A stretch of 64,000 bases of DNA from assembly GCA_035274845.1 (NCBI GenBank), contig DATENU010000008.1, forward strand, positions 1 through 64,000, given 5' to 3'. The first letter of the stretch is position 1, and every line of letters starts with the position of its first letter. Source of the stretch: Chthoniobacterales bacterium. Lineage in GTDB: Bacteria; Verrucomicrobiota; Verrucomicrobiia; Chthoniobacterales; UBA10450. The notes below the pieces were generated by a model. The model was given only the letters and a program-made list of their open reading frames with translations, was not told the origin of the DNA and ran no database searches. The translations under genes and the position numbers were made by a program. Shown one piece after another: positions 1 through 64,000 of this stretch.

Positions 1-2
1 TC

Positions 3-70
3 TGTAGCGGCGGTCTCAGACCGTCGGCTGATGACGGAATGAAGGTCGACGGTCCGAGACCGCCGCTACA
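3..70. repeat. REP family 1, inverted pair
   Basis: Two facing copies of a palindrome with head TGTAG, body CGGCGGTCTCAGACCGTCG. The forward copy is at 3-26 and the inverted copy at 47-70. Each copy can fold on GGTCT/AGACC. The same family flanks the RAYT transposase at 22.7 kb. Confidence 0.85.
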
Positions 71-73
71 GTC

Positions 74-183
74 AGGTGGATCGCGCGCTACGCCGCGCGA
101 TGATTGACGCGTCTAGTTTCCTTCGAGGGGCGCATTTCCGCAGCAACGCTGTCGTCATCGAGCGCGTAGCGCTCGATCCACCT
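74..183. repeat. REP-like inverted pair (GGTGGATCG family)
   Basis: A 29-bp element at 74-102 starts AGGTGGATCGCGCGCTACGC. A diverged inverted copy lies at 156-183. The 29-bp sequence recurs identically at 59628-59656, so this is a dispersed element and not part of a gene. Confidence 0.7.
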
Positions 184-207
184 CGTTTGGCTTCGCCTCA
201 TTAATTT

Positions 208-277
208 TGTAGCGGCGGTCTCAGACCGCCGGCGCGATTAGATAATAGACGATCGACGGTCTGAGACCGCCGCTACA
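208..277. repeat. REP family 1, second inverted pair
   Basis: A forward copy (208-231) and an inverted copy (253-277) of the TGTAGCGGCGGTC palindrome. The inverted copy ends five bases before the first start codon of the glycosyltransferase gene, so the 5' leader of that gene is repeat DNA. Confidence 0.85.
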
Positions 278-281
278 GGAA

Positions 282-1298
282 ATGAAACGCTGCACCTATC
301 TTCTCCCAATTCGACGAATGAGCTTCTCCGACGCCGAAGCGGCTGAATTCGCCGAATATTTCCACACCCTGGGCGAGGCCGGTTGCGAGGTGCTGGTCAT
401 GGACGGCTCGCCGGCTCCGGTGTTCGCCGAAAACCACAACGCCTGGAGTTCGCTCTGCCGGCACCACGAGGTGGATCGTTCGTTCGGTTATTTGAACGAC
501 AAGGTAAACGGCATTCACACCGGCGTGAAACTGGCGACCTCACCGAAAATCGTCCTCGCGGATGACGACATCCGTTACACCGCAGCGCAAATCGACCGGG
601 TTTGCCAGCTCCTCGACGATTTTGAGGTCGTGCGTCCGCAAAACTACCTCTCGCCGCTTCCCTGGTGGGCGCGAATGGAAGCTGCCCGGATGCTGATCAA
701 CCGCGCGACCCTGCGGACCGCCGATTACCCGGGCACCTGCGCCTTTCGTCGGGACACCATGTTGCGGGTCGGGCACTACGATGGCGATGTCCTGTTCGAC
801 AACGAGGAGATGATCCGCCATTTCGCGCGGGAAGGCGCGGCCATCAGTTACGCGACGAACCTGTTCGTGCAAAAACGGCCGCCGCGTTTCCGGAAATGGA
901 TCGAACAACGGCCGCGGCAGGCCTACGAGGATTTCGGGTTGCGGCTAAAGACAGCTCTCTTTCTGAGTTTGCCTCTGCTGGCGGCGGTGGCCGGTTTCGC
1001 TTTTGGCTGCAAAGCGCTGTTGCTCTACCTGCTCGGCATTTTCGTGGGCGGTGTCGCGCTCGCTTTTGCCGGCCGGTGCCGCGGCGACGCGGGACAATAC
1101 TTTCGACTGAGCGTCTGTCTTTTCGCGCCGCTCTGGATTGCCGAGCGCACCTTCAGCACCTACTGGGCGCTCTACTGGCAATTCGCCCGTGGCGGTTATC
1201 CCTTCGGCGACAAAATCTTGTCGAAAGGCATCGGACGCGATTGGATCAGCGGTGGACGCGTGGCCGCGCAGGCGGCGGCGCGCCAGCCTAACGAATGA
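282..1298 (+). CDS. Family 2-like glycosyltransferase, membrane anchored
   Basis: Probable GT-A type glycosyltransferase that would move a sugar from a nucleotide donor to a cell-surface acceptor at the inner membrane. The sequence shows a nucleotide-binding style N-terminal half with a DDD metal motif at residues 94-96 and an acidic DNEEM motif at 173-177, which fits the base region of GT2 enzymes. Two or three hydrophobic segments follow (about 224-243, 245-264 and 275-290), so the catalytic domain is tethered. No strong Shine-Dalgarno precedes 282 because a REP repeat ends there; Met13 (318) is an alternative start. The stop overlaps the next gene by 4 bp (ATGA), so the two are probably co-translated. 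The acceptor cannot be told from sequence. Confidence 0.7.
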   Translation: MKRCTYLLPIRRMSFSDAEAAEFAEYFHTLGEAGCEVLVMDGSPAPVFAENHNAWSSLCRHHEVDRSFGYLNDKVNGIHTGVKLATSPKIVLADDDIRYTAAQIDRVCQLLDDFEVVRPQNYLSPLPWWARMEAARMLINRATLRTADYPGTCAFRRDTMLRVGHYDGDVLFDNEEMIRHFAREGAAISYATNLFVQKRPPRFRKWIEQRPRQAYEDFGLRLKTALFLSLPLLAAVAGFAFGCKALLLYLLGIFVGGVALAFAGRCRGDAGQYFRLSVCLFAPLWIAERTFSTYWALYWQFARGGYPFGDKILSKGIGRDWISGGRVAAQAAARQPNE

Positions 1299-2746
1299 AC
1301 AATCAAAGCCCCGAACGTCCGCCCGGAACGATGGGCGACATCCCCGCCGACGTTTTTCGCAAACATCTCCACGAGCTGGCGGATTGGATTGCCGATTACC
1401 GGGAAAAAATCGCCGAGCGGCGGATTGCCCCGAACGACAAGCCGGGCGCGGTCCTGGAACAGTTGGACAAAACGCCGCCGGAAACCGGCACCTCCTTCGA
1501 CCGCATCTTCGCCGACATCGATCGAGTGATCGTTCCCGGCGTGGCCCACTGGGCCCATCCGCAGTTCATGAGCTACTTCGGCTGTACCACCACCAGCCCT
1601 GGGATCCTCGCCGAGATGATCACCGCCGCGCTCAACGTCAACGCCATGACCTGGCGCACGTCTCCAGCCGCGACCGAGCTGGAAACGCTCGTGCTCGACT
1701 GGCTCCGGGAATGGCTCGGATTGCCCGCGGAATTTACCGGGGTCGATTACGACACCGCTTCCATCTCGACCATGCACGCGCTCGCGGTTGCGCGGGAGGA
1801 AGCGAGCACCTCCATCCGGACGCTCGGCCTCTCCGGCCGGTCCGAGCTGCCTATCTTTCGAATTTACGTTTCCGACCAGGCCCACAGCTCAATGGACAAA
1901 GCCGCGATTGCGCTGGGGCTAGGGGAGCACAACGTGCGGCGGCTCGCCTGCGATTCCGAATTTCGGATGAACGTCGCCACGTTGCGGGAGGCGGTGACCG
2001 CGGATCTTCGTCACGGCTTCAAGCCTCTCGCAGTCGTCGCAACCGTGGGCACCACCTCAACGGCCAGCGTCGATCCGGTGGCGGAAATCGCCAAAGTCTG
2101 CGCGGAACATCAGATGTGGCTCCACATCGACGCGGCTTACGGCGGCGGTTTGGCCCTGTTGCCCGAGCACAAATGGGTCACCGACGGCTGGGCCGAAGCC
2201 GATTCGCTCGTGATCAATCCGCACAAAATGCTTTTCGTTCCGTTCGATTTCAGCGCGCTTTTTGTCCGCGACATTGAGCGGCTCCGTCGCCTCTTCACCC
2301 TCGTCCCCGAATACCTGCATCTCCGCGATCCCGCCGGCGCCGAGATCAACTACATGGATTACGGCGTCCAGCTTGGCCGCCGCTTCCGCTCGCTCAAGGC
2401 GTGGGTCGTCTGGCGATCGTTTGGCCGCGCCGGGATGGCCGCCATCATCCGCGAACACCTGCGGTTAGCTCAGCTCTTTGCCGGCTGGGTCAAAGAGGAC
2501 GCCCGCTTTGAATTGTCCGCTCCTGTCATGATGGGAGTCGTCTGCTTCCGCCTCAAGGACCCCAATGACAAAGCGGCCGACCAGAAAAACAGCGCCACCG
2601 TCGCCAAGATCAATGCCTCCGGGAAAGCCTACCTGACCCAGACCAAACTCCGCGGCCGCATCGTCATGCGCCTCGGTCTCGGAAACATCCTCTCCACCGA
2701 AGAACACGTCCATCGCGTCTGGGATATCATCCGCGAAGCGATCTAA
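1295..2746 (+). CDS. PLP-dependent group II decarboxylase (aromatic-L-amino-acid decarboxylase-like)
   Basis: Decarboxylates an amino acid, probably aromatic, to the amine using pyridoxal phosphate. The fold-type I signature residues are visible: His196 in SDQAHSS, Asp279 in HIDAAYGG, and the Schiff-base lysine Lys311 in INPHKMLF. Length (483 residues) matches the DDC/tyrosine decarboxylase group. It overlaps the upstream glycosyltransferase by 4 bp. Phe hydroxylation and Tyr degradation genes lie nearby, which makes an aromatic substrate attractive, but glutamate, histidine and 2,4-diaminobutyrate decarboxylases share these motifs. Substrate is therefore inferred only. Confidence 0.85.
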   Translation: MNNQSPERPPGTMGDIPADVFRKHLHELADWIADYREKIAERRIAPNDKPGAVLEQLDKTPPETGTSFDRIFADIDRVIVPGVAHWAHPQFMSYFGCTTTSPGILAEMITAALNVNAMTWRTSPAATELETLVLDWLREWLGLPAEFTGVDYDTASISTMHALAVAREEASTSIRTLGLSGRSELPIFRIYVSDQAHSSMDKAAIALGLGEHNVRRLACDSEFRMNVATLREAVTADLRHGFKPLAVVATVGTTSTASVDPVAEIAKVCAEHQMWLHIDAAYGGGLALLPEHKWVTDGWAEADSLVINPHKMLFVPFDFSALFVRDIERLRRLFTLVPEYLHLRDPAGAEINYMDYGVQLGRRFRSLKAWVVWRSFGRAGMAAIIREHLRLAQLFAGWVKEDARFELSAPVMMGVVCFRLKDPNDKAADQKNSATVAKINASGKAYLTQTKLRGRIVMRLGLGNILSTEEHVHRVWDIIREAI

Positions 2747-2758
2747 ATTTCACTAGCG

Positions 2759-2990
2759 GGCTTCTGTAGTTCTCGCCCTGTGGGCGACAGTTCCGCGCCA
2801 AAGGCGCCATTCAATTTTAGCCTGGGGCAACGCCCCACGGTTCATGAACGAAAAAGGCCGAGCGCTGAAAGCGCGATTCACGACGTTTTGTGCAAGATTT
2901 GAATCGCGCTTTCAGCGCTGGAAGCCTTGGAAATCCTTGGTCCTGGGGCGTTGCCCCCGGCTGGAATTGAGGTCGCGCCATTGGCGCTAC
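2759..2990. repeat. Cluster of GC-rich palindromes
   Basis: A gene-free stretch of short inverted repeats. CGCCCTGTGGGCG and GCGCCAAAGGCGCC are hairpins. GAGCGCTGAAAGCGCGATTC (from 2858) is inverted near 2902-2921. CTGGGGCAACGCCCCA (about 2822) pairs with a CTGGGGCGTTGCCCC copy near 2942. An 85-codon reading frame crossing it has no protein-like features. Confidence 0.7.
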
Positions 2991-3057
2991 GCGCTACCAA
3001 ATCGCCGGAGAAGTCCGCTTCGAGGCGTTCGCATATTCCCTGGCTCGGCCATTTCCC

Positions 3058-3324
3058 TTAGGAACCCTTCCATCGCTCGAGGTTCGGAATTCCTTTTGTG
3101 AATAAGGACGCCAGAAAGCGGGGAAAGCCCATCTCTTTCATCTTCGCTTTGACGAAGTCCTGCATCTGGGACGCCGTCCAATCGGGCTGCTTGAACGCGC
3201 CATCTTCATAGCAATACGAGCAATACATGGTACTCACCGTGCCGTCCGCGTTGCGTCCCCCACCTCCCGGCGATTTCTTGAGCGGCATACCGCAGCTCTG
3301 ACAATTCTTGTATGTGGCTGTCAT
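3058..3324 (-). CDS. Small putative zinc-ribbon protein
   Basis: An 88-residue protein with an N-terminal CQSCGMPL motif and a CSYCYEDG motif about 25 residues later, forming a four-cysteine zinc ribbon of the 'putative zinc ribbon' family. The C-terminal half is a short amphipathic segment ending near FLASLFTKG. The frame stays open upstream, but the family consensus starts at Met (3324), just before TATYKNCQSCG, so that start is used. It lies 23 bp downstream of a small membrane protein gene on the same strand, suggesting one transcript. Function is unknown; zinc binding is inferred from the motif. Confidence 0.75.
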   Translation of the reverse strand: MTATYKNCQSCGMPLKKSPGGGGRNADGTVSTMYCSYCYEDGAFKQPDWTASQMQDFVKAKMKEMGFPRFLASLFTKGIPNLERWKGS

Positions 3325-3347
3325 AGGATTGTTTTGCCCTTTTCGCT

Positions 3348-3641
3348 TCAGGACGGGTTCGTCCCATCGGTCTTCTTTTTCATGACGCGCGCAATTTGAA
3401 TCAGGGTAACGAGCAGCAGAGAGAAGCCCATCGCCGCAGTGCCAAGGAACAGGCCCCAGATCATGCCCACGCCGGCCGCATAGCGCACCAGTGAACCACC
3501 AGCGCTGTGGCCAAACAGGGAGGCCACGAACTCTGGAGAGACCAGCGCAACCACACACGCGAATATGCCGCCGATAGCCGACGAGCCGAGAGCTCCCGCC
3601 ACGATCGAGGCGAAATAGCGGAGGAAAGTCATATTGATCAA
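3348..3641 (-). CDS. Small membrane protein of unknown function
   Basis: A 97-residue protein with three hydrophobic stretches (about residues 5-30, 45-62 and 58-85) and a basic C-terminal tail (RVMKKKTDG). It resembles small integral membrane proteins of the DUF4199/YkuH size class, but I do not recognise the family. It is followed 23 bp later by the zinc-ribbon gene on the same strand. Met4 is an alternative start. A frame on the other strand that runs into hppD overlaps it; the membrane-protein pattern and the operon spacing favour this strand. Confidence 0.6.
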   Translation of the reverse strand: MINMTFLRYFASIVAGALGSSAIGGIFACVVALVSPEFVASLFGHSAGGSLVRYAAGVGMIWGLFLGTAAMGFSLLLVTLIQIARVMKKKTDGTNPS

Positions 3642-3812
3642 CGGAACGAAATCGATCGGCTCAAAGCCATTACCTTTTTGTCTAACAAATCCTTCGCCCG
3701 ATCACAAGCCCGGCGCATCGTGCGAAACGATTCCAGGCGGCTGGCTCGGCTTTGTTTGAAAGGCGTTCGGAGTTCGGTTAACGTGGAGTTGCCCGCGAAA
3801 CCTCAAATTCTT

Positions 3813-4946
3813 ATGGAAACGACCATCGCCGCTCCCAAACAAACCGCGTCCGCCGAAACCGATTTTCTCCCGCTCCAGGGGACTGATTACGTTGAATTCT
3901 GGGTAGGCAACGCCAAGCAGGCCGCGCATTTTTACAAGACTGCGTTTGGTTTTCAATCGCTCGCCTACGCCGGCCCCGAGACCGGCGTGAAAGATCGCGC
4001 CAGCTACGTGATCCGGCAGAACAAGCTGACTTTCGTCCTGACCACGCCGATGCGGCCGAATAACCCGATCGCCGACCACATCGCGTTGCATGGAGATGGC
4101 GTGAAGTTTCTCGCGCTCAAAGTCGAGGACGCGACTTCCGCCTGGAAGGAAACCACCAAGCGCGGCGGCAAGAGTTACATGGAGCCGACCACGTTGAAGG
4201 ACGACACCGGCCGAGTGGTGATGAGCGGCATTCACACTTACGGCGACACGGTCCATCTCTTCATCGAGCGGGGCGATTACAACGGCGTTTTCATGCCGGG
4301 CTTCCGGAAATGGGAGAGCGACTACAACCCGCCTGATACCGGCCTTCTCTACGTCGATCATTGCGTCGGCAACGTCGGTTGGAACCAGATGAATCCGTGG
4401 GTGAAATTCTACGAGGATGTGATGGGATTCCGGAACATCCTCACCTTCGACGACAAGGATATTTCGACCGAATACTCGGCGCTCATGAGCAAGGTGATGA
4501 GCAACGGGAACGGCTTCGTGAAGTTCCCGATCAACGAGCCGGCCGAGGGGAAAAAGAAATCGCAGGTAGAAGAATACCTGGACTTCTACAACGGCGAAGG
4601 AGTCCAGCATTGCGCGGTCGCGACCAACGACATCGTCAAAACGGTGACCGACCTGCAAGCGCGCGGCGTCGAGTTCCTCAAGATTCCGACCACGTATTAC
4701 GACACCCTGCCGGAAAGGGTCGGGCACATCGACGAAGACCTGGAGCCGCTCGCCCGCCTCGGCATCCTGGTCGATCGCGATAACGAAGGATATCTGCTCC
4801 AGATTTTCACGAAGCCGGTGGAAGACAGACCGACACTCTTTTTCGAAATCATCCAGCGGAAGGGCGCGAAGAGTTTCGGCAAAGGCAATTTCAAGGCGCT
4901 CTTTGAAGCGCTGGAAAAGGAACAGGAAGCGCGGGGCAATCTGTAA
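3813..4946 (+). CDS. hppD: 4-hydroxyphenylpyruvate dioxygenase
   Basis: Non-haem iron dioxygenase converting 4-hydroxyphenylpyruvate to homogentisate, the committed step of tyrosine catabolism. Both VOC half-domains are present. The iron ligands of the catalytic half are visible as His183 (YVDHCVG), His266 (VQHCAV) and Glu345 (FFEIIQR), and the C-terminal helix typical of the family closes the protein. The frame extends about 100 codons upstream, but homologues begin near Met at 3813 and the upstream translation is not protein-like. Length of 377 residues is normal. The gene lies 23 bp before homogentisate dioxygenase, forming a two-gene operon. Confidence 0.95.
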   Translation: METTIAAPKQTASAETDFLPLQGTDYVEFWVGNAKQAAHFYKTAFGFQSLAYAGPETGVKDRASYVIRQNKLTFVLTTPMRPNNPIADHIALHGDGVKFLALKVEDATSAWKETTKRGGKSYMEPTTLKDDTGRVVMSGIHTYGDTVHLFIERGDYNGVFMPGFRKWESDYNPPDTGLLYVDHCVGNVGWNQMNPWVKFYEDVMGFRNILTFDDKDISTEYSALMSKVMSNGNGFVKFPINEPAEGKKKSQVEEYLDFYNGEGVQHCAVATNDIVKTVTDLQARGVEFLKIPTTYYDTLPERVGHIDEDLEPLARLGILVDRDNEGYLLQIFTKPVEDRPTLFFEIIQRKGAKSFGKGNFKALFEALEKEQEARGNL

Positions 4947-4969
4947 TCGCCTAACGAGAGGATCAACTT

Positions 4970-6154
4970 ATGCCGCATTATCAAAAGCTGGGCGAAATCC
5001 CGAGAAAGCACCACATTTGGTTCCATCGCAACGGGGCGGGTCCCGGGTATAAAAACGAAGGCATTTACTACGAGCACGTCATCACGACGGAAGGCTTCAA
5101 CGAAGCTTACTCGATCATGTATCACCTCCGCCCCCCCACGCGGGTGCGCAGCGTCGAGCTGATCAAGTGTGAAGAGCTGAAGAAGGTGACGGACGCGCCG
5201 CTGCGTCATCACCACCTCAAGGCCGCCAATGTTCCGCGCAAAGGCGATCTCTACACCGGCCGGATCCCGATGCTCTTCAACCAGGACATGATCGCTTACC
5301 GGCAAAAACCGGCGAAGACCTACGGCGAATACGAGTATTTCCGGAACGGTGGCGCCGACGAGATCATCTTCGTTTTCAAGGGTGGGGGAACGCTGGAGAG
5401 CCCGTTCGGCAAACTGCGTTATCGCGCCGAAGACTACATCGTCATCCCGCGCGGGATTACTTACCGGCTCGTGCCGGACAAGGTCGAAGAAGAAGATTAT
5501 CTCATCCTGGAGTCCACCGGTCCGGTCCGCATCCCGCGCCGCTACCTGAATCATGAAGGCCAGATCCGGATGGGGTCGCCCTATTCCGAGCGTGACTTTC
5601 ATGGGCCGACTGAAACGCTGGTGATCGATAAAGACGAAGACGTTGCCGTTCTGGTGAAAGATGGTCCGCGCTGGACGCGGGTGGTTCACGCCCACCATCC
5701 TTGCGACGTCGTCGGCTGGGACGGGTTCGTTTACCCATTCACGTTCAACGCCCAGGATTTCGAGCCGATCACCGGCACGGTCCATCAGCCGCCGCCGATC
5801 CATCAGACCTTCGAGATTCGCGGTTACGTCGTCTGCACCTTCGCGCCGCGGATGCTCGACTATCATCCGGAAGCGGTGAAGATCCCGTGGGTGCACGACA
5901 ACGTCGAAGCCGACGAAGTGCTCTTCTACGTCCGCGGCAATTTCGGCTCACGGAAGGGGATCGAGGCCGGCTCGATCACCTTGCATCCGCGCGGAATTCC
6001 CCACGGACCGCATCCTGGGACGATCATGGCGAGCAAAGACGCGCTGCGGACCGAAGAGCTCGCCGTCATGTTCGACACCGAGCATACGCTCGAGTTGACT
6101 GAACAGGCCGTCGCGCTCGACGACGAGAAGTATCCGCTTAGCTGGCTGGATTAG
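4970..6154 (+). CDS. hmgA: Homogentisate 1,2-dioxygenase
   Basis: Opens the homogentisate ring to maleylacetoacetate. The cupin-type iron site can be read near the C-terminus: His309 in PWVHDN, a following acidic residue (Glu316, aligned with the EFMGLIRG segment of the human enzyme; Glu313 is the alternative) and His345 in GIPHGPHPG. At 394 residues it is the shorter bacterial form. A good ribosome site (GAGAGGA) lies about ten bases before the ATG. It directly follows hppD. The next enzymes, maleylacetoacetate isomerase and fumarylacetoacetase, are not in the window. Confidence 0.93.
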   Translation: MPHYQKLGEIPRKHHIWFHRNGAGPGYKNEGIYYEHVITTEGFNEAYSIMYHLRPPTRVRSVELIKCEELKKVTDAPLRHHHLKAANVPRKGDLYTGRIPMLFNQDMIAYRQKPAKTYGEYEYFRNGGADEIIFVFKGGGTLESPFGKLRYRAEDYIVIPRGITYRLVPDKVEEEDYLILESTGPVRIPRRYLNHEGQIRMGSPYSERDFHGPTETLVIDKDEDVAVLVKDGPRWTRVVHAHHPCDVVGWDGFVYPFTFNAQDFEPITGTVHQPPPIHQTFEIRGYVVCTFAPRMLDYHPEAVKIPWVHDNVEADEVLFYVRGNFGSRKGIEAGSITLHPRGIPHGPHPGTIMASKDALRTEELAVMFDTEHTLELTEQAVALDDEKYPLSWLD

Positions 6155-6239
6155 CGCAAACTAAACGGCACGGAGGCGTTCCGTCTCCATTCCGAAAATA
6201 GCCCAACGCTTGTGCGCTGGGCTATTCCCTTCCGATTCG

Positions 6240-6938
6240 TCAGCGCAACCACCGCCATGCCACCATCAGGACTTCCTGTCCGGCAATTGGCGAAGAATTC
6301 AGATCAACGATATGGACACGCATTATGTCCGGATCGGCTTCGATCCAGCGGCTGGCGCCCAGGCAGGCCAACACGTGGCTGCCGGATGTAGTCACGGCGA
6401 GATCGCCCGCACGAAGGCTTTGCGCAGCTCGCATCGGGATCGCCGCGCCATCGGCGATGGGCAACGTTAAGCCGTTGGCGCCTTTTCCCAGCTGAATCGC
6501 GTTGGTGTCGCGCCACCAAAGTTGGAGAGCCGCGCGGAGCAGCGCCGGATCGCCCGCGGCCAAACTTTCGTCAGCCAGGGCGCGGACCATGGCGGCGCGA
6601 ACGAGACCGGAACAGTCAATGCCTCGATGATTCTCGCCGCCGTAAACATAACGAACGCCGTCGTATTGGCTCAGATGGTCGACGAACCGCTGACGGAGTC
6701 GGTCAGTGTTGATTTTTTCGCGTCCGGGAATCAGTAGGGCCGCGAAGAACGCAGCGATCATCAGCATCAGAAGAACTCGTAATGCCTTCTTTCGCCACGT
6801 GACTGCGACGAGGGACAACCCGGTCAAACCCCAAAGAGCAAGCAGCACCAAGCGAATGAGAGAATTGCGATAAGGGACGATAATGAGAAGCCCGAGGGCT
6901 GCGGCAGGCAGGAGCAATACGATGCGTTTCCAAGGCAC
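6240..6938 (-). CDS. Membrane-anchored NlpC/P60-type cysteine peptidase
   Basis: Probable peptidoglycan peptide hydrolase or amidase-like protein. Two hydrophobic segments at residues 5-45 and 52-70 anchor it, and the rest is exported or periplasmic. The catalytic cysteine sits in GIDCSGLVR (about residue 110) after the family signature YVYGG. The catalytic histidine is probably that of GSHVLACLG. The start is GTG at 6938, supported by a perfect AGGAGG nine bases upstream. It is a monocistronic unit running toward hmgA. The cleaved bond is not predictable. Confidence 0.75.
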   Translation of the reverse strand: MPWKRIVLLLPAAALGLLIIVPYRNSLIRLVLLALWGLTGLSLVAVTWRKKALRVLLMLMIAAFFAALLIPGREKINTDRLRQRFVDHLSQYDGVRYVYGGENHRGIDCSGLVRAAMVRALADESLAAGDPALLRAALQLWWRDTNAIQLGKGANGLTLPIADGAAIPMRAAQSLRAGDLAVTTSGSHVLACLGASRWIEADPDIMRVHIVDLNSSPIAGQEVLMVAWRWLR

Positions 6939-6947
6939 AGCGTGAAT

Positions 6948-6953
6948 CCTCCT
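6948..6953 (-). promoter_or_regulatory. Strong Shine-Dalgarno for the NlpC/P60 gene
   Basis: AGGAGG on the minus strand, nine bases before GTG at 6938. This decides the non-ATG start. Confidence 0.8.
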
Positions 6954-7019
6954 ATGAAACGACCGTCGTGCAATCTATTCGGCTCAAGGTATGCATGATA
7001 GTTCGCCATAGGGAGGTGC

Positions 7020-7110
7020 GAACGGCCCAGCGTGCCGTCCCTACCAAGCATTTGTGTCCATTCGCGGTCTTCCCTCCGCGGCACGAGGGCGTGCCGTCCC
7101 CAAGTCCATT
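7020..7110. repeat. Diverged REP family 2 elements
   Basis: Two imperfect copies ending GTGCCGTCCCTACC (about 7033-7046) and GGCGTGCCGTCCCC (about 7089-7102). They match the right half of the GGTAGGGACGGC family that flanks the RAYT at 47.6 kb. Confidence 0.6.
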
Positions 7111-7140
7111 CGCGTAATTCGCAGTTAGATCAGGAGTGAA

Positions 7141-10125
7141 TTAATTCCAGTCAGGCGGTTGGGCCGCGCGGGCCATGATTTGCTGGAATTTCGGGTCCGC
7201 TCGGATGCCGTCCCAAACAGGATCGAACTTCAAACGACCGTAGTCCGGGCCTTTGGGCAAATGGGCGATTTTGGCCAGCTGTTCGAGGGCCGCTTCTCCT
7301 TCGCCAAGTTGCGCATACACCTCGGCGAGCACCAGGATTTGCTCCGGCGCATCCAGCGCGTTACGCGCTAACGGAGCCAAATCCACCGAATGCTGGGCCG
7401 TGCGGATCGCCTCTTCCTTTCGGCCGAGAGCGGCGTAGGCGACACTCAGGCTGCTCAGGCTGTTCAGGCTGTCCAGATCCTCGGGTCTTTCGGCCAGGAT
7501 GTTCTGATAATACGCGACAGCGCCGGTATAGAATTCCCGCGCCTTCTCCTGTTCACCACGCATTCTGGCGATGATTCCTTCCCACGGCATCGCATATTTT
7601 TTCTCGACGGGAAGCGTAGCGAGCAAGGCAGAGGCGCGATCGAGGTCGCGTGCGAAAATGGCCAGTTCAATCGACCGTTCAGTGCCCCAGTTCGTCCGGA
7701 CCGGCGCGGTTTCCAGGACCGCTCGGGCTTCGTCCAACTTTCCCAGGCCCAGGCGGCAATAGGACCGGTAAATGGAAAGGACGTCGTAATCCGGGGGAAA
7801 CTGCTTGATGGCCCGATCGGCGAACTCTTCCGCTTCTCTAAATTGCCGCAAGGCGATAAGGCTCTCGAGAAGCTCGAGAGCGGTGAAATGATTGTGCGGG
7901 TCTAATTCGACGGCGGTCCTGCCATCTCTCAGTGCGTCTTTCCAACGCCCATACCGTCGCTCCACCAGCGCGAGGAGTTCGGCGCGCTCCGCCTTATCCC
8001 GAGGAGCATCCATGCCTTCCAGCTCCTCCAGCTCGCGGTCAAAATCTCGGGTAAGACGATAATAGCGCGCCATCGCGAGATGGGCCTCAGGCAGGTGAGG
8101 CGCCAGACGCACGGCGGTCTCGGCTGCTTCCTTCCCGGCAGCGAGGGATTGCTCCGACCGATAAACAAAACGGAAAGAGTCGAGATGTGTTTTCGAGAGG
8201 AGGCAGTAGGCGAGAACAAACTGGGGATCGCGCGCGATGGCGGAGCCAAGCAGATCGAGCGTGCGCGGATAATCGCGTTGGTAGAAGGCCTGGCGCGCGC
8301 GCAAATAGAGTTCATATGCCGCCAGGTCGCCGGTGGGAGCCTTGGCGAATGCGCTTACTTTTTCCGGCGAAAAATTCGCCTTCAGCTGCGACGCGATTGT
8401 TTGAATGATTTCGCTTTCGAGCGAAAAGATCTCCTCCAATTTCTTTTCGTAGCGTTGCTCCCAAATTTTGGTATCGGTCGCAGCTTCAAGGAGGCGAACA
8501 TTGATCTGGAGACGCTCTTCGGCCTTCTGGACGGTGCCTTCCAGGACGTAGGCGACCCCCAGGATTCGTGCGATTTCGCGGTTGCTTGTCGTTCGGCCAC
8601 GATACGGGGCGGCGCTGTTGCGGCTTATGACCTTTAACTCGGACACCTGGGTCAGCCCTTCGATAATGTCGTCATGAATTCCATCGACAAAGTAGGCGTC
8701 GGGGGCATTCGCGCCGAGACTCTCGAAGGGCAGGATGGCATCCCCGGCGGTAAGGCTCGCGAACGGCAGAACGGCGATGCCTTTCGTGGGCGCCGTAGCA
8801 TTTGCGGAAATCTCAGAGGGCGGAGCGCCTCGGTGCTCTGAGAGCGCCGCTCCAGAGAACGAGCCCGGCTGCGGGCGGCCGCGGATGAGGCGATTGCCCA
8901 GAAGCAGCAGAACTAAACCGGCCGCGACCACTAGAGCGGTTAGAGCAAATCGCACCGGCCGGCTTTTCGAGAGTGTTCGCTGAAGAACGTAAGCCGGTTC
9001 GCTCGCGCGGATACGGATCGCTTTGCCGTCCAGATGTCGCCGGACGTCGTCGGCGAGGTTTTTTACGGAGGAGTAACGTCGTGCCGGATCCTTCTGGAGG
9101 GCGCACCCGACGATCGCGTCCAGGTCTCCGCGAAGGCGCCGTTGGCGGGTTGGATCCTTGACGACAATGCTTGGAGGGTGCGGCTCCTGTTCGCAAAGAA
9201 CCGTGAGCAGTTCTTCGAGGGTTGGATTGCGATTCGGGAACCGGTGCGGTTTGCAGCCGGTGAGTATTTCGTAAAGCAGAACCCCGAGCGCGTAGACGTC
9301 GGTCGACACCGTCCCGGCTTCGCCTCGGGCCTGCTCGGGCGACGCTGAAACCGGTGTCAATAGTTTGCCGTCGAGCGCGGTCGCTTCCAGCGGATTGGTC
9401 GGGTCGAGTATCACTTTGGCGATGCCGAAATCGAGCAGCTTCACATCGCCTTTGCCCGTGACGAGGATGTTGCTCGCCTTCAGATCGCGGTGCACAACCG
9501 AATTGGCGTGGGCCGCTTCCACCGCCGCGCAAATCTTCAGGAATAACTCCAGCCGCGCGGAGATGGAGGCTTTGCTTTGCTCCAGAAAACGCGTCACCGG
9601 TACGCCCTCGACATATTCCATGACGAAATACTGGCTGTCGTCGTCCGTGGTTCCGGCGTCCAAAAGCCGCGCGATATTCGGATGGTCGAGCCGCGCCAGG
9701 ACCCGGCGTTCGGAATGGAAACGCTGGACCATTTCCTCCGTGTCGATTCCGGAATTCAACAACTTGATCGCGACTTCTTTCTCGAAATATCCATCCGCCC
9801 GCGCGGCGAGATAGACGGTTCCCATTCCGCCGCGGCCGATCTCGCGCGTCACCACGTAGGCGCCGATCCTCTTGCCAATTGTTTGAGACGCGACCTCGCG
9901 CCGGATTCTTCTCGCGGCATTTTCCGCGCAGGCTTCCAAATCGTCGCTCGCGCTGCGGCGCAGAATCTCCGCTTCCGCCAGGAGCGATTCGGCCTCGGCC
10001 AGCAGGACCCGGTCGTCGGAGCAGGAGCGTTGGACAAACGCGAGGCGGGCGCTGGTCGATTCCTCATCAAAGGCATCACTGAGGATCGACTTCAGTTGCT
10101 GCCAGCGCTGCGGATCCATGCTCAT
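7141..10125 (-). CDS. Ser/Thr protein kinase with TolB-like domain and TPR repeats
   Basis: A 994-residue transmembrane Hanks-type kinase. A short N-terminal helical region (1-85) precedes the kinase domain (about 88-370), which has a glycine loop IGRGGMG, Lys121 in VAIK, a HRDLKASN catalytic loop (212-219) and DFG (232-234), so it should be active. One membrane helix follows at about 392-412. Residues 449-565 form a TolB/FlgO-like domain beginning KGIAVLPF, usual in Acidobacteria and Verrucomicrobia kinases. TPR-like repeats occupy 600-990. The gene abuts the upstream ECF sigma factor (TGAATG), so the two are co-transcribed and the kinase probably signals together with that sigma factor. Substrates are unknown. 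Confidence 0.88.
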   Translation of the reverse strand: MSMDPQRWQQLKSILSDAFDEESTSARLAFVQRSCSDDRVLLAEAESLLAEAEILRRSASDDLEACAENAARRIRREVASQTIGKRIGAYVVTREIGRGGMGTVYLAARADGYFEKEVAIKLLNSGIDTEEMVQRFHSERRVLARLDHPNIARLLDAGTTDDDSQYFVMEYVEGVPVTRFLEQSKASISARLELFLKICAAVEAAHANSVVHRDLKASNILVTGKGDVKLLDFGIAKVILDPTNPLEATALDGKLLTPVSASPEQARGEAGTVSTDVYALGVLLYEILTGCKPHRFPNRNPTLEELLTVLCEQEPHPPSIVVKDPTRQRRLRGDLDAIVGCALQKDPARRYSSVKNLADDVRRHLDGKAIRIRASEPAYVLQRTLSKSRPVRFALTALVVAAGLVLLLLGNRLIRGRPQPGSFSGAALSEHRGAPPSEISANATAPTKGIAVLPFASLTAGDAILPFESLGANAPDAYFVDGIHDDIIEGLTQVSELKVISRNSAAPYRGRTTSNREIARILGVAYVLEGTVQKAEERLQINVRLLEAATDTKIWEQRYEKKLEEIFSLESEIIQTIASQLKANFSPEKVSAFAKAPTGDLAAYELYLRARQAFYQRDYPRTLDLLGSAIARDPQFVLAYCLLSKTHLDSFRFVYRSEQSLAAGKEAAETAVRLAPHLPEAHLAMARYYRLTRDFDRELEELEGMDAPRDKAERAELLALVERRYGRWKDALRDGRTAVELDPHNHFTALELLESLIALRQFREAEEFADRAIKQFPPDYDVLSIYRSYCRLGLGKLDEARAVLETAPVRTNWGTERSIELAIFARDLDRASALLATLPVEKKYAMPWEGIIARMRGEQEKAREFYTGAVAYYQNILAERPEDLDSLNSLSSLSVAYAALGRKEEAIRTAQHSVDLAPLARNALDAPEQILVLAEVYAQLGEGEAALEQLAKIAHLPKGPDYGRLKFDPVWDGIRADPKFQQIMARAAQPPDWN

Positions 10126-10704
10126 TCAATCAGAGCGCGATAATTCGCGATGCAACCATATCTTTGCCAGGGCCCACTCGCGCTGCACCGTGGCCACGGA
10201 AATCCCGAGGGCGGCGCTGATTTCCGGCACCGTCAGTCCGCCGAAGAAACGCAGCTCAACGATCTGGCTTTGGCGTGGATCGAATCTCTCCAATTCCCGA
10301 AGCGCTTCGTCCACGCGCACGACATCGATCTCGCGAGATTCGTAAAATTCCGCGGCAAGCTCCAGGCGGTCGTTGCCGCCGCGCTTTTTGCGGTTTCGCG
10401 CGATCGCGTAATTCGTCAGGGTCTGCCGCATCGTGCGCGAGAAGATTCCCAGGAAATGAGCGCGATTTTCCCAGGAGGCGCTCTGCTGGTTTTCGAGCCG
10501 CAGGAAAGCTTCGTGAACGAGGGCGGTGCGCTGAAGGGTGTGATCCGAGCGTTCACCTCGAAGGTAGATCTCGGCGAGGCGAAGCAACTCGTCGTAAACG
10601 CCGGGAATCATCGCGTCCAGCGAGGTGCCATTCGCCTTCGCCCTCGTCGGAGTAAGCGCGTCCGCTGAATTCACAGCCCTTAAATCAAAGGATGACGCAT
10701 TCAA
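10126..10704 (-). CDS. ECF-type RNA polymerase sigma factor (TIGR02999-like)
   Basis: A 192-residue extracytoplasmic-function sigma factor. Region 2 is recognisable in HTLQRTALVHEAFLRL and NRAHFLGIFSRTMRQ, and region 4 in SQIVELRFFGGLTVPEIS, ending in a helix-turn-helix. This subgroup typically lacks an anti-sigma partner and is encoded beside a Ser/Thr kinase, exactly as here: its stop directly abuts the kinase start. Phosphorylation by the kinase is therefore a reasonable but untested mode of control. The N-terminal 25 residues are variable and the start is not certain. Confidence 0.88.
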   Translation of the reverse strand: MNASSFDLRAVNSADALTPTRAKANGTSLDAMIPGVYDELLRLAEIYLRGERSDHTLQRTALVHEAFLRLENQQSASWENRAHFLGIFSRTMRQTLTNYAIARNRKKRGGNDRLELAAEFYESREIDVVRVDEALRELERFDPRQSQIVELRFFGGLTVPEISAALGISVATVQREWALAKIWLHRELSRSD

Positions 10705-10905
10705 ACCCTGCCTAATTTACGGGATTGACGGATTCTTACAATACCGCAGACAGGTGTTCCGGAGAGGGGCCGATCTTTTTCCCCGATTCCGACTGATTTT
10801 TGATAGGTTCTTCCGCCCTTTATTGCATTACAGGGTGTGGAAAGAGAATCACTCCTGGCGAAGCGAGAGGTTCGCCGTCGTCTGTGGCCGGGTCGTTTTG
10901 CTCGT

Positions 10906-11346
10906 ATGATGCAAACGGCGAGCACTTTACTGATCGTCGCGAATCTGGTCCTGCCTGGGACAGGCCTCAGGGCCGAACCGCCGGCGAAAAACACCCGCAA
11001 TCCCAGCTCTCGCGACACGACCAAGGCGAAAGACTCGGGCCCGTCTCGCGCTCGTCTCCTTGAATCGGCCAATGGCTGGTTGCGCGTGAACGGGGAATGG
11101 GTGCACCCTGAGGGCTACAAGTTCGTGAACAACAGAGTCATTCGAACCACCGCAAGAACCGGGAAGACATTGCCCAAGCCGCCGGGCAAGCTGGCGCAGG
11201 AAAACGCGTCGAAGCTGGAGTCGCCAACCAAATCCAAGGCCCCTGCCGCGACCACCGACACGAGGACACCGGCCGAGAAGGCGGCCGAAGCCCGGGAAAA
11301 AAATTTAACCCCGACGGCAGCACCCCAGACTGGAACGCATTTGTAA
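10906..11346 (+). CDS. Secreted basic protein of unknown function
   Basis: About 146 residues. Met at 10906 begins a Sec-type signal peptide (MMQTASTLLIVANLVLPG) that ends near GLRAEP. The mature part is rich in Lys, Pro, Thr and Ala and contains one conserved-looking core, ESANGWLRVNGEWVHPEGY, followed by a disordered tail. A GTG at 10837 would add 23 residues ahead of the signal peptide and is less likely. The gene is divergent from the sigma factor-kinase unit, with a 200-bp shared upstream region that could hold its promoter. I cannot assign a function. Confidence 0.55.
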   Translation: MMQTASTLLIVANLVLPGTGLRAEPPAKNTRNPSSRDTTKAKDSGPSRARLLESANGWLRVNGEWVHPEGYKFVNNRVIRTTARTGKTLPKPPGKLAQENASKLESPTKSKAPAATTDTRTPAEKAAEAREKNLTPTAAPQTGTHL

Positions 11347-11454
11347 TTCAGCCAGATGATAACCGAGGCACGAGCTATGAAATTGAATAAACCTCAGAGG
11401 GCGCAGAGGGCGTTGCTTGCGATCTTTGCCGGCGCGCACGAATGTGTTGCCGGG

Positions 11455-13125
11455 ATGAAACCGTTGTTCGCGGGAGCAATCATCTCGTTTGTTCTGACCG
11501 TTGCGAGCAGCGGCCAGACTGGCGACGGGGAATGGTCTCATCTCCAGTACATGCCCTCCGAGAGACAGGAAGTGGCCACAGCGGTTTTGGGCGGGAAGAT
11601 CTACGTCATGGCGGGCTACACCGGGACCGACTTTGACGTTCACTCCACTGCGACGGTGGATGTTTACAATCCCGCCACCGATACATGGAGTTCAGCTCAT
11701 CCGCTCCCGGCCGTGAACAATCACAATTGCGCGGCGGTAGTGGCGGGAAAACTCTACTCCTTCGCCGGGACTTCGAACGCGACCTACCTTTACGACCCAG
11801 TTAACGATTCGTGGTCCTTCGTCGCCTCGTCGAATTACCCACATGTCAACACCGCGGCCGTCGGGGTCCTTAACGACAAGATTTACATAGCGGGCGGGCT
11901 CAACGCCGGCAACCAGGCGGAGGTTTTCGATCCGCAGACGAATACGTGGACGCCGATTGCCTCGATGAACATACCGCGGCACCACTGCGCCGGCGGTATG
12001 ATCAACGGCAAGTTTTATGTTGCCGCCGGCCGAGGCTGGGCCGCGTCGGAAACCGCCCTGGAGGTTTACGACCCGCAAACCAACTCCTGGAGCACGCTGG
12101 CGCCGATGCCCACCGGACGTTCCGGCGTGGCCGCCGCCGTCGTCCATGACGAGTTGTACGTCTTCGGAGGTGAGGGGAGTCAAGGGGTCTATCCAAATGT
12201 CGAGGTTTACAATCCAACCACCAACAGCTGGCGTCGAATCCAGGACATGGCCGACCCGCGTCACGGCATCTGGGCTTCGGTCATTGGCAGCCGGGTTTAC
12301 ATCATCGGCGGCGCGGTCGCCCTAAACTACCTGCCAACTGGATCGAACACCGTGTTCAGCGTGACGAGCAAAGGAACGTTTGCCAATATTTCCACGCGCC
12401 TGAAGGTGGGCACCGGCGACAACGTCTTGATCGGCGGCTTCATCGTTAATGGCACGGCTTCGAAACGGATCATTGTTCGCGCTCTCGGTCCATCGGTTCC
12501 GCTGCCGGGAGCCCTCACGAATCCTCGGCTCGAGCTTTACAATGCGGCCGGCCAGTTGATCGCGACGAACGACAATTGGCGGGACGCGCCTAACCGGCAG
12601 GAGATCATCGATAGCGCGCTCGCGCCAATGAACGATCTCGAGTCTGCCATTCTCACGACCGTGAATCCCGGCGGTTTCACCGCGGTCGTCCGGGGAGAAG
12701 GCGCCTCGTCCGGAGTGGCGCTCGTCGAAGTCTATGATCTCGAGGCCGGCTCGCCTTCCAGCCTGGCCAATATTTCCACGCGCGGGTTGGTCCAGATGAA
12801 TGACGATGTCCTGATCGCTGGAATTATTTTCGACGGCCAGATGCAGCGGAAAGTGATCGTGCGGGCCATTGGTCCCTCCCTTCCGCTGGCGAACACGCTG
12901 GCCGATCCGCGGCTGGAATTGCGCGACGCGAACGGTGGCCTGGTCGCCCAGAACGATAACTGGCGCACCGACCAGGAAGCGGAGATCAGCATGACCATTC
13001 CGCCGACCAACGACCTTGAATCAGCCATCGTCCAGACTCTGCCGCCGGCGAGGTACACCGGGATCGTGCGCGGAGTAAACAACGGGACCGGCCTCGCGGT
13101 GGTCGAAGCCTACGCCTTGGAATAG
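11455..13125 (+). CDS. Secreted kelch-repeat protein with duplicated C-terminal domain
   Basis: An extracellular protein of about 556 residues. Met at 11455 starts a clean signal peptide (MKPLFAGAIISFVLTVASS); earlier in-frame ATGs (11356, 11377) would put a charged segment before it. Five to six kelch motifs follow (repeated GGKIYVMAG, NDKIYIAGG, HDELYVFGG and SRVYIIGG strands), forming a beta-propeller over roughly residues 25-300. The C-terminus holds two tandem copies of a domain of about 115 residues, each starting ANISTR and containing VRA(L/I)GPS, ND/RLEL, NDNWR and NDLESAI. This domain is frequent in Verrucomicrobia secreted proteins but I know no function for it. Ligand unknown. Confidence 0.8.
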   Translation: MKPLFAGAIISFVLTVASSGQTGDGEWSHLQYMPSERQEVATAVLGGKIYVMAGYTGTDFDVHSTATVDVYNPATDTWSSAHPLPAVNNHNCAAVVAGKLYSFAGTSNATYLYDPVNDSWSFVASSNYPHVNTAAVGVLNDKIYIAGGLNAGNQAEVFDPQTNTWTPIASMNIPRHHCAGGMINGKFYVAAGRGWAASETALEVYDPQTNSWSTLAPMPTGRSGVAAAVVHDELYVFGGEGSQGVYPNVEVYNPTTNSWRRIQDMADPRHGIWASVIGSRVYIIGGAVALNYLPTGSNTVFSVTSKGTFANISTRLKVGTGDNVLIGGFIVNGTASKRIIVRALGPSVPLPGALTNPRLELYNAAGQLIATNDNWRDAPNRQEIIDSALAPMNDLESAILTTVNPGGFTAVVRGEGASSGVALVEVYDLEAGSPSSLANISTRGLVQMNDDVLIAGIIFDGQMQRKVIVRAIGPSLPLANTLADPRLELRDANGGLVAQNDNWRTDQEAEISMTIPPTNDLESAIVQTLPPARYTGIVRGVNNGTGLAVVEAYALE

Positions 13126-13251
13126 CGGGACGTCTATCGCGGCGCTGCGTCCGCTGTCGCCCGCGCAGGCGGCGCCGCGGCGTGGGCAATCTTTACACCC
13201 TGGGGCGGCTGCCTATATTCACGTTCCCAACTAACCGGGGGCGAGACAGCA

Positions 13252-13881
13252 ATGGCAGGACAAAATCACGAAACGGAATTACAGGCGGCCGAGCGTCGCA
13301 TCGCGAGCCTGCGTCCCTGCGCGGCGGCAAAGCTGGCCGGCATGGAAAGCTCGTTCCGCAGCCTGCTGGAATCGGTCGGCGAAGATCCCGAGCGTCAGGG
13401 ATTGCTGAAGACACCGAATCGGGCCGCGCGTGCGTTCGAGTTCCTGACCGCCGGCTATCGCCAGAGCCTCGAGACGCTGGTTAACGACGCCATTTTTGAT
13501 TCCGAAGCCAGCGAGATCGTGCTCGTGAAAGACATCGAGCTCTACTCGATGTGCGAGCATCACTTGCTGCCGTTCGTGGGCAAGGCGCACGTCGCCTACA
13601 TTCCGCATGGGAAAGTGATTGGGCTTTCGAAAGTTGCGCGCATCGTCGACATGTTCGCGCGTCGGCTCCAGATCCAGGAGAACCTCACCATCCAGATTGC
13701 CGACGCGCTCATGAAGACGCTGCATCCGACCGGCGTCGCGGTCGTCATCGAGGCGAAGCATCTTTGCATGATGATGCGCGGCGTGGAGAAACAGAATTCG
13801 CTCATGAAAACGTCCTGCCTGCTCGGTGTCTTCAAGGAAGATGGCCGGACCCGCTCGGAGTTTCTCTCTCTCCTGGCCTGA
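13252..13881 (+). CDS. folE: GTP cyclohydrolase I
   Basis: Converts GTP to 7,8-dihydroneopterin triphosphate, the first step of both folate and tetrahydrobiopterin synthesis. The zinc and active-site residues are present: Cys101 and His104 in [10 protein letters not shown] and Cys172 in HLCMMMRG. Length (209) is typical of the homodecameric type IA enzyme. A purine-rich ribosome site (GGGGCGAGA) precedes the ATG. It is followed by a PTPS-type protein and an SDR, and aromatic amino acid hydroxylase is convergent to them. The context therefore favours a biopterin role over, or in addition to, folate. Confidence 0.95.
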
Positions 13882-13886
13882 TGTGC

Positions 13887-13944
13887 TGGGCGTCTCGGTG
13901 AGACGCCGGCCACTTTCCCCGTGCCGTCTCACCCAGACGGCCTA
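13887..13944. repeat. Inverted repeat between folE and the PTPS gene
   Basis: GGCGTCTCGGTGAGACGCC (about 13888) and GCCGTCTCACCCAGACGGCC (about 13923) are two related hairpins. A GTG at 13921 falls inside the second, which argues against its use as the start of the next gene. Confidence 0.6.
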
Positions 13945-13953
13945 CAATCAGGG

Positions 13954-15165
13954 ATGCTCCTGACGGTCAGCAAGCGTCTCGAATTTTCGGCCTCGCGCCG
14001 TCTTTTCGTCCCGGAATGGAGCGAGTCCGAAAATCTGGCCGCTTTCGGGCCGGAAACCGCGGCGCGTTACGGAACCGGCCGCAATTACGTCGTTTATTTC
14101 ATTTTCTCGGGCACGGTCGATCCCGTCACGGGAATGCTGCTGAACATCAGCAAGATCAAGGAGTGGGTGGGCGAGGTTTTGCGAGAGGGGTTCGATCATA
14201 AGTTCCTGAACGAAGACAATCCCGCGTTCGCCCACCTGCCGCCGACAGCCGAGAATGTGGCGCGCGAGCTTTTTCGCCAGGCCGCGCCCCTTTTTCATTC
14301 CTCGAGCGCCCACCTGATAGCGTGTCATCTGGCGGAATCGGAAGCGCGCAGCGCGACCTTCTATGCGACCGGAATTTTGGAATCAAATTACTGGTTCGAA
14401 TTTTCCGCGGCGCGGCAAACGATGTCACCGCGGCTCACCAGGGAGGAAAATGAAAAGCTGTTTGGTGTCGCGGCTTCACCCTTTGGTCACGGCCACAATT
14501 ATCGGGCGCGGCTGACTTTTCGGACCGACTCGGATCCCGGCGAGCGTTCGCAATTTCCCGCCGTCCACGCCAGCATGGATGCGCTGAGAAAGGAACTCGA
14601 CCATAAGAATCTGAATCGACAGGTTCCAGGGCTCGCGAATCAACCGATTACGACTGAAAACCTGGCCCGGTATGTTCATCATCGAATCGCGGGGTCGTTG
14701 CCTATCGAGCGAGTGCGCCTGCACGAACGAAGCGACTTTTTTGCTGAATACTGGAAGGGCGATCGCTATTTCCTTGGGCTTCAGCTTCCCTTCAACGCCG
14801 CTCATCGATTGCACAGCGCGGTCCTGTCCACCGATCAAAACGTCGCCCTTTACGGCAAGTGCAATAACTCGCTGGGTCACGGTCATCGCTATATCACCGA
14901 AGCGACGGTCGGTGGCCCGTTCGATGAACGAAGCGGGACGTTGATGAACTTTGCCGCACTCCAAGCGGGGGTGGGGGAGGCCGTTCGGCCCTGGCAGGAC
15001 AAACATTTGGATCTCGAACTCGAGGAATTTCGAAAAAAGCCCTCTACCGGAGAAAATATCGTCCAGGCTCTTTGGCCCGGTTTCGATTCGCGCCTGGACG
15101 CGCGCCTTGTTCGTTTGCGTCTCTGGGAGACCGCCAACAACCGCTTCACCCTGCGAAAGTCATAG
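13954..15165 (+). CDS. Triple-domain 6-pyruvoyl-tetrahydropterin synthase-like protein
   Basis: Expected to turn dihydroneopterin triphosphate into 6-pyruvoyl-tetrahydropterin. Three PTPS domains lie in tandem (about residues 4-137, 147-267 and 275-400 from ATG 13954). Domain 1 keeps the fold markers ENLAAFG, DPVTGMLLN and FDHKFLN but has lost the zinc histidines (SASRRL, GTGRNY) and the catalytic Cys. Domain 2 keeps HGHNY and LDHKNLN but has Arg for the first zinc His and Ala for the Cys. Domain 3 keeps all zinc ligands (AAHRL, GHGHRY) and the Cys in GKCNNS, but its Asp-His pair reads DKH. Single-domain PTPS enzymes are about 140 residues and work as hexamers, so this fusion may build a trimer in one chain. 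GTG 13921 is rejected because it lies in a repeat. Confidence 0.85.
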   Translation: MLLTVSKRLEFSASRRLFVPEWSESENLAAFGPETAARYGTGRNYVVYFIFSGTVDPVTGMLLNISKIKEWVGEVLREGFDHKFLNEDNPAFAHLPPTAENVARELFRQAAPLFHSSSAHLIACHLAESEARSATFYATGILESNYWFEFSAARQTMSPRLTREENEKLFGVAASPFGHGHNYRARLTFRTDSDPGERSQFPAVHASMDALRKELDHKNLNRQVPGLANQPITTENLARYVHHRIAGSLPIERVRLHERSDFFAEYWKGDRYFLGLQLPFNAAHRLHSAVLSTDQNVALYGKCNNSLGHGHRYITEATVGGPFDERSGTLMNFAALQAGVGEAVRPWQDKHLDLELEEFRKKPSTGENIVQALWPGFDSRLDARLVRLRLWETANNRFTLRKS

Positions 15166-15618
15166 CCGCGTCGCTTCAAAAACCAAGGAGCGGCGCTTTC
15201 CAAACCGCCGTCTGCAGCAGCGCCCGCTTTGAAAGCGGGCCTCGCTCTTTGGTCTGCTTTACGGGTCGGTCTAAAAAGCCGCAGCGACACTTGACGTGTT
15301 CTTTTTACGGCGACAGAGCGCCGTCACTACAGCACATGCCCCCAGATCTTGACGGCTTAAAGCCGTCAAGATTACGGCGCGCCTTCGAAGATCGAGTGAC
15401 AGGTTTGGCATGATCAATTGCTCGATTCGCTAAGCCGGAGCAAGGAGCGGCGATTTACAAACCGCCGTTCCAAAAAGGCGCTCCGGCGGCGTAGAAAAGG
15501 TTCATCAACGACACTAGACGCGTTCTTACGGCGATTTCCCAGGCGCGGAACCGTCCGTTACCACGCCGTAATTCGAAGTTGGACGTTGAGCGTTGGACGT
15601 TGAACGTTCCTCTTCCTC
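15166..15618. repeat. Gene-free stretch with GGAG-headed REPs and a GTTGGACGTT repeat
   Basis: No gene is seen. 15183-15252 holds CAAGGAGCGGCGCTTTC with a degenerate inverted partner ending CTCGCTCTTTGG. 15345-15373 has TTGACGGCTTAAAGCCGTCA, a hairpin also seen near 30.8 kb. 15440-15470 has another AAGGAGCGGCG element. 15574-15610 carries tandem GTTGGACGTTGAGCGTTGGA units that recur near 33.8-34.0 kb. Confidence 0.7.
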
Positions 15619-16311
15619 ATGAAGCGATATCTCATTACCGGCGCGAGCCGCGGCATCGGGCGAGCCATTGCCGAAAAGCTCGCGGCGCCTGGGCACGCGC
15701 TTCTCCTCCATGGGCGCGATCATGACGCGCTGGCGGAAACCTGTCGCCGGGTCGAAATTAAATCGAGCCAGGCAATCCCGCTTTGTTACGACCTGCGAAA
15801 TCCCGCTTCGATTCAGAAGATGGTCGACGAAATTGGTCCGGATCCCCTCGAGGCGCTGATCAATAACGCCGGCATCGCGAGCGTAAAACCGCTCCGCGAA
15901 ATCACCCTCGACGAATGGCAGGCCACTTTCGCCGTCAACGTCACGGCCCCATTTCTCCTGACGCAAAAACTTCTGCCACTCATGTCCGCCGGTTCAACCG
16001 TCGTTAATATTTTATCGATCGCGGCGAAAACAGGGTTTCCGAATTGGGGCACTTATTGCATGAGCAAGTTCGCGCTCGAAGGTTTCTCGCAGGCGGTCCG
16101 CGAAGAAGTGCGACCGCGTGGAATCCGCGTCCTCAACGTTTATCCAGCGGCGACCAACACGGAAATTTGGAGCGGAGTCGAAGGCGACTGGCCGCGCGAG
16201 AAGATGCTGGTGCCGGAGGAAATTGCCCATGCGGTTGCTTATGCGCTCTCCCGGCCGGCAGATGTTGGCGTCGAGAATATCATGGTGCAAAACGTCAGCG
16301 GCGCGTTGTAA
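15619..16311 (+). CDS. Short-chain dehydrogenase/reductase, sepiapterin reductase-like by context
   Basis: NAD(P)H-dependent oxidoreductase of the classical SDR family. Visible motifs are the cofactor loop TGASRGIG (7-14), NNAG (82-85), the catalytic Ser133 (NILSIAA), Tyr146 and Lys150 (YCMSK). Length (230) is normal. SDRs are too diverse for a substrate from motifs alone. The position directly after folE and the PTPS gene, and facing aromatic amino acid hydroxylase, suggests reduction of 6-pyruvoyl-tetrahydropterin to tetrahydrobiopterin, as sepiapterin reductase does. A general carbonyl reductase is the alternative. Confidence 0.8.
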   Translation: MKRYLITGASRGIGRAIAEKLAAPGHALLLHGRDHDALAETCRRVEIKSSQAIPLCYDLRNPASIQKMVDEIGPDPLEALINNAGIASVKPLREITLDEWQATFAVNVTAPFLLTQKLLPLMSAGSTVVNILSIAAKTGFPNWGTYCMSKFALEGFSQAVREEVRPRGIRVLNVYPAATNTEIWSGVEGDWPREKMLVPEEIAHAVAYALSRPADVGVENIMVQNVSGAL

Positions 16312-16312
16312 T

Positions 16313-16386
16313 CTGTAGCCGTCGCCCTGCGGGCGACGTGAGTGTGCTGCTTCTCGCCAACGCTTCGCACAGCGAAGCGGCTACAG
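16313..16386. repeat. CTGTAGCCG-ended inverted repeat
   Basis: Begins CTGTAGCCGTCGCCCTGCGG and ends CGAAGCGGCTACAG, with two inner hairpins. It sits between the convergent SDR and hydroxylase genes, where it could also act as a bidirectional terminator. The GTAG head matches REP elements elsewhere in the window. Confidence 0.65.
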
Positions 16387-16405
16387 AAGAAGACCGCCGA
16401 GCGGC

Positions 16406-18151
16406 TTAGCGAACCTGCCCCGCGGTCTCGAGCCCGGCCTTGTGATATGTTACCAGCCGGAAGCCCCACTCGATCAGGGTCGCTTTGTCTTTATCGGTGA
16501 GTTTTTTCTGGTTGAGGAAACTCACAATCCGCTGCTTGAGATCGTTTTGTTCGCCGGCGTCATCGAGTAACTCGAAGATGTCCATCGAAAGGAGCCAGTC
16601 ATTCGCGTGCTCGGCCTGTTGCGTCTCCCAGATTTCGCCGAGCCGCTCGTAACCGACTTTGCGTTCCCGAATATCGCGGACCTGCTGGTAAAGGTTCTCG
16701 AGCTTTTTGCGTTTCTCGTCGGAAGGCGCCTTGATGGTGCGCTCCTTCGGCACGAGCGCGACCTCCAAATACGCGTCCTTGTCCGCCGCGCCGTTGAAGA
16801 CCGACACGATCCGATCACCAACCGCCATGTCGTATTCGCCCCAGGCCGGTTCAAAAAGGAGGCGATCCCCGAGCTTCACAGTGCAATTCGAGAAGGTCAC
16901 TAACAGCAGCTTGCCGTCTGGCCGAACCAAACGTTCCACCCGTCCGGTCACCGTTATGCCGCTCGTAAACTCCAATTTCGCGTCTTCACCTTCCCGAAGC
17001 GTGGTCTCTTTCCAATTGCCAATCGGCGCGCCGAAACCTTCCGCGTGCCGCTCCTTGCTGTGCCCCTCGAGTTGTTTGTCCTTGAAGGCCAGCGCCGTCG
17101 GCCCAGTCGTCCGCAAATAAATCGGCTGCCCATTTTCGTCCGCCAGCACTTCGCTGAAAACGCCAGTCACCTGGAGGCCGGAGGAATACTCGGCAGTCGC
17201 GGCGCGCTTGCATTCAATCGCCTTGTTCAACCCTTCCAGGCCACCGACGCGATAGGCCATCCGGCTGGCGAATTCTTCCAGGACATCGCTGAGGTGCTTG
17301 AAATCGCGGCAGACGAAGAGCTGCGGTTGCTTTGTCGTGATATCAAACGGCTGATTCGCCGCATCGATGGAATACCAGATCTTCTTCACATTCGGTTCCA
17401 GGCAGGAAACCGATTCGCCGATCGAGGAGAGCAGACCCGCGCCGTAGATCTTCGGATTTTCGAGCGTGCCGATGAGGCCGTACTCGACCGTCCACCAATG
17501 CAACCGGGAGAGCAGCGCCATTTCCGACGGCTCCCCAAGATTCGCGAAACGCTGTTCCACTTCCCGGGTCGCGTCTGCCACTTCCTCTTCTTTCGAGTTC
17601 GGCAGCTCCTTCAAAATCGACAGATGCCGGATCGCTTCGTAGAGCTCAAAGTCCTTGCGTGACTGCATCGCTCTCGCACCGACTTCGCCGAAACGCTGGA
17701 GGTAATCGGAGTATTCGCGATCGACAATGATCGGCGCGTGTCCCGCGGCTTCATGGACGATGTCCGGCGCCGGCGTGTATTCGATGTGGTGGATCTGGCG
17801 CATATCGCACGCGATCACCAGGACCTTGTAAGCCTGGAATTCCATGAACGCCGCCGGCGGAATGAACCCATCCACCGCGACTGCGCCCCAGCCGATCTTG
17901 CCCAGGATGTCGTTCATCTCCTGGATGCGCGGGATGCGTTCGAAGGAAATGCCGGTGTCGAGCAGCCCCTGGAAATAAACTTTATGGGCGTATTCCTTCA
18001 GGAAAAAAGTGTTCTGGCGCATGATGAAGCGCCAGACGGCGTGATCGACCGAGGTGTATTCGTCGTAGCACTGGTCCACCGCGAACTGGAGCAAATGTTT
18101 CGGAAGCGCGGCCACGGCCTTGTTATTCATGGGAATGGCATTCGATATCAT
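16406..18151 (-). CDS. Biopterin-dependent aromatic amino acid hydroxylase, long form
   Basis: Hydroxylates phenylalanine (probably) to tyrosine using tetrahydrobiopterin and O2. The iron facial triad is clear: His133 and His138 in DIVHEAAGH and Glu223 in HWWTVEYGL. At 581 residues it is about twice the size of Pseudomonas PhhA (around 262). The catalytic domain ends near 330 and is followed by an additional C-terminal part of about 250 residues that I cannot place; it contains a beta-rich section and a charged helical tail. The gene faces the folE-PTPS-SDR block across a repeat. A second start at Met8 is possible. Tyr versus Trp preference cannot be read from the motifs. Confidence 0.9.
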   Translation of the reverse strand: MISNAIPMNNKAVAALPKHLLQFAVDQCYDEYTSVDHAVWRFIMRQNTFFLKEYAHKVYFQGLLDTGISFERIPRIQEMNDILGKIGWGAVAVDGFIPPAAFMEFQAYKVLVIACDMRQIHHIEYTPAPDIVHEAAGHAPIIVDREYSDYLQRFGEVGARAMQSRKDFELYEAIRHLSILKELPNSKEEEVADATREVEQRFANLGEPSEMALLSRLHWWTVEYGLIGTLENPKIYGAGLLSSIGESVSCLEPNVKKIWYSIDAANQPFDITTKQPQLFVCRDFKHLSDVLEEFASRMAYRVGGLEGLNKAIECKRAATAEYSSGLQVTGVFSEVLADENGQPIYLRTTGPTALAFKDKQLEGHSKERHAEGFGAPIGNWKETTLREGEDAKLEFTSGITVTGRVERLVRPDGKLLLVTFSNCTVKLGDRLLFEPAWGEYDMAVGDRIVSVFNGAADKDAYLEVALVPKERTIKAPSDEKRKKLENLYQQVRDIRERKVGYERLGEIWETQQAEHANDWLLSMDIFELLDDAGEQNDLKQRIVSFLNQKKLTDKDKATLIEWGFRLVTYHKAGLETAGQVR

Positions 18152-18194
18152 TAGGCGGTGGCTCCCTCGCGGATGCAGCCTAAATTAAGATCGA

Positions 18195-19163
18195 TTGGAA
18201 ACGGAGCAAGCGCATTCAAGTCGGGCGACCGCGGTCCTGGCAGAGAGGAACACCGCCGGTAGGGACGCCCAAGGTAGGGACGCAGCGCTGCGGCGTCCGC
18301 GGATCCCGCGAGCGCGGGACGCCGTCCCTACCACCAGGTATCCAGCCGCCACCTGGCTTAATCTCGTCTGCCTTGACGCCCCGATCGTTGCCGTTACGTG
18401 GCTTTGCCTTTTCGCCAGGGTATTCCGGGTGCCGGTGTCTATGGGAAACGCCACCGCCCTTTTTTTGACCGCCTGGCTCATTTACCTGGCCGATCGCGTG
18501 GTAGACGCTTCATCGCTCAAGAGCGGAACACCCCGCTCTCTTCGCCAGGCTTTTTGCCTTCGGCACCGCGAGATCTGGATCAGCGCTCTGGTAATCATCT
18601 GTGGACTCGACTCCTTTGTGATCTGGTGGAGCACCGCGGCGGTAACGCTTTTTGTCGGAGCCGTGGTTGGGCTCCTTGCCTTGATTTATCTCGTCCTCAA
18701 TCATCCGCTCGGTCTCATCTGGCGTTCGTTGCCCGCCAAGGAAATCGCGGTTGGTTTGCTCTTCGCGGCGGGAACTTTCGTGGCGCTGCTGCCGGCCATC
18801 CCATCGCCGCCCGGATTTGTCTTTGCGGCAGTCGGCTTTGCGGGGCTTTGCTCGCTGAACTGCATCAGCATCGCCTGCTGGGAACGCGAATTGGATCGTG
18901 AGCAGGGCAAAGTCTCGATCGCGACGCGGCACCCGGAAATTGCGGGACATGTCAGATCCATCTGCCTCATTCTCGCGCTGACGGCGTTCGCCCTTGCGAT
19001 CCCTTTTCCTTTGGCTCTTCCGATGTTTGTTTGTATCGGCGTGAGCGCCTTGTTGCTCATGGGGCTCGATGTGTCGCCCTCCCTGGCGCCTGATTGGCGC
19101 ACCGCTCTGGCCGATCTTGTCCTGCTTACTCCGTTGCTAGCGCTGATCGCGGTGAAGCTGTGA
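18195..19163 (+). CDS. UbiA-like polytopic membrane protein
   Basis: An integral membrane protein of up to 322 residues with about eight hydrophobic helices. Two acidic motifs, YLADRVVDAS and CWERELDREQGK, stand where UbiA prenyltransferases bind prenyl diphosphate and magnesium, so a distant UbiA relationship is likely. The motifs are not canonical NDxxD, however, and activity is uncertain. Residues 22-46 are translated from a REP palindrome at 18258-18333. A shorter start at Met82 (18438) would cut away part of the first membrane helix, so the longer frame is kept. The stop overlaps the downstream methyltransferase start (GTGA), implying a joint role, possibly lipid or quinone modification. 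Confidence 0.6.
   Translation: METEQAHSSRATAVLAERNTAGRDAQGRDAALRRPRIPRARDAVPTTRYPAATWLNLVCLDAPIVAVTWLCLFARVFRVPVSMGNATALFLTAWLIYLADRVVDASSLKSGTPRSLRQAFCLRHREIWISALVIICGLDSFVIWWSTAAVTLFVGAVVGLLALIYLVLNHPLGLIWRSLPAKEIAVGLLFAAGTFVALLPAIPSPPGFVFAAVGFAGLCSLNCISIACWERELDREQGKVSIATRHPEIAGHVRSICLILALTAFALAIPFPLALPMFVCIGVSALLLMGLDVSPSLAPDWRTALADLVLLTPLLALIAVKL
18258..18333. repeat. REP family 2 cluster inside a coding region
   Basis: Two GGTAGGGACG heads (18258 and 18273) and one inverted tail ending GACGCCGTCCCTACCA (18318-18333). It is read through in frame by the UbiA-like gene. Confidence 0.75.
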
Positions 19164-19822
19164 GTTTCGACGCCGTTGCGCCTTGGTATCGGGTGCTGGA
19201 AACAGTCGCGTTCGGCAACGCGCTCCAGCGTGCCCGGCTAGCCTGCCTTGGTGAGATTGGCTCCCCCCGCCGGGCCCTGATCGTCGGCGAGGGGAATGGG
19301 AGGTTTTTGCTCCAATTACTCCGGAGCCATCCGAACGCGGAGATCGATTGCGTGGATGCGAGCGGCCGGATGCTGGAGCTGGCCCGGAAACGAATTGAGC
19401 GTGACGCTCCGGAGCAAACGAGCCGCGTTCGGTTTCTGCAACAGGACATTACTTCTTGGACGCCGGCGGGAGAGAATTACGATCTGATCGTTACCCATTT
19501 CGTGCTCGATTGTTTCCCGGAAACGACGTTGCCCCGCGTGATCGATCGTCTCGCGGGCGCTGCGAAAGCAAAGGCAGATTGGCTGGTCGCCGATTTTTGT
19601 CTTCCGTCATCGGGCCTGGCCCGGTGGCGGGCCCGCGCGTGGCTTGTCGCGATGTATCGATTTTTCCGCTTCACCGCGCGGATCGAAGCGGACGAGTTAG
19701 TCGACCCTGCTCCTTTTCTCCAAGCGGCGGGATTTTCGTTGGGCCGCGAGCATTTGTCCCGAGGCGGCATGCTGAGATCGCAGCTGTGGCGGCGGGAGCG
19801 TTCGCTCCAACAAGGACCTTAG
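19160..19822 (+). CDS. SAM-dependent class I methyltransferase
   Basis: A 220-residue Rossmann-type methyltransferase. The SAM-binding glycine-rich segment LIVGEGNGRFL (about residues 40-50), the acidic strand IDCVDASGRML and the post-strand NYDLIVTHFVLDCF are all visible. GTG at 19160 overlaps the upstream stop by 4 bp and is the likely start; an ATG at 19094 would overlap the preceding gene by 70 bp. The last base pairs overlap the convergent DUF4349 gene (TTAG). It resembles ubiquinone/menaquinone-type C-methyltransferases only in general fold, so the substrate is open. Confidence 0.8.
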   Translation: MSFDAVAPWYRVLETVAFGNALQRARLACLGEIGSPRRALIVGEGNGRFLLQLLRSHPNAEIDCVDASGRMLELARKRIERDAPEQTSRVRFLQQDITSWTPAGENYDLIVTHFVLDCFPETTLPRVIDRLAGAAKAKADWLVADFCLPSSGLARWRARAWLVAMYRFFRFTARIEADELVDPAPFLQAAGFSLGREHLSRGGMLRSQLWRRERSLQQGP

Positions 19823-21876
19823 CTGCGATCCGCTTCCTGCTCGGCCACTTGCTTGCGCGCGGCGCGCGCCCGTGAGACGCGCCGCACGATCCAGCCAACA
19901 GCCGCCAGGATCAGTGCCCACGGCGCGAGGAACGCGACCGCCACGCCAATCATTCGCACGCTCCACATCAAAGCCGCCGCGCCTTGTCCAATGGTCCGGC
20001 GCAACGTCGCCCAAATCCCGGTCTCTTCCGAAACGATGTTTCCCTGGCTGTAAACCTGGATGGAAACATCAGCCGGTGCGCTCGCTTCATCGATTTGCGA
20101 GTTCGGCCGATCGTCCCGCCGGACACTGACGTTCTCGACCTTTCCGAGCCCGTTCAACGCCTGCATGAGCGCGTTGTAATTCTTCATCGGCACGCGAAGC
20201 GAAACGTTCGCGTATTCGCGGCCATTCGGATCGCGCGAGAAAGAGGAGCTGCGGATGCGGCCGTTCTGTTGCTCGGCGATGGCGCGAAGCTGTTTCGTCT
20301 TGTCGCTCACTTCCGGCGTCTGGATCCGGAGCGAAGTCGATTGCAACGCGATCTCCTGTTCGTCGCGCGAGAGAGTGATATTCAGCTCCATCTTGTCGCG
20401 CTCGGTCTTCGCACTCTCGCCCAGGCCGTCGCCGCCCTGGGAAACGCGTTGCGTTTGCACCTGGAAATTCTCGACCCGGGCCATGCCTTTGATTCGGGCG
20501 ATGACCGCCTCGCTTTCCTCCGGAGCAAGCAACAGGCTCATTCGCGCCGACACGCGGCCGGTATTATCACGGTCGATCTGGGCATTCGTGATCTGCACCT
20601 TCGGCGAAGCGAGCGCCTTGATGTCGTTGTAGGTCTTCTCGACTTCGGTCGCGTAAAGCGACAGCTGCGCCCGTTCCTTCAACAGGAACGCCGCCGGAAT
20701 GTTCATGTTCTTTTCCGCGAGCGTGATCGTCACGGTTGCGAACGCCACTTGCGAATCCATGAACTTCAACTCACCCTGCATCGTCTCGATTTCCTCGCGC
20801 ACCCGGCCGAGTTCCTTTTCAACTTCGAGCAGGTCAGCGACGTCTTTGCTCTTCGTCTTCAGGATTTCGATGAGCCGCTGCTCCATCAACCGCGCGTTCT
20901 TCAGGCGCGATTCGGTGTCGAAATAATTCTTGGTGACGTCCTCGGTCGTGAGCGCCTGGTTCTTCAGCTCCCCGATCGCGCGCAGTTTCCCGAGAAACCG
21001 GTCGAGATTGTCCGGCAACACTTTCACCACGATCTCCCCCCGCAGTTTGCCGTTCGCCTGTTTCTCCGAGCTTGTGGTCGAGACGTAGCCTTTCTCTTCC
21101 GAGGCGAATGCAGTGATCTTCTGGACCGATTCGTCGAAGCTGGCGACTTCCATCTCCGCCGTTGCGTTGCGGACCAGCTTTCGATTGGCGGTTGGTCCAA
21201 CAGTCAACGCGGATGCGGAAGGTTCCGTCGGCGTTTCGGCGGTCACATCTGCGGCATCGGCTTTCTCATCCTTGAACTCGGCCTTTTTTGTTTTGACTGG
21301 CGCGCGCAACGCCTCGGTCTGTGGCCTCGGCGCAGACGAAGTGACCGCGTCCATCGGCGGGGGAGGTGGAGCGACCGTCGATGGCGCCACGTTCTTGGTA
21401 CGGCCGTCGGCCTTGCTGAGAAGGCCGTCCGCTTCCCGGCTTGCGCCCGGTTTTTCCTGCTCTGTCGGCGCTTGGTTAAAAGCGACCGTCACATCGTAAG
21501 GCGTTTTCGGCGTCATCGAAAATTCACCGGTGAGCATTTTCCCCATTTGGGCGAGGGTGAGAAGAACCGCAGCGGCTGCCGTGAGCTGGACCGCGCGGAC
21601 GCGCATCAGGTCGGCGATGAGGCTGATCAGCCCAGCCCGTTTCGGCACACGCTCGCGGAATCGGGAGACCATCCGTTGTTCGAAGGCGGCGTCGGCCTTC
21701 TTCTGGGCCAAAGTTTCGTTCAGAATCCTGTTCATAGTTTTTCCTTCCTGAAAAGCCTGGCGGCATTCCGCGCACTCAACGAGGTGGGCGTGGAATCCAT
21801 CGCGCTCGGCAGCCGTCAGTTCGTCGTGGAGATCGGCCGCGAGCAGTTCGTCAATTTGTTCGTGAATCGTCGCCAT
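19819..21876 (-). CDS. Anti-sigma factor fused to DUF4349 domain
   Basis: A 685-residue membrane protein. The N-terminus carries an anti-sigma zinc motif Hx3Cx2C (His31, Cys35, Cys38), followed by a membrane helix (about 94-112) and a low-complexity Pro/Ala/Thr linker. Residues about 225-420 match DUF4349, with long coiled coils, and a second related segment lies at 430-610. A C-terminal membrane helix (about 640-668) ends in a basic tail. The gene starts 5 bp after an ECF sigma factor stop, the normal arrangement for a sigma/anti-sigma pair. It should hold that sigma factor inactive until an envelope signal arrives. The sensing role of DUF4349 is inferred. Confidence 0.85.
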   Translation of the reverse strand: MATIHEQIDELLAADLHDELTAAERDGFHAHLVECAECRQAFQEGKTMNRILNETLAQKKADAAFEQRMVSRFRERVPKRAGLISLIADLMRVRAVQLTAAAAVLLTLAQMGKMLTGEFSMTPKTPYDVTVAFNQAPTEQEKPGASREADGLLSKADGRTKNVAPSTVAPPPPPMDAVTSSAPRPQTEALRAPVKTKKAEFKDEKADAADVTAETPTEPSASALTVGPTANRKLVRNATAEMEVASFDESVQKITAFASEEKGYVSTTSSEKQANGKLRGEIVVKVLPDNLDRFLGKLRAIGELKNQALTTEDVTKNYFDTESRLKNARLMEQRLIEILKTKSKDVADLLEVEKELGRVREEIETMQGELKFMDSQVAFATVTITLAEKNMNIPAAFLLKERAQLSLYATEVEKTYNDIKALASPKVQITNAQIDRDNTGRVSARMSLLLAPEESEAVIARIKGMARVENFQVQTQRVSQGGDGLGESAKTERDKMELNITLSRDEQEIALQSTSLRIQTPEVSDKTKQLRAIAEQQNGRIRSSSFSRDPNGREYANVSLRVPMKNYNALMQALNGLGKVENVSVRRDDRPNSQIDEASAPADVSIQVYSQGNIVSEETGIWATLRRTIGQGAAALMWSVRMIGVAVAFLAPWALILAAVGWIVRRVSRARAARKQVAEQEADRS

Positions 21877-21881
21877 AAGAG

Positions 21882-22424
21882 TTATCCGGTTGAGGCCAGG
21901 GCCGGCTTGAGCCGTTTCCGCATCAGTCCAAGGGAGCGGCCCAGAATTCCGCGCAGCGCTCCGTTCGTCAGGCCAAGGGTCTGCTCGATCGTGCCGTAAT
22001 CGAGCTCTTCGAAATAACGCAACGTCACCGCGGCGCGATGCAGTTCCGGCAACTGCGCCAGGGCCGAGCGGACCTCGCCATCGAGGTCCGCCTTTTGGCC
22101 TGCGGCCGGGAATTCGGCCGTTTCCGCTGGTTCAAAATCTTCCGGTAACGGTTCCGGCCGGCGTTTTCGGGCGAGGTCCCGTGCCCGATGCCGAGCGATG
22201 GTGGCAAGCCAGGCGGGGAACTTGGCCGAATCCCGCACCCGCCAGCGCGATTTCCATGCTTTTACGAAAGTATCCTGGACGACGTCCTCCGCTTCCTCGC
22301 GGTTTTGCAAAATGCCGTAGGCAATGGCGAAAAGGTTCCGGCTGGCCGACCGGATGACGGTCTCAAAAGCGGCGCGATCCCCATGGATGGCGGCGCGGTA
22401 AATTGCGTCTTCGGATGAGTCCAT
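21882..22424 (-). CDS. ECF RNA polymerase sigma factor (RpoE-like)
   Basis: A 180-residue ECF sigma factor with region 2 (NREEAEDVVQDTFVKAWKS, about residues 41-59) and region 4 (LPELHRAAVTLRYFEELDY, about 125-145, with a following helix-turn-helix). It probably activates an envelope-stress regulon and its own operon. The anti-sigma gene begins 5 bp downstream. The promoter region lies in the 240-bp gap before the RAYT gene, part of which is REP DNA. Confidence 0.9.
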   Translation of the reverse strand: MDSSEDAIYRAAIHGDRAAFETVIRSASRNLFAIAYGILQNREEAEDVVQDTFVKAWKSRWRVRDSAKFPAWLATIARHRARDLARKRRPEPLPEDFEPAETAEFPAAGQKADLDGEVRSALAQLPELHRAAVTLRYFEELDYGTIEQTLGLTNGALRGILGRSLGLMRKRLKPALASTG

Positions 22425-22523
22425 TTCTGTTGTTCTACCAGCCTAGACGCACGAGGTGCCGGTTCCGCGCGAAAAATCTTGTCAAAAATTTGTAGGCCGG
22501 GGGAAACCGTCGTCTCGTCGCAG

Positions 22524-22600
22524 CGACGGTTTGGGACCGCTTCTTCTGTAGCGGCGGTCTCGGACCGTCGTCCCGCTGTAGCGGCGGTCTCAGACCGTCG
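22524..22600 (+). repeat. REP family 1, two direct copies upstream of RAYT
   Basis: TGTAGCGGCGGTCTCGGACC starts at 22547 and TGTAGCGGCGGTCTCAGACC at 22577, 30 bp apart and in the same orientation. A degenerate third hairpin (CGACGGTTTGGGACCGC) starts at about 22524. These face the inverted copies downstream of the transposase gene. Confidence 0.85.
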
Positions 22601-22662
22601 TCGGCAATCTCCCACATCACAAAGATATCGCCGGGACCCGCTAAGTCCGCTAAGAGAGCTAC

Positions 22663-23133
22663 GTGCCCCCCAGGCTTTCGCGTCTCGAACGCATCTACGT
22701 TCGCGAGCCGATCTACTTTGTAACGGCTTGCACCGCTCACCGGAGGAAGCTGCTGGCGCGTCTGTCCATCCACGCTGTCTTCCTCGGCTTCGCGGCCAAT
22801 GGCCCAGCCTCGGGCGCGTGGATTGGTTGTTATGTGCTAATGCCCGATCATTTCCATGTATTTGTAGCAATCGATGACGAGCGGATATCGCTCTCGAATT
22901 GGGTTCGCGCACTCAAAGGGACACTTTCATCTCAGCTACGGAAGGAGGGAGTTTCTTCTCCGTTTTGGCAGAAAGGGTTCTTTGATCATGTGTTGCGGAG
23001 CGAAGAATCTGCTACGCAAAAATGGCAGTATGTTCGGGAAAACCCGACGCGTGCAGGTCTGGTGACAGAATCAGACGACTGGCCTTTTCTCGGTGAAGTG
23101 TTTCCCTTGGAATATCGGGCGGAGAGCGGGTGA
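22663..23133 (+). CDS. REP-associated tyrosine transposase (RAYT), copy 1
   Basis: A 156-residue single-strand DNA transposase of the IS200-like Y1 HUH superfamily, thought to mobilise or maintain REP palindromes. The HUH metal motif is PDHFHVF (His63, His65) and the nucleophile is Tyr123 in KWQYVRENPTRAGL, the RAYT-specific context. The start is GTG at 22663. Two direct REP family 1 copies stand upstream and two inverted copies downstream. There are no typical IS ends and it appears as a single domesticated gene. Intactness of the motifs suggests it is functional. Confidence 0.9.
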   Translation: MPPRLSRLERIYVREPIYFVTACTAHRRKLLARLSIHAVFLGFAANGPASGAWIGCYVLMPDHFHVFVAIDDERISLSNWVRALKGTLSSQLRKEGVSSPFWQKGFFDHVLRSEESATQKWQYVRENPTRAGLVTESDDWPFLGEVFPLEYRAESG

Positions 23134-23140
23134 GTTCGGA

Positions 23141-23192
23141 CGACGGTCAGAGACCGCCGCTACAGGTGCGACGGTCTGAGACCGCCGCTACA
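23141..23192 (-). repeat. REP family 1, two inverted copies downstream of RAYT
   Basis: Two copies in inverted orientation at 23141-23164 and 23169-23192, each ending ACCGCCGCTACA, separated by 4 bp. They mirror the upstream pair. Confidence 0.85.
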
Positions 23193-23205
23193 GAAGAAGG
23201 CTCTC

Positions 23206-24222
23206 CTACCTGAAAATCGAAACGGCGTTGCCCACGGTGACCAGCTCCTTCACCCTGGCGGCATCCCAATTCGCGGTCCGAATGCAGCCGTGGCTCGCGG
23301 CTCGGCCGATGGTTTCAGGATTATTCGTCCCGTGGATCCCGACGTGCGGTTTGTTCAATCCCATCCAAAGAACGCCCACCGGATTGTTGGGGCCGGGCGG
23401 CAGGTTGTAGAACACACTCGATTTCTCGCCATGCTGGAGCACGCCCTCGTCGTGCCGGAAAACCGGGAGCGTCGCGATGCCGAGAATCTTCCAAAGGCCC
23501 ATCGGCGCGGGCAGGGTGGATGAGCCGGGAGTGATCGGAAACTCCGCCACGAGCTGCTTGCCGTCGTAGATCAGGAGAAAGTGGTCTTTCGTGTCGATGT
23601 AGATTTTTCGATTCGCGAACGCGGCATTTTTCTCGGCGAAACCTTCCTTCAGATCCTCGATTTTGAACGGCAACACATTCGGCACCTTCACCGTGTCGCC
23701 CGGCTTTAGATTCTCCAGCTTGAGCTCCGGGTTGATCTTCTTGAGGAAGTCCTCGGCGGAATGGTAACGCTCGGCGACGAATTCGAGGAGCGACCCGTAG
23801 TTCAATCGTTTGAGCTTCGCCTGCTCGGACGGCTTGCTCGCGGTGTCGCCGACGAAGTTCAGCGCTTCCGGCGGAATCGTGTAAGTGGTGTAGGTCTCGG
23901 GCACCTGGTCGAGCAGCCACGAATCGATTCCGCCGGTCTCCGGCATGCCGTGGGCGCGCTTGTAGTGCACCAGCGCCTTCCGGAAAAATTCGCCCATCCG
24001 GCCATCGATCTTGCCCGGGCCGAAGTCGTTGTTATCGAGAAAAATTTGCAGCTTCACGCTCGTCTCTTCGTCGTAATTCGGCAGCGCGACCGGGATGGTT
24101 TTCGGAACCGATACTTTTGGCTTCGGCGATGGCTGCGGCCCGGGTTTCTCCGTTTTTTTGGCCACCGGCTTCGCGGCCATGGTCACGAGGGCGACGGCGA
24201 CAATTAGAATTCGAGAATGCAT
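23206..24222 (-). CDS. L,D-transpeptidase (YkuD) with N-terminal peptidoglycan-binding-like region
   Basis: Periplasmic enzyme that forms 3-3 peptidoglycan crosslinks or attaches proteins to peptidoglycan. Met at 24222 begins a signal peptide (MHSRILIVAVALVTMAA); a Met 15 codons earlier would bury it. A Pro/Lys linker is followed by a PG_binding_1-like helical domain (about residues 50-105), a LysM-like stretch ending LKPGDTVKVPN, and the YkuD domain. The catalytic signature HGTNNPETIG...ASHGCIR is intact near the C-terminus. It lies 45 bp downstream of the MscS gene on the same strand, so both are probably co-transcribed. Confidence 0.9.
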   Translation of the reverse strand: MHSRILIVAVALVTMAAKPVAKKTEKPGPQPSPKPKVSVPKTIPVALPNYDEETSVKLQIFLDNNDFGPGKIDGRMGEFFRKALVHYKRAHGMPETGGIDSWLLDQVPETYTTYTIPPEALNFVGDTASKPSEQAKLKRLNYGSLLEFVAERYHSAEDFLKKINPELKLENLKPGDTVKVPNVLPFKIEDLKEGFAEKNAAFANRKIYIDTKDHFLLIYDGKQLVAEFPITPGSSTLPAPMGLWKILGIATLPVFRHDEGVLQHGEKSSVFYNLPPGPNNPVGVLWMGLNKPHVGIHGTNNPETIGRAASHGCIRTANWDAARVKELVTVGNAVSIFR

Positions 24223-24266
24223 CGGCGAAGTAATCGGCTGGGATTGCGTGACTGGCAAACGAAGCA

Positions 24267-25313
24267 TTACCGATTCGCGCCCGCCGGGAACATGACTTTG
24301 TCCGGCGCCGCGTTGAGCGCGGCCAGCAGCTTCGGGATCAGGCGCGTCTTGATGGAGCCGGCTTCACGCGGCGGGACGACATACCGCACGATGGCGTCGA
24401 TCCACGTCACCTCGTCGACCCGAAAGAAAACCCGCGGATGCGCCCGGACCTCGAGCTCGTTCACCGGTGTTTTCGCCAGGAGATCGCGGTAAACCTCGAC
24501 GCGATCTTTCATCTCTTCGCCGATTTCCTGCTCCACGATCCGTTCCATCGTCTGGGCGACGAACTGCAAATCGCTCTGGTAGGCGATCTGGAATTTTATC
24601 TCATTCCAGATGTAGGGGAAGAGCGGCCAGGAATAATTGTAAACCATCGAGTCGAGCACCTTCGCGTTGGGGAACTTGATGATCCGGCCGCTCGGGTGGT
24701 CCGTGGAAAGAAACGAGCCCCCGAACTCCCAGAGCGTGGTGTCGATGTAGCTGACATCGATCACGTCCCCGGTGGCATCGCCGATTTTGATCCGGTCGCC
24801 GACGCGATATGGCCGCCGGACGAGAATATAAATCCAGCCGATGAAACTCGACATCGGCGTCTGCACCGACAGGCCGACAATGATGGAAACCACTCCCACC
24901 GAGATCAGTGCCGTGTACCAGTTCGCGAAGAAGATAGAGAGCCCGATGAAGACAATCACAATCCCTACGATGAGGTGGAGAATGCGCCGGAGCGTGAAGG
25001 TCGTGGAGGCGTCTTCGACTCGCCCAATGGCATAAACCGAGACCGCTTTCGCGATCGCCAGGACAATGACGATGAAAACCGTTGCCCGAACGGCGCGGGC
25101 GATCAGATCGAGATGAGGCTGCGGAAGGGGGATCCATTTCCAGCCGAGTAACAACCAGATAGCGGCGCAGCCCAGCAGAACCAGGGCGTGGGTCGTAAAC
25201 CAGAACTTATCCCGCGCCTGCGCCTTGATGACTGGCTTGCCGCCCGTCTGGGCCAGGGCCTCGCGGACCTCTGGCTTCTGTTTCACCTGGGTCAGCGTTT
25301 CGGGCTCTGCCAT
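24267..25313 (-). CDS. mscS: Small-conductance mechanosensitive channel (MscS family)
   Basis: An inner-membrane channel that opens on hypo-osmotic shock. Four hydrophobic helices precede the MscS beta domain. The pore-lining helix is followed by the family signature VGLSVQTPMSSFIGWIYIL and RPYRVGDRIKIGDATGDV. The C-terminal cytoplasmic domain is of normal size, giving 348 residues in total. The segment FLSTDHPSGRIIKFPN replaces the usual N-T-x-V-x-x-PN pattern. It forms an apparent operon with the L,D-transpeptidase, linking osmotic protection with wall maintenance. Confidence 0.9.
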   Translation of the reverse strand: MAEPETLTQVKQKPEVREALAQTGGKPVIKAQARDKFWFTTHALVLLGCAAIWLLLGWKWIPLPQPHLDLIARAVRATVFIVIVLAIAKAVSVYAIGRVEDASTTFTLRRILHLIVGIVIVFIGLSIFFANWYTALISVGVVSIIVGLSVQTPMSSFIGWIYILVRRPYRVGDRIKIGDATGDVIDVSYIDTTLWEFGGSFLSTDHPSGRIIKFPNAKVLDSMVYNYSWPLFPYIWNEIKFQIAYQSDLQFVAQTMERIVEQEIGEEMKDRVEVYRDLLAKTPVNELEVRAHPRVFFRVDEVTWIDAIVRYVVPPREAGSIKTRLIPKLLAALNAAPDKVMFPAGANR

Positions 25314-25338
25314 ACCCCTGTATTCGAAATAGTCCGCC

Positions 25339-25360
25339 GTAGCGGCGGTCTATGATCGCT
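25339..25360 (+). repeat. Degenerate REP family 1 copy
   Basis: GTAGCGGCGGTCTATGATCG, with the left half intact and the right half decayed. Confidence 0.55.
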
Positions 25361-25467
25361 GACTCTTGTCTGGGGAGCGCACGCGTTTCGCCGAAGCTTC
25401 TTCTCTGCGAAAGCGGAAAGATAAAAAAATTCCTGACGCGGAGGCGCCGTCGTCACCGCGCTCCAAC

Positions 25468-25908
25468 TCAGGGGATAAGCTGTTTTAGCTCAACCAACAT
25501 TCCGTCCGGCGCTTTCAGAAACGCGACCTTATAACTCCCGGTCGGCGTCGGAGGCTCGACGGGGAAAAGCTCGGGCTCTTTAAAAACGATCTCACGATTG
25601 CCGCCGTTACGCTCGACGTAATAATTCGTGGCCGCCTCACAGTCCTCAACGAGGAACGCCATGTGGAAAGCGCCGAGGCGATCGGGTCCCGGTGCCGGCT
25701 GCGGCGTGGCCGCGGTCGACGGGGCAAAAAGGAGGGTTGCCCCACCAAGCCTGAACTGTAAGTGCCGAATCGGACCGATTTGGACAAAGCCAAGATTCTC
25801 CGCCTCCATAATGTCGACGTAAAAGTGAATGGTCTCTTCGAAGTCAGAGTAGGTGCGGTAATGAACGTGGTCGAAACTGAGGTTGGGCTTCATGAGTTTG
25901 CTCGGCAT
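25468..25908 (-). CDS. VOC/glyoxalase-like protein
   Basis: A 146-residue single-chain vicinal-oxygen-chelate protein. It shows two beta-alpha-beta-beta-beta halves, starting FDHVHYRTYSDFEETIHFYVD and AFHMAFLVEDCEAATNYYVE, and ends in the usual PDGMLVELKQ with the metal-ligand glutamate. A histidine in HVHY and another in AFHMAF are candidate ligands. The family includes glyoxalase I, fosfomycin resistance proteins and dioxygenases; nothing here picks between them. The gene stands alone. Confidence 0.75.
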   Translation of the reverse strand: MPSKLMKPNLSFDHVHYRTYSDFEETIHFYVDIMEAENLGFVQIGPIRHLQFRLGGATLLFAPSTAATPQPAPGPDRLGAFHMAFLVEDCEAATNYYVERNGGNREIVFKEPELFPVEPPTPTGSYKVAFLKAPDGMLVELKQLIP

Positions 25909-26249
25909 CTCCGAAACGGCCGTCGCCGGTCGGCGTCGTTTATCGCGGTGGCGATTTCTTGATTTTGGCCAGGTAACTTCGCGCTTTAGGTGAAAATGAG
26001 CCGTCGGGCGTGCGGGACAGGAATATTGCGGGGGAAAACAAAATCGGGGTCAAAACGAATCCCAGCCTGCGCCGCGGAGGATGTCAAGTGCGAAGGAGCG
26101 GATGTCGATGACGTAGCGATATGCTATGCGATCCGTGCGATAAGCGCGGAGCCTCACCGTTCGCGACGCGTTTTGTTGGGAAAAGACTTAATCGAGGCGG
26201 GGGCAGGCCTTCAGCTGCGGCTCGATTGGTCTCGCCGACCCAGAAGAAG
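25909..26249. other. Intergenic stretch without recognisable content
   Basis: 341 bp between the VOC gene and the end of the debranching-enzyme gene. A plus-strand frame from 25990 runs into the antisense of the next gene and is not protein-like. I see no repeat, RNA or promoter that I could defend. Confidence 0.5.
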
Positions 26250-28271
26250 TCACGCCGTCTTCACCCAGCAACGCAGCACTTCCGCGACGCTCCAGGCTTG
26301 GGCGATGCAACCACCGGCGGTGTGCGGTTCCCGCGCATCGAAAACTTCGCTAATCGTTCCGATTCCGTTCTCGTTCATGCTTTCCGGGAAACGATCGAGG
26401 AATTTGCGCGCGGCTGTCTTTTCTTCCGGATGCACTTTCAACCAGGCATCGATAAACGGCCCGATTAGCCATGCCCAAACCGTGCCCTGGTGGTAGGCGC
26501 CGTCTCTAGAGCGAAGGTCACCGCCGTAAATCGGTTTGTAATCCGGATGGTTCGGCGAGAGGGACCGCAGGCCGACCGGTGTCACCAAATCGCGCTCGGC
26601 GACTTCGACCACCGATTTCCAGCGCGCCTGATCGAGCACCGGATTGTCGAGCGAGATGGCAAAGAGTTGATTTGGCCGGCAGGCGGGGTCGCTCGCGGTG
26701 CCCCCATCTACGTCAACGACATCGTAAAGGTGTCCACCTTCCTCGAACCAAAAGCGGTCGTTGAACGACTCGCGGGCTCGCCGGGCATGGTCCGCGTAGC
26801 TCTGGGCCGCTTCGGCGTTTCCCATCTCGCGGAGCCAGCTTTCCAGAAGCTTGAGCGCGTTATACCAAAGCGCGTTGATCTCCACCGCCTTGCCTCGCCG
26901 CGGTGTGACCACCCAATCGCCCATCTTCGCGTCCATCCAGGTGAGCTGATAACCTTCCTGGCCTTGGACGAGCAGCCCATCCCGGGGATCGACGTGAATG
27001 TTAAACCTCGTCCCGCGCAAATGATGCTCGGCGATATCGACCAAGGTGGGCAGGAGGAGCCGGAGAGTGATGCGGTCCTGCGACTTTTTTAAGTATCGGC
27101 CCAAGGCATGGAAGAACCAGAGGGTTGCGTCCGCGGTATGATAAAGTCCCTCCTTTTGTCGATCAGGAAACATATTCGGGATCAGCCCATTGCGAACGTA
27201 ATGAGCAAATGTTCGTAAAATATATCCAGCCTCTTGACAGCGCCCGGTTACCAACGTTAGCCCTTCCAGGCTAATCATCGTGTCCCGCCCCCAATCGGTA
27301 AACCAGTGGTAGCCCGCGATGACCGTCCGCACCTCATCGCCCGACGCGTGAGCGCGCGCCGCTTCCTCAAAGCGGCCGGCCGGGGTGATCACATATTGAT
27401 CGCTCGCGAAAACGAGTTCCGCGGCGACGCCCTCCTTGGCTTCCGGGGCCGAGTCCTCCAGCAGTCTCGCGCGCCGTTGCCGTTCGGCTGCGAGCACTTC
27501 CAGTGGGCTCAGAACATCAATGATCTCCCATGGCTCGGTCGATCCAATCAACGTCGCCCTGTTTTCATCAGCGAAATCGACCTGAAAAAATCCGGGGCTC
27601 CAGAGCGTTCCTTCGTGGGCATAGCCGCGGGCCTGCTCGGTCCGATACACCACCTGGTGAATTTTCGCGGGCGCGATCGTAAAGGCTGTGGCATGACCGC
27701 AAATCCGCATGCGGAGCGCGCCATATTTCCGGCGAGCCGACACGATTTCGTAGCGTTCGTCGACCGCGCTCAGCTTGTAAGGCTCGGCCAGGGGCAAATC
27801 GACTGCTTCCTCGTGATGGCGAAAATGGAAGGCAGGCCGCAGCTCCAGCCTGGGAGGTTTCCCCGGGCCCCTGACCTGATAGCTCACGTGCACGGTGTTT
27901 TGGAGGTGAGGCATCGAGACGCGTTTCTCGATGGCGAAATCGCGAACGTGATAAACCCAGACCGGCATCCCGTCCTCGAGGCGGAATTCGCGAAGATAAT
28001 CGGCGCTTTTCAGATCGAGCTGGCCGCCGGCACGTTCCTCCGCGCCTAACGACACTACTTCGTTGTCGTCAAAGCGGAGAAATTCGGAGACGTGATTCCA
28101 CATGACGACGCGCCCGAGGGGAGTTGGCAGGGCCGCGACCAGGATGCCGTGATATTTCCGGGTGATCGCCCCGGAAACCGTCCCGGACGCGTAACCACCC
28201 AGGCCATTGGTCACGAGCCATTCCCGATTCAGGAGGACTTCGCGCGAGGGATGCGCCGGGTCCCACGCCAT
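26250..28271 (-). CDS. Glycogen debranching enzyme (amylo-alpha-1,6-glucosidase family)
   Basis: Hydrolyses alpha-1,6 branch points of glycogen or maltodextrin. The bacterial GDE N-terminal domain is recognised from REWLVTNGLGGYASGT near the start. The (alpha/alpha)6 catalytic domain (about residue 280 onward) has the typical YHWFTDWGRDTMISLEGL and later FDAREPHTAGGCIAQAWS motifs. Start choice is open: ATG at 28271 lies 20 bp past the treZ stop, while GTG at 28313 would overlap treZ. It directly follows treZ on the same strand, so it probably feeds linear glucans to trehalose formation. Confidence 0.88.
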   Translation of the reverse strand: MAWDPAHPSREVLLNREWLVTNGLGGYASGTVSGAITRKYHGILVAALPTPLGRVVMWNHVSEFLRFDDNEVVSLGAEERAGGQLDLKSADYLREFRLEDGMPVWVYHVRDFAIEKRVSMPHLQNTVHVSYQVRGPGKPPRLELRPAFHFRHHEEAVDLPLAEPYKLSAVDERYEIVSARRKYGALRMRICGHATAFTIAPAKIHQVVYRTEQARGYAHEGTLWSPGFFQVDFADENRATLIGSTEPWEIIDVLSPLEVLAAERQRRARLLEDSAPEAKEGVAAELVFASDQYVITPAGRFEEAARAHASGDEVRTVIAGYHWFTDWGRDTMISLEGLTLVTGRCQEAGYILRTFAHYVRNGLIPNMFPDRQKEGLYHTADATLWFFHALGRYLKKSQDRITLRLLLPTLVDIAEHHLRGTRFNIHVDPRDGLLVQGQEGYQLTWMDAKMGDWVVTPRRGKAVEINALWYNALKLLESWLREMGNAEAAQSYADHARRARESFNDRFWFEEGGHLYDVVDVDGGTASDPACRPNQLFAISLDNPVLDQARWKSVVEVAERDLVTPVGLRSLSPNHPDYKPIYGGDLRSRDGAYHQGTVWAWLIGPFIDAWLKVHPEEKTAARKFLDRFPESMNENGIGTISEVFDAREPHTAGGCIAQAWSVAEVLRCWVKTA

Positions 28272-28290
28272 CGAGCGGACGACCACCGGA

Positions 28291-30246
28291 TTACTGTTCG
28301 GCTTTTGCTCCACTTCTTTCTTTCGGTTTCCGGAGTGGTCTTGTCCGTGGAATGGGACGAAAAGCGATGGCGGCTTCCGCGGGGAGCGACCAACCTTCAT
28401 CGGCAAAAGGCATGGCGACACCCGGCCCGCCGTAGCGTTGATCGTCGCTCGACCAAATCAACTCCCACTCAAAGCCAAGCGGCGGGGCGAGGAGCGGTTC
28501 GGCCGAGGGCGTCAGCGATTGTTCCGGACCGAGATTGACGAGCAGCAGGCGTTCTTCCCCCGGTTTCCCAAAGAAGCGGAGGAGGAAACTGTTTTCGCCC
28601 AGGACCGCGCCATCCAAACTTCCGGGAACCTGCCTGCTTAACCGCGGATCTTCCCGTCGCAGGCGAATGAGGTCACGATACAGATCGTAGAATTGCGATT
28701 GTTCCGTTCGCTCTGCGAAGTTCAGCTTGCAGCGCTCGAAATTTTTCGGGTCGGTCGGGTCGGGCAGATTTCGGTGTGCTTCGCCGCTCGCCAGAGACGG
28801 AAATTGGGACAGAAATTCGAAACGACCCTCCCGGATCGCGTTTCGAAGTTTTTCGTCGCCGATGTCCGTGAAAAAAACGAACGGCGTCGTCGCCCCAAAT
28901 TCCTGGCCCTGGAAGAGGAGGGGGGTCCATGGCCCGAGCAGGAGCAGCGCGGTCATGGCGCGGTAGCGTCCCGGCGAAGTTTCAAAGCGCATCCGCGCGC
29001 CAGCCGCGCTGTTCGAAACCTGGTCGTGATTCTCGATGAAGGAAACGAACGCCGCCGGGTGCACGCCAAAAGTCGGCATCCCCCGTTCGGCATCCTGCCA
29101 CCAATACGGCTGGCCCTGGAAGAGGTAGCCATATTTCGCCGCGGAAACGAACTCCTGCGGCCGCCCGCAATAATCCGAATAATAGGCCTCCCGCCGCCCG
29201 CTCAGGGCGACATAGGCGCTGTGGTGGAAATCGTCGTTCCACAAACCATCGAGGTCGTCGCCGCCTTCGCTGCGGGGCCGAATAAGCTTCGTCTCCTGCG
29301 GTTCGTTTTCCGCGACGAGGATAATCGAACGCTCCCCGGCCGCGAGCCGGGCCGCGCGGCCGATTGCTCCCACGATGTATTCGTCCGAGTTGTCGTGAAT
29401 GCTCTGGGTGGCGTCGAAACGGAACCCGTCGAAATGAAATTCCTCGATCCAATAGCGTCCATTGGTAATGAAGAATTCGCGGACCGGTGCGGAGTTTTCC
29501 CCGTCGAAATTGATCGAGTCGCCCCATTCATTGGCGCGTTCGGAATGGAGGTAATCGCCGGAGTAAAGCCCAAGGTAATTGCCGTCCGGGCCAAAGTGGT
29601 TGTAAACGACGTCGAGAATCACGCCCAGGCCTAACGAGTGGGCTTCATTCACGAAGGCCCGCAGATCGTCCGGGGTCCCGTAAAGGCGCGTGGGAGCGAA
29701 AAGATCGACTCCGTCGTAGCCCCAGCCGTAATCGCCCGGAAAATCCGCGACCGGCATCATCTCCACCACGGAAATCCCAATCCGGGCCAGCTCCGGCAAT
29801 TCCCGGGCCGCCGCTGCCCAGGTGCCTTCCGGGGTGAACGTCCCGACATGCATCTCATACATGATCTGGCCCGGCAGCGCGAGTCCCTGCCAACTGCTAT
29901 CGGTCCAGGAAAACCGGGTTGGATCGACCACGCAGGACGGCCCGTGCGGTCCTTCCGGTTGGAAGCGGGAAGCCGGATCCGGGTAGAGATTTTCTCCGCC
30001 ATCGATCCGAAAACGGTAAAGCGTTCCGGCCTCAGCCGTCACCGCTCCGGAAAAATAACCAGTCGGCTCGCGTTCGAGTTCGTGAAAATGGGGAGCTCCT
30101 TTGCTGATCCGGCCATTCTCCCATTGGCCTTCGAGAGCCACCTCTAGTCGTTTAGCCTTCGGCGCCCAAACGCGAAAATGCGTCCGGCCATCGTCGGCTG
30201 GCTCGGCTCCAATTGGATAGCGGCGCTTGCGTGCTTCTTCCGTCAC
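28291..30246 (-). CDS. treZ: Maltooligosyl trehalose trehalohydrolase
   Basis: Releases trehalose from maltooligosyl-trehalose. The N-terminal CBM48-like domain (HFRVWAPKAKRLEVAL) is followed by a GH13 barrel with MYEMHVGTF, GYDGVDLFAPTRLYG, DVVYNHFGPDGNY and the nucleophile region FDGFRFDATQSI, all typical of TreZ. GTG at 30246 has an AAGGAG four bases upstream and is preferred over ATG 30303, which has none. Length is then 651 residues. It is paired with a debranching enzyme; TreY, which supplies its substrate, is not in the window. Confidence 0.92.
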   Translation of the reverse strand: MTEEARKRRYPIGAEPADDGRTHFRVWAPKAKRLEVALEGQWENGRISKGAPHFHELEREPTGYFSGAVTAEAGTLYRFRIDGGENLYPDPASRFQPEGPHGPSCVVDPTRFSWTDSSWQGLALPGQIMYEMHVGTFTPEGTWAAAARELPELARIGISVVEMMPVADFPGDYGWGYDGVDLFAPTRLYGTPDDLRAFVNEAHSLGLGVILDVVYNHFGPDGNYLGLYSGDYLHSERANEWGDSINFDGENSAPVREFFITNGRYWIEEFHFDGFRFDATQSIHDNSDEYIVGAIGRAARLAAGERSIILVAENEPQETKLIRPRSEGGDDLDGLWNDDFHHSAYVALSGRREAYYSDYCGRPQEFVSAAKYGYLFQGQPYWWQDAERGMPTFGVHPAAFVSFIENHDQVSNSAAGARMRFETSPGRYRAMTALLLLGPWTPLLFQGQEFGATTPFVFFTDIGDEKLRNAIREGRFEFLSQFPSLASGEAHRNLPDPTDPKNFERCKLNFAERTEQSQFYDLYRDLIRLRREDPRLSRQVPGSLDGAVLGENSFLLRFFGKPGEERLLLVNLGPEQSLTPSAEPLLAPPLGFEWELIWSSDDQRYGGPGVAMPFADEGWSLPAEAAIAFRPIPRTRPLRKPKERSGAKAEQ

Positions 30247-30250
30247 CTGA

Positions 30251-30256
30251 CTCCTT
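30251..30256 (-). promoter_or_regulatory. Shine-Dalgarno deciding the treZ GTG start
   Basis: AAGGAG on the minus strand, four bases before GTG 30246. The upstream ATG at 30303 has no comparable site. Confidence 0.7.
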
Positions 30257-30303
30257 CGCTCCGCGTTCCCGGAACGGTTGTGCGGGAGTTTGTTTGTTTG
30301 CAT

Positions 30304-30842
30304 CTCAAATGGCGAGAAAGCCGGCGGCGGCTACGGCATGATAGACCGCACTCCGGGCACGTTACACGAAGACCGGAGTGGGGTCATCCGCCGTCGCGTC
30401 CTGGCTGGCCGAGGCTGCGTCCCCACAACTTGATGGCTTTACCCTGTTAGGAATATAGAGCGCCGGGAGGCGCGAAGGATTAAAGCCCGGAGGGAGCGTA
30501 GCGAACTCCGGGGGAAAAGAACGGAACCACCCCAAAGAACCCCTGAAAGGGGTGACGGATGCCGCGCATTGTCGGGGGCCAACGGAATCTCGGAAACGTC
30601 GCCTGGTTTGCTTTGTTCTCGATCCGTCGCCCCTTCGGGGCTCGTTTCATTGAGACGCAAACCCCGGAGTTTCGCTGCGCTTCACTCCGGGCTTTTATTC
30701 CGACGTCCCTTCGGGACTAAGGGCTTGTCGCAGTTGTTTCGAGATAGCAGCCCTTTTCGATTTCCCTGCGGGACGCGTTAGAGCGACGCAACTCGGTGGA
30801 CGTGCCGATCCAAACTTGACGGCTTTAGGCCGTCAGTGTTCC
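30304..30842. repeat. Gene-free cluster of dispersed palindromes
   Basis: No gene is seen. The main units are CCCGGAGGGAGCGTAGCGAAC (30486), CCCCTGAAAGGGGTGACGG (30541), CGCCCCTTCGGGGCTCG (30630), CCCCGGAGTTTCGCTGCGCT (30662) with its partner CACTCCGGGCTTTTA, and TTGACGGCTTTAGGCCGTCA (30817). The same units in the same order recur near 52.7 kb and 60.4-60.9 kb. Confidence 0.7.
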
Positions 30843-30865
30843 TCAGCGCGACGAGGACTGGAGAA

Positions 30866-31318
30866 TCAACGCCGGTTTTCCGGCCACTCGCGTTCCAGAA
30901 ATGAATCGTAGTGTCCCTGTTCGATCTCCTTTATGAGATCGCGAAACGATTCCTGTTGCAGCATGCAGCCTCGGGCCGTCTCCACTTTCGCGTCGTTCGC
31001 TCTGAATTTTTCCAGGGCGCGCTGATAGGCCGCCCGGTCGCGCAATCGCAGGGCGACCAACGCATAAAGCTGCCCCGCCGGCGATGCCTGCGGCAGGAGG
31101 CCCTCCAGCCGAGCCACGGCATCCGATTCCTTGAGAATTTCGCGAAGCGCCCGCTCGCCCTGCGACATGGTTCCGGCGACGCCAATTCCGCCAAAGGAAA
31201 AGCTCGAGCACAGGCTCAGCGAAACCTCCGGCTTCGTTCTTTCGGCCAGCCCAACCGAGCCGACCAGGGAAAGCAAGGCAACCGTCCACAGGACAATGGG
31301 GGAAATCGTAACTTTCAT
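30866..31318 (-). CDS. Secreted protein of unknown function
   Basis: A 150-residue protein with a clear signal peptide (MKVTISPIVLWTVALLSLVG, cleavage near GLA-ER). The mature part is helical and charged, with SQGERALREILKES, AGQLYALVALRLRDRAAYQ and RGCMLQQESFRDLIKEIE. It contains two cysteines that may pair. I recognise no domain; the helical hairpin pattern is reminiscent of HEAT-like or small chaperone-type periplasmic proteins, but this is only an impression. It stands alone between a repeat cluster and the MGMT-like gene. Confidence 0.6.
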   Translation of the reverse strand: MKVTISPIVLWTVALLSLVGSVGLAERTKPEVSLSLCSSFSFGGIGVAGTMSQGERALREILKESDAVARLEGLLPQASPAGQLYALVALRLRDRAAYQRALEKFRANDAKVETARGCMLQQESFRDLIKEIEQGHYDSFLEREWPENRR

Positions 31319-31383
31319 ATCGCTTTGACGAACGCCCCTCGATTCCCATGCGCACTAATTTCGACGGAAACCGGGCCGCTCAA

Positions 31384-31872
31384 TCACGACTTCGCCGCCG
31401 CGGTTGGCTCGAACAAAGCAGCCTCGTAATTGGCCACAAAAAATCGTTTTCCTCTCGTCTCAATTCGGTGACCCTCTGCCTTGAGCTTTGACTTCTGCGC
31501 GGCAATGCCGCCGGGAAATTTCGGGTTCAGTTCACCGCCCGTTTTTAGCGTCCGCCAATAGGGCGTGATCTTGCGAGCGCCTGCTTCCGCGGCTTCTTCG
31601 GCCGCATTCGCCGCAATCCAGGCGAAGATACCGGTCGTCAGCGGACAACCGATTGTGGCGCCATGCTTTCCCGCGATGAAGGCGCGAAGTACATCGGTGG
31701 TGAGAATGCGTCCGCGTGGAACGGAACGCATGATCCGGTCGACTTCGATTGGAGCCGGGATCGCCATGGTCCCTTTGCCCCATTTGGTCGCCGCTTTTCC
31801 CTGCAGTGCGACCACCTTCGGCAGGTCCTTGCTGTCAGCCAGTTTCTCCCGCCAGCTCTTCTTGCCCGGCAT
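31384..31872 (-). CDS. MGMT-family DNA-binding protein (alkyltransferase-like)
   Basis: A 162-residue protein matching the MGMT-type DNA-binding domain family: IMRSVPRGRILTTDVLRAF, GCPLTTGIFAWIAANAAEE, KITPYWRTLK and LNPKFPGG are family blocks. The PCHR active-site cysteine of O6-alkylguanine transferases is absent; the only cysteine is in IGCPLTTG. It therefore may recognise DNA lesions without repairing them, as ATL proteins do, or have a different role. It stands alone. Confidence 0.65.
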   Translation of the reverse strand: MPGKKSWREKLADSKDLPKVVALQGKAATKWGKGTMAIPAPIEVDRIMRSVPRGRILTTDVLRAFIAGKHGATIGCPLTTGIFAWIAANAAEEAAEAGARKITPYWRTLKTGGELNPKFPGGIAAQKSKLKAEGHRIETRGKRFFVANYEAALFEPTAAAKS

Positions 31873-31913
31873 AGAGAAATGCTGATTAGCCCTCGGGCGG
31901 GCGCCACTAGCGA

Positions 31914-32372
31914 TTACGCCGAAGCCGCTGCCCCTGCGGGCTTTTGCGAGAACGCGATCTTGGCGCTGCCGACGAAACTGGCCGCTTCATCGACAACCAG
32001 GCGGGGCGCTTCGATATCGCCGTTCACGGTGCAACCGGCGCGCAGCTCGCAGCGTTCGGCCGCTGTGATGTTGCCGTCCACGGTGCCGTCCACGATGACG
32101 GAGCGCGTCTTAATGTCGCCCTTGATCTTGGCCGCCTTGCCGACGGTCAGCCGGCCTTGGGAATTGATCTCGCCTTCGACTACGCAATCAAGAGTCAGCT
32201 CTTTTTGAAATTTAACGCTGCCCTTGATGGAGACGCCGCTCGAGAGCGTTCCGCCCCGGCTAACCTCGGTCGCGCCGTTTGGGGTCGGGTCGGGTTTGGC
32301 TTGCGGTTGAGGAGGGGGCGTCGCCATTGGGGCGGCGGGCTCCACTTTTCGGCTGCTTGAAAACATCTGCAT
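31914..32372 (-). CDS. Bactofilin
   Basis: A polymer-forming cytoskeletal protein of 152 residues. A Pro-rich N-terminal tail is followed by the right-handed beta-helix made of short repeats (SGVSIKGSVKFQKELTLD, VEGEINSQGRLTVG, IKGDIKTRSVIVDGTVDGNI), typical of PF04519. The C-terminal tail is Ala-rich. Bactofilins guide cell-wall or envelope enzymes; no obvious partner peptidase is adjacent. Confidence 0.88.
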   Translation of the reverse strand: MQMFSSSRKVEPAAPMATPPPQPQAKPDPTPNGATEVSRGGTLSSGVSIKGSVKFQKELTLDCVVEGEINSQGRLTVGKAAKIKGDIKTRSVIVDGTVDGNITAAERCELRAGCTVNGDIEAPRLVVDEAASFVGSAKIAFSQKPAGAAASA

Positions 32373-32442
32373 CGGGTTTGGGTCTCCTTCGAAAGATCAT
32401 GGGACAGTTATTCACAAAGGTCAACCTTCGGTTTGATTTGGA

Positions 32443-32511
32443 GGCGGCACGCCACCGTGCCGGTGGGGGAAAAGTGGTGGAGCCGGCACGCCACCGTGCC
32501 GGTGGGGGAAA
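32443..32511 (+). repeat. REP-like direct repeat, GGAG head
   Basis: Two direct copies of GGCACGCCACCGTGCCGGTG followed by GGGGAAA at 32446-32472 and 32485-32511, preceded by GGAGG and GGAGCC. Each copy folds on GGCACG/CGTGCC. They lie between the bactofilin promoter side and the MFS stop. Confidence 0.8.
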
Positions 32512-32538
32512 GCGCCGAAGCAGAAAATCGCGTCGTCC

Positions 32539-33798
32539 TCAACGGCCTGGGGGCAAGCCGTCTCCATTGCGCGCTCGGGATGACAACGCGTAAATCACCG
32601 TCCCAACAAGGCCGAAGACGGCCGCGCCCAGAAAATTCGCGCCTGGTCCCAATTTCCAGAGCCAGGCGCCCAGGACGGCGGCGGTGCTGACTAATAAATC
32701 CCGGACCAAATAATACGCGCCGACCATCTGGCCGCGGCGTTCGGGATCGCAATAACCGATGATCAGGGCCTTACGCGACGTGTCCCCGAATTCCTTCAAA
32801 CCCCGGATCGCGAACGCCAGCACCAGCATGGCGAAACTGCCGGAGATCCAGAGCGCGAGCGGGAAAAGGGTGAAGAATCCGAAGGTGGCGAGAACAAAAG
32901 GCTCACGACCGTGTTTGTCGGCGAAATGAGAAACCGGGATCAGGCAGAGGCTGGCGACGACAACCTCGATGCTGATCAGAATGCCGACTTCTTTGGCGGT
33001 CACTCCGACATTGTCCATCGCGTAGATCACGACCCACGCGTACGGGATGCCCTCGCAGAAGCGGACCAGGATGTCGCTGAGCAAGAGACGGCGCAGTGGC
33101 GCACTAAACGCGAGCAGGCTTTGGCGGAAGTTCCAGTGGTCGCCGGGTCGAGTCGCGGCCACCGGATCCTCCCGGAGCTGGCGTTGCACCAAAAGCGTTA
33201 CGCCGGAAAGAACAATGGACGCGACCAAACCGATGCGCACGCCGTCGATGATGCCGTACCGGTCGATCAGATATCCGCCCAGGATCGGCGCGAACATGAT
33301 CGGCAATCGCTTGATTACCGATTGCATTCCGATCCCCATCGCATGCCGATTCGGGCCGAGGGTGGCTCCGATGAGCGAGAAAGCGGCCGGCAGCGAGAAA
33401 CAGGTCCAGGAAAGAAAAAGGAACATGCCGGCAATGACCGCGCCCCAATGCGGCACCAGGAGAACGAGGGAATAGCCCGCGATCGAAAAGAGATTGAAGG
33501 CGAGGAAAGCGCGGCGATGTCCCCAGCGATCCACCAGCACTCCGCCCGGATAGGCATAGATCGCGCCCAGCAAAATGCGGATCGCGTCAAAAGCCCCGAT
33601 CAGAAAGATGGAGGCGCCAAGGGCCTGGAGGTATTTCGGCACGAACCGCATCCAGAGTTCTTCCCCCGAGCCGATAAGGAAGATCGCGATCAGCAGGATA
33701 ACGAGGTTGCGCCGGAGTCCGAAGAAATCCGCGAGGCGGCCGCCGCCGTTTACGGAGACTCGTTCTGGGTGGCCTTTGGTCTTTCGCGCCGGATCCAT
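32539..33798 (-). CDS. Major facilitator superfamily transporter
   Basis: A 419-residue polytopic inner-membrane protein with about twelve helices. The loop 2-3 signature of MFS (GGVLVDRWGHRRAF) and its second-half equivalent (HFADKHGREPFVLA) are both visible. Met at 33798 is chosen because the upstream 15 codons are translated from a GTTGGACGTT-type repeat. The cargo is not predictable; efflux of a small molecule is possible. It is transcribed away from the lipid A acyltransferases. Confidence 0.8.
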   Translation of the reverse strand: MDPARKTKGHPERVSVNGGGRLADFFGLRRNLVILLIAIFLIGSGEELWMRFVPKYLQALGASIFLIGAFDAIRILLGAIYAYPGGVLVDRWGHRRAFLAFNLFSIAGYSLVLLVPHWGAVIAGMFLFLSWTCFSLPAAFSLIGATLGPNRHAMGIGMQSVIKRLPIMFAPILGGYLIDRYGIIDGVRIGLVASIVLSGVTLLVQRQLREDPVAATRPGDHWNFRQSLLAFSAPLRRLLLSDILVRFCEGIPYAWVVIYAMDNVGVTAKEVGILISIEVVVASLCLIPVSHFADKHGREPFVLATFGFFTLFPLALWISGSFAMLVLAFAIRGLKEFGDTSRKALIIGYCDPERRGQMVGAYYLVRDLLVSTAAVLGAWLWKLGPGANFLGAAVFGLVGTVIYALSSRARNGDGLPPGR

Positions 33799-33811
33799 CT
33801 CACGGGAAGAG

Positions 33812-33979
33812 GCAACGTCCAACGCCCAACGTTCAACGTCCAACGCCGAACTAGAGAAAAGACCAGTCGGGCGCTTTCGGACCGATGATTTGGGGAATTG
33901 GTGCGCAGTTGATCCTCCGGCATCCGAGAGTCCGGAATTGGACGTTGGATGTTGAGCGTTGGACGTTGGACGTTCCGCC
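33812..33979. repeat. GTTGGACGTT repeat, inverted pair
   Basis: AACGTCCAACGCCCAACGTT at 33814 and the opposite-strand form TTGGACGTTGGATGTTGAGC at 33949, with related tandem units on both sides. The same repeat lies at 15574-15610. Confidence 0.75.
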
Positions 33980-34036
33980 CGCAGGCCGGCTCGTCCCGTA
34001 CTCGCAGCGCGGACGAAGCGTGCTTACACTGGCGCC

Positions 34037-35047
34037 GTGCGCGCAGGTTGGAAAAAATTTCGTTATCGAATGGAATGGCTAGCGGTGAAGGGAGCCGGGA
34101 GCCTGGTTCCGTTGCTTTCGCGAAAAATGTGCGTGCGGCTCGGGGAATTCATCGGGCGAACGGCTTTTGCGGTCGATAAGCGGAATCGCCGGGTCGCGTT
34201 GAGTAATCTCACGGCGGCGTTTGGCGACCGGTTTTCATCGCGCCAACTCGAGGAGATCGCGCGTGAAAGCTATGTCCAGTTTGCCCGCACGGTCACCGAT
34301 CTTTTTTGGACGCCGGCCCTAACGGCGGAGAATTTTTGGGACTACGCCGAGTTTGCCAACCTGGAACGCCTTCGCGCGGAGATCGCGCCGTCGAACCGCT
34401 GCATTTTCGCCGTGTTCCACTACGGCAACTTCGAATGGCTCAGCCCCGCCGTGGCCTGGGCCGGCATGACCACCGACGTCGTGACCCAGGAATTCAAAAA
34501 CCCGTTGCTCGACCAAATCTTCCAGGGCTTCCGCGAACATGCCGGGCACACGTCGGTCCCGCGGAACAAAGCGATTGTCCGGCTTTACAAGACGCTGCGA
34601 AAAAGCGGCCGGGCGGCCTTACTGGTCGACACGACGCTGGCGCCGCATCACCCGACGGTGGTGATCGATTGCTTCGGCCTGAAGACAATCGTGACTGTTG
34701 CCCACGCCTGGCTCCACGAAAAAACGGGCGCGCCATTGATCCCGATTTATTGCGAGCCGTTGCCGGAGGGCCGGTGGCGGATCGTGGCCCAACCGAAAAT
34801 CGAGGTGCCGGCGGGCGCGACCCACCAGGAAATCGCCCAGCTCTGCTGGGACTCGTTCGAACCAGTCGTTAGGCAGAACCCCGCGCCCTGGCTCTGGATG
34901 TACAAACATTGGCGTTACAAGCCGGTCGCGGCGCCGCGTCCTTATCCGTTCTATTCGCAGGAGTCGCCGTTTTTCGAGCAGATCGCTTCCCGGCCGAATT
35001 ACGCGAAGCTCGACCGGCCCGCCGCTCTCGAAGCGATGCAACCATGA
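34037..35047 (+). CDS. LpxL/HtrB-type lipid A acyltransferase, first copy
   Basis: An inner-membrane-associated acyltransferase expected to add a secondary acyl chain to lipid A or a related glycolipid. The catalytic His128 lies in FHYGNFEW. Conserved blocks RRVALSNLTAAFGD, TEFKNP-like TQEFKNPLLD and WLWMYKHWRYKP are visible. GTG at 34037 (VRAGWKKFRYRMEWL) aligns with the start of the paralogue downstream (MTPFWKRGRHRAEWL) and is preferred over ATG 34070. It overlaps the second copy by 4 bp. Confidence 0.85.
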   Translation: MRAGWKKFRYRMEWLAVKGAGSLVPLLSRKMCVRLGEFIGRTAFAVDKRNRRVALSNLTAAFGDRFSSRQLEEIARESYVQFARTVTDLFWTPALTAENFWDYAEFANLERLRAEIAPSNRCIFAVFHYGNFEWLSPAVAWAGMTTDVVTQEFKNPLLDQIFQGFREHAGHTSVPRNKAIVRLYKTLRKSGRAALLVDTTLAPHHPTVVIDCFGLKTIVTVAHAWLHEKTGAPLIPIYCEPLPEGRWRIVAQPKIEVPAGATHQEIAQLCWDSFEPVVRQNPAPWLWMYKHWRYKPVAAPRPYPFYSQESPFFEQIASRPNYAKLDRPAALEAMQP

Positions 35048-36027
35048 CGCCATTCTGGAAGCGTGGCCGGCACCGGGCCGAATGGCTGTTCGTTCGCCTC
35101 GGGGCCGTGGTCACGCCCCTCTTTCCGAGACGATTGGTGGAAGGAATCGGGTCGAGCTTCGGATGGCTGGCTTCCTTTCTGGATCGCGAAGGGCGTCGAG
35201 TGGCGCTGAGCAATCTGGAGCACGCGTTCGGTTCCACGCTCACGCTCGCCGAACGCAAAAAAATCGTTCGCCAATCCTATCGGCATTTCGCCCGCGCGAT
35301 GACCGATCTTTTCTGGAGTCCGCGCCTGACGGCGGAAAATTTCGCTGGGCTCGTTGAGTTCTCCGGCCTCGAACAATGGAGCTCCGCCCTGGAGGAGGGG
35401 AAGCCAGTCATCTGGGGTTGCCACCACTTCAGCAACTTCGAATGGATGGCGACGAGCGTCGGCTTGTCCGGGCGCCGAAGCGTGATCATGGCGCAGGAAT
35501 TCAAGAATCCGCTCCTGGATCCGACGTTTATTGCGCTGCGGCAATGGGGCGGCCATCGCGTCGTCACGCGCCAGGGATCGCTCCTCCATCTCTATCGGGC
35601 TCTGCGGCGGGGGGAACGGGTGGCGATTTTCGCCGACCTGACGATCTCGGCGAAAATCCCGAGCGTGGTGATCGATTGTTTTGGGATGAAACGCTGCGTC
35701 AGTTTTGCCCAGGCGTGGCTCCATCAGCGGACCGGCGCGCCAATCATCAACGCCCACATGGAACCGTTGCCCGACGGGCGATATCGGCTGGTCTTTCATC
35801 CGCCCTTGCAGCTGCGGCCCGGCGCTTCCGCGCGCGAAATCGCGCAGGCCTGCTGGGACCAATTCGAACCGGTCATTCGCCGGAATCCGGCGCCGTTTAT
35901 GTGGATGTACAAGCACTGGCGTTACCGGCCCGAAAGCGCGGACCCGAACGCGTATCCGTTTTACGCCAACGTTTCGCCGCACTTCGAGAAGCGGCTGGCG
36001 GAGACCGGGAATGGAGTGGCGGAGTAA
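35044..36027 (+). CDS. LpxL/HtrB-type lipid A acyltransferase, second copy
   Basis: Paralogue of the preceding gene, with the same order of motifs: RRVALSNLEHAFGS, His128 in HHFSNFEW, QEFKNPLLDP and FMWMYKHWRYRP. The start ATG overlaps the upstream stop (ATGA), so the two are translationally coupled. A tandem pair implies two different acylation steps, as LpxL/LpxM do in enterobacteria, or a heterologous pair. Chain length or position specificity cannot be told. 327 residues. Confidence 0.85.
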   Translation: MTPFWKRGRHRAEWLFVRLGAVVTPLFPRRLVEGIGSSFGWLASFLDREGRRVALSNLEHAFGSTLTLAERKKIVRQSYRHFARAMTDLFWSPRLTAENFAGLVEFSGLEQWSSALEEGKPVIWGCHHFSNFEWMATSVGLSGRRSVIMAQEFKNPLLDPTFIALRQWGGHRVVTRQGSLLHLYRALRRGERVAIFADLTISAKIPSVVIDCFGMKRCVSFAQAWLHQRTGAPIINAHMEPLPDGRYRLVFHPPLQLRPGASAREIAQACWDQFEPVIRRNPAPFMWMYKHWRYRPESADPNAYPFYANVSPHFEKRLAETGNGVAE

Positions 36028-36092
36028 TGGAGTGAGGGTGGCCAATTTCCTCTTCCCCAGCACTCCACTGCTCCATTACTCCATCCGCCTCG
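36011..36092. repeat. Inverted GGAGTAATGGAGT repeat
   Basis: GGAGTAATGGAGTG (about 36021) and CTCCATTACTCCAT (about 36070) form an imperfect hairpin just after the second acyltransferase stop, with the start overlapping its last codons. It could end transcription. A fragment recurs near 59300. Confidence 0.6.
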
Positions 36093-36145
36093 CCGCGTCG
36101 CGGTATTGACAAAATCGCGCCAGTACGCTTTTCCATTCTCCAACT

Positions 36146-36754
36146 ATGAGACTCTTATCCCGCCTCGCCCTTTGCCTGTGTGTGCCGGCCGCTTTGCTCC
36201 TGACCAGCTGCGGCACGATGACCACCTCGTCGTCATCGAAGAATTACCGCGTGATCGCGCATAAACCGAACGATCCGTCCAAAGTGGAAGTGTATCTGTC
36301 CCTCAAGACGCAGAACGTTTACGTGATGGAAGGCGACCGTCTCCTCATGGCAGCGGTCACCAACGTCGGCAAGCCAGGCGCGGAGACGCCCACCGGCGAC
36401 TTCACCATTTACAACAAGGAAAAGAAACGCCGGCGCGCCAGCGAACCGGATGCCGGGTATCCCATGGCGTACTGGCAGGAATTCAAATCCGCTTACGGTT
36501 TTCACGAGGGCTTCGTCCATCCGTATCCGCACACCCACGGCTGTGTCCGGATGCATCGGGAAGCGGTCGCTCGCATGTACGCGCTCACCAGCATCGGCAC
36601 CAAGGTTCACATCCGGCAATCGCTTCCCGAAGATCAGAAATACGGCAGCCAGGTCATGAAACTCGACCAGAGCAAGGATCCCGATCCGCCGCGGTCGTTC
36701 ATGATGTCGGACGCCTGGTTCAAGGATCCTCCGGGGCCGCTCCTGGTAGACTGA
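36146..36754 (+). CDS. Lipoprotein L,D-transpeptidase (YkuD family)
   Basis: A 202-residue outer-envelope lipoprotein. The signal peptide ends in a lipobox LLTSC with Cys22. The YkuD domain follows, with VYLSLKTQNVYVMEGD, TPTGDFTIYNKEKK and the catalytic His131/Cys133 in HTHGCVRMHR. The C-terminal tail is short and acidic/proline-rich. It catalyses 3-3 crosslinks or protein attachment to peptidoglycan, second in the window after the one at 23.2 kb. It stands alone. Confidence 0.88.
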   Translation: MRLLSRLALCLCVPAALLLTSCGTMTTSSSSKNYRVIAHKPNDPSKVEVYLSLKTQNVYVMEGDRLLMAAVTNVGKPGAETPTGDFTIYNKEKKRRRASEPDAGYPMAYWQEFKSAYGFHEGFVHPYPHTHGCVRMHREAVARMYALTSIGTKVHIRQSLPEDQKYGSQVMKLDQSKDPDPPRSFMMSDAWFKDPPGPLLVD

Positions 36755-36833
36755 ATCCGGATTCACAGCTAGGTTCTGGTGGCCGCCGGGTGTCGCGAGG
36801 ATGCCCGAGGGCGGACTTTCTTTATTCAGCTCG

Positions 36834-38072
36834 ATGAGCACGAATCTTATCTCCAGCGGAACGACGGCGCGCGAGAAGGTGAACCTGCGCACGCCGGAAG
36901 TGATGACGGCCGTGCAGGAGCAGGTCGAATCGCATTACCGTAGCGACATTGTGGACAAGGTCCGGCGCGCCGGCGGGATCCTCCAGTGCGGCGACGTCAC
37001 CGTGCGTCTGGCCAAGCAGTTCGGATTTTGCTACGGCGTCGAGCGCGCCATCGACCTCGCCTACGCCGCCCGGAAAGTTTTCAAGGACCGGCGGCTCTTC
37101 ATCGTCGGCGAGATCATTCACAATCCCGAGGTCAACGAGCAGATCTCCTCGCTCGGGATCAAAAACCTGATGGGGAAAAACAAGCAGGCCGACATCTCCG
37201 ATCTCCAGCCGGAAGACGTCGTGATCGTCCCGGCTTTTGGCACCGAGCTTTCCATCCAGCAACAAATCAAGGACCGCGGCTGCCAGATCGTCGATACCAC
37301 CTGCGGCGACGTGATGAGCGTCTGGAAACGGGTGCGCAAGTATGCCAGCGAATCGGCCACCTCGATCATTCACGGCAAGGCTTCGCACGAGGAGACGAAG
37401 GCCACCAGTTCCCGCGCGCTCGGCGACGGGAAAGGACATTATCTCGTCGTGCTTACCCTCAAGGACACCGACTACGTCTGCGATTACATCCGGCACGGCG
37501 GAAACAAGCAGGAATTTCTCGCGCATTTTAAGGACGCGCATTCGCCCGGATTCGATCCTGATGTCCATTTGAAGACGGTCGGAGTGGCGAACCAAACCAC
37601 GATGCTGCGAGGGGAGACGGAGGAAGTGCAGCGCCGGATTCGCCAGGCCATCGTCGATCGCGACGGCCCTGAGGGCGCGACGAAGAATTTTCGTTTCTTC
37701 GACACGATCTGCGGTGCGACCCAGGAACGGCAGGACGCGTTGCGCGAGCTGCTCGATGTCCGGATGAATTTGCTCCTGGTGGTGGGCGGCTACAACAGCT
37801 CGAACACTTCGCACCTGGCGGAAATGGGCGAGGAAAAGCTGCCGACCTATTTTGTTCGGAACGCGTCCCGGTTAGTGTCCACGACCGAGATCCTGCATTA
37901 CGACCTTCATGAGCGGCAGGAAATCATCGCCAAGGACTGGCTGCCCGGGGGGCCGATCGTGGTTGGAATCACGGCGGGGGCGTCCTGCCCGAACAACCTG
38001 ATCGAGGAAACGTTGGTGCGCTTGTACGAGCTCCGCGGAATCAGCCGCGAACAGCTCGAAGCCGCGGCGTAG
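36834..38072 (+). CDS. ispH: 4-hydroxy-3-methylbut-2-enyl diphosphate reductase, long (plastid/cyanobacterial) type
   Basis: Last step of the MEP isoprenoid route, reducing HMBPP to IPP and DMAPP with an iron-sulfur cluster. The three cluster cysteines are Cys66 (GFCYGV), Cys157 (DTTCGDV) and Cys293 (DTICGATQERQ). The DTICxATQERQ block and 412-residue length match the cyanobacterial/plant type, not the 316-residue E. coli type. Met at 36834 fits the family; an ATG 11 codons earlier is possible. No neighbour belongs to the pathway. Confidence 0.93.
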   Translation: MSTNLISSGTTAREKVNLRTPEVMTAVQEQVESHYRSDIVDKVRRAGGILQCGDVTVRLAKQFGFCYGVERAIDLAYAARKVFKDRRLFIVGEIIHNPEVNEQISSLGIKNLMGKNKQADISDLQPEDVVIVPAFGTELSIQQQIKDRGCQIVDTTCGDVMSVWKRVRKYASESATSIIHGKASHEETKATSSRALGDGKGHYLVVLTLKDTDYVCDYIRHGGNKQEFLAHFKDAHSPGFDPDVHLKTVGVANQTTMLRGETEEVQRRIRQAIVDRDGPEGATKNFRFFDTICGATQERQDALRELLDVRMNLLLVVGGYNSSNTSHLAEMGEEKLPTYFVRNASRLVSTTEILHYDLHERQEIIAKDWLPGGPIVVGITAGASCPNNLIEETLVRLYELRGISREQLEAAA

Positions 38073-38076
38073 AAAA

Positions 38077-38140
38077 TGTAGAGGCGCTTGTGCCAAGCGC
38101 CTTGAGCCGGGAACAGGCGCTTGGCACAAGCGCCTCTACA
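38077..38140. repeat. Perfect 25-bp inverted repeat with TGTAG head
   Basis: Left arm 38077-38101 (TGTAGAGGCGCTTGTGCCAA then GCGCC), 14-nt loop, and a perfectly complementary right arm 38116-38140 ending CTCTACA. Each arm is itself a hairpin (GGCGCTTG/CAAGCGCC). It resembles a facing REP pair and may also terminate ispH. Confidence 0.85.
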
Positions 38141-38182
38141 TAATACGCGCGATCAACCCGCCAGCGGCGAAGCTTGTACGCC

Positions 38183-39013
38183 ATGCGTGCAATCTGGAAA
38201 GGCAGTATCAGTTTCGGCCTCGTTAACATTCCCATCGCGCTTTACCCGGCGACCCGAAAAGAAGAGCTAAAGTTTCGTCTCCTGCGAGCAAAGGACCTCA
38301 GCCCGGTGAATTACAAACGGGTGGCGGCAAAGGACGGCAAGGAAGTTCCGTGGGACGAAATCGTTAAGGGTTACGAATACGAAAAAGGAAAGTTCATCGT
38401 CCTGAACGAAAAGGATTTTCAGCGGGTCGATCTGGAAGCGACCCAGACCGTCGACATCCAGGACTTTGTCGATCTCGATGAGATCGATCCGATGTATTTC
38501 TACAAGCCGTATTACCTTGAGCCGCAGAAAGGCGGCGACAAAGCCTACGCGTTGCTCCGCGAAGCGCTTTCCGATGGCAAAAAGGTTGGCATCGCCAAAG
38601 TCGTCATCAAGACGCGGCAATATCTGGCGGGAGTGAAGGCGTTGAAAGACGCGCTGGTGCTAGAGCTGATGCATTTTGCCGAAGAGCTGGCCGATGCGGA
38701 AAAGCTCCACGTGCCGAAGAAGACCACGGTCGGCAAACGCGAGAAAGACATGGCCGAAGCGCTCGTGAAAAGCATGAGCTCGAAGTGGGACCCGGCGAAG
38801 TACAAGGACGATTACCGCGAAGCGCTCATGGACGTGATCGAAGAGAAAGTGGAGTCGGGCGGAAAAGAGATTGAGGAGAAACCGAAAGAGAAGAAACCTT
38901 CGACCAAGGTGATCGACCTGGTGGCCGTTCTGCAGGAAAGCCTCAAGGCGCATGGGGGGCGAAAGATAAAAGCGGCGCCGAAGAAAGCGAAGCACCACAA
39001 AAAAGCGGCGTAA
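38183..39013 (+). CDS. ku: Non-homologous end-joining protein Ku
   Basis: A 276-residue bacterial Ku. The N-terminus MRAIWKGSISFGLVNIPIALYPA is the family signature, and the Ku core runs to about residue 225 with PYYLEPQKGGDKAYALLREAL. The lysine-rich C-terminal tail is typical for DNA binding and LigD recruitment. ATG at 38183 is used; TTG 38174 would add three residues. Ku homodimers bind DNA ends. No LigD, ligase or primase gene is in the window, although ku and ligD are usually adjacent. Confidence 0.92.
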   Translation: MRAIWKGSISFGLVNIPIALYPATRKEELKFRLLRAKDLSPVNYKRVAAKDGKEVPWDEIVKGYEYEKGKFIVLNEKDFQRVDLEATQTVDIQDFVDLDEIDPMYFYKPYYLEPQKGGDKAYALLREALSDGKKVGIAKVVIKTRQYLAGVKALKDALVLELMHFAEELADAEKLHVPKKTTVGKREKDMAEALVKSMSSKWDPAKYKDDYREALMDVIEEKVESGGKEIEEKPKEKKPSTKVIDLVAVLQESLKAHGGRKIKAAPKKAKHHKKAA

Positions 39014-39223
39014 GTCTCAGGATTCGACATTCGTGTCATCCGAAAGTTGGCGAAACGCGCCTGCCACCGCGTTTGCAGTAGCAGATTCGCCGCCTTCAAT
39101 TTTTGTGCTTTACAATTCCAGTGGTCCTCGCAAACTTCATCGAATTTTGATTCGATTTTATGATTTCCCCCAAGACGTAATGATTTCAGAGGCGTATCGC
39201 GGCTTTGCTCGAAAGCATAATAT

Positions 39224-39249
39224 AGCTCTTTGCGTTAGCGGTTCGCAAA
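39224..39249 (+). repeat. Left edge repeat of the 39.2-43.75 kb island
   Basis: AGCTCTTT (39224-39231), then GCGGTTCGCAAA (39238-39249). The 12-mer recurs exactly at 43729-43740, and AGCTCTTT recurs at 43742-43749. In the left copy CTTTGCG and CGCAAAG also form a hairpin. Confidence 0.55.
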
Positions 39250-39303
39250 GCCGCACTTCTTTCTCAACACGCACGTAGTTGATCCAGCAGGAGACCCCTC
39301 TCT

Positions 39304-39621
39304 ATGACGCAGAGTTACGAATTTGAGATCATTGCCATAGCTCCAGACACGGCGGCGGATATTGCACAAAAAATTATGCCCGCCATTAAGGACGGCCTTC
39401 GCGAACATGGCCATGAATCTTTGTTAGAGGATCGGGAAATCCAAGTGGATCAGAAAGAGAATTTCCCGGACATGGACTATCACACGGTGATAATCCTCGT
39501 TCACGTCGCCACGAACATTGCATATGATGTTTTCAAGACGTATGCGATTCCCCAGCTACGAAAGCTCGGCGAAGTTCGAGAACCGAAGCAAAAGTCAGAT
39601 GAGCGAAGAGCTGACGGGTAG
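39304..39621 (+). CDS. Small protein of unknown function, first gene of the island
   Basis: A 105-residue protein with an AGGAGA ribosome site nine bases before the ATG. It starts with a beta strand (YEFEIIAIAP), continues through a charged helix, and has a hydrophobic segment YHTVIILVHVATNIAYDVF near residues 60-80. The tail is Lys/Arg/Glu-rich. I recognise no family. It is followed after 14 bp by a 337-residue protein, and all four island genes point the same way. It is the sort of small component that often precedes an ATPase in conflict systems, which is an impression only. Confidence 0.65.
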   Translation: MTQSYEFEIIAIAPDTAADIAQKIMPAIKDGLREHGHESLLEDREIQVDQKENFPDMDYHTVIILVHVATNIAYDVFKTYAIPQLRKLGEVREPKQKSDERRADG

Positions 39622-39635
39622 CGATCGGGCTGCCG

Positions 39636-40649
39636 ATGCATATACGGCACAAAGCGAAACTCAGCGCGTATGTGCTGGCATGCGAAGGATTACACAAAGT
39701 CCTCCCTGATCTCTATACTGCGGCACAAGATACTAACGACTCTCGCCTTAACGTATTGGGCTTGATTGGTGCCTTCGAGATTCGAGTCCAAGAGTTCTTC
39801 GGCAGCTGTAAAGAAACTGATCACGCAGCGGCGGCTTTCCGGTTGGCGCAAAAAGTATCCGAACTGGGCGATCTCGCCCGGGATCTGAACGCAGAGGCGG
39901 GAGCAATATGGGATCGATATTCTATCGCATTGAAAGACAAGATACCCGCTTGGAATTTTGTGGCGCATGTCCAAGAACTACATGATGTGGGACGCGGCCT
40001 CGCGCGCGAATTTTTTGCCAATTGTGCGCCCCTGCTTGGCCGCCTGAAAGTTGATTGTCGCTGTCAAGTAAGGTGCAACGAATCAGAACGGTCTATCCCC
40101 CCGATGTTATTTAGCCATTCGAGCGCATTGATTGAGGCAATCTTTTCGTTCGAGTCCAACGAGCCACACTTTCGGTGGTACGTAGCGTTACCTTTCAGAT
40201 TTCTACACGAGTACACCGCACATATCTTCGCAATCGACACGCGCTATCAAGTTTTCAGCGATGGTTGGATGTTAGTCGCCGCCTCACGATTCCTCGAGCG
40301 ACGTTGGCTAGCAGCGGATGGTGAATTCCCCCTCTCAGAAGACCAAGTATATGTTTTTCGGAAAGCCCTTGAGCATATGTTATCGCCGGTTTCCCAACGG
40401 GGAATACGTGTGGCGCGGCTATTTGAAGCGATTGTGGAGTCCGAGGGACGAGCGGTGCTTTTCGTAGAAACTACCGATGCTCTGTGTAGCCTGGAAAACG
40501 CCGAGCCTCTGGCACGATTAGAGTACACCGCGCGCTTCTTGAGAAACCTCGAGAGGCTGTTTTCCACGCGGGACGGACGGAATCATGTCCGCCGCTTAAC
40601 GACGGTTAATGGTGAGGAGTTTTTGAGGGTCGTTACTTTGCAATTTTAG
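39636..40649 (+). CDS. Unknown protein with HEYxxH motif
   Basis: A 337-residue protein of unknown family. The centre contains FRFLHEYTAHIFAID (HEYTAH at 191-196) followed by VFSDGWMLVAASRFLERRW (Asp209 onward). An HExxxH pattern with a downstream acid is compatible with a metal site, as in some metallo-hydrolases, but it is not the classical HExxH zincin. The N-terminal 130 residues are helical and acidic, with a cysteine-rich patch (CRCQVRC, 141-147). It lies 14 bp after the 105-residue gene and about 100 bp before a winged-helix gene. Codon usage is more AT-rich at third positions than in the flanks. Confidence 0.65.
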   Translation: MHIRHKAKLSAYVLACEGLHKVLPDLYTAAQDTNDSRLNVLGLIGAFEIRVQEFFGSCKETDHAAAAFRLAQKVSELGDLARDLNAEAGAIWDRYSIALKDKIPAWNFVAHVQELHDVGRGLAREFFANCAPLLGRLKVDCRCQVRCNESERSIPPMLFSHSSALIEAIFSFESNEPHFRWYVALPFRFLHEYTAHIFAIDTRYQVFSDGWMLVAASRFLERRWLAADGEFPLSEDQVYVFRKALEHMLSPVSQRGIRVARLFEAIVESEGRAVLFVETTDALCSLENAEPLARLEYTARFLRNLERLFSTRDGRNHVRRLTTVNGEEFLRVVTLQF

Positions 40650-40751
40650 TCACCTGAGCATGAAAGCTGCTTAGAATCGTGGCTCGGATGAACTTTTCAC
40701 TTGTTTCTTGCTCAGAAGAGCATCTACTCTCACGCCATGCAAAGGGCTGAC

Positions 40752-41582
40752 ATGAACAGAGTGCGGGTCGCCGTCCGACAAATAGCGTTGGACGGGAAGC
40801 CCTTTACCGCGTTCGACATCCAACGTCGGACGGGTTTGAACATTGAGAGTATTCGGACCGAGATTCAGCGTCTGCGAAAAGGTGGCTTTCTGGATACGAG
40901 TACGTCAAAGACACAGCCGGCGGAGCGTGGTCCTGGAGCCCCTGCGGCACTGTACTCCCTGACGCCGGACCCCGCACGAATTCAAGAGCTCCGTGGAACT
41001 GTTGCTTCGTTTTATCTTTCGGTACCCGTGGCGCGAACATCCCGGCCGACGAGTGAACACTTTATCTCAGCGCGACATGCACTGAACGATGCAACAAAGG
41101 CTATGAACTCCGAAGAACGGGAAAACCTTCTTGCGACCGCAGAGTTGGAACTACAGGCAGCTTGGCTATCGGAAGGCGATGGAGGTGCGACTGAGGAATT
41201 GAAGGCGCACCTTCTATTCGAATCAGCCAGACTGAAACTCCTGCACGAGGACTATTCCGACGCGGAAATGCAGTTCGCACACTGCCGAGACGTTTTCGTA
41301 GAGCACGGGGATTATGACCACGCCTTGTTGGCAGATGACAATGTCTTGGCGTGCGAAATCAAAAAATTGACTGAACGCGAAAAATTATGCCTTGCAACGC
41401 TTAACACATTGCGGGGCAGAACTGCGAGCCCGCTCGCCTTAGCTGTTTTGGAGGCAGCCCAGTCTTTAGAGTCGGCAGAAGAAGTGCGGCTCGATGACTA
41501 TTATGTGGGCAATGATATCTCTCGCCAAGAATTTCGCCATTATTTCGGTGAACTCGAAGTTTGTACTGCGGCATTGTCGTAG
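40752..41582 (+). CDS. Winged-helix protein with helical-repeat C-terminus
   Basis: About 276 residues. Residues 1-48 look like a winged helix-turn-helix (RVAVRQIALDGKPFTAFDIQ, TGLNIESIRTEIQRLRKGGF), so DNA binding and regulation are plausible. After an unstructured Pro-rich link the rest is helical and acidic with TPR-like features (HALNDATKAMNSEERENLLA, LLFESARLKLLHEDYSDAEM). ATG at 40752 is chosen because AAAGGG precedes it by six bases; ATG 40737 and TTG 40701 are alternatives. The stop is 3 bp before the ATPase start, so the two are certainly co-transcribed. Confidence 0.7.
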   Translation: MNRVRVAVRQIALDGKPFTAFDIQRRTGLNIESIRTEIQRLRKGGFLDTSTSKTQPAERGPGAPAALYSLTPDPARIQELRGTVASFYLSVPVARTSRPTSEHFISARHALNDATKAMNSEERENLLATAELELQAAWLSEGDGGATEELKAHLLFESARLKLLHEDYSDAEMQFAHCRDVFVEHGDYDHALLADDNVLACEIKKLTEREKLCLATLNTLRGRTASPLALAVLEAAQSLESAEEVRLDDYYVGNDISRQEFRHYFGELEVCTAALS

Positions 41583-41585
41583 CTT

Positions 41586-43667
41586 GTGATCTTTCGGTCT
41601 AAAATACCGCCCTTCATCGTCTTCTATTCGTATAAAGGCGGCGTAGGCCGTAGTATGGCTCTAATCAACGTGGCGGCGATATTGGTGGGTCGTGGCAGAC
41701 GCGTGTTGGCAATCGATTTGGATTTGGAAGCCCCCGGCATCTCCTATCTGTTACAGCAGAAGCATGCCGGACCGACGGCAGGCTTTGTTGACTTGCTATC
41801 GGATGTTTTTCTAGAAAAAGCTGAGTCAGCGATGGCAAATGTCAAAGATCCGCAGGCCATCCTTCGCTACACTCACATATTGGATGTCCCAGAGGAGGTT
41901 CGTAGCAAACCGGGTGGAGGATTGATGATTATGCCGGCGGGGAGGCTAGATGCTGATTACGAAAGGAAACGCCAAGCCATTGATCTTCATCGACTCTATC
42001 AAGAGGGTAAAGGCAAATCGCTTATGATGCGCCTACGTGAACTAATTATCAGTAGTCGTCAGTTTGATTACGTACTTATTGACTCACGTACTGGCTTTTC
42101 TGACGAAGCGGGAATCAGCATTCGCGATCTAGGCGACCACTTACTTATTCTTCATGGCTTAAATAGCCAAAATATTGAGGGCACCGCGCGTGTGATCGAA
42201 CAGATTCGCAAGACACTTGCGCAGAAGAGACGTAGCAATGTTTCAGTTCCATCCGGTGTGCGCCTTGACGACGGTTCGCGAGAAACAAGTGTGCGAAAAC
42301 AAAATGTCGAGATCGATTTCGTTGCCAGTCCAGTTCCCATCGGCGAGGATATTTTTCGGCGCAGGCGCATTGAAGAGGCAAACGATCGGTTTACGTCTGC
42401 GTGGGGCAAACTGATTAGCGTACGTCTCTCCATACCGTATCATCCGCGTCTCGCCCTAGATGACGAGCCCGTCTTGTTTCATCAGACGGAAGGGGGACTC
42501 TATTTGGCCTATATGGCCATCGAAGAGCGCGTCCGGGAAATGAGCGGTGATACAACGGCAATTTGGTCTACACGCGCTCAGGAAGCGATCGCTGCCGGAA
42601 ATCACGAGGACGCGATTCAATACTTTAGAGAGGCTGCAGACCTGGGGGCGAAACCGACCTCTTTGATTATGTCGGCTTGCAGTGGACTCGTTGGAAAAGA
42701 GGAATTCACCGCTTATTGGAAGCTACTGGAAGAGTTATCTCCTGGCAGAAATCCTCTTGAACTTCTCGTTGGCATTCAACATTTCGAACAACAAAGAAGA
42801 TATGAAGATGTAGAGAACTTATATCGTGAGGCAATTGAACGATATCCGGCCGACGAAAGCTTTAAAATACCGTTTGCAAATTTTCTCCGGCGGTATCGCA
42901 ATAAGCCGCAAGAAGCGGCTCAACTTTATCGCCGCGCATTAGAGCGGTCACCTGAGAATGTAACGCTACTCTCGGATCTTGCGGGATTATTATGGCGATC
43001 TTTGGGCATGCAGGATGAGGCAGAAGGCCTCTTACGCACGGCTATCAAGAATCATCCCCATAATGCTCGATTGCTTAGTCACTTGGCTAATTTGCTATGG
43101 TACGCTCGGAGTGATTATGAACAGGCGGAAGAGCTTTTCGAGGACGCATATCGTCTACAGTCCAACGACGAGATTGTGGTAGGGCGTCTTGCAAACTTCC
43201 TCTGGAAGGTCAAGAAGGACTTTGCCCGAGCCGAAAGACTGTATGCTAAAGCTGTCAATCTCACGCCAGATGACGGCGACAATCTTTGTAATTATGCCGG
43301 ATTTCTGTTGGCTCAGCGTCGTGATACGGAGCAAATGCTGCTTCGCGCATGGGCTGTGTCATTTAATCGTCGGGATCAAACGACTGCCGAGATTGCTTTC
43401 TATCGGGGCGTGCAACTCCGTATAATAGGCAAACAGGATACTTTACCGCTCTCTTACTTGAAAACCCTGTTGCGGTTAGAATTTCCTCGAATGCCTTGGT
43501 CTTTTGAAGAGGTTTTACGCATAGCAGGAGAGAAGTTCACCGCGCAGATTTTCGATTTGTACCGAACCTTGGCAGCTGCAATCTTAGATCCAAGCCGCCT
43601 CCAGGATTTGGAGCGGTCACCTCATTGGAGAGAGTTAAAAGAGCAACCGATATCGGACGATATCTAA
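41586..43667 (+). CDS. KGGVGRS-motif P-loop ATPase fused to TPR repeats
   Basis: A 693-residue protein with a ParA/MinD-like (SIMIBI) ATPase at residues 8-320. The Walker A reads YKGGVGRS (16-23), a variant with Arg in the deviant motif seen in KGGVGR-type ATPases. Walker A' (DLDLEAPG) and LIDSRTGFSDEAG follow. From about 340 to 600 there are TPR-like repeats (NHEDAIQYFREA, YEDVENLYREAI, KPQEAAQLYRRALERSPENV, and others). Such proteins occur in Actinobacteria next to radical-SAM or TIR genes and may serve as NTP-driven scaffolds. The start is GTG 41586. It is the last gene of the island. Its function is unknown. Confidence 0.8.
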   Translation: MIFRSKIPPFIVFYSYKGGVGRSMALINVAAILVGRGRRVLAIDLDLEAPGISYLLQQKHAGPTAGFVDLLSDVFLEKAESAMANVKDPQAILRYTHILDVPEEVRSKPGGGLMIMPAGRLDADYERKRQAIDLHRLYQEGKGKSLMMRLRELIISSRQFDYVLIDSRTGFSDEAGISIRDLGDHLLILHGLNSQNIEGTARVIEQIRKTLAQKRRSNVSVPSGVRLDDGSRETSVRKQNVEIDFVASPVPIGEDIFRRRRIEEANDRFTSAWGKLISVRLSIPYHPRLALDDEPVLFHQTEGGLYLAYMAIEERVREMSGDTTAIWSTRAQEAIAAGNHEDAIQYFREAADLGAKPTSLIMSACSGLVGKEEFTAYWKLLEELSPGRNPLELLVGIQHFEQQRRYEDVENLYREAIERYPADESFKIPFANFLRRYRNKPQEAAQLYRRALERSPENVTLLSDLAGLLWRSLGMQDEAEGLLRTAIKNHPHNARLLSHLANLLWYARSDYEQAEELFEDAYRLQSNDEIVVGRLANFLWKVKKDFARAERLYAKAVNLTPDDGDNLCNYAGFLLAQRRDTEQMLLRAWAVSFNRRDQTTAEIAFYRGVQLRIIGKQDTLPLSYLKTLLRLEFPRMPWSFEEVLRIAGEKFTAQIFDLYRTLAAAILDPSRLQDLERSPHWRELKEQPISDDI

Positions 43668-43728
43668 GAGCTTTCGCCGTCGCGAGCGCTCACTCCTTCG
43701 TACGGCTGCGAGGGCCCCTAGGGTCTGC

Positions 43729-43749
43729 GCGGTTCGCAAACAGCTCTTT
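43729..43749 (+). repeat. Right edge repeat of the island
   Basis: GCGGTTCGCAAA (43729-43740) and AGCTCTTT (43742-43749), matching the left edge in a different order. Confidence 0.55.
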
Positions 43750-43751
43750 CG

Positions 43752-44174
43752 TTATAGATCCTTCAGCGCATCCGTAACGGTATTCTGCAAGAGGCGGGGC
43801 CCGCCGCCGCCTAGCGATTCGTCGACTGCTTCGAGTCGCCGGATCAGATCAATCACTTCGCGCCGGTCGTAGGGGCCGCCGGCCGCGGCGCAGAAATGGG
43901 TCCGGCAACCAAACGGACGGGAATCGTAAATAAGGCAATTGCCGGTTGGAGAATCGAGCAGCGGACAAGCACCCGTGGGATTCACCGGCAAAGCTTTGCG
44001 GCCGGTTGCGCGCAGGGCCTTCGCCGCCAGAAGCGCTTCACCCTTGGTGAGGTAAGGGGTGCGGCCGGTGAGCTTGAAATGGCAACATTTCTTCAACCGA
44101 ACGCAATTCCGGTCGATAGGCCGCGACGCAAGGTCGGCGTAAACCTGGCGAACTTCCTCGAGGGCTTCATTCAC
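43752..44174 (-). CDS. YkgJ-type cysteine-cluster protein
   Basis: A 140-residue protein with a metal-binding cysteine cluster: CVRLKKCCHF (about 24-33) then GACPLL, GNCLIYDSRPFGCRTHFC and a C-terminal helix. This matches the zinc/iron-binding CxCxxCC-like YkgJ family, function unknown. The frame is open upstream to 44363, but that part is a repeat; GTG at 44174 with AGGA six bases before is used. It is transcribed in the same direction as the FAD oxidoreductase gene behind a 100-bp repeat. Confidence 0.75.
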   Translation of the reverse strand: MNEALEEVRQVYADLASRPIDRNCVRLKKCCHFKLTGRTPYLTKGEALLAAKALRATGRKALPVNPTGACPLLDSPTGNCLIYDSRPFGCRTHFCAAAGGPYDRREVIDLIRRLEAVDESLGGGGPRLLQNTVTDALKDL

Positions 44175-44215
44175 GCGCAATCCTAACCGCGATAACCGAT
44201 CCCGGCTACAGCGGG

Positions 44216-44277
44216 CGGATCGAGCGCTCCGTCGCTCGATGAAGGCGTCAAACACCGAGCGACGGATCGCTCGATCC
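44216..44277. repeat. REP-like inverted pair GGATCGAGCG/CGCTCGATCC
   Basis: GGATCGAGCGCTCCGTCGCT (44218) and its inverted, near-identical partner ending CGGATCGCTCGATCC (44264-44278), with a 12-bp spacer. It resembles the GGTGGATCG family at 74-183. Confidence 0.65.
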
Positions 44278-45501
44278 CTAACATCGCGCCATGGCGTTCC
44301 CGGCGATCCAACCAGTCGTCCATGCCGCCTGGAAATTGAAGCCGCCGGTGATTCCGTCCACATCGAGAAGTTCGCCCGCGAAATACAAACCGGGGGCCAC
44401 GCGGCTTTCCATTGTCTTGAAATTTACCTCGCTCAGCTTCACGCCGCCGCAGGTGACGAATTCGTCCTTGTTCAGGGATTTTCCATGCACGGTCAGCTCG
44501 GTCCGAACGAGAAGCGCCGCCAGCACGATCGCCTGTTCGCGGGAAAGAGTCGTCGCCCGGACGGAAGCATCGATCCCGGCGAGGTGGGTAAGCGCCTCCC
44601 ACAAGCGATTTGGCAGACCGCCGAGCGGTGAGTTTGCGACGAGCTTGTTTGGGTTGGTGCGGCGCAACTCCTGCAATTGGTGTTGGACGGATTCCGCTGT
44701 CGCGCCCGGCAGCCAGTTCAGGCGAAGCGAAAACTGATAATCCTGCTCATGGAGCTCACGCGCGCCCCAGGCCGATAAGCGCAGAATCACCGGACCGCTC
44801 AATCCCTGGTGGGTGATCAGGACCGGGCCGCGTTCCCGCAAACGGGCGGACGGCACCGACGCTTCCACTTCGCTGACGGAGACTCCCGGCAGCGAGCGCA
44901 GCCATGCTTCGGTGACATGAAACGAAAACAGGGAGGGCACCGGCGCGGCCAATTCGTGGCCCAGGGATTCAGCGATTTGTCCGCCGACGGCGGAACGCGT
45001 TCCTCCGGTGGCGAGCAACAACCGATCGAAGATCGCCGTCTTTCCGTCGGCAAACTGTAACTCGAATCCGCCATCCGTTCGTCGAACCGCATCGACCCCT
45101 TTCCTTCGAAACATTCGCACCCCGGCCGCTTTCGCCTCGTAGAGGAGGCAATCGATGACGGTTCCGGACGCGTCCGTCACCGGAAACATCCGGCCGTCCT
45201 CCTCTGTTTTCAGCCGGACTCCGCGGCGCTCGAACCAGGCCACGGTATCGCTCGCGGAAAAGCGGTGGAGCGGCGAGATCAGCGCGCGTTCGCCCCGTGG
45301 ATAATTTTCGCTCATTGCGCGCGGCTCGAAGCAGGCATGGGTCACGTTGCAACGGCCCCCGCCGGAAATCCGAACCTTGGTCAGGAACTCCGAGCTACTC
45401 TCGTAGATCGAAACTTCATTCGCCGGGTTCGCCTCGGCGCAGGTAATCGCGGCGAAGAATCCTGCCGCGCCGCCACCGCCGATTGCGATCTTTGCGCCCA
45501 C
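44278..45501 (-). CDS. FAD-dependent oxidoreductase, HI0933/BaiN family
   Basis: A 407-residue flavoprotein. The FAD dinucleotide fold begins IGGGGAAGFFAAI (residues 6-18), and the family signature KVRISGGGRCNVTHA follows at about 42-56. The middle contains LLLATGGTRS, and the C-terminus has GLYFAGELLDVDGITGGFNFQAAW, the usual end of this family. Members are annotated as aminoacetone oxidase-like or BaiN-like flavoproteins; the actual reaction is not known. It lies 3 bp after the DUF72 gene on the same strand. Confidence 0.85.
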   Translation of the reverse strand: MGAKIAIGGGGAAGFFAAITCAEANPANEVSIYESSSEFLTKVRISGGGRCNVTHACFEPRAMSENYPRGERALISPLHRFSASDTVAWFERRGVRLKTEEDGRMFPVTDASGTVIDCLLYEAKAAGVRMFRRKGVDAVRRTDGGFELQFADGKTAIFDRLLLATGGTRSAVGGQIAESLGHELAAPVPSLFSFHVTEAWLRSLPGVSVSEVEASVPSARLRERGPVLITHQGLSGPVILRLSAWGARELHEQDYQFSLRLNWLPGATAESVQHQLQELRRTNPNKLVANSPLGGLPNRLWEALTHLAGIDASVRATTLSREQAIVLAALLVRTELTVHGKSLNKDEFVTCGGVKLSEVNFKTMESRVAPGLYFAGELLDVDGITGGFNFQAAWTTGWIAGNAMARC

Positions 45502-45504
45502 GAC

Positions 45505-46239
45505 TTAAGCGACCTGGTGTCCCCGCGCGCGGAGACGCTTCCGAAGTTCCCGCGCATTCTTGATCGCGAAACCCTCGCGGTCGTTGTCGAAATAGATCCA
45601 GGCTTCACGCGCTCCGCTCGATTCAATTCGGGAAGCGCACTCGTCCAACTCCACGCCGGCATAGTCGTGCCGGTACCATCGACTCCGGCCGTGGAGCCGG
45701 GCATAGATGACGTCGCTCGTCCGGATAAGGTCGTCGGGCAATCGCGGGGCGCTGACCGCGCAAAAAATCAGGCCGCGCTCGCGGAACCGGCGATAGACGG
45801 CTTCGCGCCACCAACTCTTATGCCGAAATTCCACCGCGTTGCGATAGCGCGGGTCGAGCTGCCGCACAATGCTCGCCAGGCGCGACGCCGTGTAGCGGTA
45901 GCTCGGGGGAAATTGGAACAGGAAGCAGCCCAGCTTTTCCCCCAGGATTTTTTCGAGACCGCAAAATTCTTCCACCAGCATTCGGGTCCGCACCATCCGC
46001 TTTTCGTGCGTGATTAGGCGATTCACCTTAATGGAATAGCGAAAGCCTTCGGGAGCGTTGCGCCGCCAGCTTTTGACGGTGCCGAGCTTCGGCCAGCTGT
46101 AGAAGGGCGCGTTCAATTCAACCGTGTTGAAGACCGAGGTATAATGCCGAAACCAGGTGTCGGTCCGTTTCGTGTCGGGATAAAAAATCCCGCGCCAATG
46201 CCAGTAAAACCAGCCGGAGCAACCGATGTGAATCTGCAC
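45505..46239 (-). CDS. DUF72 domain protein
   Basis: A 244-residue TIM-barrel protein of the DUF72/YecE family. Family blocks are HIGCSGWFYWHWRGIFYP at the start, FNTVELNAPFYSWP, GCFLFQFPPSYRY, YRNAVEFRHKSWW and IYARLHGRSRWY. GTG at 46239 directly precedes QIHIGCSGW; the upstream frame is repeat DNA. Function is unknown; a role with nucleic acids or sugar has been proposed for the fold only. It is probably co-transcribed with the FAD oxidoreductase. Confidence 0.85.
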   Translation of the reverse strand: MQIHIGCSGWFYWHWRGIFYPDTKRTDTWFRHYTSVFNTVELNAPFYSWPKLGTVKSWRRNAPEGFRYSIKVNRLITHEKRMVRTRMLVEEFCGLEKILGEKLGCFLFQFPPSYRYTASRLASIVRQLDPRYRNAVEFRHKSWWREAVYRRFRERGLIFCAVSAPRLPDDLIRTSDVIYARLHGRSRWYRHDYAGVELDECASRIESSGAREAWIYFDNDREGFAIKNARELRKRLRARGHQVA

Positions 46240-46274
46240 CCGGCACGGTGATGCAGGGAACGCGTGTTGCCAAT

Positions 46275-46336
46275 CAAGGAGCGGCGGTTTGAAACCGCCG
46301 ACTGAGAAAACAGCGGTTTCAAACCGCCGCTCCTTG
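46275..46336. repeat. GGAG-headed REP, inverted pair
   Basis: CAAGGAGCGGCGGTTTGAAA (46275) and the facing copy ending CAAACCGCCGCTCCTTGG (46319-46336), joined by a short spacer. Related copies lie near 15.2 and 15.4 kb. Confidence 0.85.
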
Positions 46337-46380
46337 GTAAGAATCTTGACATCGCGCGACCCCCCGAACAGCCTGCCCAC

Positions 46381-46794
46381 ATGAACTCACTGAAGCGCTT
46401 CGCGGATCCCGTTTATTGCCTTATGCGACTTGTGGTCGGCCTGCTTTTCGCCTGTCACGGTGGCCAGAAAATTCTTGGATTCCCACCCGCAGCCAAGGCG
46501 ATGCAGCTCGACACCCTGGGGATGGTCGGCGGTTACATCGAACTCATCTGCGGGTTCATGATCGCGCTTGGGTTGCTGACCTGCGTTGCGGCCTTCATCG
46601 CCAGCGGCATGATGGCCGTGGCCTATTTCATGGTCCACGCGCCCAACGGGTTTTTCCCGATCGTCAATCGCGGCGAGGCGGCGGTCCTCTATTGTTTCGT
46701 CTTTTTCTTTATCTTCTTCTACGGGAGCGGAAGATTCAGCCTGGACGCGCTGCTCTTTAGACGCGGCGACTCGACGGTTCCGCCCGCGGTCTGA
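46381..46794 (+). CDS. DoxX family membrane protein
   Basis: A 137-residue four-helix membrane protein. LMRLVVGLLFACHGGQKILGF (helix 1), GGYIELICGFMIALGLLT, GMMAVAYFMVHAPNGFFP and AVLYCFVFFFIFFYGSG match the DoxX family, which includes terminal-oxidase-like and redox-linked proteins of uncertain action. It is 5 bp before the dienelactone hydrolase gene, so the two form an operon. Confidence 0.85.
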   Translation: MNSLKRFADPVYCLMRLVVGLLFACHGGQKILGFPPAAKAMQLDTLGMVGGYIELICGFMIALGLLTCVAAFIASGMMAVAYFMVHAPNGFFPIVNRGEAAVLYCFVFFFIFFYGSGRFSLDALLFRRGDSTVPPAV

Positions 46795-46799
46795 CGAAC

Positions 46800-47579
46800 A
46801 TGAAAAAGTTTTCCTTTCTTTGCCTCCTCCCCATCCTCGCCGTCGCTACCGCGTCCGCCCAGGACTGGGCCAAGGCGCGCCTGGAAAAATCGTCGCGCCA
46901 TGGCGAATGGGTCGATTTCAAATCGGGCGAGCGGAACGTGAAGGCGTTCGTAGTTTACCCCGAACGGAAAGACAAGGCGCCGGTCGTCCTCGTGATTCAT
47001 GAAATTTTCGGGATGACCGATTGGGTTCGCGGAATGTGCGATCAACTGGCCGAAGCCGGCGTCATTGCGATCGCGCCCGATCTGTTGAGCGGCCAAACCT
47101 ACGCGGACGTGGATGGGGCGCGAAAGGCCATCTCCGCGCTGCCGAAAGAACAGGTCCAGGCCGATCTCGACGCGACCGCGGAGTATGCCCTGACCAAAAT
47201 TCCCGCGGCCAACGGTTCGCTGGCGGTCTGCGGATTTTGCTGGGGCGGGGGATGGACGTTCAACTACGCCAGCATGAATCCAAAGCTGAAGGCCGCGTAC
47301 TCCTTCTACGGAACAGCAGTCGATAACGCCGAGGCGCCCGGGAAGATTCCGTGCCCGGTCTACGGGTTCTACGGCGAGAACGACGCTCGCGTGAATGCGA
47401 CGATTCCAAAAGCCGAGGAACTAATGAAAGCCGCCAATAAAAAATACGAGCCGGTGATTTATAAAGGCGCCGGCCACGGCTTCATGCGCGAGGGCGAATC
47501 GCCGACCAGCACGCCGGAGAACAAGAAGGCCCGCGATGACGCGTGGACGCGCTGGAAGACGCTGCTGAGCGCGCTTTAA
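46800..47579 (+). CDS. Exported dienelactone hydrolase-family protein
   Basis: A 259-residue alpha/beta hydrolase with a signal peptide (MKKFSFLCLLPILAVATASA). The triad of dienelactone hydrolase is present: Cys147 in GFCWGG, Asp195 in GENDARV and His226 in GAGHGFMR. The family hydrolyses dienelactone or other esters/lactones; an exported version could act on a periplasmic ester. The catalytic nucleophile is Cys, not Ser. Operon with doxX. The stop codon is followed at once by a REP element. Confidence 0.88.
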   Translation: MKKFSFLCLLPILAVATASAQDWAKARLEKSSRHGEWVDFKSGERNVKAFVVYPERKDKAPVVLVIHEIFGMTDWVRGMCDQLAEAGVIAIAPDLLSGQTYADVDGARKAISALPKEQVQADLDATAEYALTKIPAANGSLAVCGFCWGGGWTFNYASMNPKLKAAYSFYGTAVDNAEAPGKIPCPVYGFYGENDARVNATIPKAEELMKAANKKYEPVIYKGAGHGFMREGESPTSTPENKKARDDAWTRWKTLLSAL

Positions 47580-47669
47580 TGGTAGGGACGGCGCGCGGCG
47601 CCGTCCGCTGAATGTCCCCCCAGCCCCCCAACGCAGATTCGCGGACGCCGCCGCGCGGCGTCCCTACCA
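47580..47669. repeat. REP family 2, pair upstream of RAYT copy 2
   Basis: Forward element GGTAGGGACGGCGCGCGGCG (47581 on) and inverted element ending CGCGGCGTCCCTACC (to 47668), about 30 bp apart. The same unit is repeated after the transposase. Confidence 0.9.
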
Positions 47670-48118
47670 GGCCTGTTCGCAAAACGCTTCCGCATGAGGT
47701 GCCGCTTTGGCTGCATCCGAGCGAAGAAAATTATTTCATTACGATTTGCTGCCGCGAACGCGGAAGAAATCGCCTGGCGAAACCGGGAGTCGCGCCGGCA
47801 TTAATCGAAACCATTAAGCACCGGAATGAGCGGCAACTCTGGTATGCGCACCTGGTCGTGATCATGCCAGACCACGTGCATTTGCTGGTGTCCTTCGGCC
47901 AAATTCAGATGCGGATTCAATGCGTTGTCAGCAAGTGGAAGGAGTGGACCGCCAAATCGCTGGGCATCCGCTGGCAGCGCGACTTTTTCGAACATCGCTT
48001 GCGAAAGGAAGAGAGTTTCCGCGAAAAGGCGGACTACATCCTGGCGAATCCGGTCCGAGCCAGGTTAGTCGAGCGTTGGGAAGATTGGCCCTACATCTTC
48101 ATTGCTGAGCCATGGTAG
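47612..48118 (+). CDS. REP-associated tyrosine transposase (RAYT), copy 2
   Basis: A 168-residue (or shorter) Y1 HUH transposase distinct from copy 1. The HUH motif is PDHVHLL (His88, His90) and the catalytic Tyr142 lies in KADYILANPVRARL. The N-terminal 29 codons fall partly in the REP, so the true start may be GTG 47699 (VPLWLHPSEENYF). The TAG stop lies inside the GGTAG of the next REP. It sits between two almost identical REP-pair units, as expected for a RAYT and its own elements. Confidence 0.88.
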   Translation: MSPQPPNADSRTPPRGVPTRPVRKTLPHEVPLWLHPSEENYFITICCRERGRNRLAKPGVAPALIETIKHRNERQLWYAHLVVIMPDHVHLLVSFGQIQMRIQCVVSKWKEWTAKSLGIRWQRDFFEHRLRKEESFREKADYILANPVRARLVERWEDWPYIFIAEPW

Positions 48119-48200
48119 GGACGGCGCGCGGCGCCGTCCGCCGAACGTCCCTCCAGCGCGAAATGGCAATTCGCGGACGCCGCAGCGCGGCGTCCCTACC
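48114..48200. repeat. REP family 2, pair downstream of RAYT copy 2
   Basis: GGTAGGGACGGCGCGCGGCG from 48114 and an inverted element ending GCGTCCCTACC at 48200. The pair has the same layout as 47580-47669, so the RAYT lies between direct repeats of about 90 bp. Confidence 0.9.
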
Positions 48201-48215
48201 ACGCAAGCGCCCGCC

Positions 48216-50324
48216 TCATTTTCCCAGCTCATCCGCGAGCGCGCCGGCGTCGTAAACTTTCCGGAGCGCTTCGGTGATCGCAGCGGAATCCACGCTCACG
48301 GCGCGGGCCTGCTTTTCGGTGTAGATGCAATCGAGAGCGAGCGACTGGATGTTGCCGTCGAAAATAATACCGACGAATTCGTTCGCCTTGTTGACGACCG
48401 GGCTGCCGCTGTTTCCGCCGATAATGTCCGCGGTGGAGACGAAGTTGAACGGCGTGCTCATGTCCAGCTTGCTCTTGCGATCGAGCCACCGCTTCGGCAG
48501 ATCGAAAGGTGGCTCGTTATTATGCTGCGTCGCGCGCTCGTAAAGGCCGGCCGTAGTGGTCAGCGCGGGAATTTGTTTGCCGTTTTCCTCGTAACCCTTC
48601 AAAGGGCCGTAGGAAAGACGCAGGGTGAAAGTGGCGTCGGGATAGCTGCTGGTGCCTTGCAACGCAAACCGCGCCTTGGCGATCTCGGCATAGGCCTGCT
48701 GCTTCACCTCATCCTGGGACTCAAAGGTTTTGCGAACTTCGCGAGCCGGCCCGTCGATCAGGCGCGCCAGCTCGATCATCGGATCCTTTGCGGCTGAAAC
48801 CGCGGACGCGCCGCCGTTGTAGAGTTGCTTCCGCACCGCGACATCCTTGAGCTTTGTGCCGCTGACCAGTTCCGTGGCGCGATTGACCGGCGACTTGCCG
48901 GCCAAAACCTTCTGCACCAGCGGATCGTTGGCGCCGAACCGCGTCATCACGTCGGTGAGCGAATCGGTGAGCTTCAGGATTTCGTAGTCATCGTAGATCG
49001 GAGAGGAAGAAAAGAGCTCCAGCTCGAGCGATTCCTTGTAGCTGTCACGGAATTCCGGGAAGCGTTCGCCATTCGGTTTTGGCATCTCGTCGCCGTGGCG
49101 CAAAACCCGGCGCGCATATTGAAAGAGCGTGCTGTTGAACGCGCGCGGGGCCCGGTAACCGGCAGAGGGCCGCCCGCGGGATTGCTCGAAGTAGTAATAA
49201 ACCGGAAGCACCTTGGCGGTCGCTTCCTGGGCCTGCTTGATCCGATCGTACGCCGCCAGGGTTCCTTTCCATTCTGCGCTGCCGTTCATCCCGTCGCGCA
49301 GCTTCTTTTCCCGGTCCTCGATGGAGCGCCAGATTTCCGGATCGAGCAAGGCCGCGGCATATCCCTCGTAGCGCTTGCGGTTGTTCTCGATACCCCGGAC
49401 ATCCTCCTGCGCCCGGCGCTTGTTCTCGAAGGAGCGTCCTCCCCAGGCATGGAGAAGGGATTCGCGGCGATAAAAGGCGCTGAGCAGGTAGGGCACTTCC
49501 ACGTCGCGCAATTCCGCGAGGTCGCTGATCGAGAGCTGGCGATCGGTCCGCCCGGGATGACCGCTCACGAAGGTGAGCTCGCCGTCCGCGGGACCTTTCG
49601 GATTCCACTTCAGGTAATGTTCGATCTTGGCCGGCTTGTCGTTCTCGTAAGCGCGGAAGATGCAGACATCCAAATCGAAACGCGGATACTCGAAGTTGTC
49701 CGGATCGCCGCCGTAAAACGCGATCTGCTCTTCCGGCGCGAAGACGAGGCGGACGTCGTCATAACGCTTGTAACGATAGAGGTGGAACTGGCCGCCCTGG
49801 TAAAGCGTCACCACATCCGAGCGCAATCCGGTTTTCTCGCGCGATTCTTTTTCGATTTGGGCAATCACGTTGCCGCGGGCTTTGTTCGCGTCTTCCGGGG
49901 ACATGTTTGGCTGAACGGCGCTCTTCACGCGATCGGTGACGTCCTCGATCGACATCAGGACGTTCAGCTCCAGGTCCGTGGCTTTCACTTCGTCCTTTTG
50001 CGTCTTCGCGTAGAACCCGTCCCGGACGTAGTTGTTCTTCTCGCTGCTGATCTTCTGAAGGGTATCGAGGCCGACGTGGTGGTTCGTGATCGCGAGACCG
50101 GTGGACGAGACAAACGAACCGCTGCCGCCGGAGTTGAAACGGACACTCGATTTCTGGAGATGCTCGAGCCAATGCGGCGTCGGGTCGAACTGATAGTTAT
50201 CTTTCAGTTGTTTGGTCGGCGGATTGGTGAAAAGCCACATTCCCTCATCAGCTTTGGAGAGGGAGAAAGCGCTGGAGACGATCGCGAGGGCCAGGAAAGA
50301 GCGGCGAAGAATCGGATTAGCCAT
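48216..50324 (-). CDS. S46 family dipeptidyl-peptidase, DPP7-like
   Basis: A 702-residue exported serine peptidase that removes N-terminal dipeptides from oligopeptides in the periplasm. A signal peptide (residues 1-25) ends near SKADEG. The chymotrypsin-like triad is read as His83 in AITNHHVG, an Asp in YDDVRLVF and the Ser in [10 protein letters not shown] near 620. The specificity segment after the Ser reads IIFDGN, with Gly as in DPP7; DPP11 has Arg at the equivalent place. This suggests preference for hydrophobic P1 residues. Length is normal for the family. The gene is monocistronic. Confidence 0.9.
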
Positions 50325-50390
50325 AGAGCGTGCAGCTTAGGACGGAGAGGTTTAATCGCCAGCGAATTTCTCGATGGTTGCCGTTCTCGC

Positions 50391-50456
50391 TGTAGCCGCC
50401 TCGCTCTGTCGAGGCGTGTTCGAAATCAGGCACGGCGACCGAGCGCCGTGGCTACA
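50391..50456. repeat. TGTAGCCGC-ended inverted repeat
   Basis: Begins TGTAGCCGCCTCGCTCTGTC with a hairpin CCTCGCTCTGTCGAGG, and ends GCGCCGTGGCTACA. It lies between the divergent S46 and TMTC-like genes. It has the same GTAG head as 16313-16386. Confidence 0.65.
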
Positions 50457-50578
50457 GCGTAAGCTCCGCGGCTGCCCACTCATTTTTGCATTCCGCCAGA
50501 ACCCGCCAACTGTATGCTCCCGCCGTGGCAAAACGACAGAAGCGAAAGGCTCAGAACCGTTCCGACACCGGAAAGCAA

Positions 50579-52645
50579 ATGTCCGTTTCGTCCTCCCAAG
50601 CGCGGGAAGGTGGAAAATGGTTCGAGAAGGAGAGCTGGCTCCTGGGAATTGTCCTTCTTCTCACGGCGCTGGCTTTTGCCAATTCGCTTACCGGTGAGTT
50701 TCTCTACGATGACTGGTATCAAATCGAGCGGAATCCCCAGATCAAATCCTGGACGTTTCTGCCCTCGGTCTTTTCCCATCACGTCTGGGCATTTTCCGCC
50801 ACCGAGAACATGCCGGTCAGCGGCCTCTATTATCGGCCGATCTTTAACCTGGCGCTTCTGATTATCTATCAACTGGCCGGCTCAAGTGTAATCGGCTGGC
50901 ATCTTGTCTCCTTGTTGCTCCATCTTGGCGCGACTGCCCTGGTCTATCGGTTGGGTCGGCTTTGGAATTTTGAAAAGGTCGCCGCCGCCCTGGCGGCCCT
51001 GATTTTTGGCCTCCACCCGGTCCATGTCGAAGTGGTCGCCTGGGCTTCGGCGTTGCCTGACCTGATGCTGGGGCTGTTCGGACTTGGTTGTCTCGTTCTC
51101 TATGAAAAGTTCCGTCGCGCCGAGCGGCACCGTGGTCTTTGGTTTTTAGGCAGCCTTCTTTGCGCGCTCCTCGCCATGGGAGCAAAGGAGACCGGCTTGA
51201 TTCTGCCGCTTTTCGTGATCGTGCGCGAAGTGCTGGATTCGGGCGCGGAAAAGGAAACTTTGGGGCGAATCAAGACGCTCGGTCTCCGGACAGGACCATT
51301 CGTGCTCGTGGCCATCGGGGCCCTGTCGGCGCGGTATTCCGTCCTGGGATTCTTCGCCCGGAACAACGCCCACTCCATCTGGCACCTGATTCTCACCGTT
51401 CCCTTTGTCTTGCTTCACTACCTCCGGACACTGGTCGCGCCCTATCCGCTGGCGTTCATTTACGATTATGAATTTATTTTGTCGGCCACGGACCCGCGTT
51501 TCTGGGCCAGCGCCCTTTTTCTCCTGGCGCTGGCGATCTTCGTCATTCGCTTTTGGATTTCCCATCCTCAAGCCCTGAAGGCTTTGGCCTTGTTCGTGGT
51601 TTTTCTTTTACCCGCCCTGAATTTACGGGCGCTGACGCCGATCGAATCGATTGTCCACGATCGCTATCTCTATCTTCCTTCAGCCGGCTTTCTTATCTTC
51701 GCTGCTTTCCTGCTCCATCGATTGGCGAACCGTTTGAGCGAGCGCCCGGCAACCTTCCTGGTGAATGCCGGAGTGGTTTTCGCGCTAATCCTCACGCCGA
51801 TAACATGGCTCCAAAACTCCACCTGGCAGAGCGACACGGTCTTGACCGAGCACGCTTTGCGCTTTTCTCCAAGATGGCCGTTCCTCCACCTCCATCTGGC
51901 GGAGGTCTATGAAGAAAAAGGCCGCGTCGCGGAGGCCGAAGACGAATTGAAGAAGGCGCTGGCCCTTGGGCCCAGATGGACGGCCGCGTACGAGACGCTC
52001 GGGAATTTTTATTCCAAACGAGGCCGGGCCTCGGAAGCGGAGCGCCTTTTCCTGGAGGCGACCCGCCGGGGCACCGATGTTCTGTCGACCCGGGTAAATC
52101 TCGCGGTGAATCAAATCCGCCTGGGCAAACTGGCGGAAGCCAAAACGAAACTCGAACAGGTGGTGGCCGAGCACCCGGATAATGCGGCCGCCAATTTCAA
52201 CCTCGGATTGGTTCATGAAAAACAGGAGCACCTCGATTTGGCGGAACAACATTATCGGAAAGCGATCGCGAAAGATCCGACCTACGTGGATCCGCGCGTG
52301 AATCTGGCCGCCGTGCTCGTGCGTCAGATGCGGTTCGACGATGCCTATAAACAGATCGACGCCGTCCGCTCGCTTGCGCCCCAGAACACCGAGATCGTGT
52401 TCTCGCTCGCCGGCGCCTACCTCCAGTCGCAGAAGTGTGACCTTGCCGTGGAGACATTGAACCAACTCACCCAGGCGAACCCGAATCAGCCGCGCGCGTT
52501 TGTCATGCTGGGATTAGCCTACGAATGCCTTGGGCAGCCGGAGAACGCCCGGTCAAGTTTTCAGCGCGCTGTCGATGTTGCTCCGCAGGACCCGATCATC
52601 GCCGTGGCGCGACGGCATCTCGAGCAACTCGCCGCCCCGAAATAG
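50579..52645 (+). CDS. TMTC-like GT-C membrane glycosyltransferase with TPR repeats
   Basis: A 688-residue protein with about ten membrane helices followed by TPRs. The first loop carries FLYDDWYQI and a following HPVHVEVVAWASALPDL block, as in the TMTC/GT-C mannosyltransferase-like family. The membrane part runs to about residue 430. Seven or so TPR units follow (LHLAEVYEEKGRVAEAEDEL, NLGLVHEKQEHLDLAEQHYR, and so on). It could glycosylate exported proteins or lipids. ATG 50579 has a weak GGAAAG; GTG 50525 would add 18 residues. Confidence 0.75.
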   Translation: MSVSSSQAREGGKWFEKESWLLGIVLLLTALAFANSLTGEFLYDDWYQIERNPQIKSWTFLPSVFSHHVWAFSATENMPVSGLYYRPIFNLALLIIYQLAGSSVIGWHLVSLLLHLGATALVYRLGRLWNFEKVAAALAALIFGLHPVHVEVVAWASALPDLMLGLFGLGCLVLYEKFRRAERHRGLWFLGSLLCALLAMGAKETGLILPLFVIVREVLDSGAEKETLGRIKTLGLRTGPFVLVAIGALSARYSVLGFFARNNAHSIWHLILTVPFVLLHYLRTLVAPYPLAFIYDYEFILSATDPRFWASALFLLALAIFVIRFWISHPQALKALALFVVFLLPALNLRALTPIESIVHDRYLYLPSAGFLIFAAFLLHRLANRLSERPATFLVNAGVVFALILTPITWLQNSTWQSDTVLTEHALRFSPRWPFLHLHLAEVYEEKGRVAEAEDELKKALALGPRWTAAYETLGNFYSKRGRASEAERLFLEATRRGTDVLSTRVNLAVNQIRLGKLAEAKTKLEQVVAEHPDNAAANFNLGLVHEKQEHLDLAEQHYRKAIAKDPTYVDPRVNLAAVLVRQMRFDDAYKQIDAVRSLAPQNTEIVFSLAGAYLQSQKCDLAVETLNQLTQANPNQPRAFVMLGLAYECLGQPENARSSFQRAVDVAPQDPIIAVARRHLEQLAAPK

Positions 52646-52659
52646 CGATGCCGGCTATT

Positions 52660-52790
52660 TTTGACCCGACCCTCGCCGTTCCGTCACCCCGTTCCGGGGT
52701 TTGGATATTTGACGGCTTGTTTCCCGGAGTTTCGCTGCGCTCCACTCCGGGCTCTAATCCCTCGCCCCGCCGGGGCTCGAACTGACCAGG
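52660..52790. repeat. Palindrome cluster (CCCGGAGT family)
   Basis: CCCGGAGTTTCGCTGCGCTC (52720) with partner CACTCCGGGCTC, then CGCCCCGCCGGGGCTCG (52764). These are the same unit types as at 30.5-30.8 kb and 60.4-60.9 kb. Confidence 0.7.
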
Positions 52791-52801
52791 ACCGAAAAAC
52801 T

Positions 52802-53326
52802 CTACAGACCGGCCGGATGCCGCACTTCGAAGCCTGACGGCTTGCGCGGGGTCGGCTGCCAGCGAGGCGCCCATTGGCGCGTAGGATTGTGAGGCGAAGT
52901 CGTGTCCAGGCGAAGGCCTGCGATCACGGCAAAGGTGTGGCCGCTTCGAGCGTAAACCGTGATCCATTTCCCGGGACCCCGGCTTCCAAAAGCGCGAAGC
53001 TCGTTTGAACTCATCGGGAGCGAGACGAGGCCCGCGCCGGCGAGAGCATAGGAAACCGTGCCCGAACAATCGTAGGCGTTATCGTGAAAAGTCTTGTGGC
53101 CGCCGCCATACTTATACGGCTTGGTCCGTAATTGGTTTGCCGCCCAGATGGCGCGCTTCACCGAGACCGGGGCGTTGGCCGGGGCGAGAGCTAATCCGTC
53201 GCGGAGCCGGGCTTCGTTGCCGGGTGTAGTCGGCCCCGTGGAAGGAAACGCCGCCGCCAGGGCAGCCTGAGCGGTCAGGGCCAGAATTGCGCTGCAAACA
53301 ATGATTTTCGAATGGGCGAGGGACAT
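52802..53326 (-). CDS. Exported NlpC/P60-like peptidase
   Basis: A 174-residue protein with a signal peptide (MSLAHSKIIVCSAILALTAQ, cleavage near ALA-AA). The NlpC/P60 motif is KYGGGHKTFHDNAYDCSGTV with the catalytic Cys, and the His is that of RSGHTFAV. An aromatic or Pro-rich C-terminal tail follows (RQWAPRWQPTPRKPSG). It probably cleaves peptidoglycan stem peptides. A second NlpC/P60 protein is at 6.2 kb with a quite different architecture. It stands alone. Confidence 0.75.
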   Translation of the reverse strand: MSLAHSKIIVCSAILALTAQAALAAAFPSTGPTTPGNEARLRDGLALAPANAPVSVKRAIWAANQLRTKPYKYGGGHKTFHDNAYDCSGTVSYALAGAGLVSLPMSSNELRAFGSRGPGKWITVYARSGHTFAVIAGLRLDTTSPHNPTRQWAPRWQPTPRKPSGFEVRHPAGL

Positions 53327-53407
53327 GGGCTGGTCGTAGAAGGCCCTTCGTATGCCAGCAGTTACAAAAAAATCAAGCCGGGAATTTGCGTCCCTGCGGG
53401 GGAAAGC

Positions 53408-53473
53408 GTGAATGGTGATAAGTGACTGGTGATTGGTTTAGCTGCTTACCATTCACTTATCACCAATCACCGT
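53408..53473. repeat. Inverted repeat GTGATAAGTG/CACTTATCAC
   Basis: GTGAATGGTGATAAGTGACT (53408) and CACTTATCACCAATCACCGT (53454) form an AT-richer hairpin right at the 3' end of the coiled-coil gene. Possible terminator or mobile palindrome. Confidence 0.65.
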
Positions 53474-54079
53474 TCACTCTTTCGACTGAAGCGCGCTCAC
53501 CTTCTCCTCCGCGCGGCTGACTTCGGATTTCCGTCCGCTCCCCATGGCCAGCAATTTCTTCTGCCGCTGAAGGTTTAGCCGGGCGGCATCGAGCTCCGCC
53601 CGCTCGCGTCGGGCCACGGCCGCTTCCGCTTCCTGCTCGGCCAGCGCCAGGACGGCAACCGCCGCAGCGGTCTCACTCTCAGGAATTTCTCCCGACGCTA
53701 CCCGCGCCTGCTCCGCCGCTACATCCTCCTTCGCCACTTCCAATTTCGCCTGGGCCAGGTCCGCTTCCAGCCGCACGACTTTGAGGACGCGATTCTCCGC
53801 TTCCACTTTCGCGATGACGCCGGCTTTAAAAAGACGTTCGCCGGAAGCGGCGCTCTTTTTCGCCTTCTCCAAAGCGATCCCGATCCGCTCCGGATCGAGC
53901 ACCGTCTGTCCGGCGACGGCCGTATCGGGGGTCGTGTGGACGACGTTCCGGTTCGGAGTTTCCTGGATGAGGAGGGGCGGTTCGATCTCGAGCGGTTCGC
54001 TGGGATTCTTCGGCAACTCCTCCTGGGCCGGCAACGTTGCCGCAAGCAGCAGCGAACTCATCCAGAGGAAACGCCTCAT
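53474..54079 (-). CDS. Secreted coiled-coil protein of unknown function
   Basis: A 201-residue protein with a short signal peptide (MRRFLWMSSLLLAATLPAQ). After a Pro-rich stretch, residues about 65-200 form an almost continuous helix with heptads rich in Ala, Glu and Lys (EKAKKSAASGERLFKAGVIA, AKLEVAKEDVAAEQARVASG). The pattern recalls a half-module of TolC or HlyD-type periplasmic coiled coils, but there is no beta domain or barrel, so it may be a free-standing adaptor. No clear partner is adjacent. Confidence 0.6.
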   Translation of the reverse strand: MRRFLWMSSLLLAATLPAQEELPKNPSEPLEIEPPLLIQETPNRNVVHTTPDTAVAGQTVLDPERIGIALEKAKKSAASGERLFKAGVIAKVEAENRVLKVVRLEADLAQAKLEVAKEDVAAEQARVASGEIPESETAAAVAVLALAEQEAEAAVARRERAELDAARLNLQRQKKLLAMGSGRKSEVSRAEEKVSALQSKE

Positions 54080-54201
54080 CCCGGAAAGATACCACGAAAG
54101 GCCAATCGCTGGCTACAATCTCGTTTCAGCGAATGCCTTAGCTACGTCGCCTCGCAAAATACGAGCGCGCGAAATGCCGGGCAGTCGCGAATCATTCAGC
54201 G

Positions 54202-55335
54202 ATGTCTTTTGATGATCGAAACGAAACCGGGGAGGAAACCAAAACCGACCGGCGCCAGGGCAGGCTCCATCGCCTGGCGGATCGTTTGCGTGGGCCGTTC
54301 GACATCAAATCGCTCGCGCTCACCGGGCTCTTCGTGCTCGCGGTTTTCTACACGATGTATTTCATGCGGGCGATGATCCTGCCGCTCGTCCTGGCTTTGC
54401 TTTTGAGCTATCTCCTCACTCCTCTGGTGCGCGCGCTTACCCGGATTCGGATCCGTCCGCCGCTGGGGGCGGCCCTCATCCTTCTCACCCTGATCGGCCT
54501 GGCTGTTTACAGTATTTCCCGGCTCGCGGAACCAGCCGCGGGCTGGATCGAAAAGGCGCCCTACAGTTTGCAGGAGCTAAAACTCAAGCTGCTCCCGCTG
54601 AAAAAACCGATGGAGAAAGTCGCCGAGGCCACGGGCGAAATCGACAAGCTGACCGCTCCGGAGCCGGAAGCGGCCAAACCTCAAACGGTAGTGGTGAAAC
54701 GCAACGCGCTCGCCGAAACCTTTTTCACTCAAACGCCGGAGTTCATCGCCAGCGCGGTGGTCATGCTGATCCTGCTTTACTTTCTCCTCGCGTCAGACGG
54801 CGTGTTTCTCGCCAAGATTATCAAATTAAACTCGCGGCTGGAGGACAAGAAACGCGCCCTTTCGATCATGCGCGAGATCGAGTCCCAGATTTCGCGTTAT
54901 CTGCTCACCGTCACCGCCATTAACATCGGCCTCGGCGTCGCGGTGGGAACCACCGTCCATTTCCTCGGGCTGCGCAACCCGATCATGTGGGGCGTGATGG
55001 TGGCCCTCCTGAATTTCGTCCCGTATCTCGGGGCGCTCACCGGGATTATTTGCATGACCCTCGGCGCGGTCCTGAGTTTCGACAGCCTCGGCTACGCGAT
55101 GGTTTTTCCGGGGAGTTACCTGGTGCTCGCCACCTTGGAAGGAAACTTCATTACGCCGCTGGTCCTCGGCCGCTCCCTGACTTTGAATCCGGTGATAATC
55201 CTGATCTCGCTCGCCTTTTGGGGCTGGATGTGGGGAATTTCCGGAATGGTCCTCGCCGTCCCGATCTTGGCCACTTTTAAGATCTTTTGCGATCACATCG
55301 AACCGATGACCCCCATCAGCGACTTCCTGAGCTAA
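54202..55335 (+). CDS. AI-2E family transporter (PerM/UPF0118)
   Basis: A 377-residue membrane protein with two N-terminal helices (YTMYFMRAMILPLVLALLLS), a long soluble loop (about residues 120-190) and a C-terminal block of five or six helices. The family signature GLRNPIMWGVMVALLNFVPYLGALTG is clear, as is VLGRSLTLNPVIILISLAFWGWMWG. Members export autoinducer-2, ions or other solutes; the substrate here is unknown. Its 5' neighbour is divergent. Confidence 0.88.
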   Translation: MSFDDRNETGEETKTDRRQGRLHRLADRLRGPFDIKSLALTGLFVLAVFYTMYFMRAMILPLVLALLLSYLLTPLVRALTRIRIRPPLGAALILLTLIGLAVYSISRLAEPAAGWIEKAPYSLQELKLKLLPLKKPMEKVAEATGEIDKLTAPEPEAAKPQTVVVKRNALAETFFTQTPEFIASAVVMLILLYFLLASDGVFLAKIIKLNSRLEDKKRALSIMREIESQISRYLLTVTAINIGLGVAVGTTVHFLGLRNPIMWGVMVALLNFVPYLGALTGIICMTLGAVLSFDSLGYAMVFPGSYLVLATLEGNFITPLVLGRSLTLNPVIILISLAFWGWMWGISGMVLAVPILATFKIFCDHIEPMTPISDFLS

Positions 55336-55441
55336 CCCGCTCGCTTTTCCGATCATTTGCCGGTCATGAGAAAACGTCGCCCACCTGTAATTCCGCTCGT
55401 CACCCAACTCGCTCGCCCATTAATCTTAACCGCCTAAACAT

Positions 55442-56410
55442 ATGCTGAAGAAAATCTCGCTCCTTCTTGTCGTCGCCGCGTTTGCTCTCGGGCCATCGGT
55501 CCAGGCGGCGGAAAACGTGGTCCTTCGCGTCGGCCATTTTCCGAACATCACCCATGCGCAGGCCCTGGTGGCGCACAATTTTTCCCGGCAGGGCAAAGGC
55601 TGGTTCGAGGAGCGCCTCGGCGCCGGCACGAAGATCGAATGGTTTGTCTACAACGCCGGACCTAGCGCGATGGAAGCGATCTTCGCTCAATCGATCGATC
55701 TCACCTATGTCGGCCCCGGCCCGGCGCTCAACGCTTACACGAAATCGAACGGCGCCGAAGTCCGGCTCATCGCCGGGGCGGCCAACGGCGGCGCGGCCCT
55801 CGTGGTGCAGCCGGATCAAAACCTCAAGGCGCCCGCTGATTTCCGGGGCAAGAAAATCGCCACCCCCCAGCTCGGCAACACCCAGGACATCTCCTGCCGG
55901 GCCTGGCTCATCGCCGGCGGATTGAAAATCACCCAGCTCGGGGGCGACGCGCAGGTCCTGCCGACCCAGAACCCCGACCAGCTTTCGCTCTTCCAGCAAA
56001 AGAAGGTCGACGCCGTCTGGACCGTGGAGCCCTGGGTCTCGCGGCTCGAGAAGGAATCTGGCGGCAAGATCCTTGTGGACGAAAAGGAAGTCGCCACCAC
56101 TGTCCTTGTCTCAAGCGCAAAGTTTCTCAGCCAACAGCGGGAGCTGGCGAAAAAATTTGCGGAAGCCCATTTGCAGTTGACCGATTGGATGGCGAAGCAC
56201 CCGGGAGAAGCGCAGAAGCTGATCAAGGATGAACTGCTGGCCGAGACCCGCAGCGACATGGCTCCGGACCTGATAGCGCAATCCTGGCAGCGGATCGTGT
56301 TCACGGCCGAGGTGCCACGTCCGTCGATCGAGAGTTTCATGCAGAACTCCATCAAGACCGGGTTCATCAAGACGGCGCCGGACCTATCGAAGTTGTTCGA
56401 AAAACCCTGA
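55442..56410 (+). CDS. ABC transporter substrate-binding protein, sulfonate/nitrate/taurine type
   Basis: A 322-residue periplasmic binding protein with signal peptide (MLKKISLLLVVAAFALGPSV, cleavage near AAE). Family blocks GHFPNITHAQALVAHNF, EWFVYNAGPSAMEAIFAQSI, DLTYVGPGPALNAY and PQLGNTQDISCRAWL are as in SsuA/TauA. The ligand is probably an organosulfonate or a similar small anion. The stop overlaps the ATPase start by one base (TGATG), so this is a translationally coupled three-gene operon. Confidence 0.85.
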   Translation: MLKKISLLLVVAAFALGPSVQAAENVVLRVGHFPNITHAQALVAHNFSRQGKGWFEERLGAGTKIEWFVYNAGPSAMEAIFAQSIDLTYVGPGPALNAYTKSNGAEVRLIAGAANGGAALVVQPDQNLKAPADFRGKKIATPQLGNTQDISCRAWLIAGGLKITQLGGDAQVLPTQNPDQLSLFQQKKVDAVWTVEPWVSRLEKESGGKILVDEKEVATTVLVSSAKFLSQQRELAKKFAEAHLQLTDWMAKHPGEAQKLIKDELLAETRSDMAPDLIAQSWQRIVFTAEVPRPSIESFMQNSIKTGFIKTAPDLSKLFEKP

Positions 56411-57213
56411 TGCCGCTTCAGGAGGAACTGCAGGGCTTTCCGCCGGCCAAGCTGGCGGTGGAAGATGTGTCGAAGTGGTTTCGCACCAGCCGGCAATCCG
56501 TCCACGCCCTCGATCACATCTCTCTCGAGATTTCCGAGGGCGAATTCGTTTGTCTGGTGGGGCCGAGCGGCTGCGGAAAATCGACTCTCCTGGACATCAT
56601 CGCCGGCCTGGCGACGCCCGACGAAGGCCGCGTCATGGCGGACAATGTACCGGTGATCAATCCCGGCCGGCATCGCCTCGTTATGTTCCAGGAAGCCGCC
56701 CTCTTCCCGTGGCTCGATGTCATCGGCAACGTCATGTTCGGGTTGAAGCTGAAGCCCGGGTTGCGCAACAAAGAGCGGCTCGAAGTGGCCAAGTTCTTCC
56801 TTCAACTGGTAGGATTAGAGAAATTTTCGAAGGCCCATGTCCACGAACTTTCCGGCGGCATGAAACAACGCGTCGCGCTCGCCCGCGCCCTCGCCCCGAA
56901 CCCACGCGTCCTTCTCATGGACGAACCGTTTGCCGCGCTCGACGCCCTGACCCGCGAACAGCTTTACAGCGACATTCAGCGCATCTGGCAAAAACGCCGC
57001 AAAACCATTGTCTTCGTTACCCACAACGTCCGCGAAGCCGTTTGCCTGGCTGATCGCGTCATTCTCTTTTCGCGCAACCCGGGCCGGATCCGGGAGCAAT
57101 TCGAAATCCCGCTGCCGCGCCCGCGCGATATCAACAGCATCGAGCTCGCGGAACACGCCGGGAAAATCACTCGCGCTTTGAAAGGCCACATGGAAGGGGA
57201 GGTAGCTGAGTAA
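56410..57213 (+). CDS. ABC transporter ATP-binding protein, SsuB/TauB-like
   Basis: A 267-residue ATPase that powers import through the adjacent permease. Walker A GPSGCGKST, Q-loop VMFQEAALFPW, signature LSGGMKQR, Walker B VLLMDEPFAALD and the H-loop FVTHNVREAV are all intact. The sequence follows the SsuB/TauB group, including the DALTREQ motif. The stop TAA overlaps the permease ATG by one base (TAATG). Confidence 0.92.
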   Translation: MPLQEELQGFPPAKLAVEDVSKWFRTSRQSVHALDHISLEISEGEFVCLVGPSGCGKSTLLDIIAGLATPDEGRVMADNVPVINPGRHRLVMFQEAALFPWLDVIGNVMFGLKLKPGLRNKERLEVAKFFLQLVGLEKFSKAHVHELSGGMKQRVALARALAPNPRVLLMDEPFAALDALTREQLYSDIQRIWQKRRKTIVFVTHNVREAVCLADRVILFSRNPGRIREQFEIPLPRPRDINSIELAEHAGKITRALKGHMEGEVAE

Positions 57214-57980
57214 TGCGACGCGTTCTCCTCGCCACCCTTTTCTTCCTGGTCCTGATCGCTGGGTGGCATTTGCTGGTCAAGTCGGGCCGATACTCGCCTG
57301 TCCTTCTTCCCTCGCCCCGAAGCGTCGGCGAATACCTGGTCGGCGCGGCCCGCGACGGCACCCTCCTGCAAGCCACCGGCGTCACTGTTCGTCGGCTGCT
57401 CGTCGGTTATCTCATCGGCATCCTGATCGGTTTGCCGCTCGGCCTCTTTACCTCGGCGTCAAAATTTATAGAAGACACGATCGGTGTCCTGGCGCTCGGG
57501 CTCCAGACTCTGCCGAGCGTTTGCTGGATTCCGCTCGCGTTGCTTTGGTTCGGGCAAACCGAAAGCGCCATGCTTTTCGTCGTGGTCATGGGAACGGTCT
57601 GGTCGGTCGTCATCGCCACCGATACCGGCGTGCGCAATATTCCGCCGATCTTCGCCCGGGCCGCGAAGACGATGGGCTCCACCGGCCTGCACAAATGGAC
57701 GAAGGTGATACTGCCCGCGTCGCTGCCGTTCCTGGTCAGCGGCATGAAGCAAGGCTGGGCCTTTGCCTGGCGTTCCCTTATGGCCGCCGAAATTTATGTC
57801 ACGATCCTGACCGGGTTCGGCCTGGGTCATCTCCTTCACTACGGTCGCGAGCTCAACGCCATGGAACAGGTCATCGGCGTCATGTTCGTCATCATCGTCA
57901 TCGGTTTGCTCACCGATAAGATCCTCTTCTCCCCCATCGAGCGATTTTTGCATAACCGCTGGGGCACCGGGCTGCGGTAG
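57213..57980 (+). CDS. ABC transporter permease, SsuC-like
   Basis: A 255-residue inner-membrane permease with about six helices. The EAA-like loop for ATPase contact is seen in AARAAKTMGSTGLHKWTKVILPASLPFLVSGMKQ (residues 148-182). The C-terminus SPIERFLHNRWGTGLR is near-duplicated 1.6 kb downstream as a relic. It completes an ssuABC-like operon. No regulator gene for it is nearby. Confidence 0.9.
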   Translation: MRRVLLATLFFLVLIAGWHLLVKSGRYSPVLLPSPRSVGEYLVGAARDGTLLQATGVTVRRLLVGYLIGILIGLPLGLFTSASKFIEDTIGVLALGLQTLPSVCWIPLALLWFGQTESAMLFVVVMGTVWSVVIATDTGVRNIPPIFARAAKTMGSTGLHKWTKVILPASLPFLVSGMKQGWAFAWRSLMAAEIYVTILTGFGLGHLLHYGRELNAMEQVIGVMFVIIVIGLLTDKILFSPIERFLHNRWGTGLR

Positions 57981-58024
57981 CGGCCTAGCAGGTCAGTGCC
58001 TTCGGTGCATGACGAGGCCCCAAC

Positions 58025-59299
58025 TTAATTTCCGATCCGCCCTTCGGCTCGGCCAAAAGTTACGTAATGCCAGGCCGCACACGGATAATTCGTCGGCCCG
58101 CAATAGTTCGAAATATCTTGGTAGCGCTGGAGATAAAGTGGCGCCCAAAACGGAACGGCTGCCCGGCGCCCTTCGCTCAGTCCCCACCAGTCCCAGTGAT
58201 TCTCATTGCCGTACTGACCAGGCATCGCGGCCGCGACATCCCCATTCCAGGCCGAATATTGCTGCCAGTCGAATACATCCGGATCGAGGTCGCTAAAATA
58301 GGAATGAAGTTGACTCAACGCGTTTCTCATCTCCTGAAATGTTCCAACCACCAGGTAAACGCGGCGGGTCGCGACCTCGCCAGCGTGATACGGCGTGCTT
58401 TGGACGAACCGACTCCAGAACACACTGGTCGGAGTCGCGCCCGGGAACATGACCCATTGTAAGAACGGATTGGCGATTGGATGCGAAGCATCTTGCAGCG
58501 GTTGGAGCAGTTCCGGACTGTACAACGTCATTCCCGTTCCACTAAAGTCATGCAAAGCGGCCGGGTAATTGGTCCCGTAGTTCGTGGCCAACCCTTTGCT
58601 GGTGTCAGGGCAAACGTAGACGTCATCGCCCGAAGTAAAATTTCCGTTCCGGAAATCATACGTTTTGGTGCATCTAAGACTGCTCGGGCCATATGCGGCG
58701 ATGACGATTTCGCCTCTCGCTAATTCTTCCGGAATGTCGACGGTAGCAACGTACTCGATCACATTCGGTATCCCGGCAAAGCCAATCGTAACCGTTTTAT
58801 GAAGGACGTATCTGGAGAGAGCGCACTGGTTGTGGGCCGGCCCTTCGCCGTGCTCGCCGCAAACACCATAACCGCCGGGAGGGAGATAAAAGGCCATTTG
58901 GGTCGTACTTGTCAGGACGTTGCCCACAGCGCTGATCGATCTGAGCTTGCTAGAGCTGACGGTGGTGTCGATTACGCTTCCGGCCTCATTCGCATTGTAA
59001 CACTCGACCCAATCAGGGATGCCCGCGTCGGCCGCCGGCTGGGCAAAAACCGCGGTTTGCAACTCACGCCCGTGATCGGCGGCATCAATGAATTGTTTCC
59101 CCCTCCACGTGATTGACGTGATCGCGCCGGCGAACGCGTTACTCGTGCCGATGGTCAACGTAGAACCAAGAACGTTCGCTGAAATCGATTTGTTGCCGTT
59201 AACAGTTGGTCCCGGCGTTGGACATTGACCGCTCGCCGCGGGAACTCTGAATAGGAGGGCGATGGGGATGAGGGTGAGCAGCAGTTTTTTGGATTTCAT
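58025..59299 (-). CDS. Secreted protein of unknown function with C-terminal FGRAEGR motif
   Basis: A 424-residue exported protein with a signal peptide (MKSKKLLLTLIPIALLFRVP, cleavage near ASG-QC). The mature region contains several Cys, Tyr and Gly segments, for example FYLPPGGYGVCGEHGEGP and GDDVYVCPDTSKG, suggesting disulfides and a beta-rich fold. The extreme C-terminus, YLQRYQDISNYC ... AWHYVTFGRAEGR, is the repeat found in extracellular proteins of the 'xxHYxxxGxxEGR' type, here present once. I cannot assign an enzyme. It is convergent to the ABC operon and could be newly inserted there. Confidence 0.7.
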   Translation of the reverse strand: MKSKKLLLTLIPIALLFRVPAASGQCPTPGPTVNGNKSISANVLGSTLTIGTSNAFAGAITSITWRGKQFIDAADHGRELQTAVFAQPAADAGIPDWVECYNANEAGSVIDTTVSSSKLRSISAVGNVLTSTTQMAFYLPPGGYGVCGEHGEGPAHNQCALSRYVLHKTVTIGFAGIPNVIEYVATVDIPEELARGEIVIAAYGPSSLRCTKTYDFRNGNFTSGDDVYVCPDTSKGLATNYGTNYPAALHDFSGTGMTLYSPELLQPLQDASHPIANPFLQWVMFPGATPTSVFWSRFVQSTPYHAGEVATRRVYLVVGTFQEMRNALSQLHSYFSDLDPDVFDWQQYSAWNGDVAAAMPGQYGNENHWDWWGLSEGRRAAVPFWAPLYLQRYQDISNYCGPTNYPCAAWHYVTFGRAEGRIGN

Positions 59300-59366
59300 T
59301 GAGTAATGGAGTTATGCGGCTCTGGTGGGGAGGGCGGGTGGAAAGTGCTGGAGGTGCTTATTCGGG

Positions 59367-59486
59367 ATGACGAATCTACTTCCTGGGGTCGTGGGGATCA
59401 CGTTGCTCATGGTGGCAGCGCGCTCGGTTGACGCGCAAGAAAAAAGTTGCCGTTGCGAGCAAGCCGAACCGCGTCAGTTAGTTTAG
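59367..59486 (+). CDS. Tiny possible secreted peptide
   Basis: A 39-codon frame: a hydrophobic signal-like segment (TNLLPGVVGITLLMVAARS) followed by DAQEKSCRCEQ and stop. GGAGGT precedes the ATG by 11 bases. It lies between the secreted-protein gene and the permease relic, so it may instead be the truncated 5' end of a lost gene. Confidence 0.3.
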   Translation: MTNLLPGVVGITLLMVAARSVDAQEKSCRCEQAEPRQLV

Positions 59487-59524
59487 GCGTTTCTTCGAAG
59501 CGCCGGCGTTACGAAACCGCCTCG

Positions 59525-59572
59525 CCGATCGAGCATTTCCTGCGCAATCGCTGGGGAACTGGCTTGCGTTAG
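59525..59572 (+). pseudogene. Relic of an SsuC-like permease 3' end
   Basis: In one frame this reads PIEHFLRNRWGTGLR then TAG. The intact permease at 57213-57980 ends PIERFLHNRWGTGLR. Codons differ at several silent positions, so it is an old or separately acquired copy rather than a recent duplication. Nothing upstream in this frame resembles the rest of the permease. Confidence 0.8.
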
Positions 59573-59627
59573 GTGGCGGCAAGTTGTGAGTCGAGAGTCG
59601 ATAGTTGAGAGCCCAGCAAGGCGAGCC

Positions 59628-59656
59628 AGGTGGATCGCGCGCTACGCCGCGCGATG
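59628..59656. repeat. REP-like GGTGGATCG element
   Basis: 29 bp identical to 74-102 (starts AGGTGGATCGCGCGCTACGC). Confidence 0.8.
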
Positions 59657-59810
59657 CCTCCGCTGTGAAGAAAATAACTGCCCGCGAATCACGCGAATAA
59701 ACGCGAATCAATTTATAGGGATGTCGCGCGGCGCCGTCTTCGAAACCTTCCGGCATCCCATTCGCGCCCATTCGCGTGATTCGCGGGCTAATCCTCCTTT
59801 TACCGCCTCG

Positions 59811-60332
59811 CTACCGGAAGTAATCGATCCGGCGGCGGGGGGGCGGGCCGAAGGTGAATTTCATCGTTTCGACCGTGGCGACGGGAGCGCCGTTTAACCG
59901 CGCGGGAATCGCCCGGTATTCCTTGAGGACATTCAGCACCGGACCCTCCAGCCGCCGATCCGCGGATCGGACGATGAACGGATCGACCAGGCGCCCATCG
60001 GTGGTCACGATGAAACAAACCCGGACGGAACCCACGACCTCTTCGTTGTTATCGTCATAAACGGGGTTCGGATATCGCGACTTCGTTAGTCTCGCCCAGA
60101 CGTAGGTCTTGTCCTCGCGAAATTCGACAACGTCGTACTTACTCCCGTAGCGCTCCCGAATCAGCAGATCGACCGGCTCGACTTCCTTGACGATGAGGTT
60201 GTAAACCCGCGGCTTGTTTGCCTCGGCCTGACGGGCCGGGGCGAAGACCATTCCGGCGAGAATCAAAACGATAAGAACGCGCGGAAATGGCGAGATCAGC
60301 TTTTTTGTCCAGGAGGAAATAAAGAGCGCCAT
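59811..60332 (-). CDS. TonB C-terminal-domain protein
   Basis: A 173-residue exported or membrane-anchored protein. The first 35 residues are a basic segment and hydrophobic helix (LISPFPRVLIVLILAGMVFA). The C-terminal half has TonB_C features: GSVRVCFIVTTDGRLVDPFIVRS, RRLEGPVLNVLKEYRAIPARL and VETMKFTFG. ATG 60332 (Met12 of the open frame) is preferred. It could transfer energy to an outer-membrane receptor, or act as a periplasmic TonB-like domain without ExbBD partners, which are not in the window. Confidence 0.7.
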   Translation of the reverse strand: MALFISSWTKKLISPFPRVLIVLILAGMVFAPARQAEANKPRVYNLIVKEVEPVDLLIRERYGSKYDVVEFREDKTYVWARLTKSRYPNPVYDDNNEEVVGSVRVCFIVTTDGRLVDPFIVRSADRRLEGPVLNVLKEYRAIPARLNGAPVATVETMKFTFGPPPRRRIDYFR

Positions 60333-60419
60333 ATTTGAAAGGGCGGCAGTCTGCGGAGAAAACAAAGAATCTGCAAGCGAAACGCGCTCGAATTGGGGAA
60401 TTTGACCGCGGATTGCGCG

Positions 60420-60930
60420 GATATCACGGATACTCGGCCCCCATTCGGGGGCGGCGGATTAAAGCCGGGAGTGAAGCGACGCGGAACTCCGCGGTGCCGA
60501 TTCATTCCCAAGCGAGCCCCTGAGCAGGGGCGAACGAAACGCCAGTGCGGTGGCCCCGAAAGCATGCGACGCTGATTGAAGGTGCATGGGTTCCGGCACC
60601 CCTTACGGGGTTATGCATTTTCGAACGAGTCCCCGGAGTTCGTTGTGCTCACTCCGGCTCTATTCCGGCGCGCCGCCGGCGCTACCCGGGCTCGCAGCGC
60701 ACGCTTTCCGCGCCTACGGCCGACAGACGCGACAGCAGAAAGCCCCCAATCGGGGGCGGCGGAGTAAAGCCCGGAGTGAAGCGAAGCGGAACTCCGGGTT
60801 GACCGTTTCATCCAAGCCCCTGAGCAGGGGCGACGGAAAACCACCGGCGTATCCCTGAAAAGGATTCGGGGTGTTTCGGCTTGCGTGACTGGCCGCCGGG
60901 AAACAACATCAGCGGGAGCTGATGATCGAC
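60420..60930. repeat. Gene-free palindrome cluster (CCCGGAGT/AGCCCCTGAGCAGGGG family)
   Basis: Two tandem composite units. The first has CATTCGGGGGCGGCGGATTA, AGTGAAGCGACGCGGAACTC and AGCCCCTGAGCAGGGGCGA (about 60433-60533). The second has CAATCGGGGGCGGCGGAGTA, AGTGAAGCGAAGCGGAACTC and AGCCCCTGAGCAGGGGCGA (about 60747-60834). An inverted CCCGGAGTTCGTTGTGCTCA part lies between (60632). No gene is supported here. Confidence 0.75.
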
Positions 60931-61006
60931 CCCTTCGCCCAAGTGAACGCTGGAAATGGGCTGCCGAGTCCCGCGGTGTTATACGACATTTTGCCGCATA
61001 ATTCTC

Positions 61007-61013
61007 GTTAGAT
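61007..61013 (+). other. Possible integron attC right-hand core
   Basis: GTTAGAT fits the GTTRRRY core and is preceded by AATTCTC, as the right core of the attC at 61279-61401 is preceded by TATTCTC. A matching left core was not found. It would be the boundary where the cassette 61007-61401 begins. Confidence 0.4.
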
Positions 61014-61026
61014 GCCATTCTGATTT

Positions 61027-61284
61027 GTGAGCGAAGACACTTATCGTCCGGTCACTGAGTATCCGATCACGCAGTATCGATGCGGGGCTCTCGCTGGTGA
61101 TCGGGTGCGATTGCGTCGCGACATAGGCGAACATCCGGCGGGGCAGATTTGGTCGGTGTTGGCGGGCGCGGCAGAGGAGCCCGTTGTGGTGTGGTTGCGC
61201 CAAGCCGACGGCGAATTGCATACGTGGAGCGATGATGCAGACTTTCTTGCAACGTTTGAGATGTTGCCACGCGATGTCATCTAA
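61027..61284 (+). CDS. Small unknown protein, putative cassette gene 1
   Basis: An 85-residue protein starting GTG, 13 bp after a possible attC core. Beta-strand-rich, SH3-like impression: GDRVRLRRDIGEHPAGQIWS, EEPVVVWLRQADGELHTWS. The stop TAA lies within the left core (ATCTAAC) of the following attC, the standard design of an integron cassette. No family is recognised. Confidence 0.65.
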   Translation: MSEDTYRPVTEYPITQYRCGALAGDRVRLRRDIGEHPAGQIWSVLAGAAEEPVVVWLRQADGELHTWSDDADFLATFEMLPRDVI

Positions 61285-61401
61285 CCAGCCGATCCAGCGA
61301 AACCTACCCGTCGTGCGTCCGAAATCTCACATGACCAAATCATTCCGCCTGCGATCAACGCTCGCCTCGGGTAGGCGTCCCTGATCTTATTCTCGTTAGG
61401 C
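61279..61401 (+). other. attC: Integron attC recombination site
   Basis: Left core ATCTAAC (RYYYAAC, 61279-61285) and right core GTTAGGC (GTTRRRY, 61395-61401). Arms 61279-61310 and 61368-61401 are an imperfect inverted repeat, including CCTACCCG/CGGGTAGG and GATCCAG/CTGATC; the spacer is 57 nt. The stop of gene 61027 overlaps the left core and gene 61408 starts 7 bp after the right core. Confidence 0.75.
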
Positions 61402-61407
61402 CTATAC

Positions 61408-62244
61408 GTGCACCTCGGTAGTTACAACGCAGCCAAACGGCACTACGATGCTTTTCGCGATCTATCGCCTGCGGAGGTCGAACAGCACACAGCTTTTACT
61501 CGTTGCCTTACCGAAGCCCGATCGCGTCTTTCGTTGTTCCGGATGCTCGACCGCAATTACACGGACTGGCGGAACTACCTTAATCGCCTTCTCTCGGCGG
61601 ATTTCCACGAGGATGTCGATGTTTCCGAGGAGCTCAATCGGCTACTGCTCAATTATCTGACGTTCGCCTACACGATCCAGAAACACTTCGCCGTTTCGTT
61701 CAGACAACGATTCAAGAAGCAGCAGGCCACGCTCAAGAAATACTTCGATTTCGTTGATCGCCTTTGTGCCGCGTGTTGGCCATTTGCCTTCCTCCTCGAT
61801 TATCGCGGCTACGTCCAGCACGTCGGACTTGGGATCAGCGCCAATAGCCGAACCGCGAACGATACATCTGTGCGCATCAAGATCACTGCTAGCAGTAAGA
61901 CCCTTTTGGCCGAGAGTCGCGGTTGGAAGCGCTCTGGTCTTACGGTCGAGAGGGGCGATCTGGACTTGGTCGCCATTTTGAAAGAGTTTCATGTCCAGAT
62001 GATACAGAGCTATGCCACATTCGTAGCGAAGACTTTTTTCCCTGAGCTGCATCCGGCAGAGGAGTTTTACGCCAGCCTTACACGAGAGATTCAGGAGCGA
62101 CACCCGAATGCCCGCATGATCTTCTTCACCAAAAAGCCGGAATTTACGCCTGGAGATGGAGGCAAGATGTCTCTGAACATGAACATCATAATGGTGCCGA
62201 ACGATGTATTCGGTGAACTTGGAATCAAAATCGAACGGGCCTAA
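61408..62244 (+). CDS. Unknown protein, putative cassette gene 2
   Basis: A 278-residue protein of unknown family, starting GTG. The N-terminal half is helical with many aromatic and basic residues (YTDWRNYLNRLLSADF, RFKKQQATLKKYFDFVDRLC). The middle is beta-rich (GYVQHVGLGISANSR, TSVRIKITASSKTLL). It starts 7 bp after attC 61279-61401, and its stop TAA lies in GCCTAAC (62239-62245), another left-core sequence. It therefore has the layout of a gene cassette. Confidence 0.7.
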   Translation: MHLGSYNAAKRHYDAFRDLSPAEVEQHTAFTRCLTEARSRLSLFRMLDRNYTDWRNYLNRLLSADFHEDVDVSEELNRLLLNYLTFAYTIQKHFAVSFRQRFKKQQATLKKYFDFVDRLCAACWPFAFLLDYRGYVQHVGLGISANSRTANDTSVRIKITASSKTLLAESRGWKRSGLTVERGDLDLVAILKEFHVQMIQSYATFVAKTFFPELHPAEEFYASLTREIQERHPNARMIFFTKKPEFTPGDGGKMSLNMNIIMVPNDVFGELGIKIERA

Positions 62245-62291
62245 CCATGCGATGCAGCGGTAAGTATATACTTGACGCAGCGCACCGCTGG
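62239..62291 (+). other. Possible truncated attC (left half)
   Basis: GCCTAAC fits RYYYAAC at 62239-62245 and overlaps the stop of 61408-62244. CAGCGGT (62255) pairs with ACCGCTG (62285). A right core GTTRRRY is not found downstream, so the site looks incomplete. Confidence 0.4.
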
Positions 62292-63192
62292 TAACGATAG
62301 TGTTGCTTCGGAGTCATCCGGTCAAGTTCTCCCGCCGTGGGTTGAAAGTCCGTTCCGGCTCTGGAGCTGGTGGGATATGAACAAATTTAGCGCCGGGATT
62401 TTCGTTAATATTGGATCTTCGCTCCACTGGTTTTCAACATTGGCAGAAAGAGGCGAGTGGAGCGATGCAATGCGGGATACCGCTAACAGGTTCGGGGTGT
62501 CCATTTCAGATGATCTAAAGGAAATTGGCTGCGATGTGGCAGCAGGGGCTGCGCTTCGTTTCGCCAGCGAGATTCCCCATATTGGATCAAAATATAGGCC
62601 GCTCACCGATTTGAAGCCGAGAGCCGAGGAGCTTCAAAACATCATCTATGATGAAATGCGTAGGCATTTATTCTTTTGGGTTCCACCTGGCAAAGCTCGT
62701 TACTATGAATTGCCGGATAGAGTCGAAAACTGGGATGATACAGAGCGTGTCTTGCACAACCTCATTTCCCGACGTTTCAATAAAGCACTCAATGAGATAA
62801 GCGAGGCGCGTCGGTCCTATGCACTAGACCGCAATACCGGATGTGTTTTCCATCTGATGCGCGCTTGCGAATCTGGAATCAAGTCGCTGTATAAAACGCT
62901 GGGCATTACAGCGCCCAGGTTATCGGATAGCTGGGGCAATTTGCTTAAACCGATGGATACGCAACTGGCCTTGCCCCCCAACAAGAGGCATGGCGACTGG
63001 GCAACGCACCCCAACTTCTTCGATCACGCGACAAATGACGTTCGCGCCATTAAACGGGCTTGGCGGGACACCACCATGCACATTGAATCTGATTACGATC
63101 AGGAAGGGGCGTTCAAAGCTCTAAACGCAGTGACCAGTTTTTTCGTGCACCTCGCCGAGCATCTTGACCAAGACGGAAAGTTTTATCAGTGA
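62272..63192 (+). CDS. Unknown protein with HEPN-like R-x4-H motif
   Basis: Up to 306 residues. The start TTG at 62272 lies inside the possible attC hairpin; ATG 62377 (MNKFSAGIF) is the conservative alternative. The C-terminal third is helical with VFHLMRACESGIKSLYKTLG and later RAWRDTTMHIESDYDQEGAF, where R-D-T-T-M-H fits the R-x4-6-H motif of HEPN domains, often RNases in toxin and abortive-infection systems. This is a motif-level guess. The gene has visibly lower GC than the backbone. It is convergent with the next small gene, overlapping by 7 bp. Confidence 0.6.
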   Translation: MTQRTAGNDSVASESSGQVLPPWVESPFRLWSWWDMNKFSAGIFVNIGSSLHWFSTLAERGEWSDAMRDTANRFGVSISDDLKEIGCDVAAGAALRFASEIPHIGSKYRPLTDLKPRAEELQNIIYDEMRRHLFFWVPPGKARYYELPDRVENWDDTERVLHNLISRRFNKALNEISEARRSYALDRNTGCVFHLMRACESGIKSLYKTLGITAPRLSDSWGNLLKPMDTQLALPPNKRHGDWATHPNFFDHATNDVRAIKRAWRDTTMHIESDYDQEGAFKALNAVTSFFVHLAEHLDQDGKFYQ

Positions 63193-63335
63193 GCCCGCTT
63201 TTTCACGGCCTTGCGATCCCTGCGATACTCCGCTTCGCGCCGGCTCAGTTCTGCTTTAGGAACGGACAGGATTTTCCGCATTGCGTTCTTGAAACGCTCG
63301 GACGGTTTTTGCTCGGTCGCCTTGTCCTGTTGCAC
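63186..63335 (-). CDS. Small basic protein (49 residues)
   Basis: GTG start (63335) giving VQQDKATEQKPSERFKNAMR and ending with REAEYRRDRKAVKKRAH. The pattern (ERF.NAMRKILSVPKAEL..REAEY) is that of a widespread family of small unknown proteins, often next to toxin-antitoxin genes. It is in frame with, and 30 bp after, the stop of the 117-residue gene upstream. Too short for simple gene finders. Confidence 0.55.
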   Translation of the reverse strand: MQQDKATEQKPSERFKNAMRKILSVPKAELSRREAEYRRDRKAVKKRAH

Positions 63336-63365
63336 GGCAGCACGATAAGCCGAAACGATTGTCGG

Positions 63366-63719
63366 TCAATTTACCGGCTCTTCCCAAACAGGCATAAGAA
63401 AAGTGTGCCCGTCGCCACCGAGGTGATTGTCAGCATTGCGTTCCGGCAACGGTTCATCGGTTTCCTCGAAAGAGGGGCCATCAAGAGCATATTGGCGATG
63501 CTTGCCGTGTATCTTCAATGTCTCGCTGCCAAGATCGACGTGATTTTGCGCATCGGTAAACGGCTCGTGTCTGTAATTCTCCGCTCTACCCATCTGAATC
63601 AAGGACTTCCCCAAGGGGAGTTTAAGGTCGGCGGCAATCAGTTCATCGGTTGTTACCGTTCGGAGAATCATCTTGTTACCGTTTGGGCCTGTTGCCCTGA
63701 CTTTCCAATGTTTTGTCAT
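63366..63719 (-). CDS. Small unknown protein (117 residues)
   Basis: A hydrophilic protein starting TKHWKVRATGPNGNKM and ending PVWEEPVN. The opening strand pattern WKVRATGPNG is seen in small phage-like or accessory proteins. No domain is recognised. It may be co-transcribed with the 49-residue gene that follows in the same frame. Its start overlaps, on the other strand, the start of 63718-63951 (CATG). Confidence 0.5.
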   Translation of the reverse strand: MTKHWKVRATGPNGNKMILRTVTTDELIAADLKLPLGKSLIQMGRAENYRHEPFTDAQNHVDLGSETLKIHGKHRQYALDGPSFEETDEPLPERNADNHLGGDGHTFLMPVWEEPVN

Positions 63720-63951
63720 GTTGATTAGTGAGTTGGAAACCAGCCTAAGAGAAATTCGTAATTCGGTCGGGGACGTGCCCGTCTATTGCGATGATTCCGC
63801 CCCCGGTTTGCCCCCGCATTGCTACCAGTGCAAGGGCGTGACGGTCAATCCCGATATGGGGCACGGTTCATTTGCCGTTCTTCGACCGTTTGCCGCGTCC
63901 CTGCCTAGGTTTGTGGAATCGGAAGGGAATCACCGCCCCCAAGATCAATGA
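63718..63951 (+). CDS. Small unknown protein
   Basis: A 77-residue frame: MLISELETSLREIRNSVGDV, then PVYCDDSAPG and CYQCKGVTVNPDMGHGSFAV. The alternating helix and strand pattern resembles small phage-type proteins with a 'GDVPV' segment. A further frame (63948 on) overlaps its stop by 4 bp. The last 20 residues look less protein-like. Confidence 0.4.
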   Translation: MLISELETSLREIRNSVGDVPVYCDDSAPGLPPHCYQCKGVTVNPDMGHGSFAVLRPFAASLPRFVESEGNHRPQDQ

Positions 63952-64000
63952 GCTTCGCATACGTCAACCGCTTGCCTGCGAACTTCCCGATTGTGGCGAG
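63948..64000 (+). CDS. Possible gene start running off the window
   Basis: ATG at 63948 overlaps the preceding stop (ATGA) and reads SFAYVNRLPANFPIVA before the window ends. An equally open minus-strand frame (63905-64000, LATIGKFAGKRLTYAKLIDL, stop at 63905) cannot be excluded. Confidence 0.25.
   Translation, partial: MSFAYVNRLPANFPIVA

What the first reader, a model, noticed from the sequence alone, without database searches (positions are those of the whole stretch)
39224..43749. Four-gene island: candidate undescribed conflict or signalling system
Small protein, HEYxxH protein, winged-helix/helical protein and KGGVGRS ATPase-TPR run in one direction with tight spacing. Their base composition is more AT-rich at places (the 60 bases 42781-42840 hold 20 G/C) than the neighbouring backbone. 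KGGVGR-type ATPases with TPRs occur in poorly characterised, variable loci. No known defence system has this exact set as far as I recall.
Basis: partly seen in the sequence, partly recalled or inferred. Interest (0 to 1): 0.85.

Follow-up and report, generated by a model that had tools for sequence, protein, structure and literature searches.

The report
Acquired KGGVGR-ATPase island with orphan partners
A foreign-looking block of four co-directional genes sits among housekeeping genes; one gene belongs to a known family of ATPases found in bacterial conflict-type loci with ever-changing partners, and the other three have no detectable relatives, so it is probably a new partner combination of a known kind of system rather than a wholly new one.

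Summary
The four-gene run is real: 105, 337, 293 and 693 aa, gaps 14, 51 and 3 bp, third-position GC 48-54% against 71-80% in flanking genes. A same-family genome has Ku, DUF72 and DoxX adjacent without it, and a 12-bp direct repeat brackets it, so it is most likely an acquired unit. Gene 4 is a true KGGVGR ATPase with TPRs (NF047398, 162 bits, cut-off 90). Gene 3 starts with a winged helix. Gene 1 models as a ferredoxin-like fold (single-sequence, pLDDT 71).

Two first-stage claims fail. 'HEYxxH' is HEYTAH, that is HExxxH, not the zincin HExxH; it arises in 3% of shuffles of the protein. And the four genes were not found together elsewhere: genes 1-3 have no relative in 115 other loci, nor (gene 2) in about 1,370 genomes, plasmids or phages.

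The ATPase nests in a clade whose other members mostly carry a different, undescribed pair of genes (A, B) in a tight operon; more distant ones pair with MqsA-type antitoxins, TIR or HEPN-like proteins. Best reading: a KGGVGR-ATPase conflict module whose partners were exchanged. Function is inferred, not shown; it is not in a defence island.

The parts
39238..39249 (+). left copy of 12-bp direct repeat GCGGTTCGCAAA bracketing the island
   Evidence: only 3 exact copies in the 4.5 Mb genome, two of them here; a shared word this long between the two flanks arose in 2 of 2000 Markov shuffles. Post-hoc observation.
39304..39621 (+). P1, 105 aa small protein; single-sequence AlphaFold2 model is a beta-alpha-beta-beta-alpha-beta (ferredoxin-like) fold
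   Evidence: ORF; pLDDT 71, pTM 0.56; Foldseek best hits are ferredoxin-like/PII-like proteins, none below E 1e-3; weak PADLOC PDC-S02 match E 0.0016; no Pfam match at or near cut-off, no NCBIfam, PHROGs, PDB or plasmid match
39636..40649 (+). P2, 337 aa orphan protein; contains HEYTAH (HExxxH) at residue 191, no HExxH
   Evidence: ORF; motif scan; no family or structure match; AlphaFold2 model unusable, pLDDT 37; no relatives
40701..41582 (+). P3, 293 aa (or 281 from ATG 40737): N-terminal winged helix-turn-helix plus helical region; tightly coupled to P4 (3 bp)
   Evidence: ORF; similarity of residues 9-81 (numbered from ATG 40737) to Lrp/AsnC-type regulators in PDB, E 0.004; phrog_1123 E 9.8e-4; no relatives among 113 genomes of the class including one of the same genus, plasmids or phages
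41586..43667 (+). P4, 693 aa KGGVGR-variant MinD/ParA-like ATPase domain followed by TPRs
   Evidence: NF047398 E 1.5e-47, 162 bits over cut-off 90; TPR families; PADLOC PDC-M28B E 2.6e-32 over the ATPase domain only; KGGVGR, DxDLEAPG and DSRTG motifs kept
43729..43740 (+). right copy of 12-bp direct repeat GCGGTTCGCAAA

Best explanation
A horizontally acquired conflict-type (most likely anti-phage or abortive) module built on a KGGVGR-variant MinD/ParA-like ATPase. Proposed working: P4 binds nucleotide through its variant P-loop and dimerises, and its TPR arms sense a trigger or hold a partner; P3, whose gene abuts P4 as the HTH partner does in most relatives, ties the complex to DNA, either as operon repressor or as the targeting subunit; on triggering, P4 switches nucleotide state and releases or activates the P1-P2 pair, which takes the effector place that TIR, HEPN-like, MqsA-linked or A/B proteins take in relatives. 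Shown: operon layout, ATPase family and clade, foreign composition, absence from the same place in a same-family genome, different partners within one ATPase clade. Inferred: complex formation, DNA binding, effector role, defence function.
For: P4 is far above the NF047398 cut-off, and only 7 of 289 genomes of the phylum hold such a protein above cut-off: patchy, as expected for accessory conflict genes. The family is catalogued as PDC-M28B; a sampled relative with its HEPN-like partner matches PDC-M28A and M28B almost end to end. Partners immediately upstream of the ATPase in 41 other loci: MqsA antitoxin in 22, TIR in 5. The window ATPase sits inside a starred clade (97/93) of ten rows, seven of them with A-B partners, with an eighth A-B row just outside, yet carries P1-P2-P3, which do not match A or B: partner exchange. 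GC3 shift; no island between Ku and DUF72-DoxX in the same-family genome G167; bracketing repeat. Kaur et al. 2020 (PMC7159879) describe MinD/ParA-like domains and TPRs among effector-side domains of NTP-dependent conflict systems.
Against: No known effector domain could be recognised in P1 or P2. The locus stands alone among housekeeping genes, not in a defence island. The set was not found in any second genome, so there is no evidence from conservation that the four work together. Kaur et al. predict the MinD/ParA-like domains of their systems to be inactive, and the P-loop lysine is Arg in KGGVGR, so ATP hydrolysis is not assured.
Confidence: 0.5

Rival explanations
1. Two adjacent, independently acquired cassettes: P3-P4 (winged helix plus KGGVGR ATPase) is the functional module and P1-P2 are unrelated cargo that happens to lie upstream.
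For: P3-P4 are coupled by 3 bp, P2-P3 by 51-87 bp; the conserved kernel in most relatives is only partner plus ATPase; P1-P2 have no relatives near any sampled ATPase.
Against: All four share direction and composition (GC3 0.48-0.54), all lie inside one repeat-bracketed block, and the nearest ATPase clade also uses two upstream partner genes.
Confidence: 0.25
2. A peptide-processing system working like the FxSxx-COOH loci: P1 as precursor, P2 as HExxH enzyme, P4 as the KGGVGR-TPR partner.
For: Same outline (small protein, motif protein, MinD/ParA-TPR protein) as the stand-alone peptide-processing systems of Kaur et al. 2020.
Against: P2 has no HExxH and no NCBIfam match at E up to 1; P1 does not end in FxSxx and models as a folded domain; no radical-SAM gene and no AP-ATPase in the island.
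Confidence: 0.06
3. A degenerating or orphan genomic island without current function (relic cargo).
For: Three of four genes are orphans; no integrase or transposase within it.
Against: All four frames are intact and tightly arranged, and the ATPase keeps the family motifs.
Confidence: 0.12

Closest known systems
KGGVGR-motif variant ATPases (NF047398 domain)
   Same: ATPase domain over curated cut-off with the family motifs; TPR tail as in several relatives
   Different: Partner genes P1-P3 not seen with any other member sampled
PADLOC candidate module PDC-M28 (HEPN-like A plus KGGVGR ATPase B)
   Same: P4 matches PDC-M28B over the ATPase domain
   Different: Only residues 8-210 match a 438-position model; no M28A partner; a TPR tail instead
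Undescribed A-B-KGGVGR operon found here (L039, L042, L044, L046, L047, L048; A and B also detected in L040, L043)
   Same: Closest ATPases, 38-48% identical, and same clade; ATPase last of a tight co-directional operon
   Different: A and B have no detectable similarity to P1, P2 or P3
MqsA-type antitoxin plus KGGVGR ATPase pairs (e.g. Rhizobium plasmids)
   Same: DNA-binding partner immediately upstream of the ATPase gene
   Different: P3 carries a winged helix without the zinc ribbon and Xre-type HTH; no Pfam match
FxSxx-COOH peptide-processing systems (Kaur et al. 2020, PMC7159879)
   Same: MinD/ParA-like plus TPR component; small protein in the operon
   Different: No HExxH enzyme, no FxSxx peptide, no radical SAM, no AP-ATPase

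Membership tests
KGGVGR-variant ATPase (NF047398) | domain score over the curated cut-off | tested here: met
   162.4 bits against 90
KGGVGR-variant ATPase (NF047398) | KGGVGR P-loop with DxDLEAPG and DSRTG motifs | tested here: met
   alignment A1; positions
KGGVGR-variant ATPase (NF047398) | nucleotide binding or hydrolysis | not testable with these tools
   biochemistry needed
PADLOC PDC-M28 | both components M28A (HEPN-like) and M28B | tested here: not met
   only partial M28B; none of P1-P3 matches M28A
Zincin / alpha-KG HExxH enzyme (P2) | HExxH motif | tested here: not met
   no HE..H in P2; HEYTAH is HExxxH
Peptidase M49 (dipeptidyl peptidase III; HExxxH peptidases, recalled from general knowledge) | HExxxH within an M49 domain | tested here: not met
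   HExxxH present, but no Pfam family matches P2 at E up to 1 and 3% of shuffles hold the motif
FxSxx-COOH peptide-processing system | small protein with C-terminal FxSxx | tested here: not met
   P1 ends PKQKSDERRADG
FxSxx-COOH peptide-processing system | HExxH enzyme, radical SAM, AP-ATPase | tested here: not met
A-B-KGGVGR operon | gene A and gene B upstream of the ATPase | tested here: not met
   profile searches of P1-P4 with A and B models non-significant; hhalign of B against P3 and P2 non-significant
Anti-phage defence system | protects a host against phage | not testable with these tools
   experiment needed
Anti-phage defence system | location in a defence island (frequent, not obligatory) | tested here: not met
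   neighbours are IspH, Ku, BaiN-type flavoprotein, DUF72, DoxX (names from sequence reading)

The most novel reading that the evidence does not exclude
P1, P2 and P3 are three new protein families that together form a previously unseen effector/adaptor set for KGGVGR-ATPase immunity, P2 being a new kind of effector, acquired by replacing the A-B pair of the nearest ATPase relatives.
Probability: 0.25. Interest if true: 0.6.

Novelty: new variant of a known kind. Interest (0 to 1): 0.36.

Why it matters
KGGVGR ATPases recur in candidate defence loci, yet a full-text search for 'KGGVGR' in 5.39 million open papers found nothing relevant. The window plus the A-B operons show one ATPase clade keeping its ATPase while changing partners across several phyla, which makes the role of the shared subunit directly testable by comparing modules. 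On its own, an island seen once is a modest finding.

Tried and rejected
HExxH enzyme / FxSxx-type peptide processing for P2 and P1: pursued, including literature on alpha-KG HExxH enzymes, then dropped when the motif proved to be HExxxH; an earlier neighbour scan of mine for HE..H is for this reason uninformative. M49 peptidase: no family match. Apparent P2 hits: G769 has four stops inside, G726 is E 0.0099 with a stop inside, and the G1073 hit lies in a 159-aa frame overlapping longer reading frames; none taken as a relative. P1 against the N-terminus of the Polymorphobacter partner: 9 residues only. AlphaFold2 on P2 without an alignment: pLDDT 37, not used for any fold search. A or B as remote relatives of P2 or P3: no. 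Same-genus empty site in G1419: synteny with the window ends at about 30.3 kb, so the site was not reached; only the absence of P3 there is shown. Promoter and terminator scans: at chance level.

Full report
What is there. Four co-directional genes lie at 39304-39621 (P1), 39636-40649 (P2), 40701-41582 (P3) and 41586-43667 (P4), with gaps of 14, 51 and 3 bp. Base composition drops from about 0.60 to about 0.50 GC over just this block, and GC3 is 0.48-0.54 against 0.71-0.80 in the neighbours. The flanks hold IspH, Ku, a BaiN-type flavoprotein, a DUF72 protein and DoxX (names from reading the sequences). No tRNA is in the window and no mobility gene is in the block.

Acquired block. In G167, a genome of the same family, the orthologues of Ku (78%), DUF72 (76%) and DoxX (60%) follow one another directly, without the four genes (the 0.46 kb gap is examined). 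The BaiN gene and its 203-aa neighbour, which lie between the island and DUF72 in the window, are also absent from that place in G167, so the comparison does not fix the exact ends. A 12-bp direct repeat, GCGGTTCGCAAA, at 39238-39249 and 43729-43740 brackets the block. It occurs three times in the 4.5 Mb genome, and a shared word of that length between the two flanks arose in 2 of 2000 Markov shuffles. This is suggestive of a defined unit but was noticed after the fact. A same-genus genome (G1419) has no P3.

P4. It scores 162 bits against NF047398, the KGGVGR-variant ATPase domain (cut-off 90), and carries TPRs. KGGVGR, DxDLEAPG and DSRTG are kept, as across the aligned relatives. Only 7 of 289 genomes of the phylum hold such a protein over the cut-off. 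The PADLOC candidate PDC-M28B matches the ATPase domain; a full M28 pair in another genome of the class (L010) has a HEPN-like partner (the HEPN label is from reading the sequence).

Partners of the ATPase elsewhere. Of 41 immediately upstream partners scanned, 22 match the MqsA antitoxin family and 5 match TIR. The ten loci nearest to P4 (38-48% identity) group with it: nine of them with P4 at support 97/93, and the tenth, with one more distant row, at 95/86. Eight of those ten loci carry two undescribed genes, A (about 265 aa) and B (about 265-300 aa), before the ATPase, at spacings of -4 to 12 and 3 to 20 bp in the six loci measured. A and B were found in those eight loci and nowhere else among 115 loci, and have no Pfam, PADLOC, NCBIfam or, for A, PDB match. 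P4 is nested among these ATPases but has P1-P2-P3 in place of A-B. The most economical reading is an exchange of partners around a retained ATPase.

P3 begins with a winged helix (Lrp/AsnC-type regulators, E 0.004; phrog_1123, E 1e-3). Its place directly before the ATPase matches that of the HTH partner in most relatives, which is the basis for proposing a DNA-binding adaptor or repressor role.

P1 gives a usable single-sequence model (best pLDDT 71; the five models range from 49 to 71): beta-alpha-beta-beta-alpha-beta, with weak ferredoxin-like and PII-like matches. The fold is too common to name a function. A PDC-S02 match at E 0.0016 is a lead only.

P2 is an orphan. HExxxH turns up in 3% of shuffled copies of P2 and in 24 of 1294 reading frames of similar length in the fetched loci, so it is not evidence of a metal site. 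The structure model is unusable.

Co-conservation. P1, P2 and P3 have no relative in any of 115 loci. P2 has none in the genomes of seven searches, about 1,370 in all, drawn from its own phylum, five other phyla and the 18 genomes of selected ATPase loci, nor in plasmids or phages. P1 has none in 195 genomes or in plasmids, and P3 none in 113 genomes, plasmids or phages. Limits: the genome-wide scan for P2 finds only relatives sharing one of six exact peptides, metagenomes could not be scanned, and P1 is short. The result means rare or fast-evolving, not unique.

Mechanism. I commit to a KGGVGR-ATPase conflict module: P4 as nucleotide-switched, TPR-bearing hub, P3 as DNA-tethering adaptor or repressor, P1-P2 as effector side. 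Family, clade, layout, foreign origin and the difference in partners are shown; interaction, switching and defence are inferred. The main rival is that only P3-P4 form the module. Interest is moderate: a new combination of a known kind, with one robust by-product, the A-B-ATPase operon.

Noticed in passing
L039 5357-8973, L042 8346-12001, L044 7262-9996, L046 8345-12109, L047 8327-11887, L048 8178-11656 (also parts of L040, L043): Conserved, apparently undescribed three-gene operon A-B-KGGVGR ATPase in Verrucomicrobiota, Lentisphaerota, Thermodesulfobacteriota, Rhodothermota and Pseudomonadota genomes; A and B match no Pfam, NCBIfam or PADLOC family. Gene A has a conserved PTVADAG...WG...PEVVH C-terminal half.
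   Followed up: partly
L013 530-3201 and L014 397-3013: In two genomes of the window's phylum a 123-aa protein, an MqsA-like zinc-ribbon/HTH protein and a KGGVGR ATPase form an operon; the 123-aa protein of L013 matches no PADLOC family.
   Followed up: partly
L005 6324-8830: A Polymorphobacter plasmid pairs a PDC-M06B protein with a KGGVGR ATPase, near two tyrosine recombinases: another partner combination.
   Followed up: no
window 61400-63730: A second stretch of low GC (0.50-0.55) with three + strand ORFs of 278, 306 and 179 aa near the window end, followed beyond it by what reads like an IS1595-type transposase (C8 64000-64882).
   Followed up: no
window 44217-44277: 25-nt inverted repeat, 92% complementary with 11 nt between the arms, just beyond the island near the 3' end of the BaiN-type gene.
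   Followed up: no
G1419:C20 (L188, L197) against window 3.7-30.3 kb: Same-genus genome is collinear at about 77% DNA identity up to window position 30310 and then diverges, so a rearrangement breakpoint lies between there and the Ku gene.
   Followed up: partly
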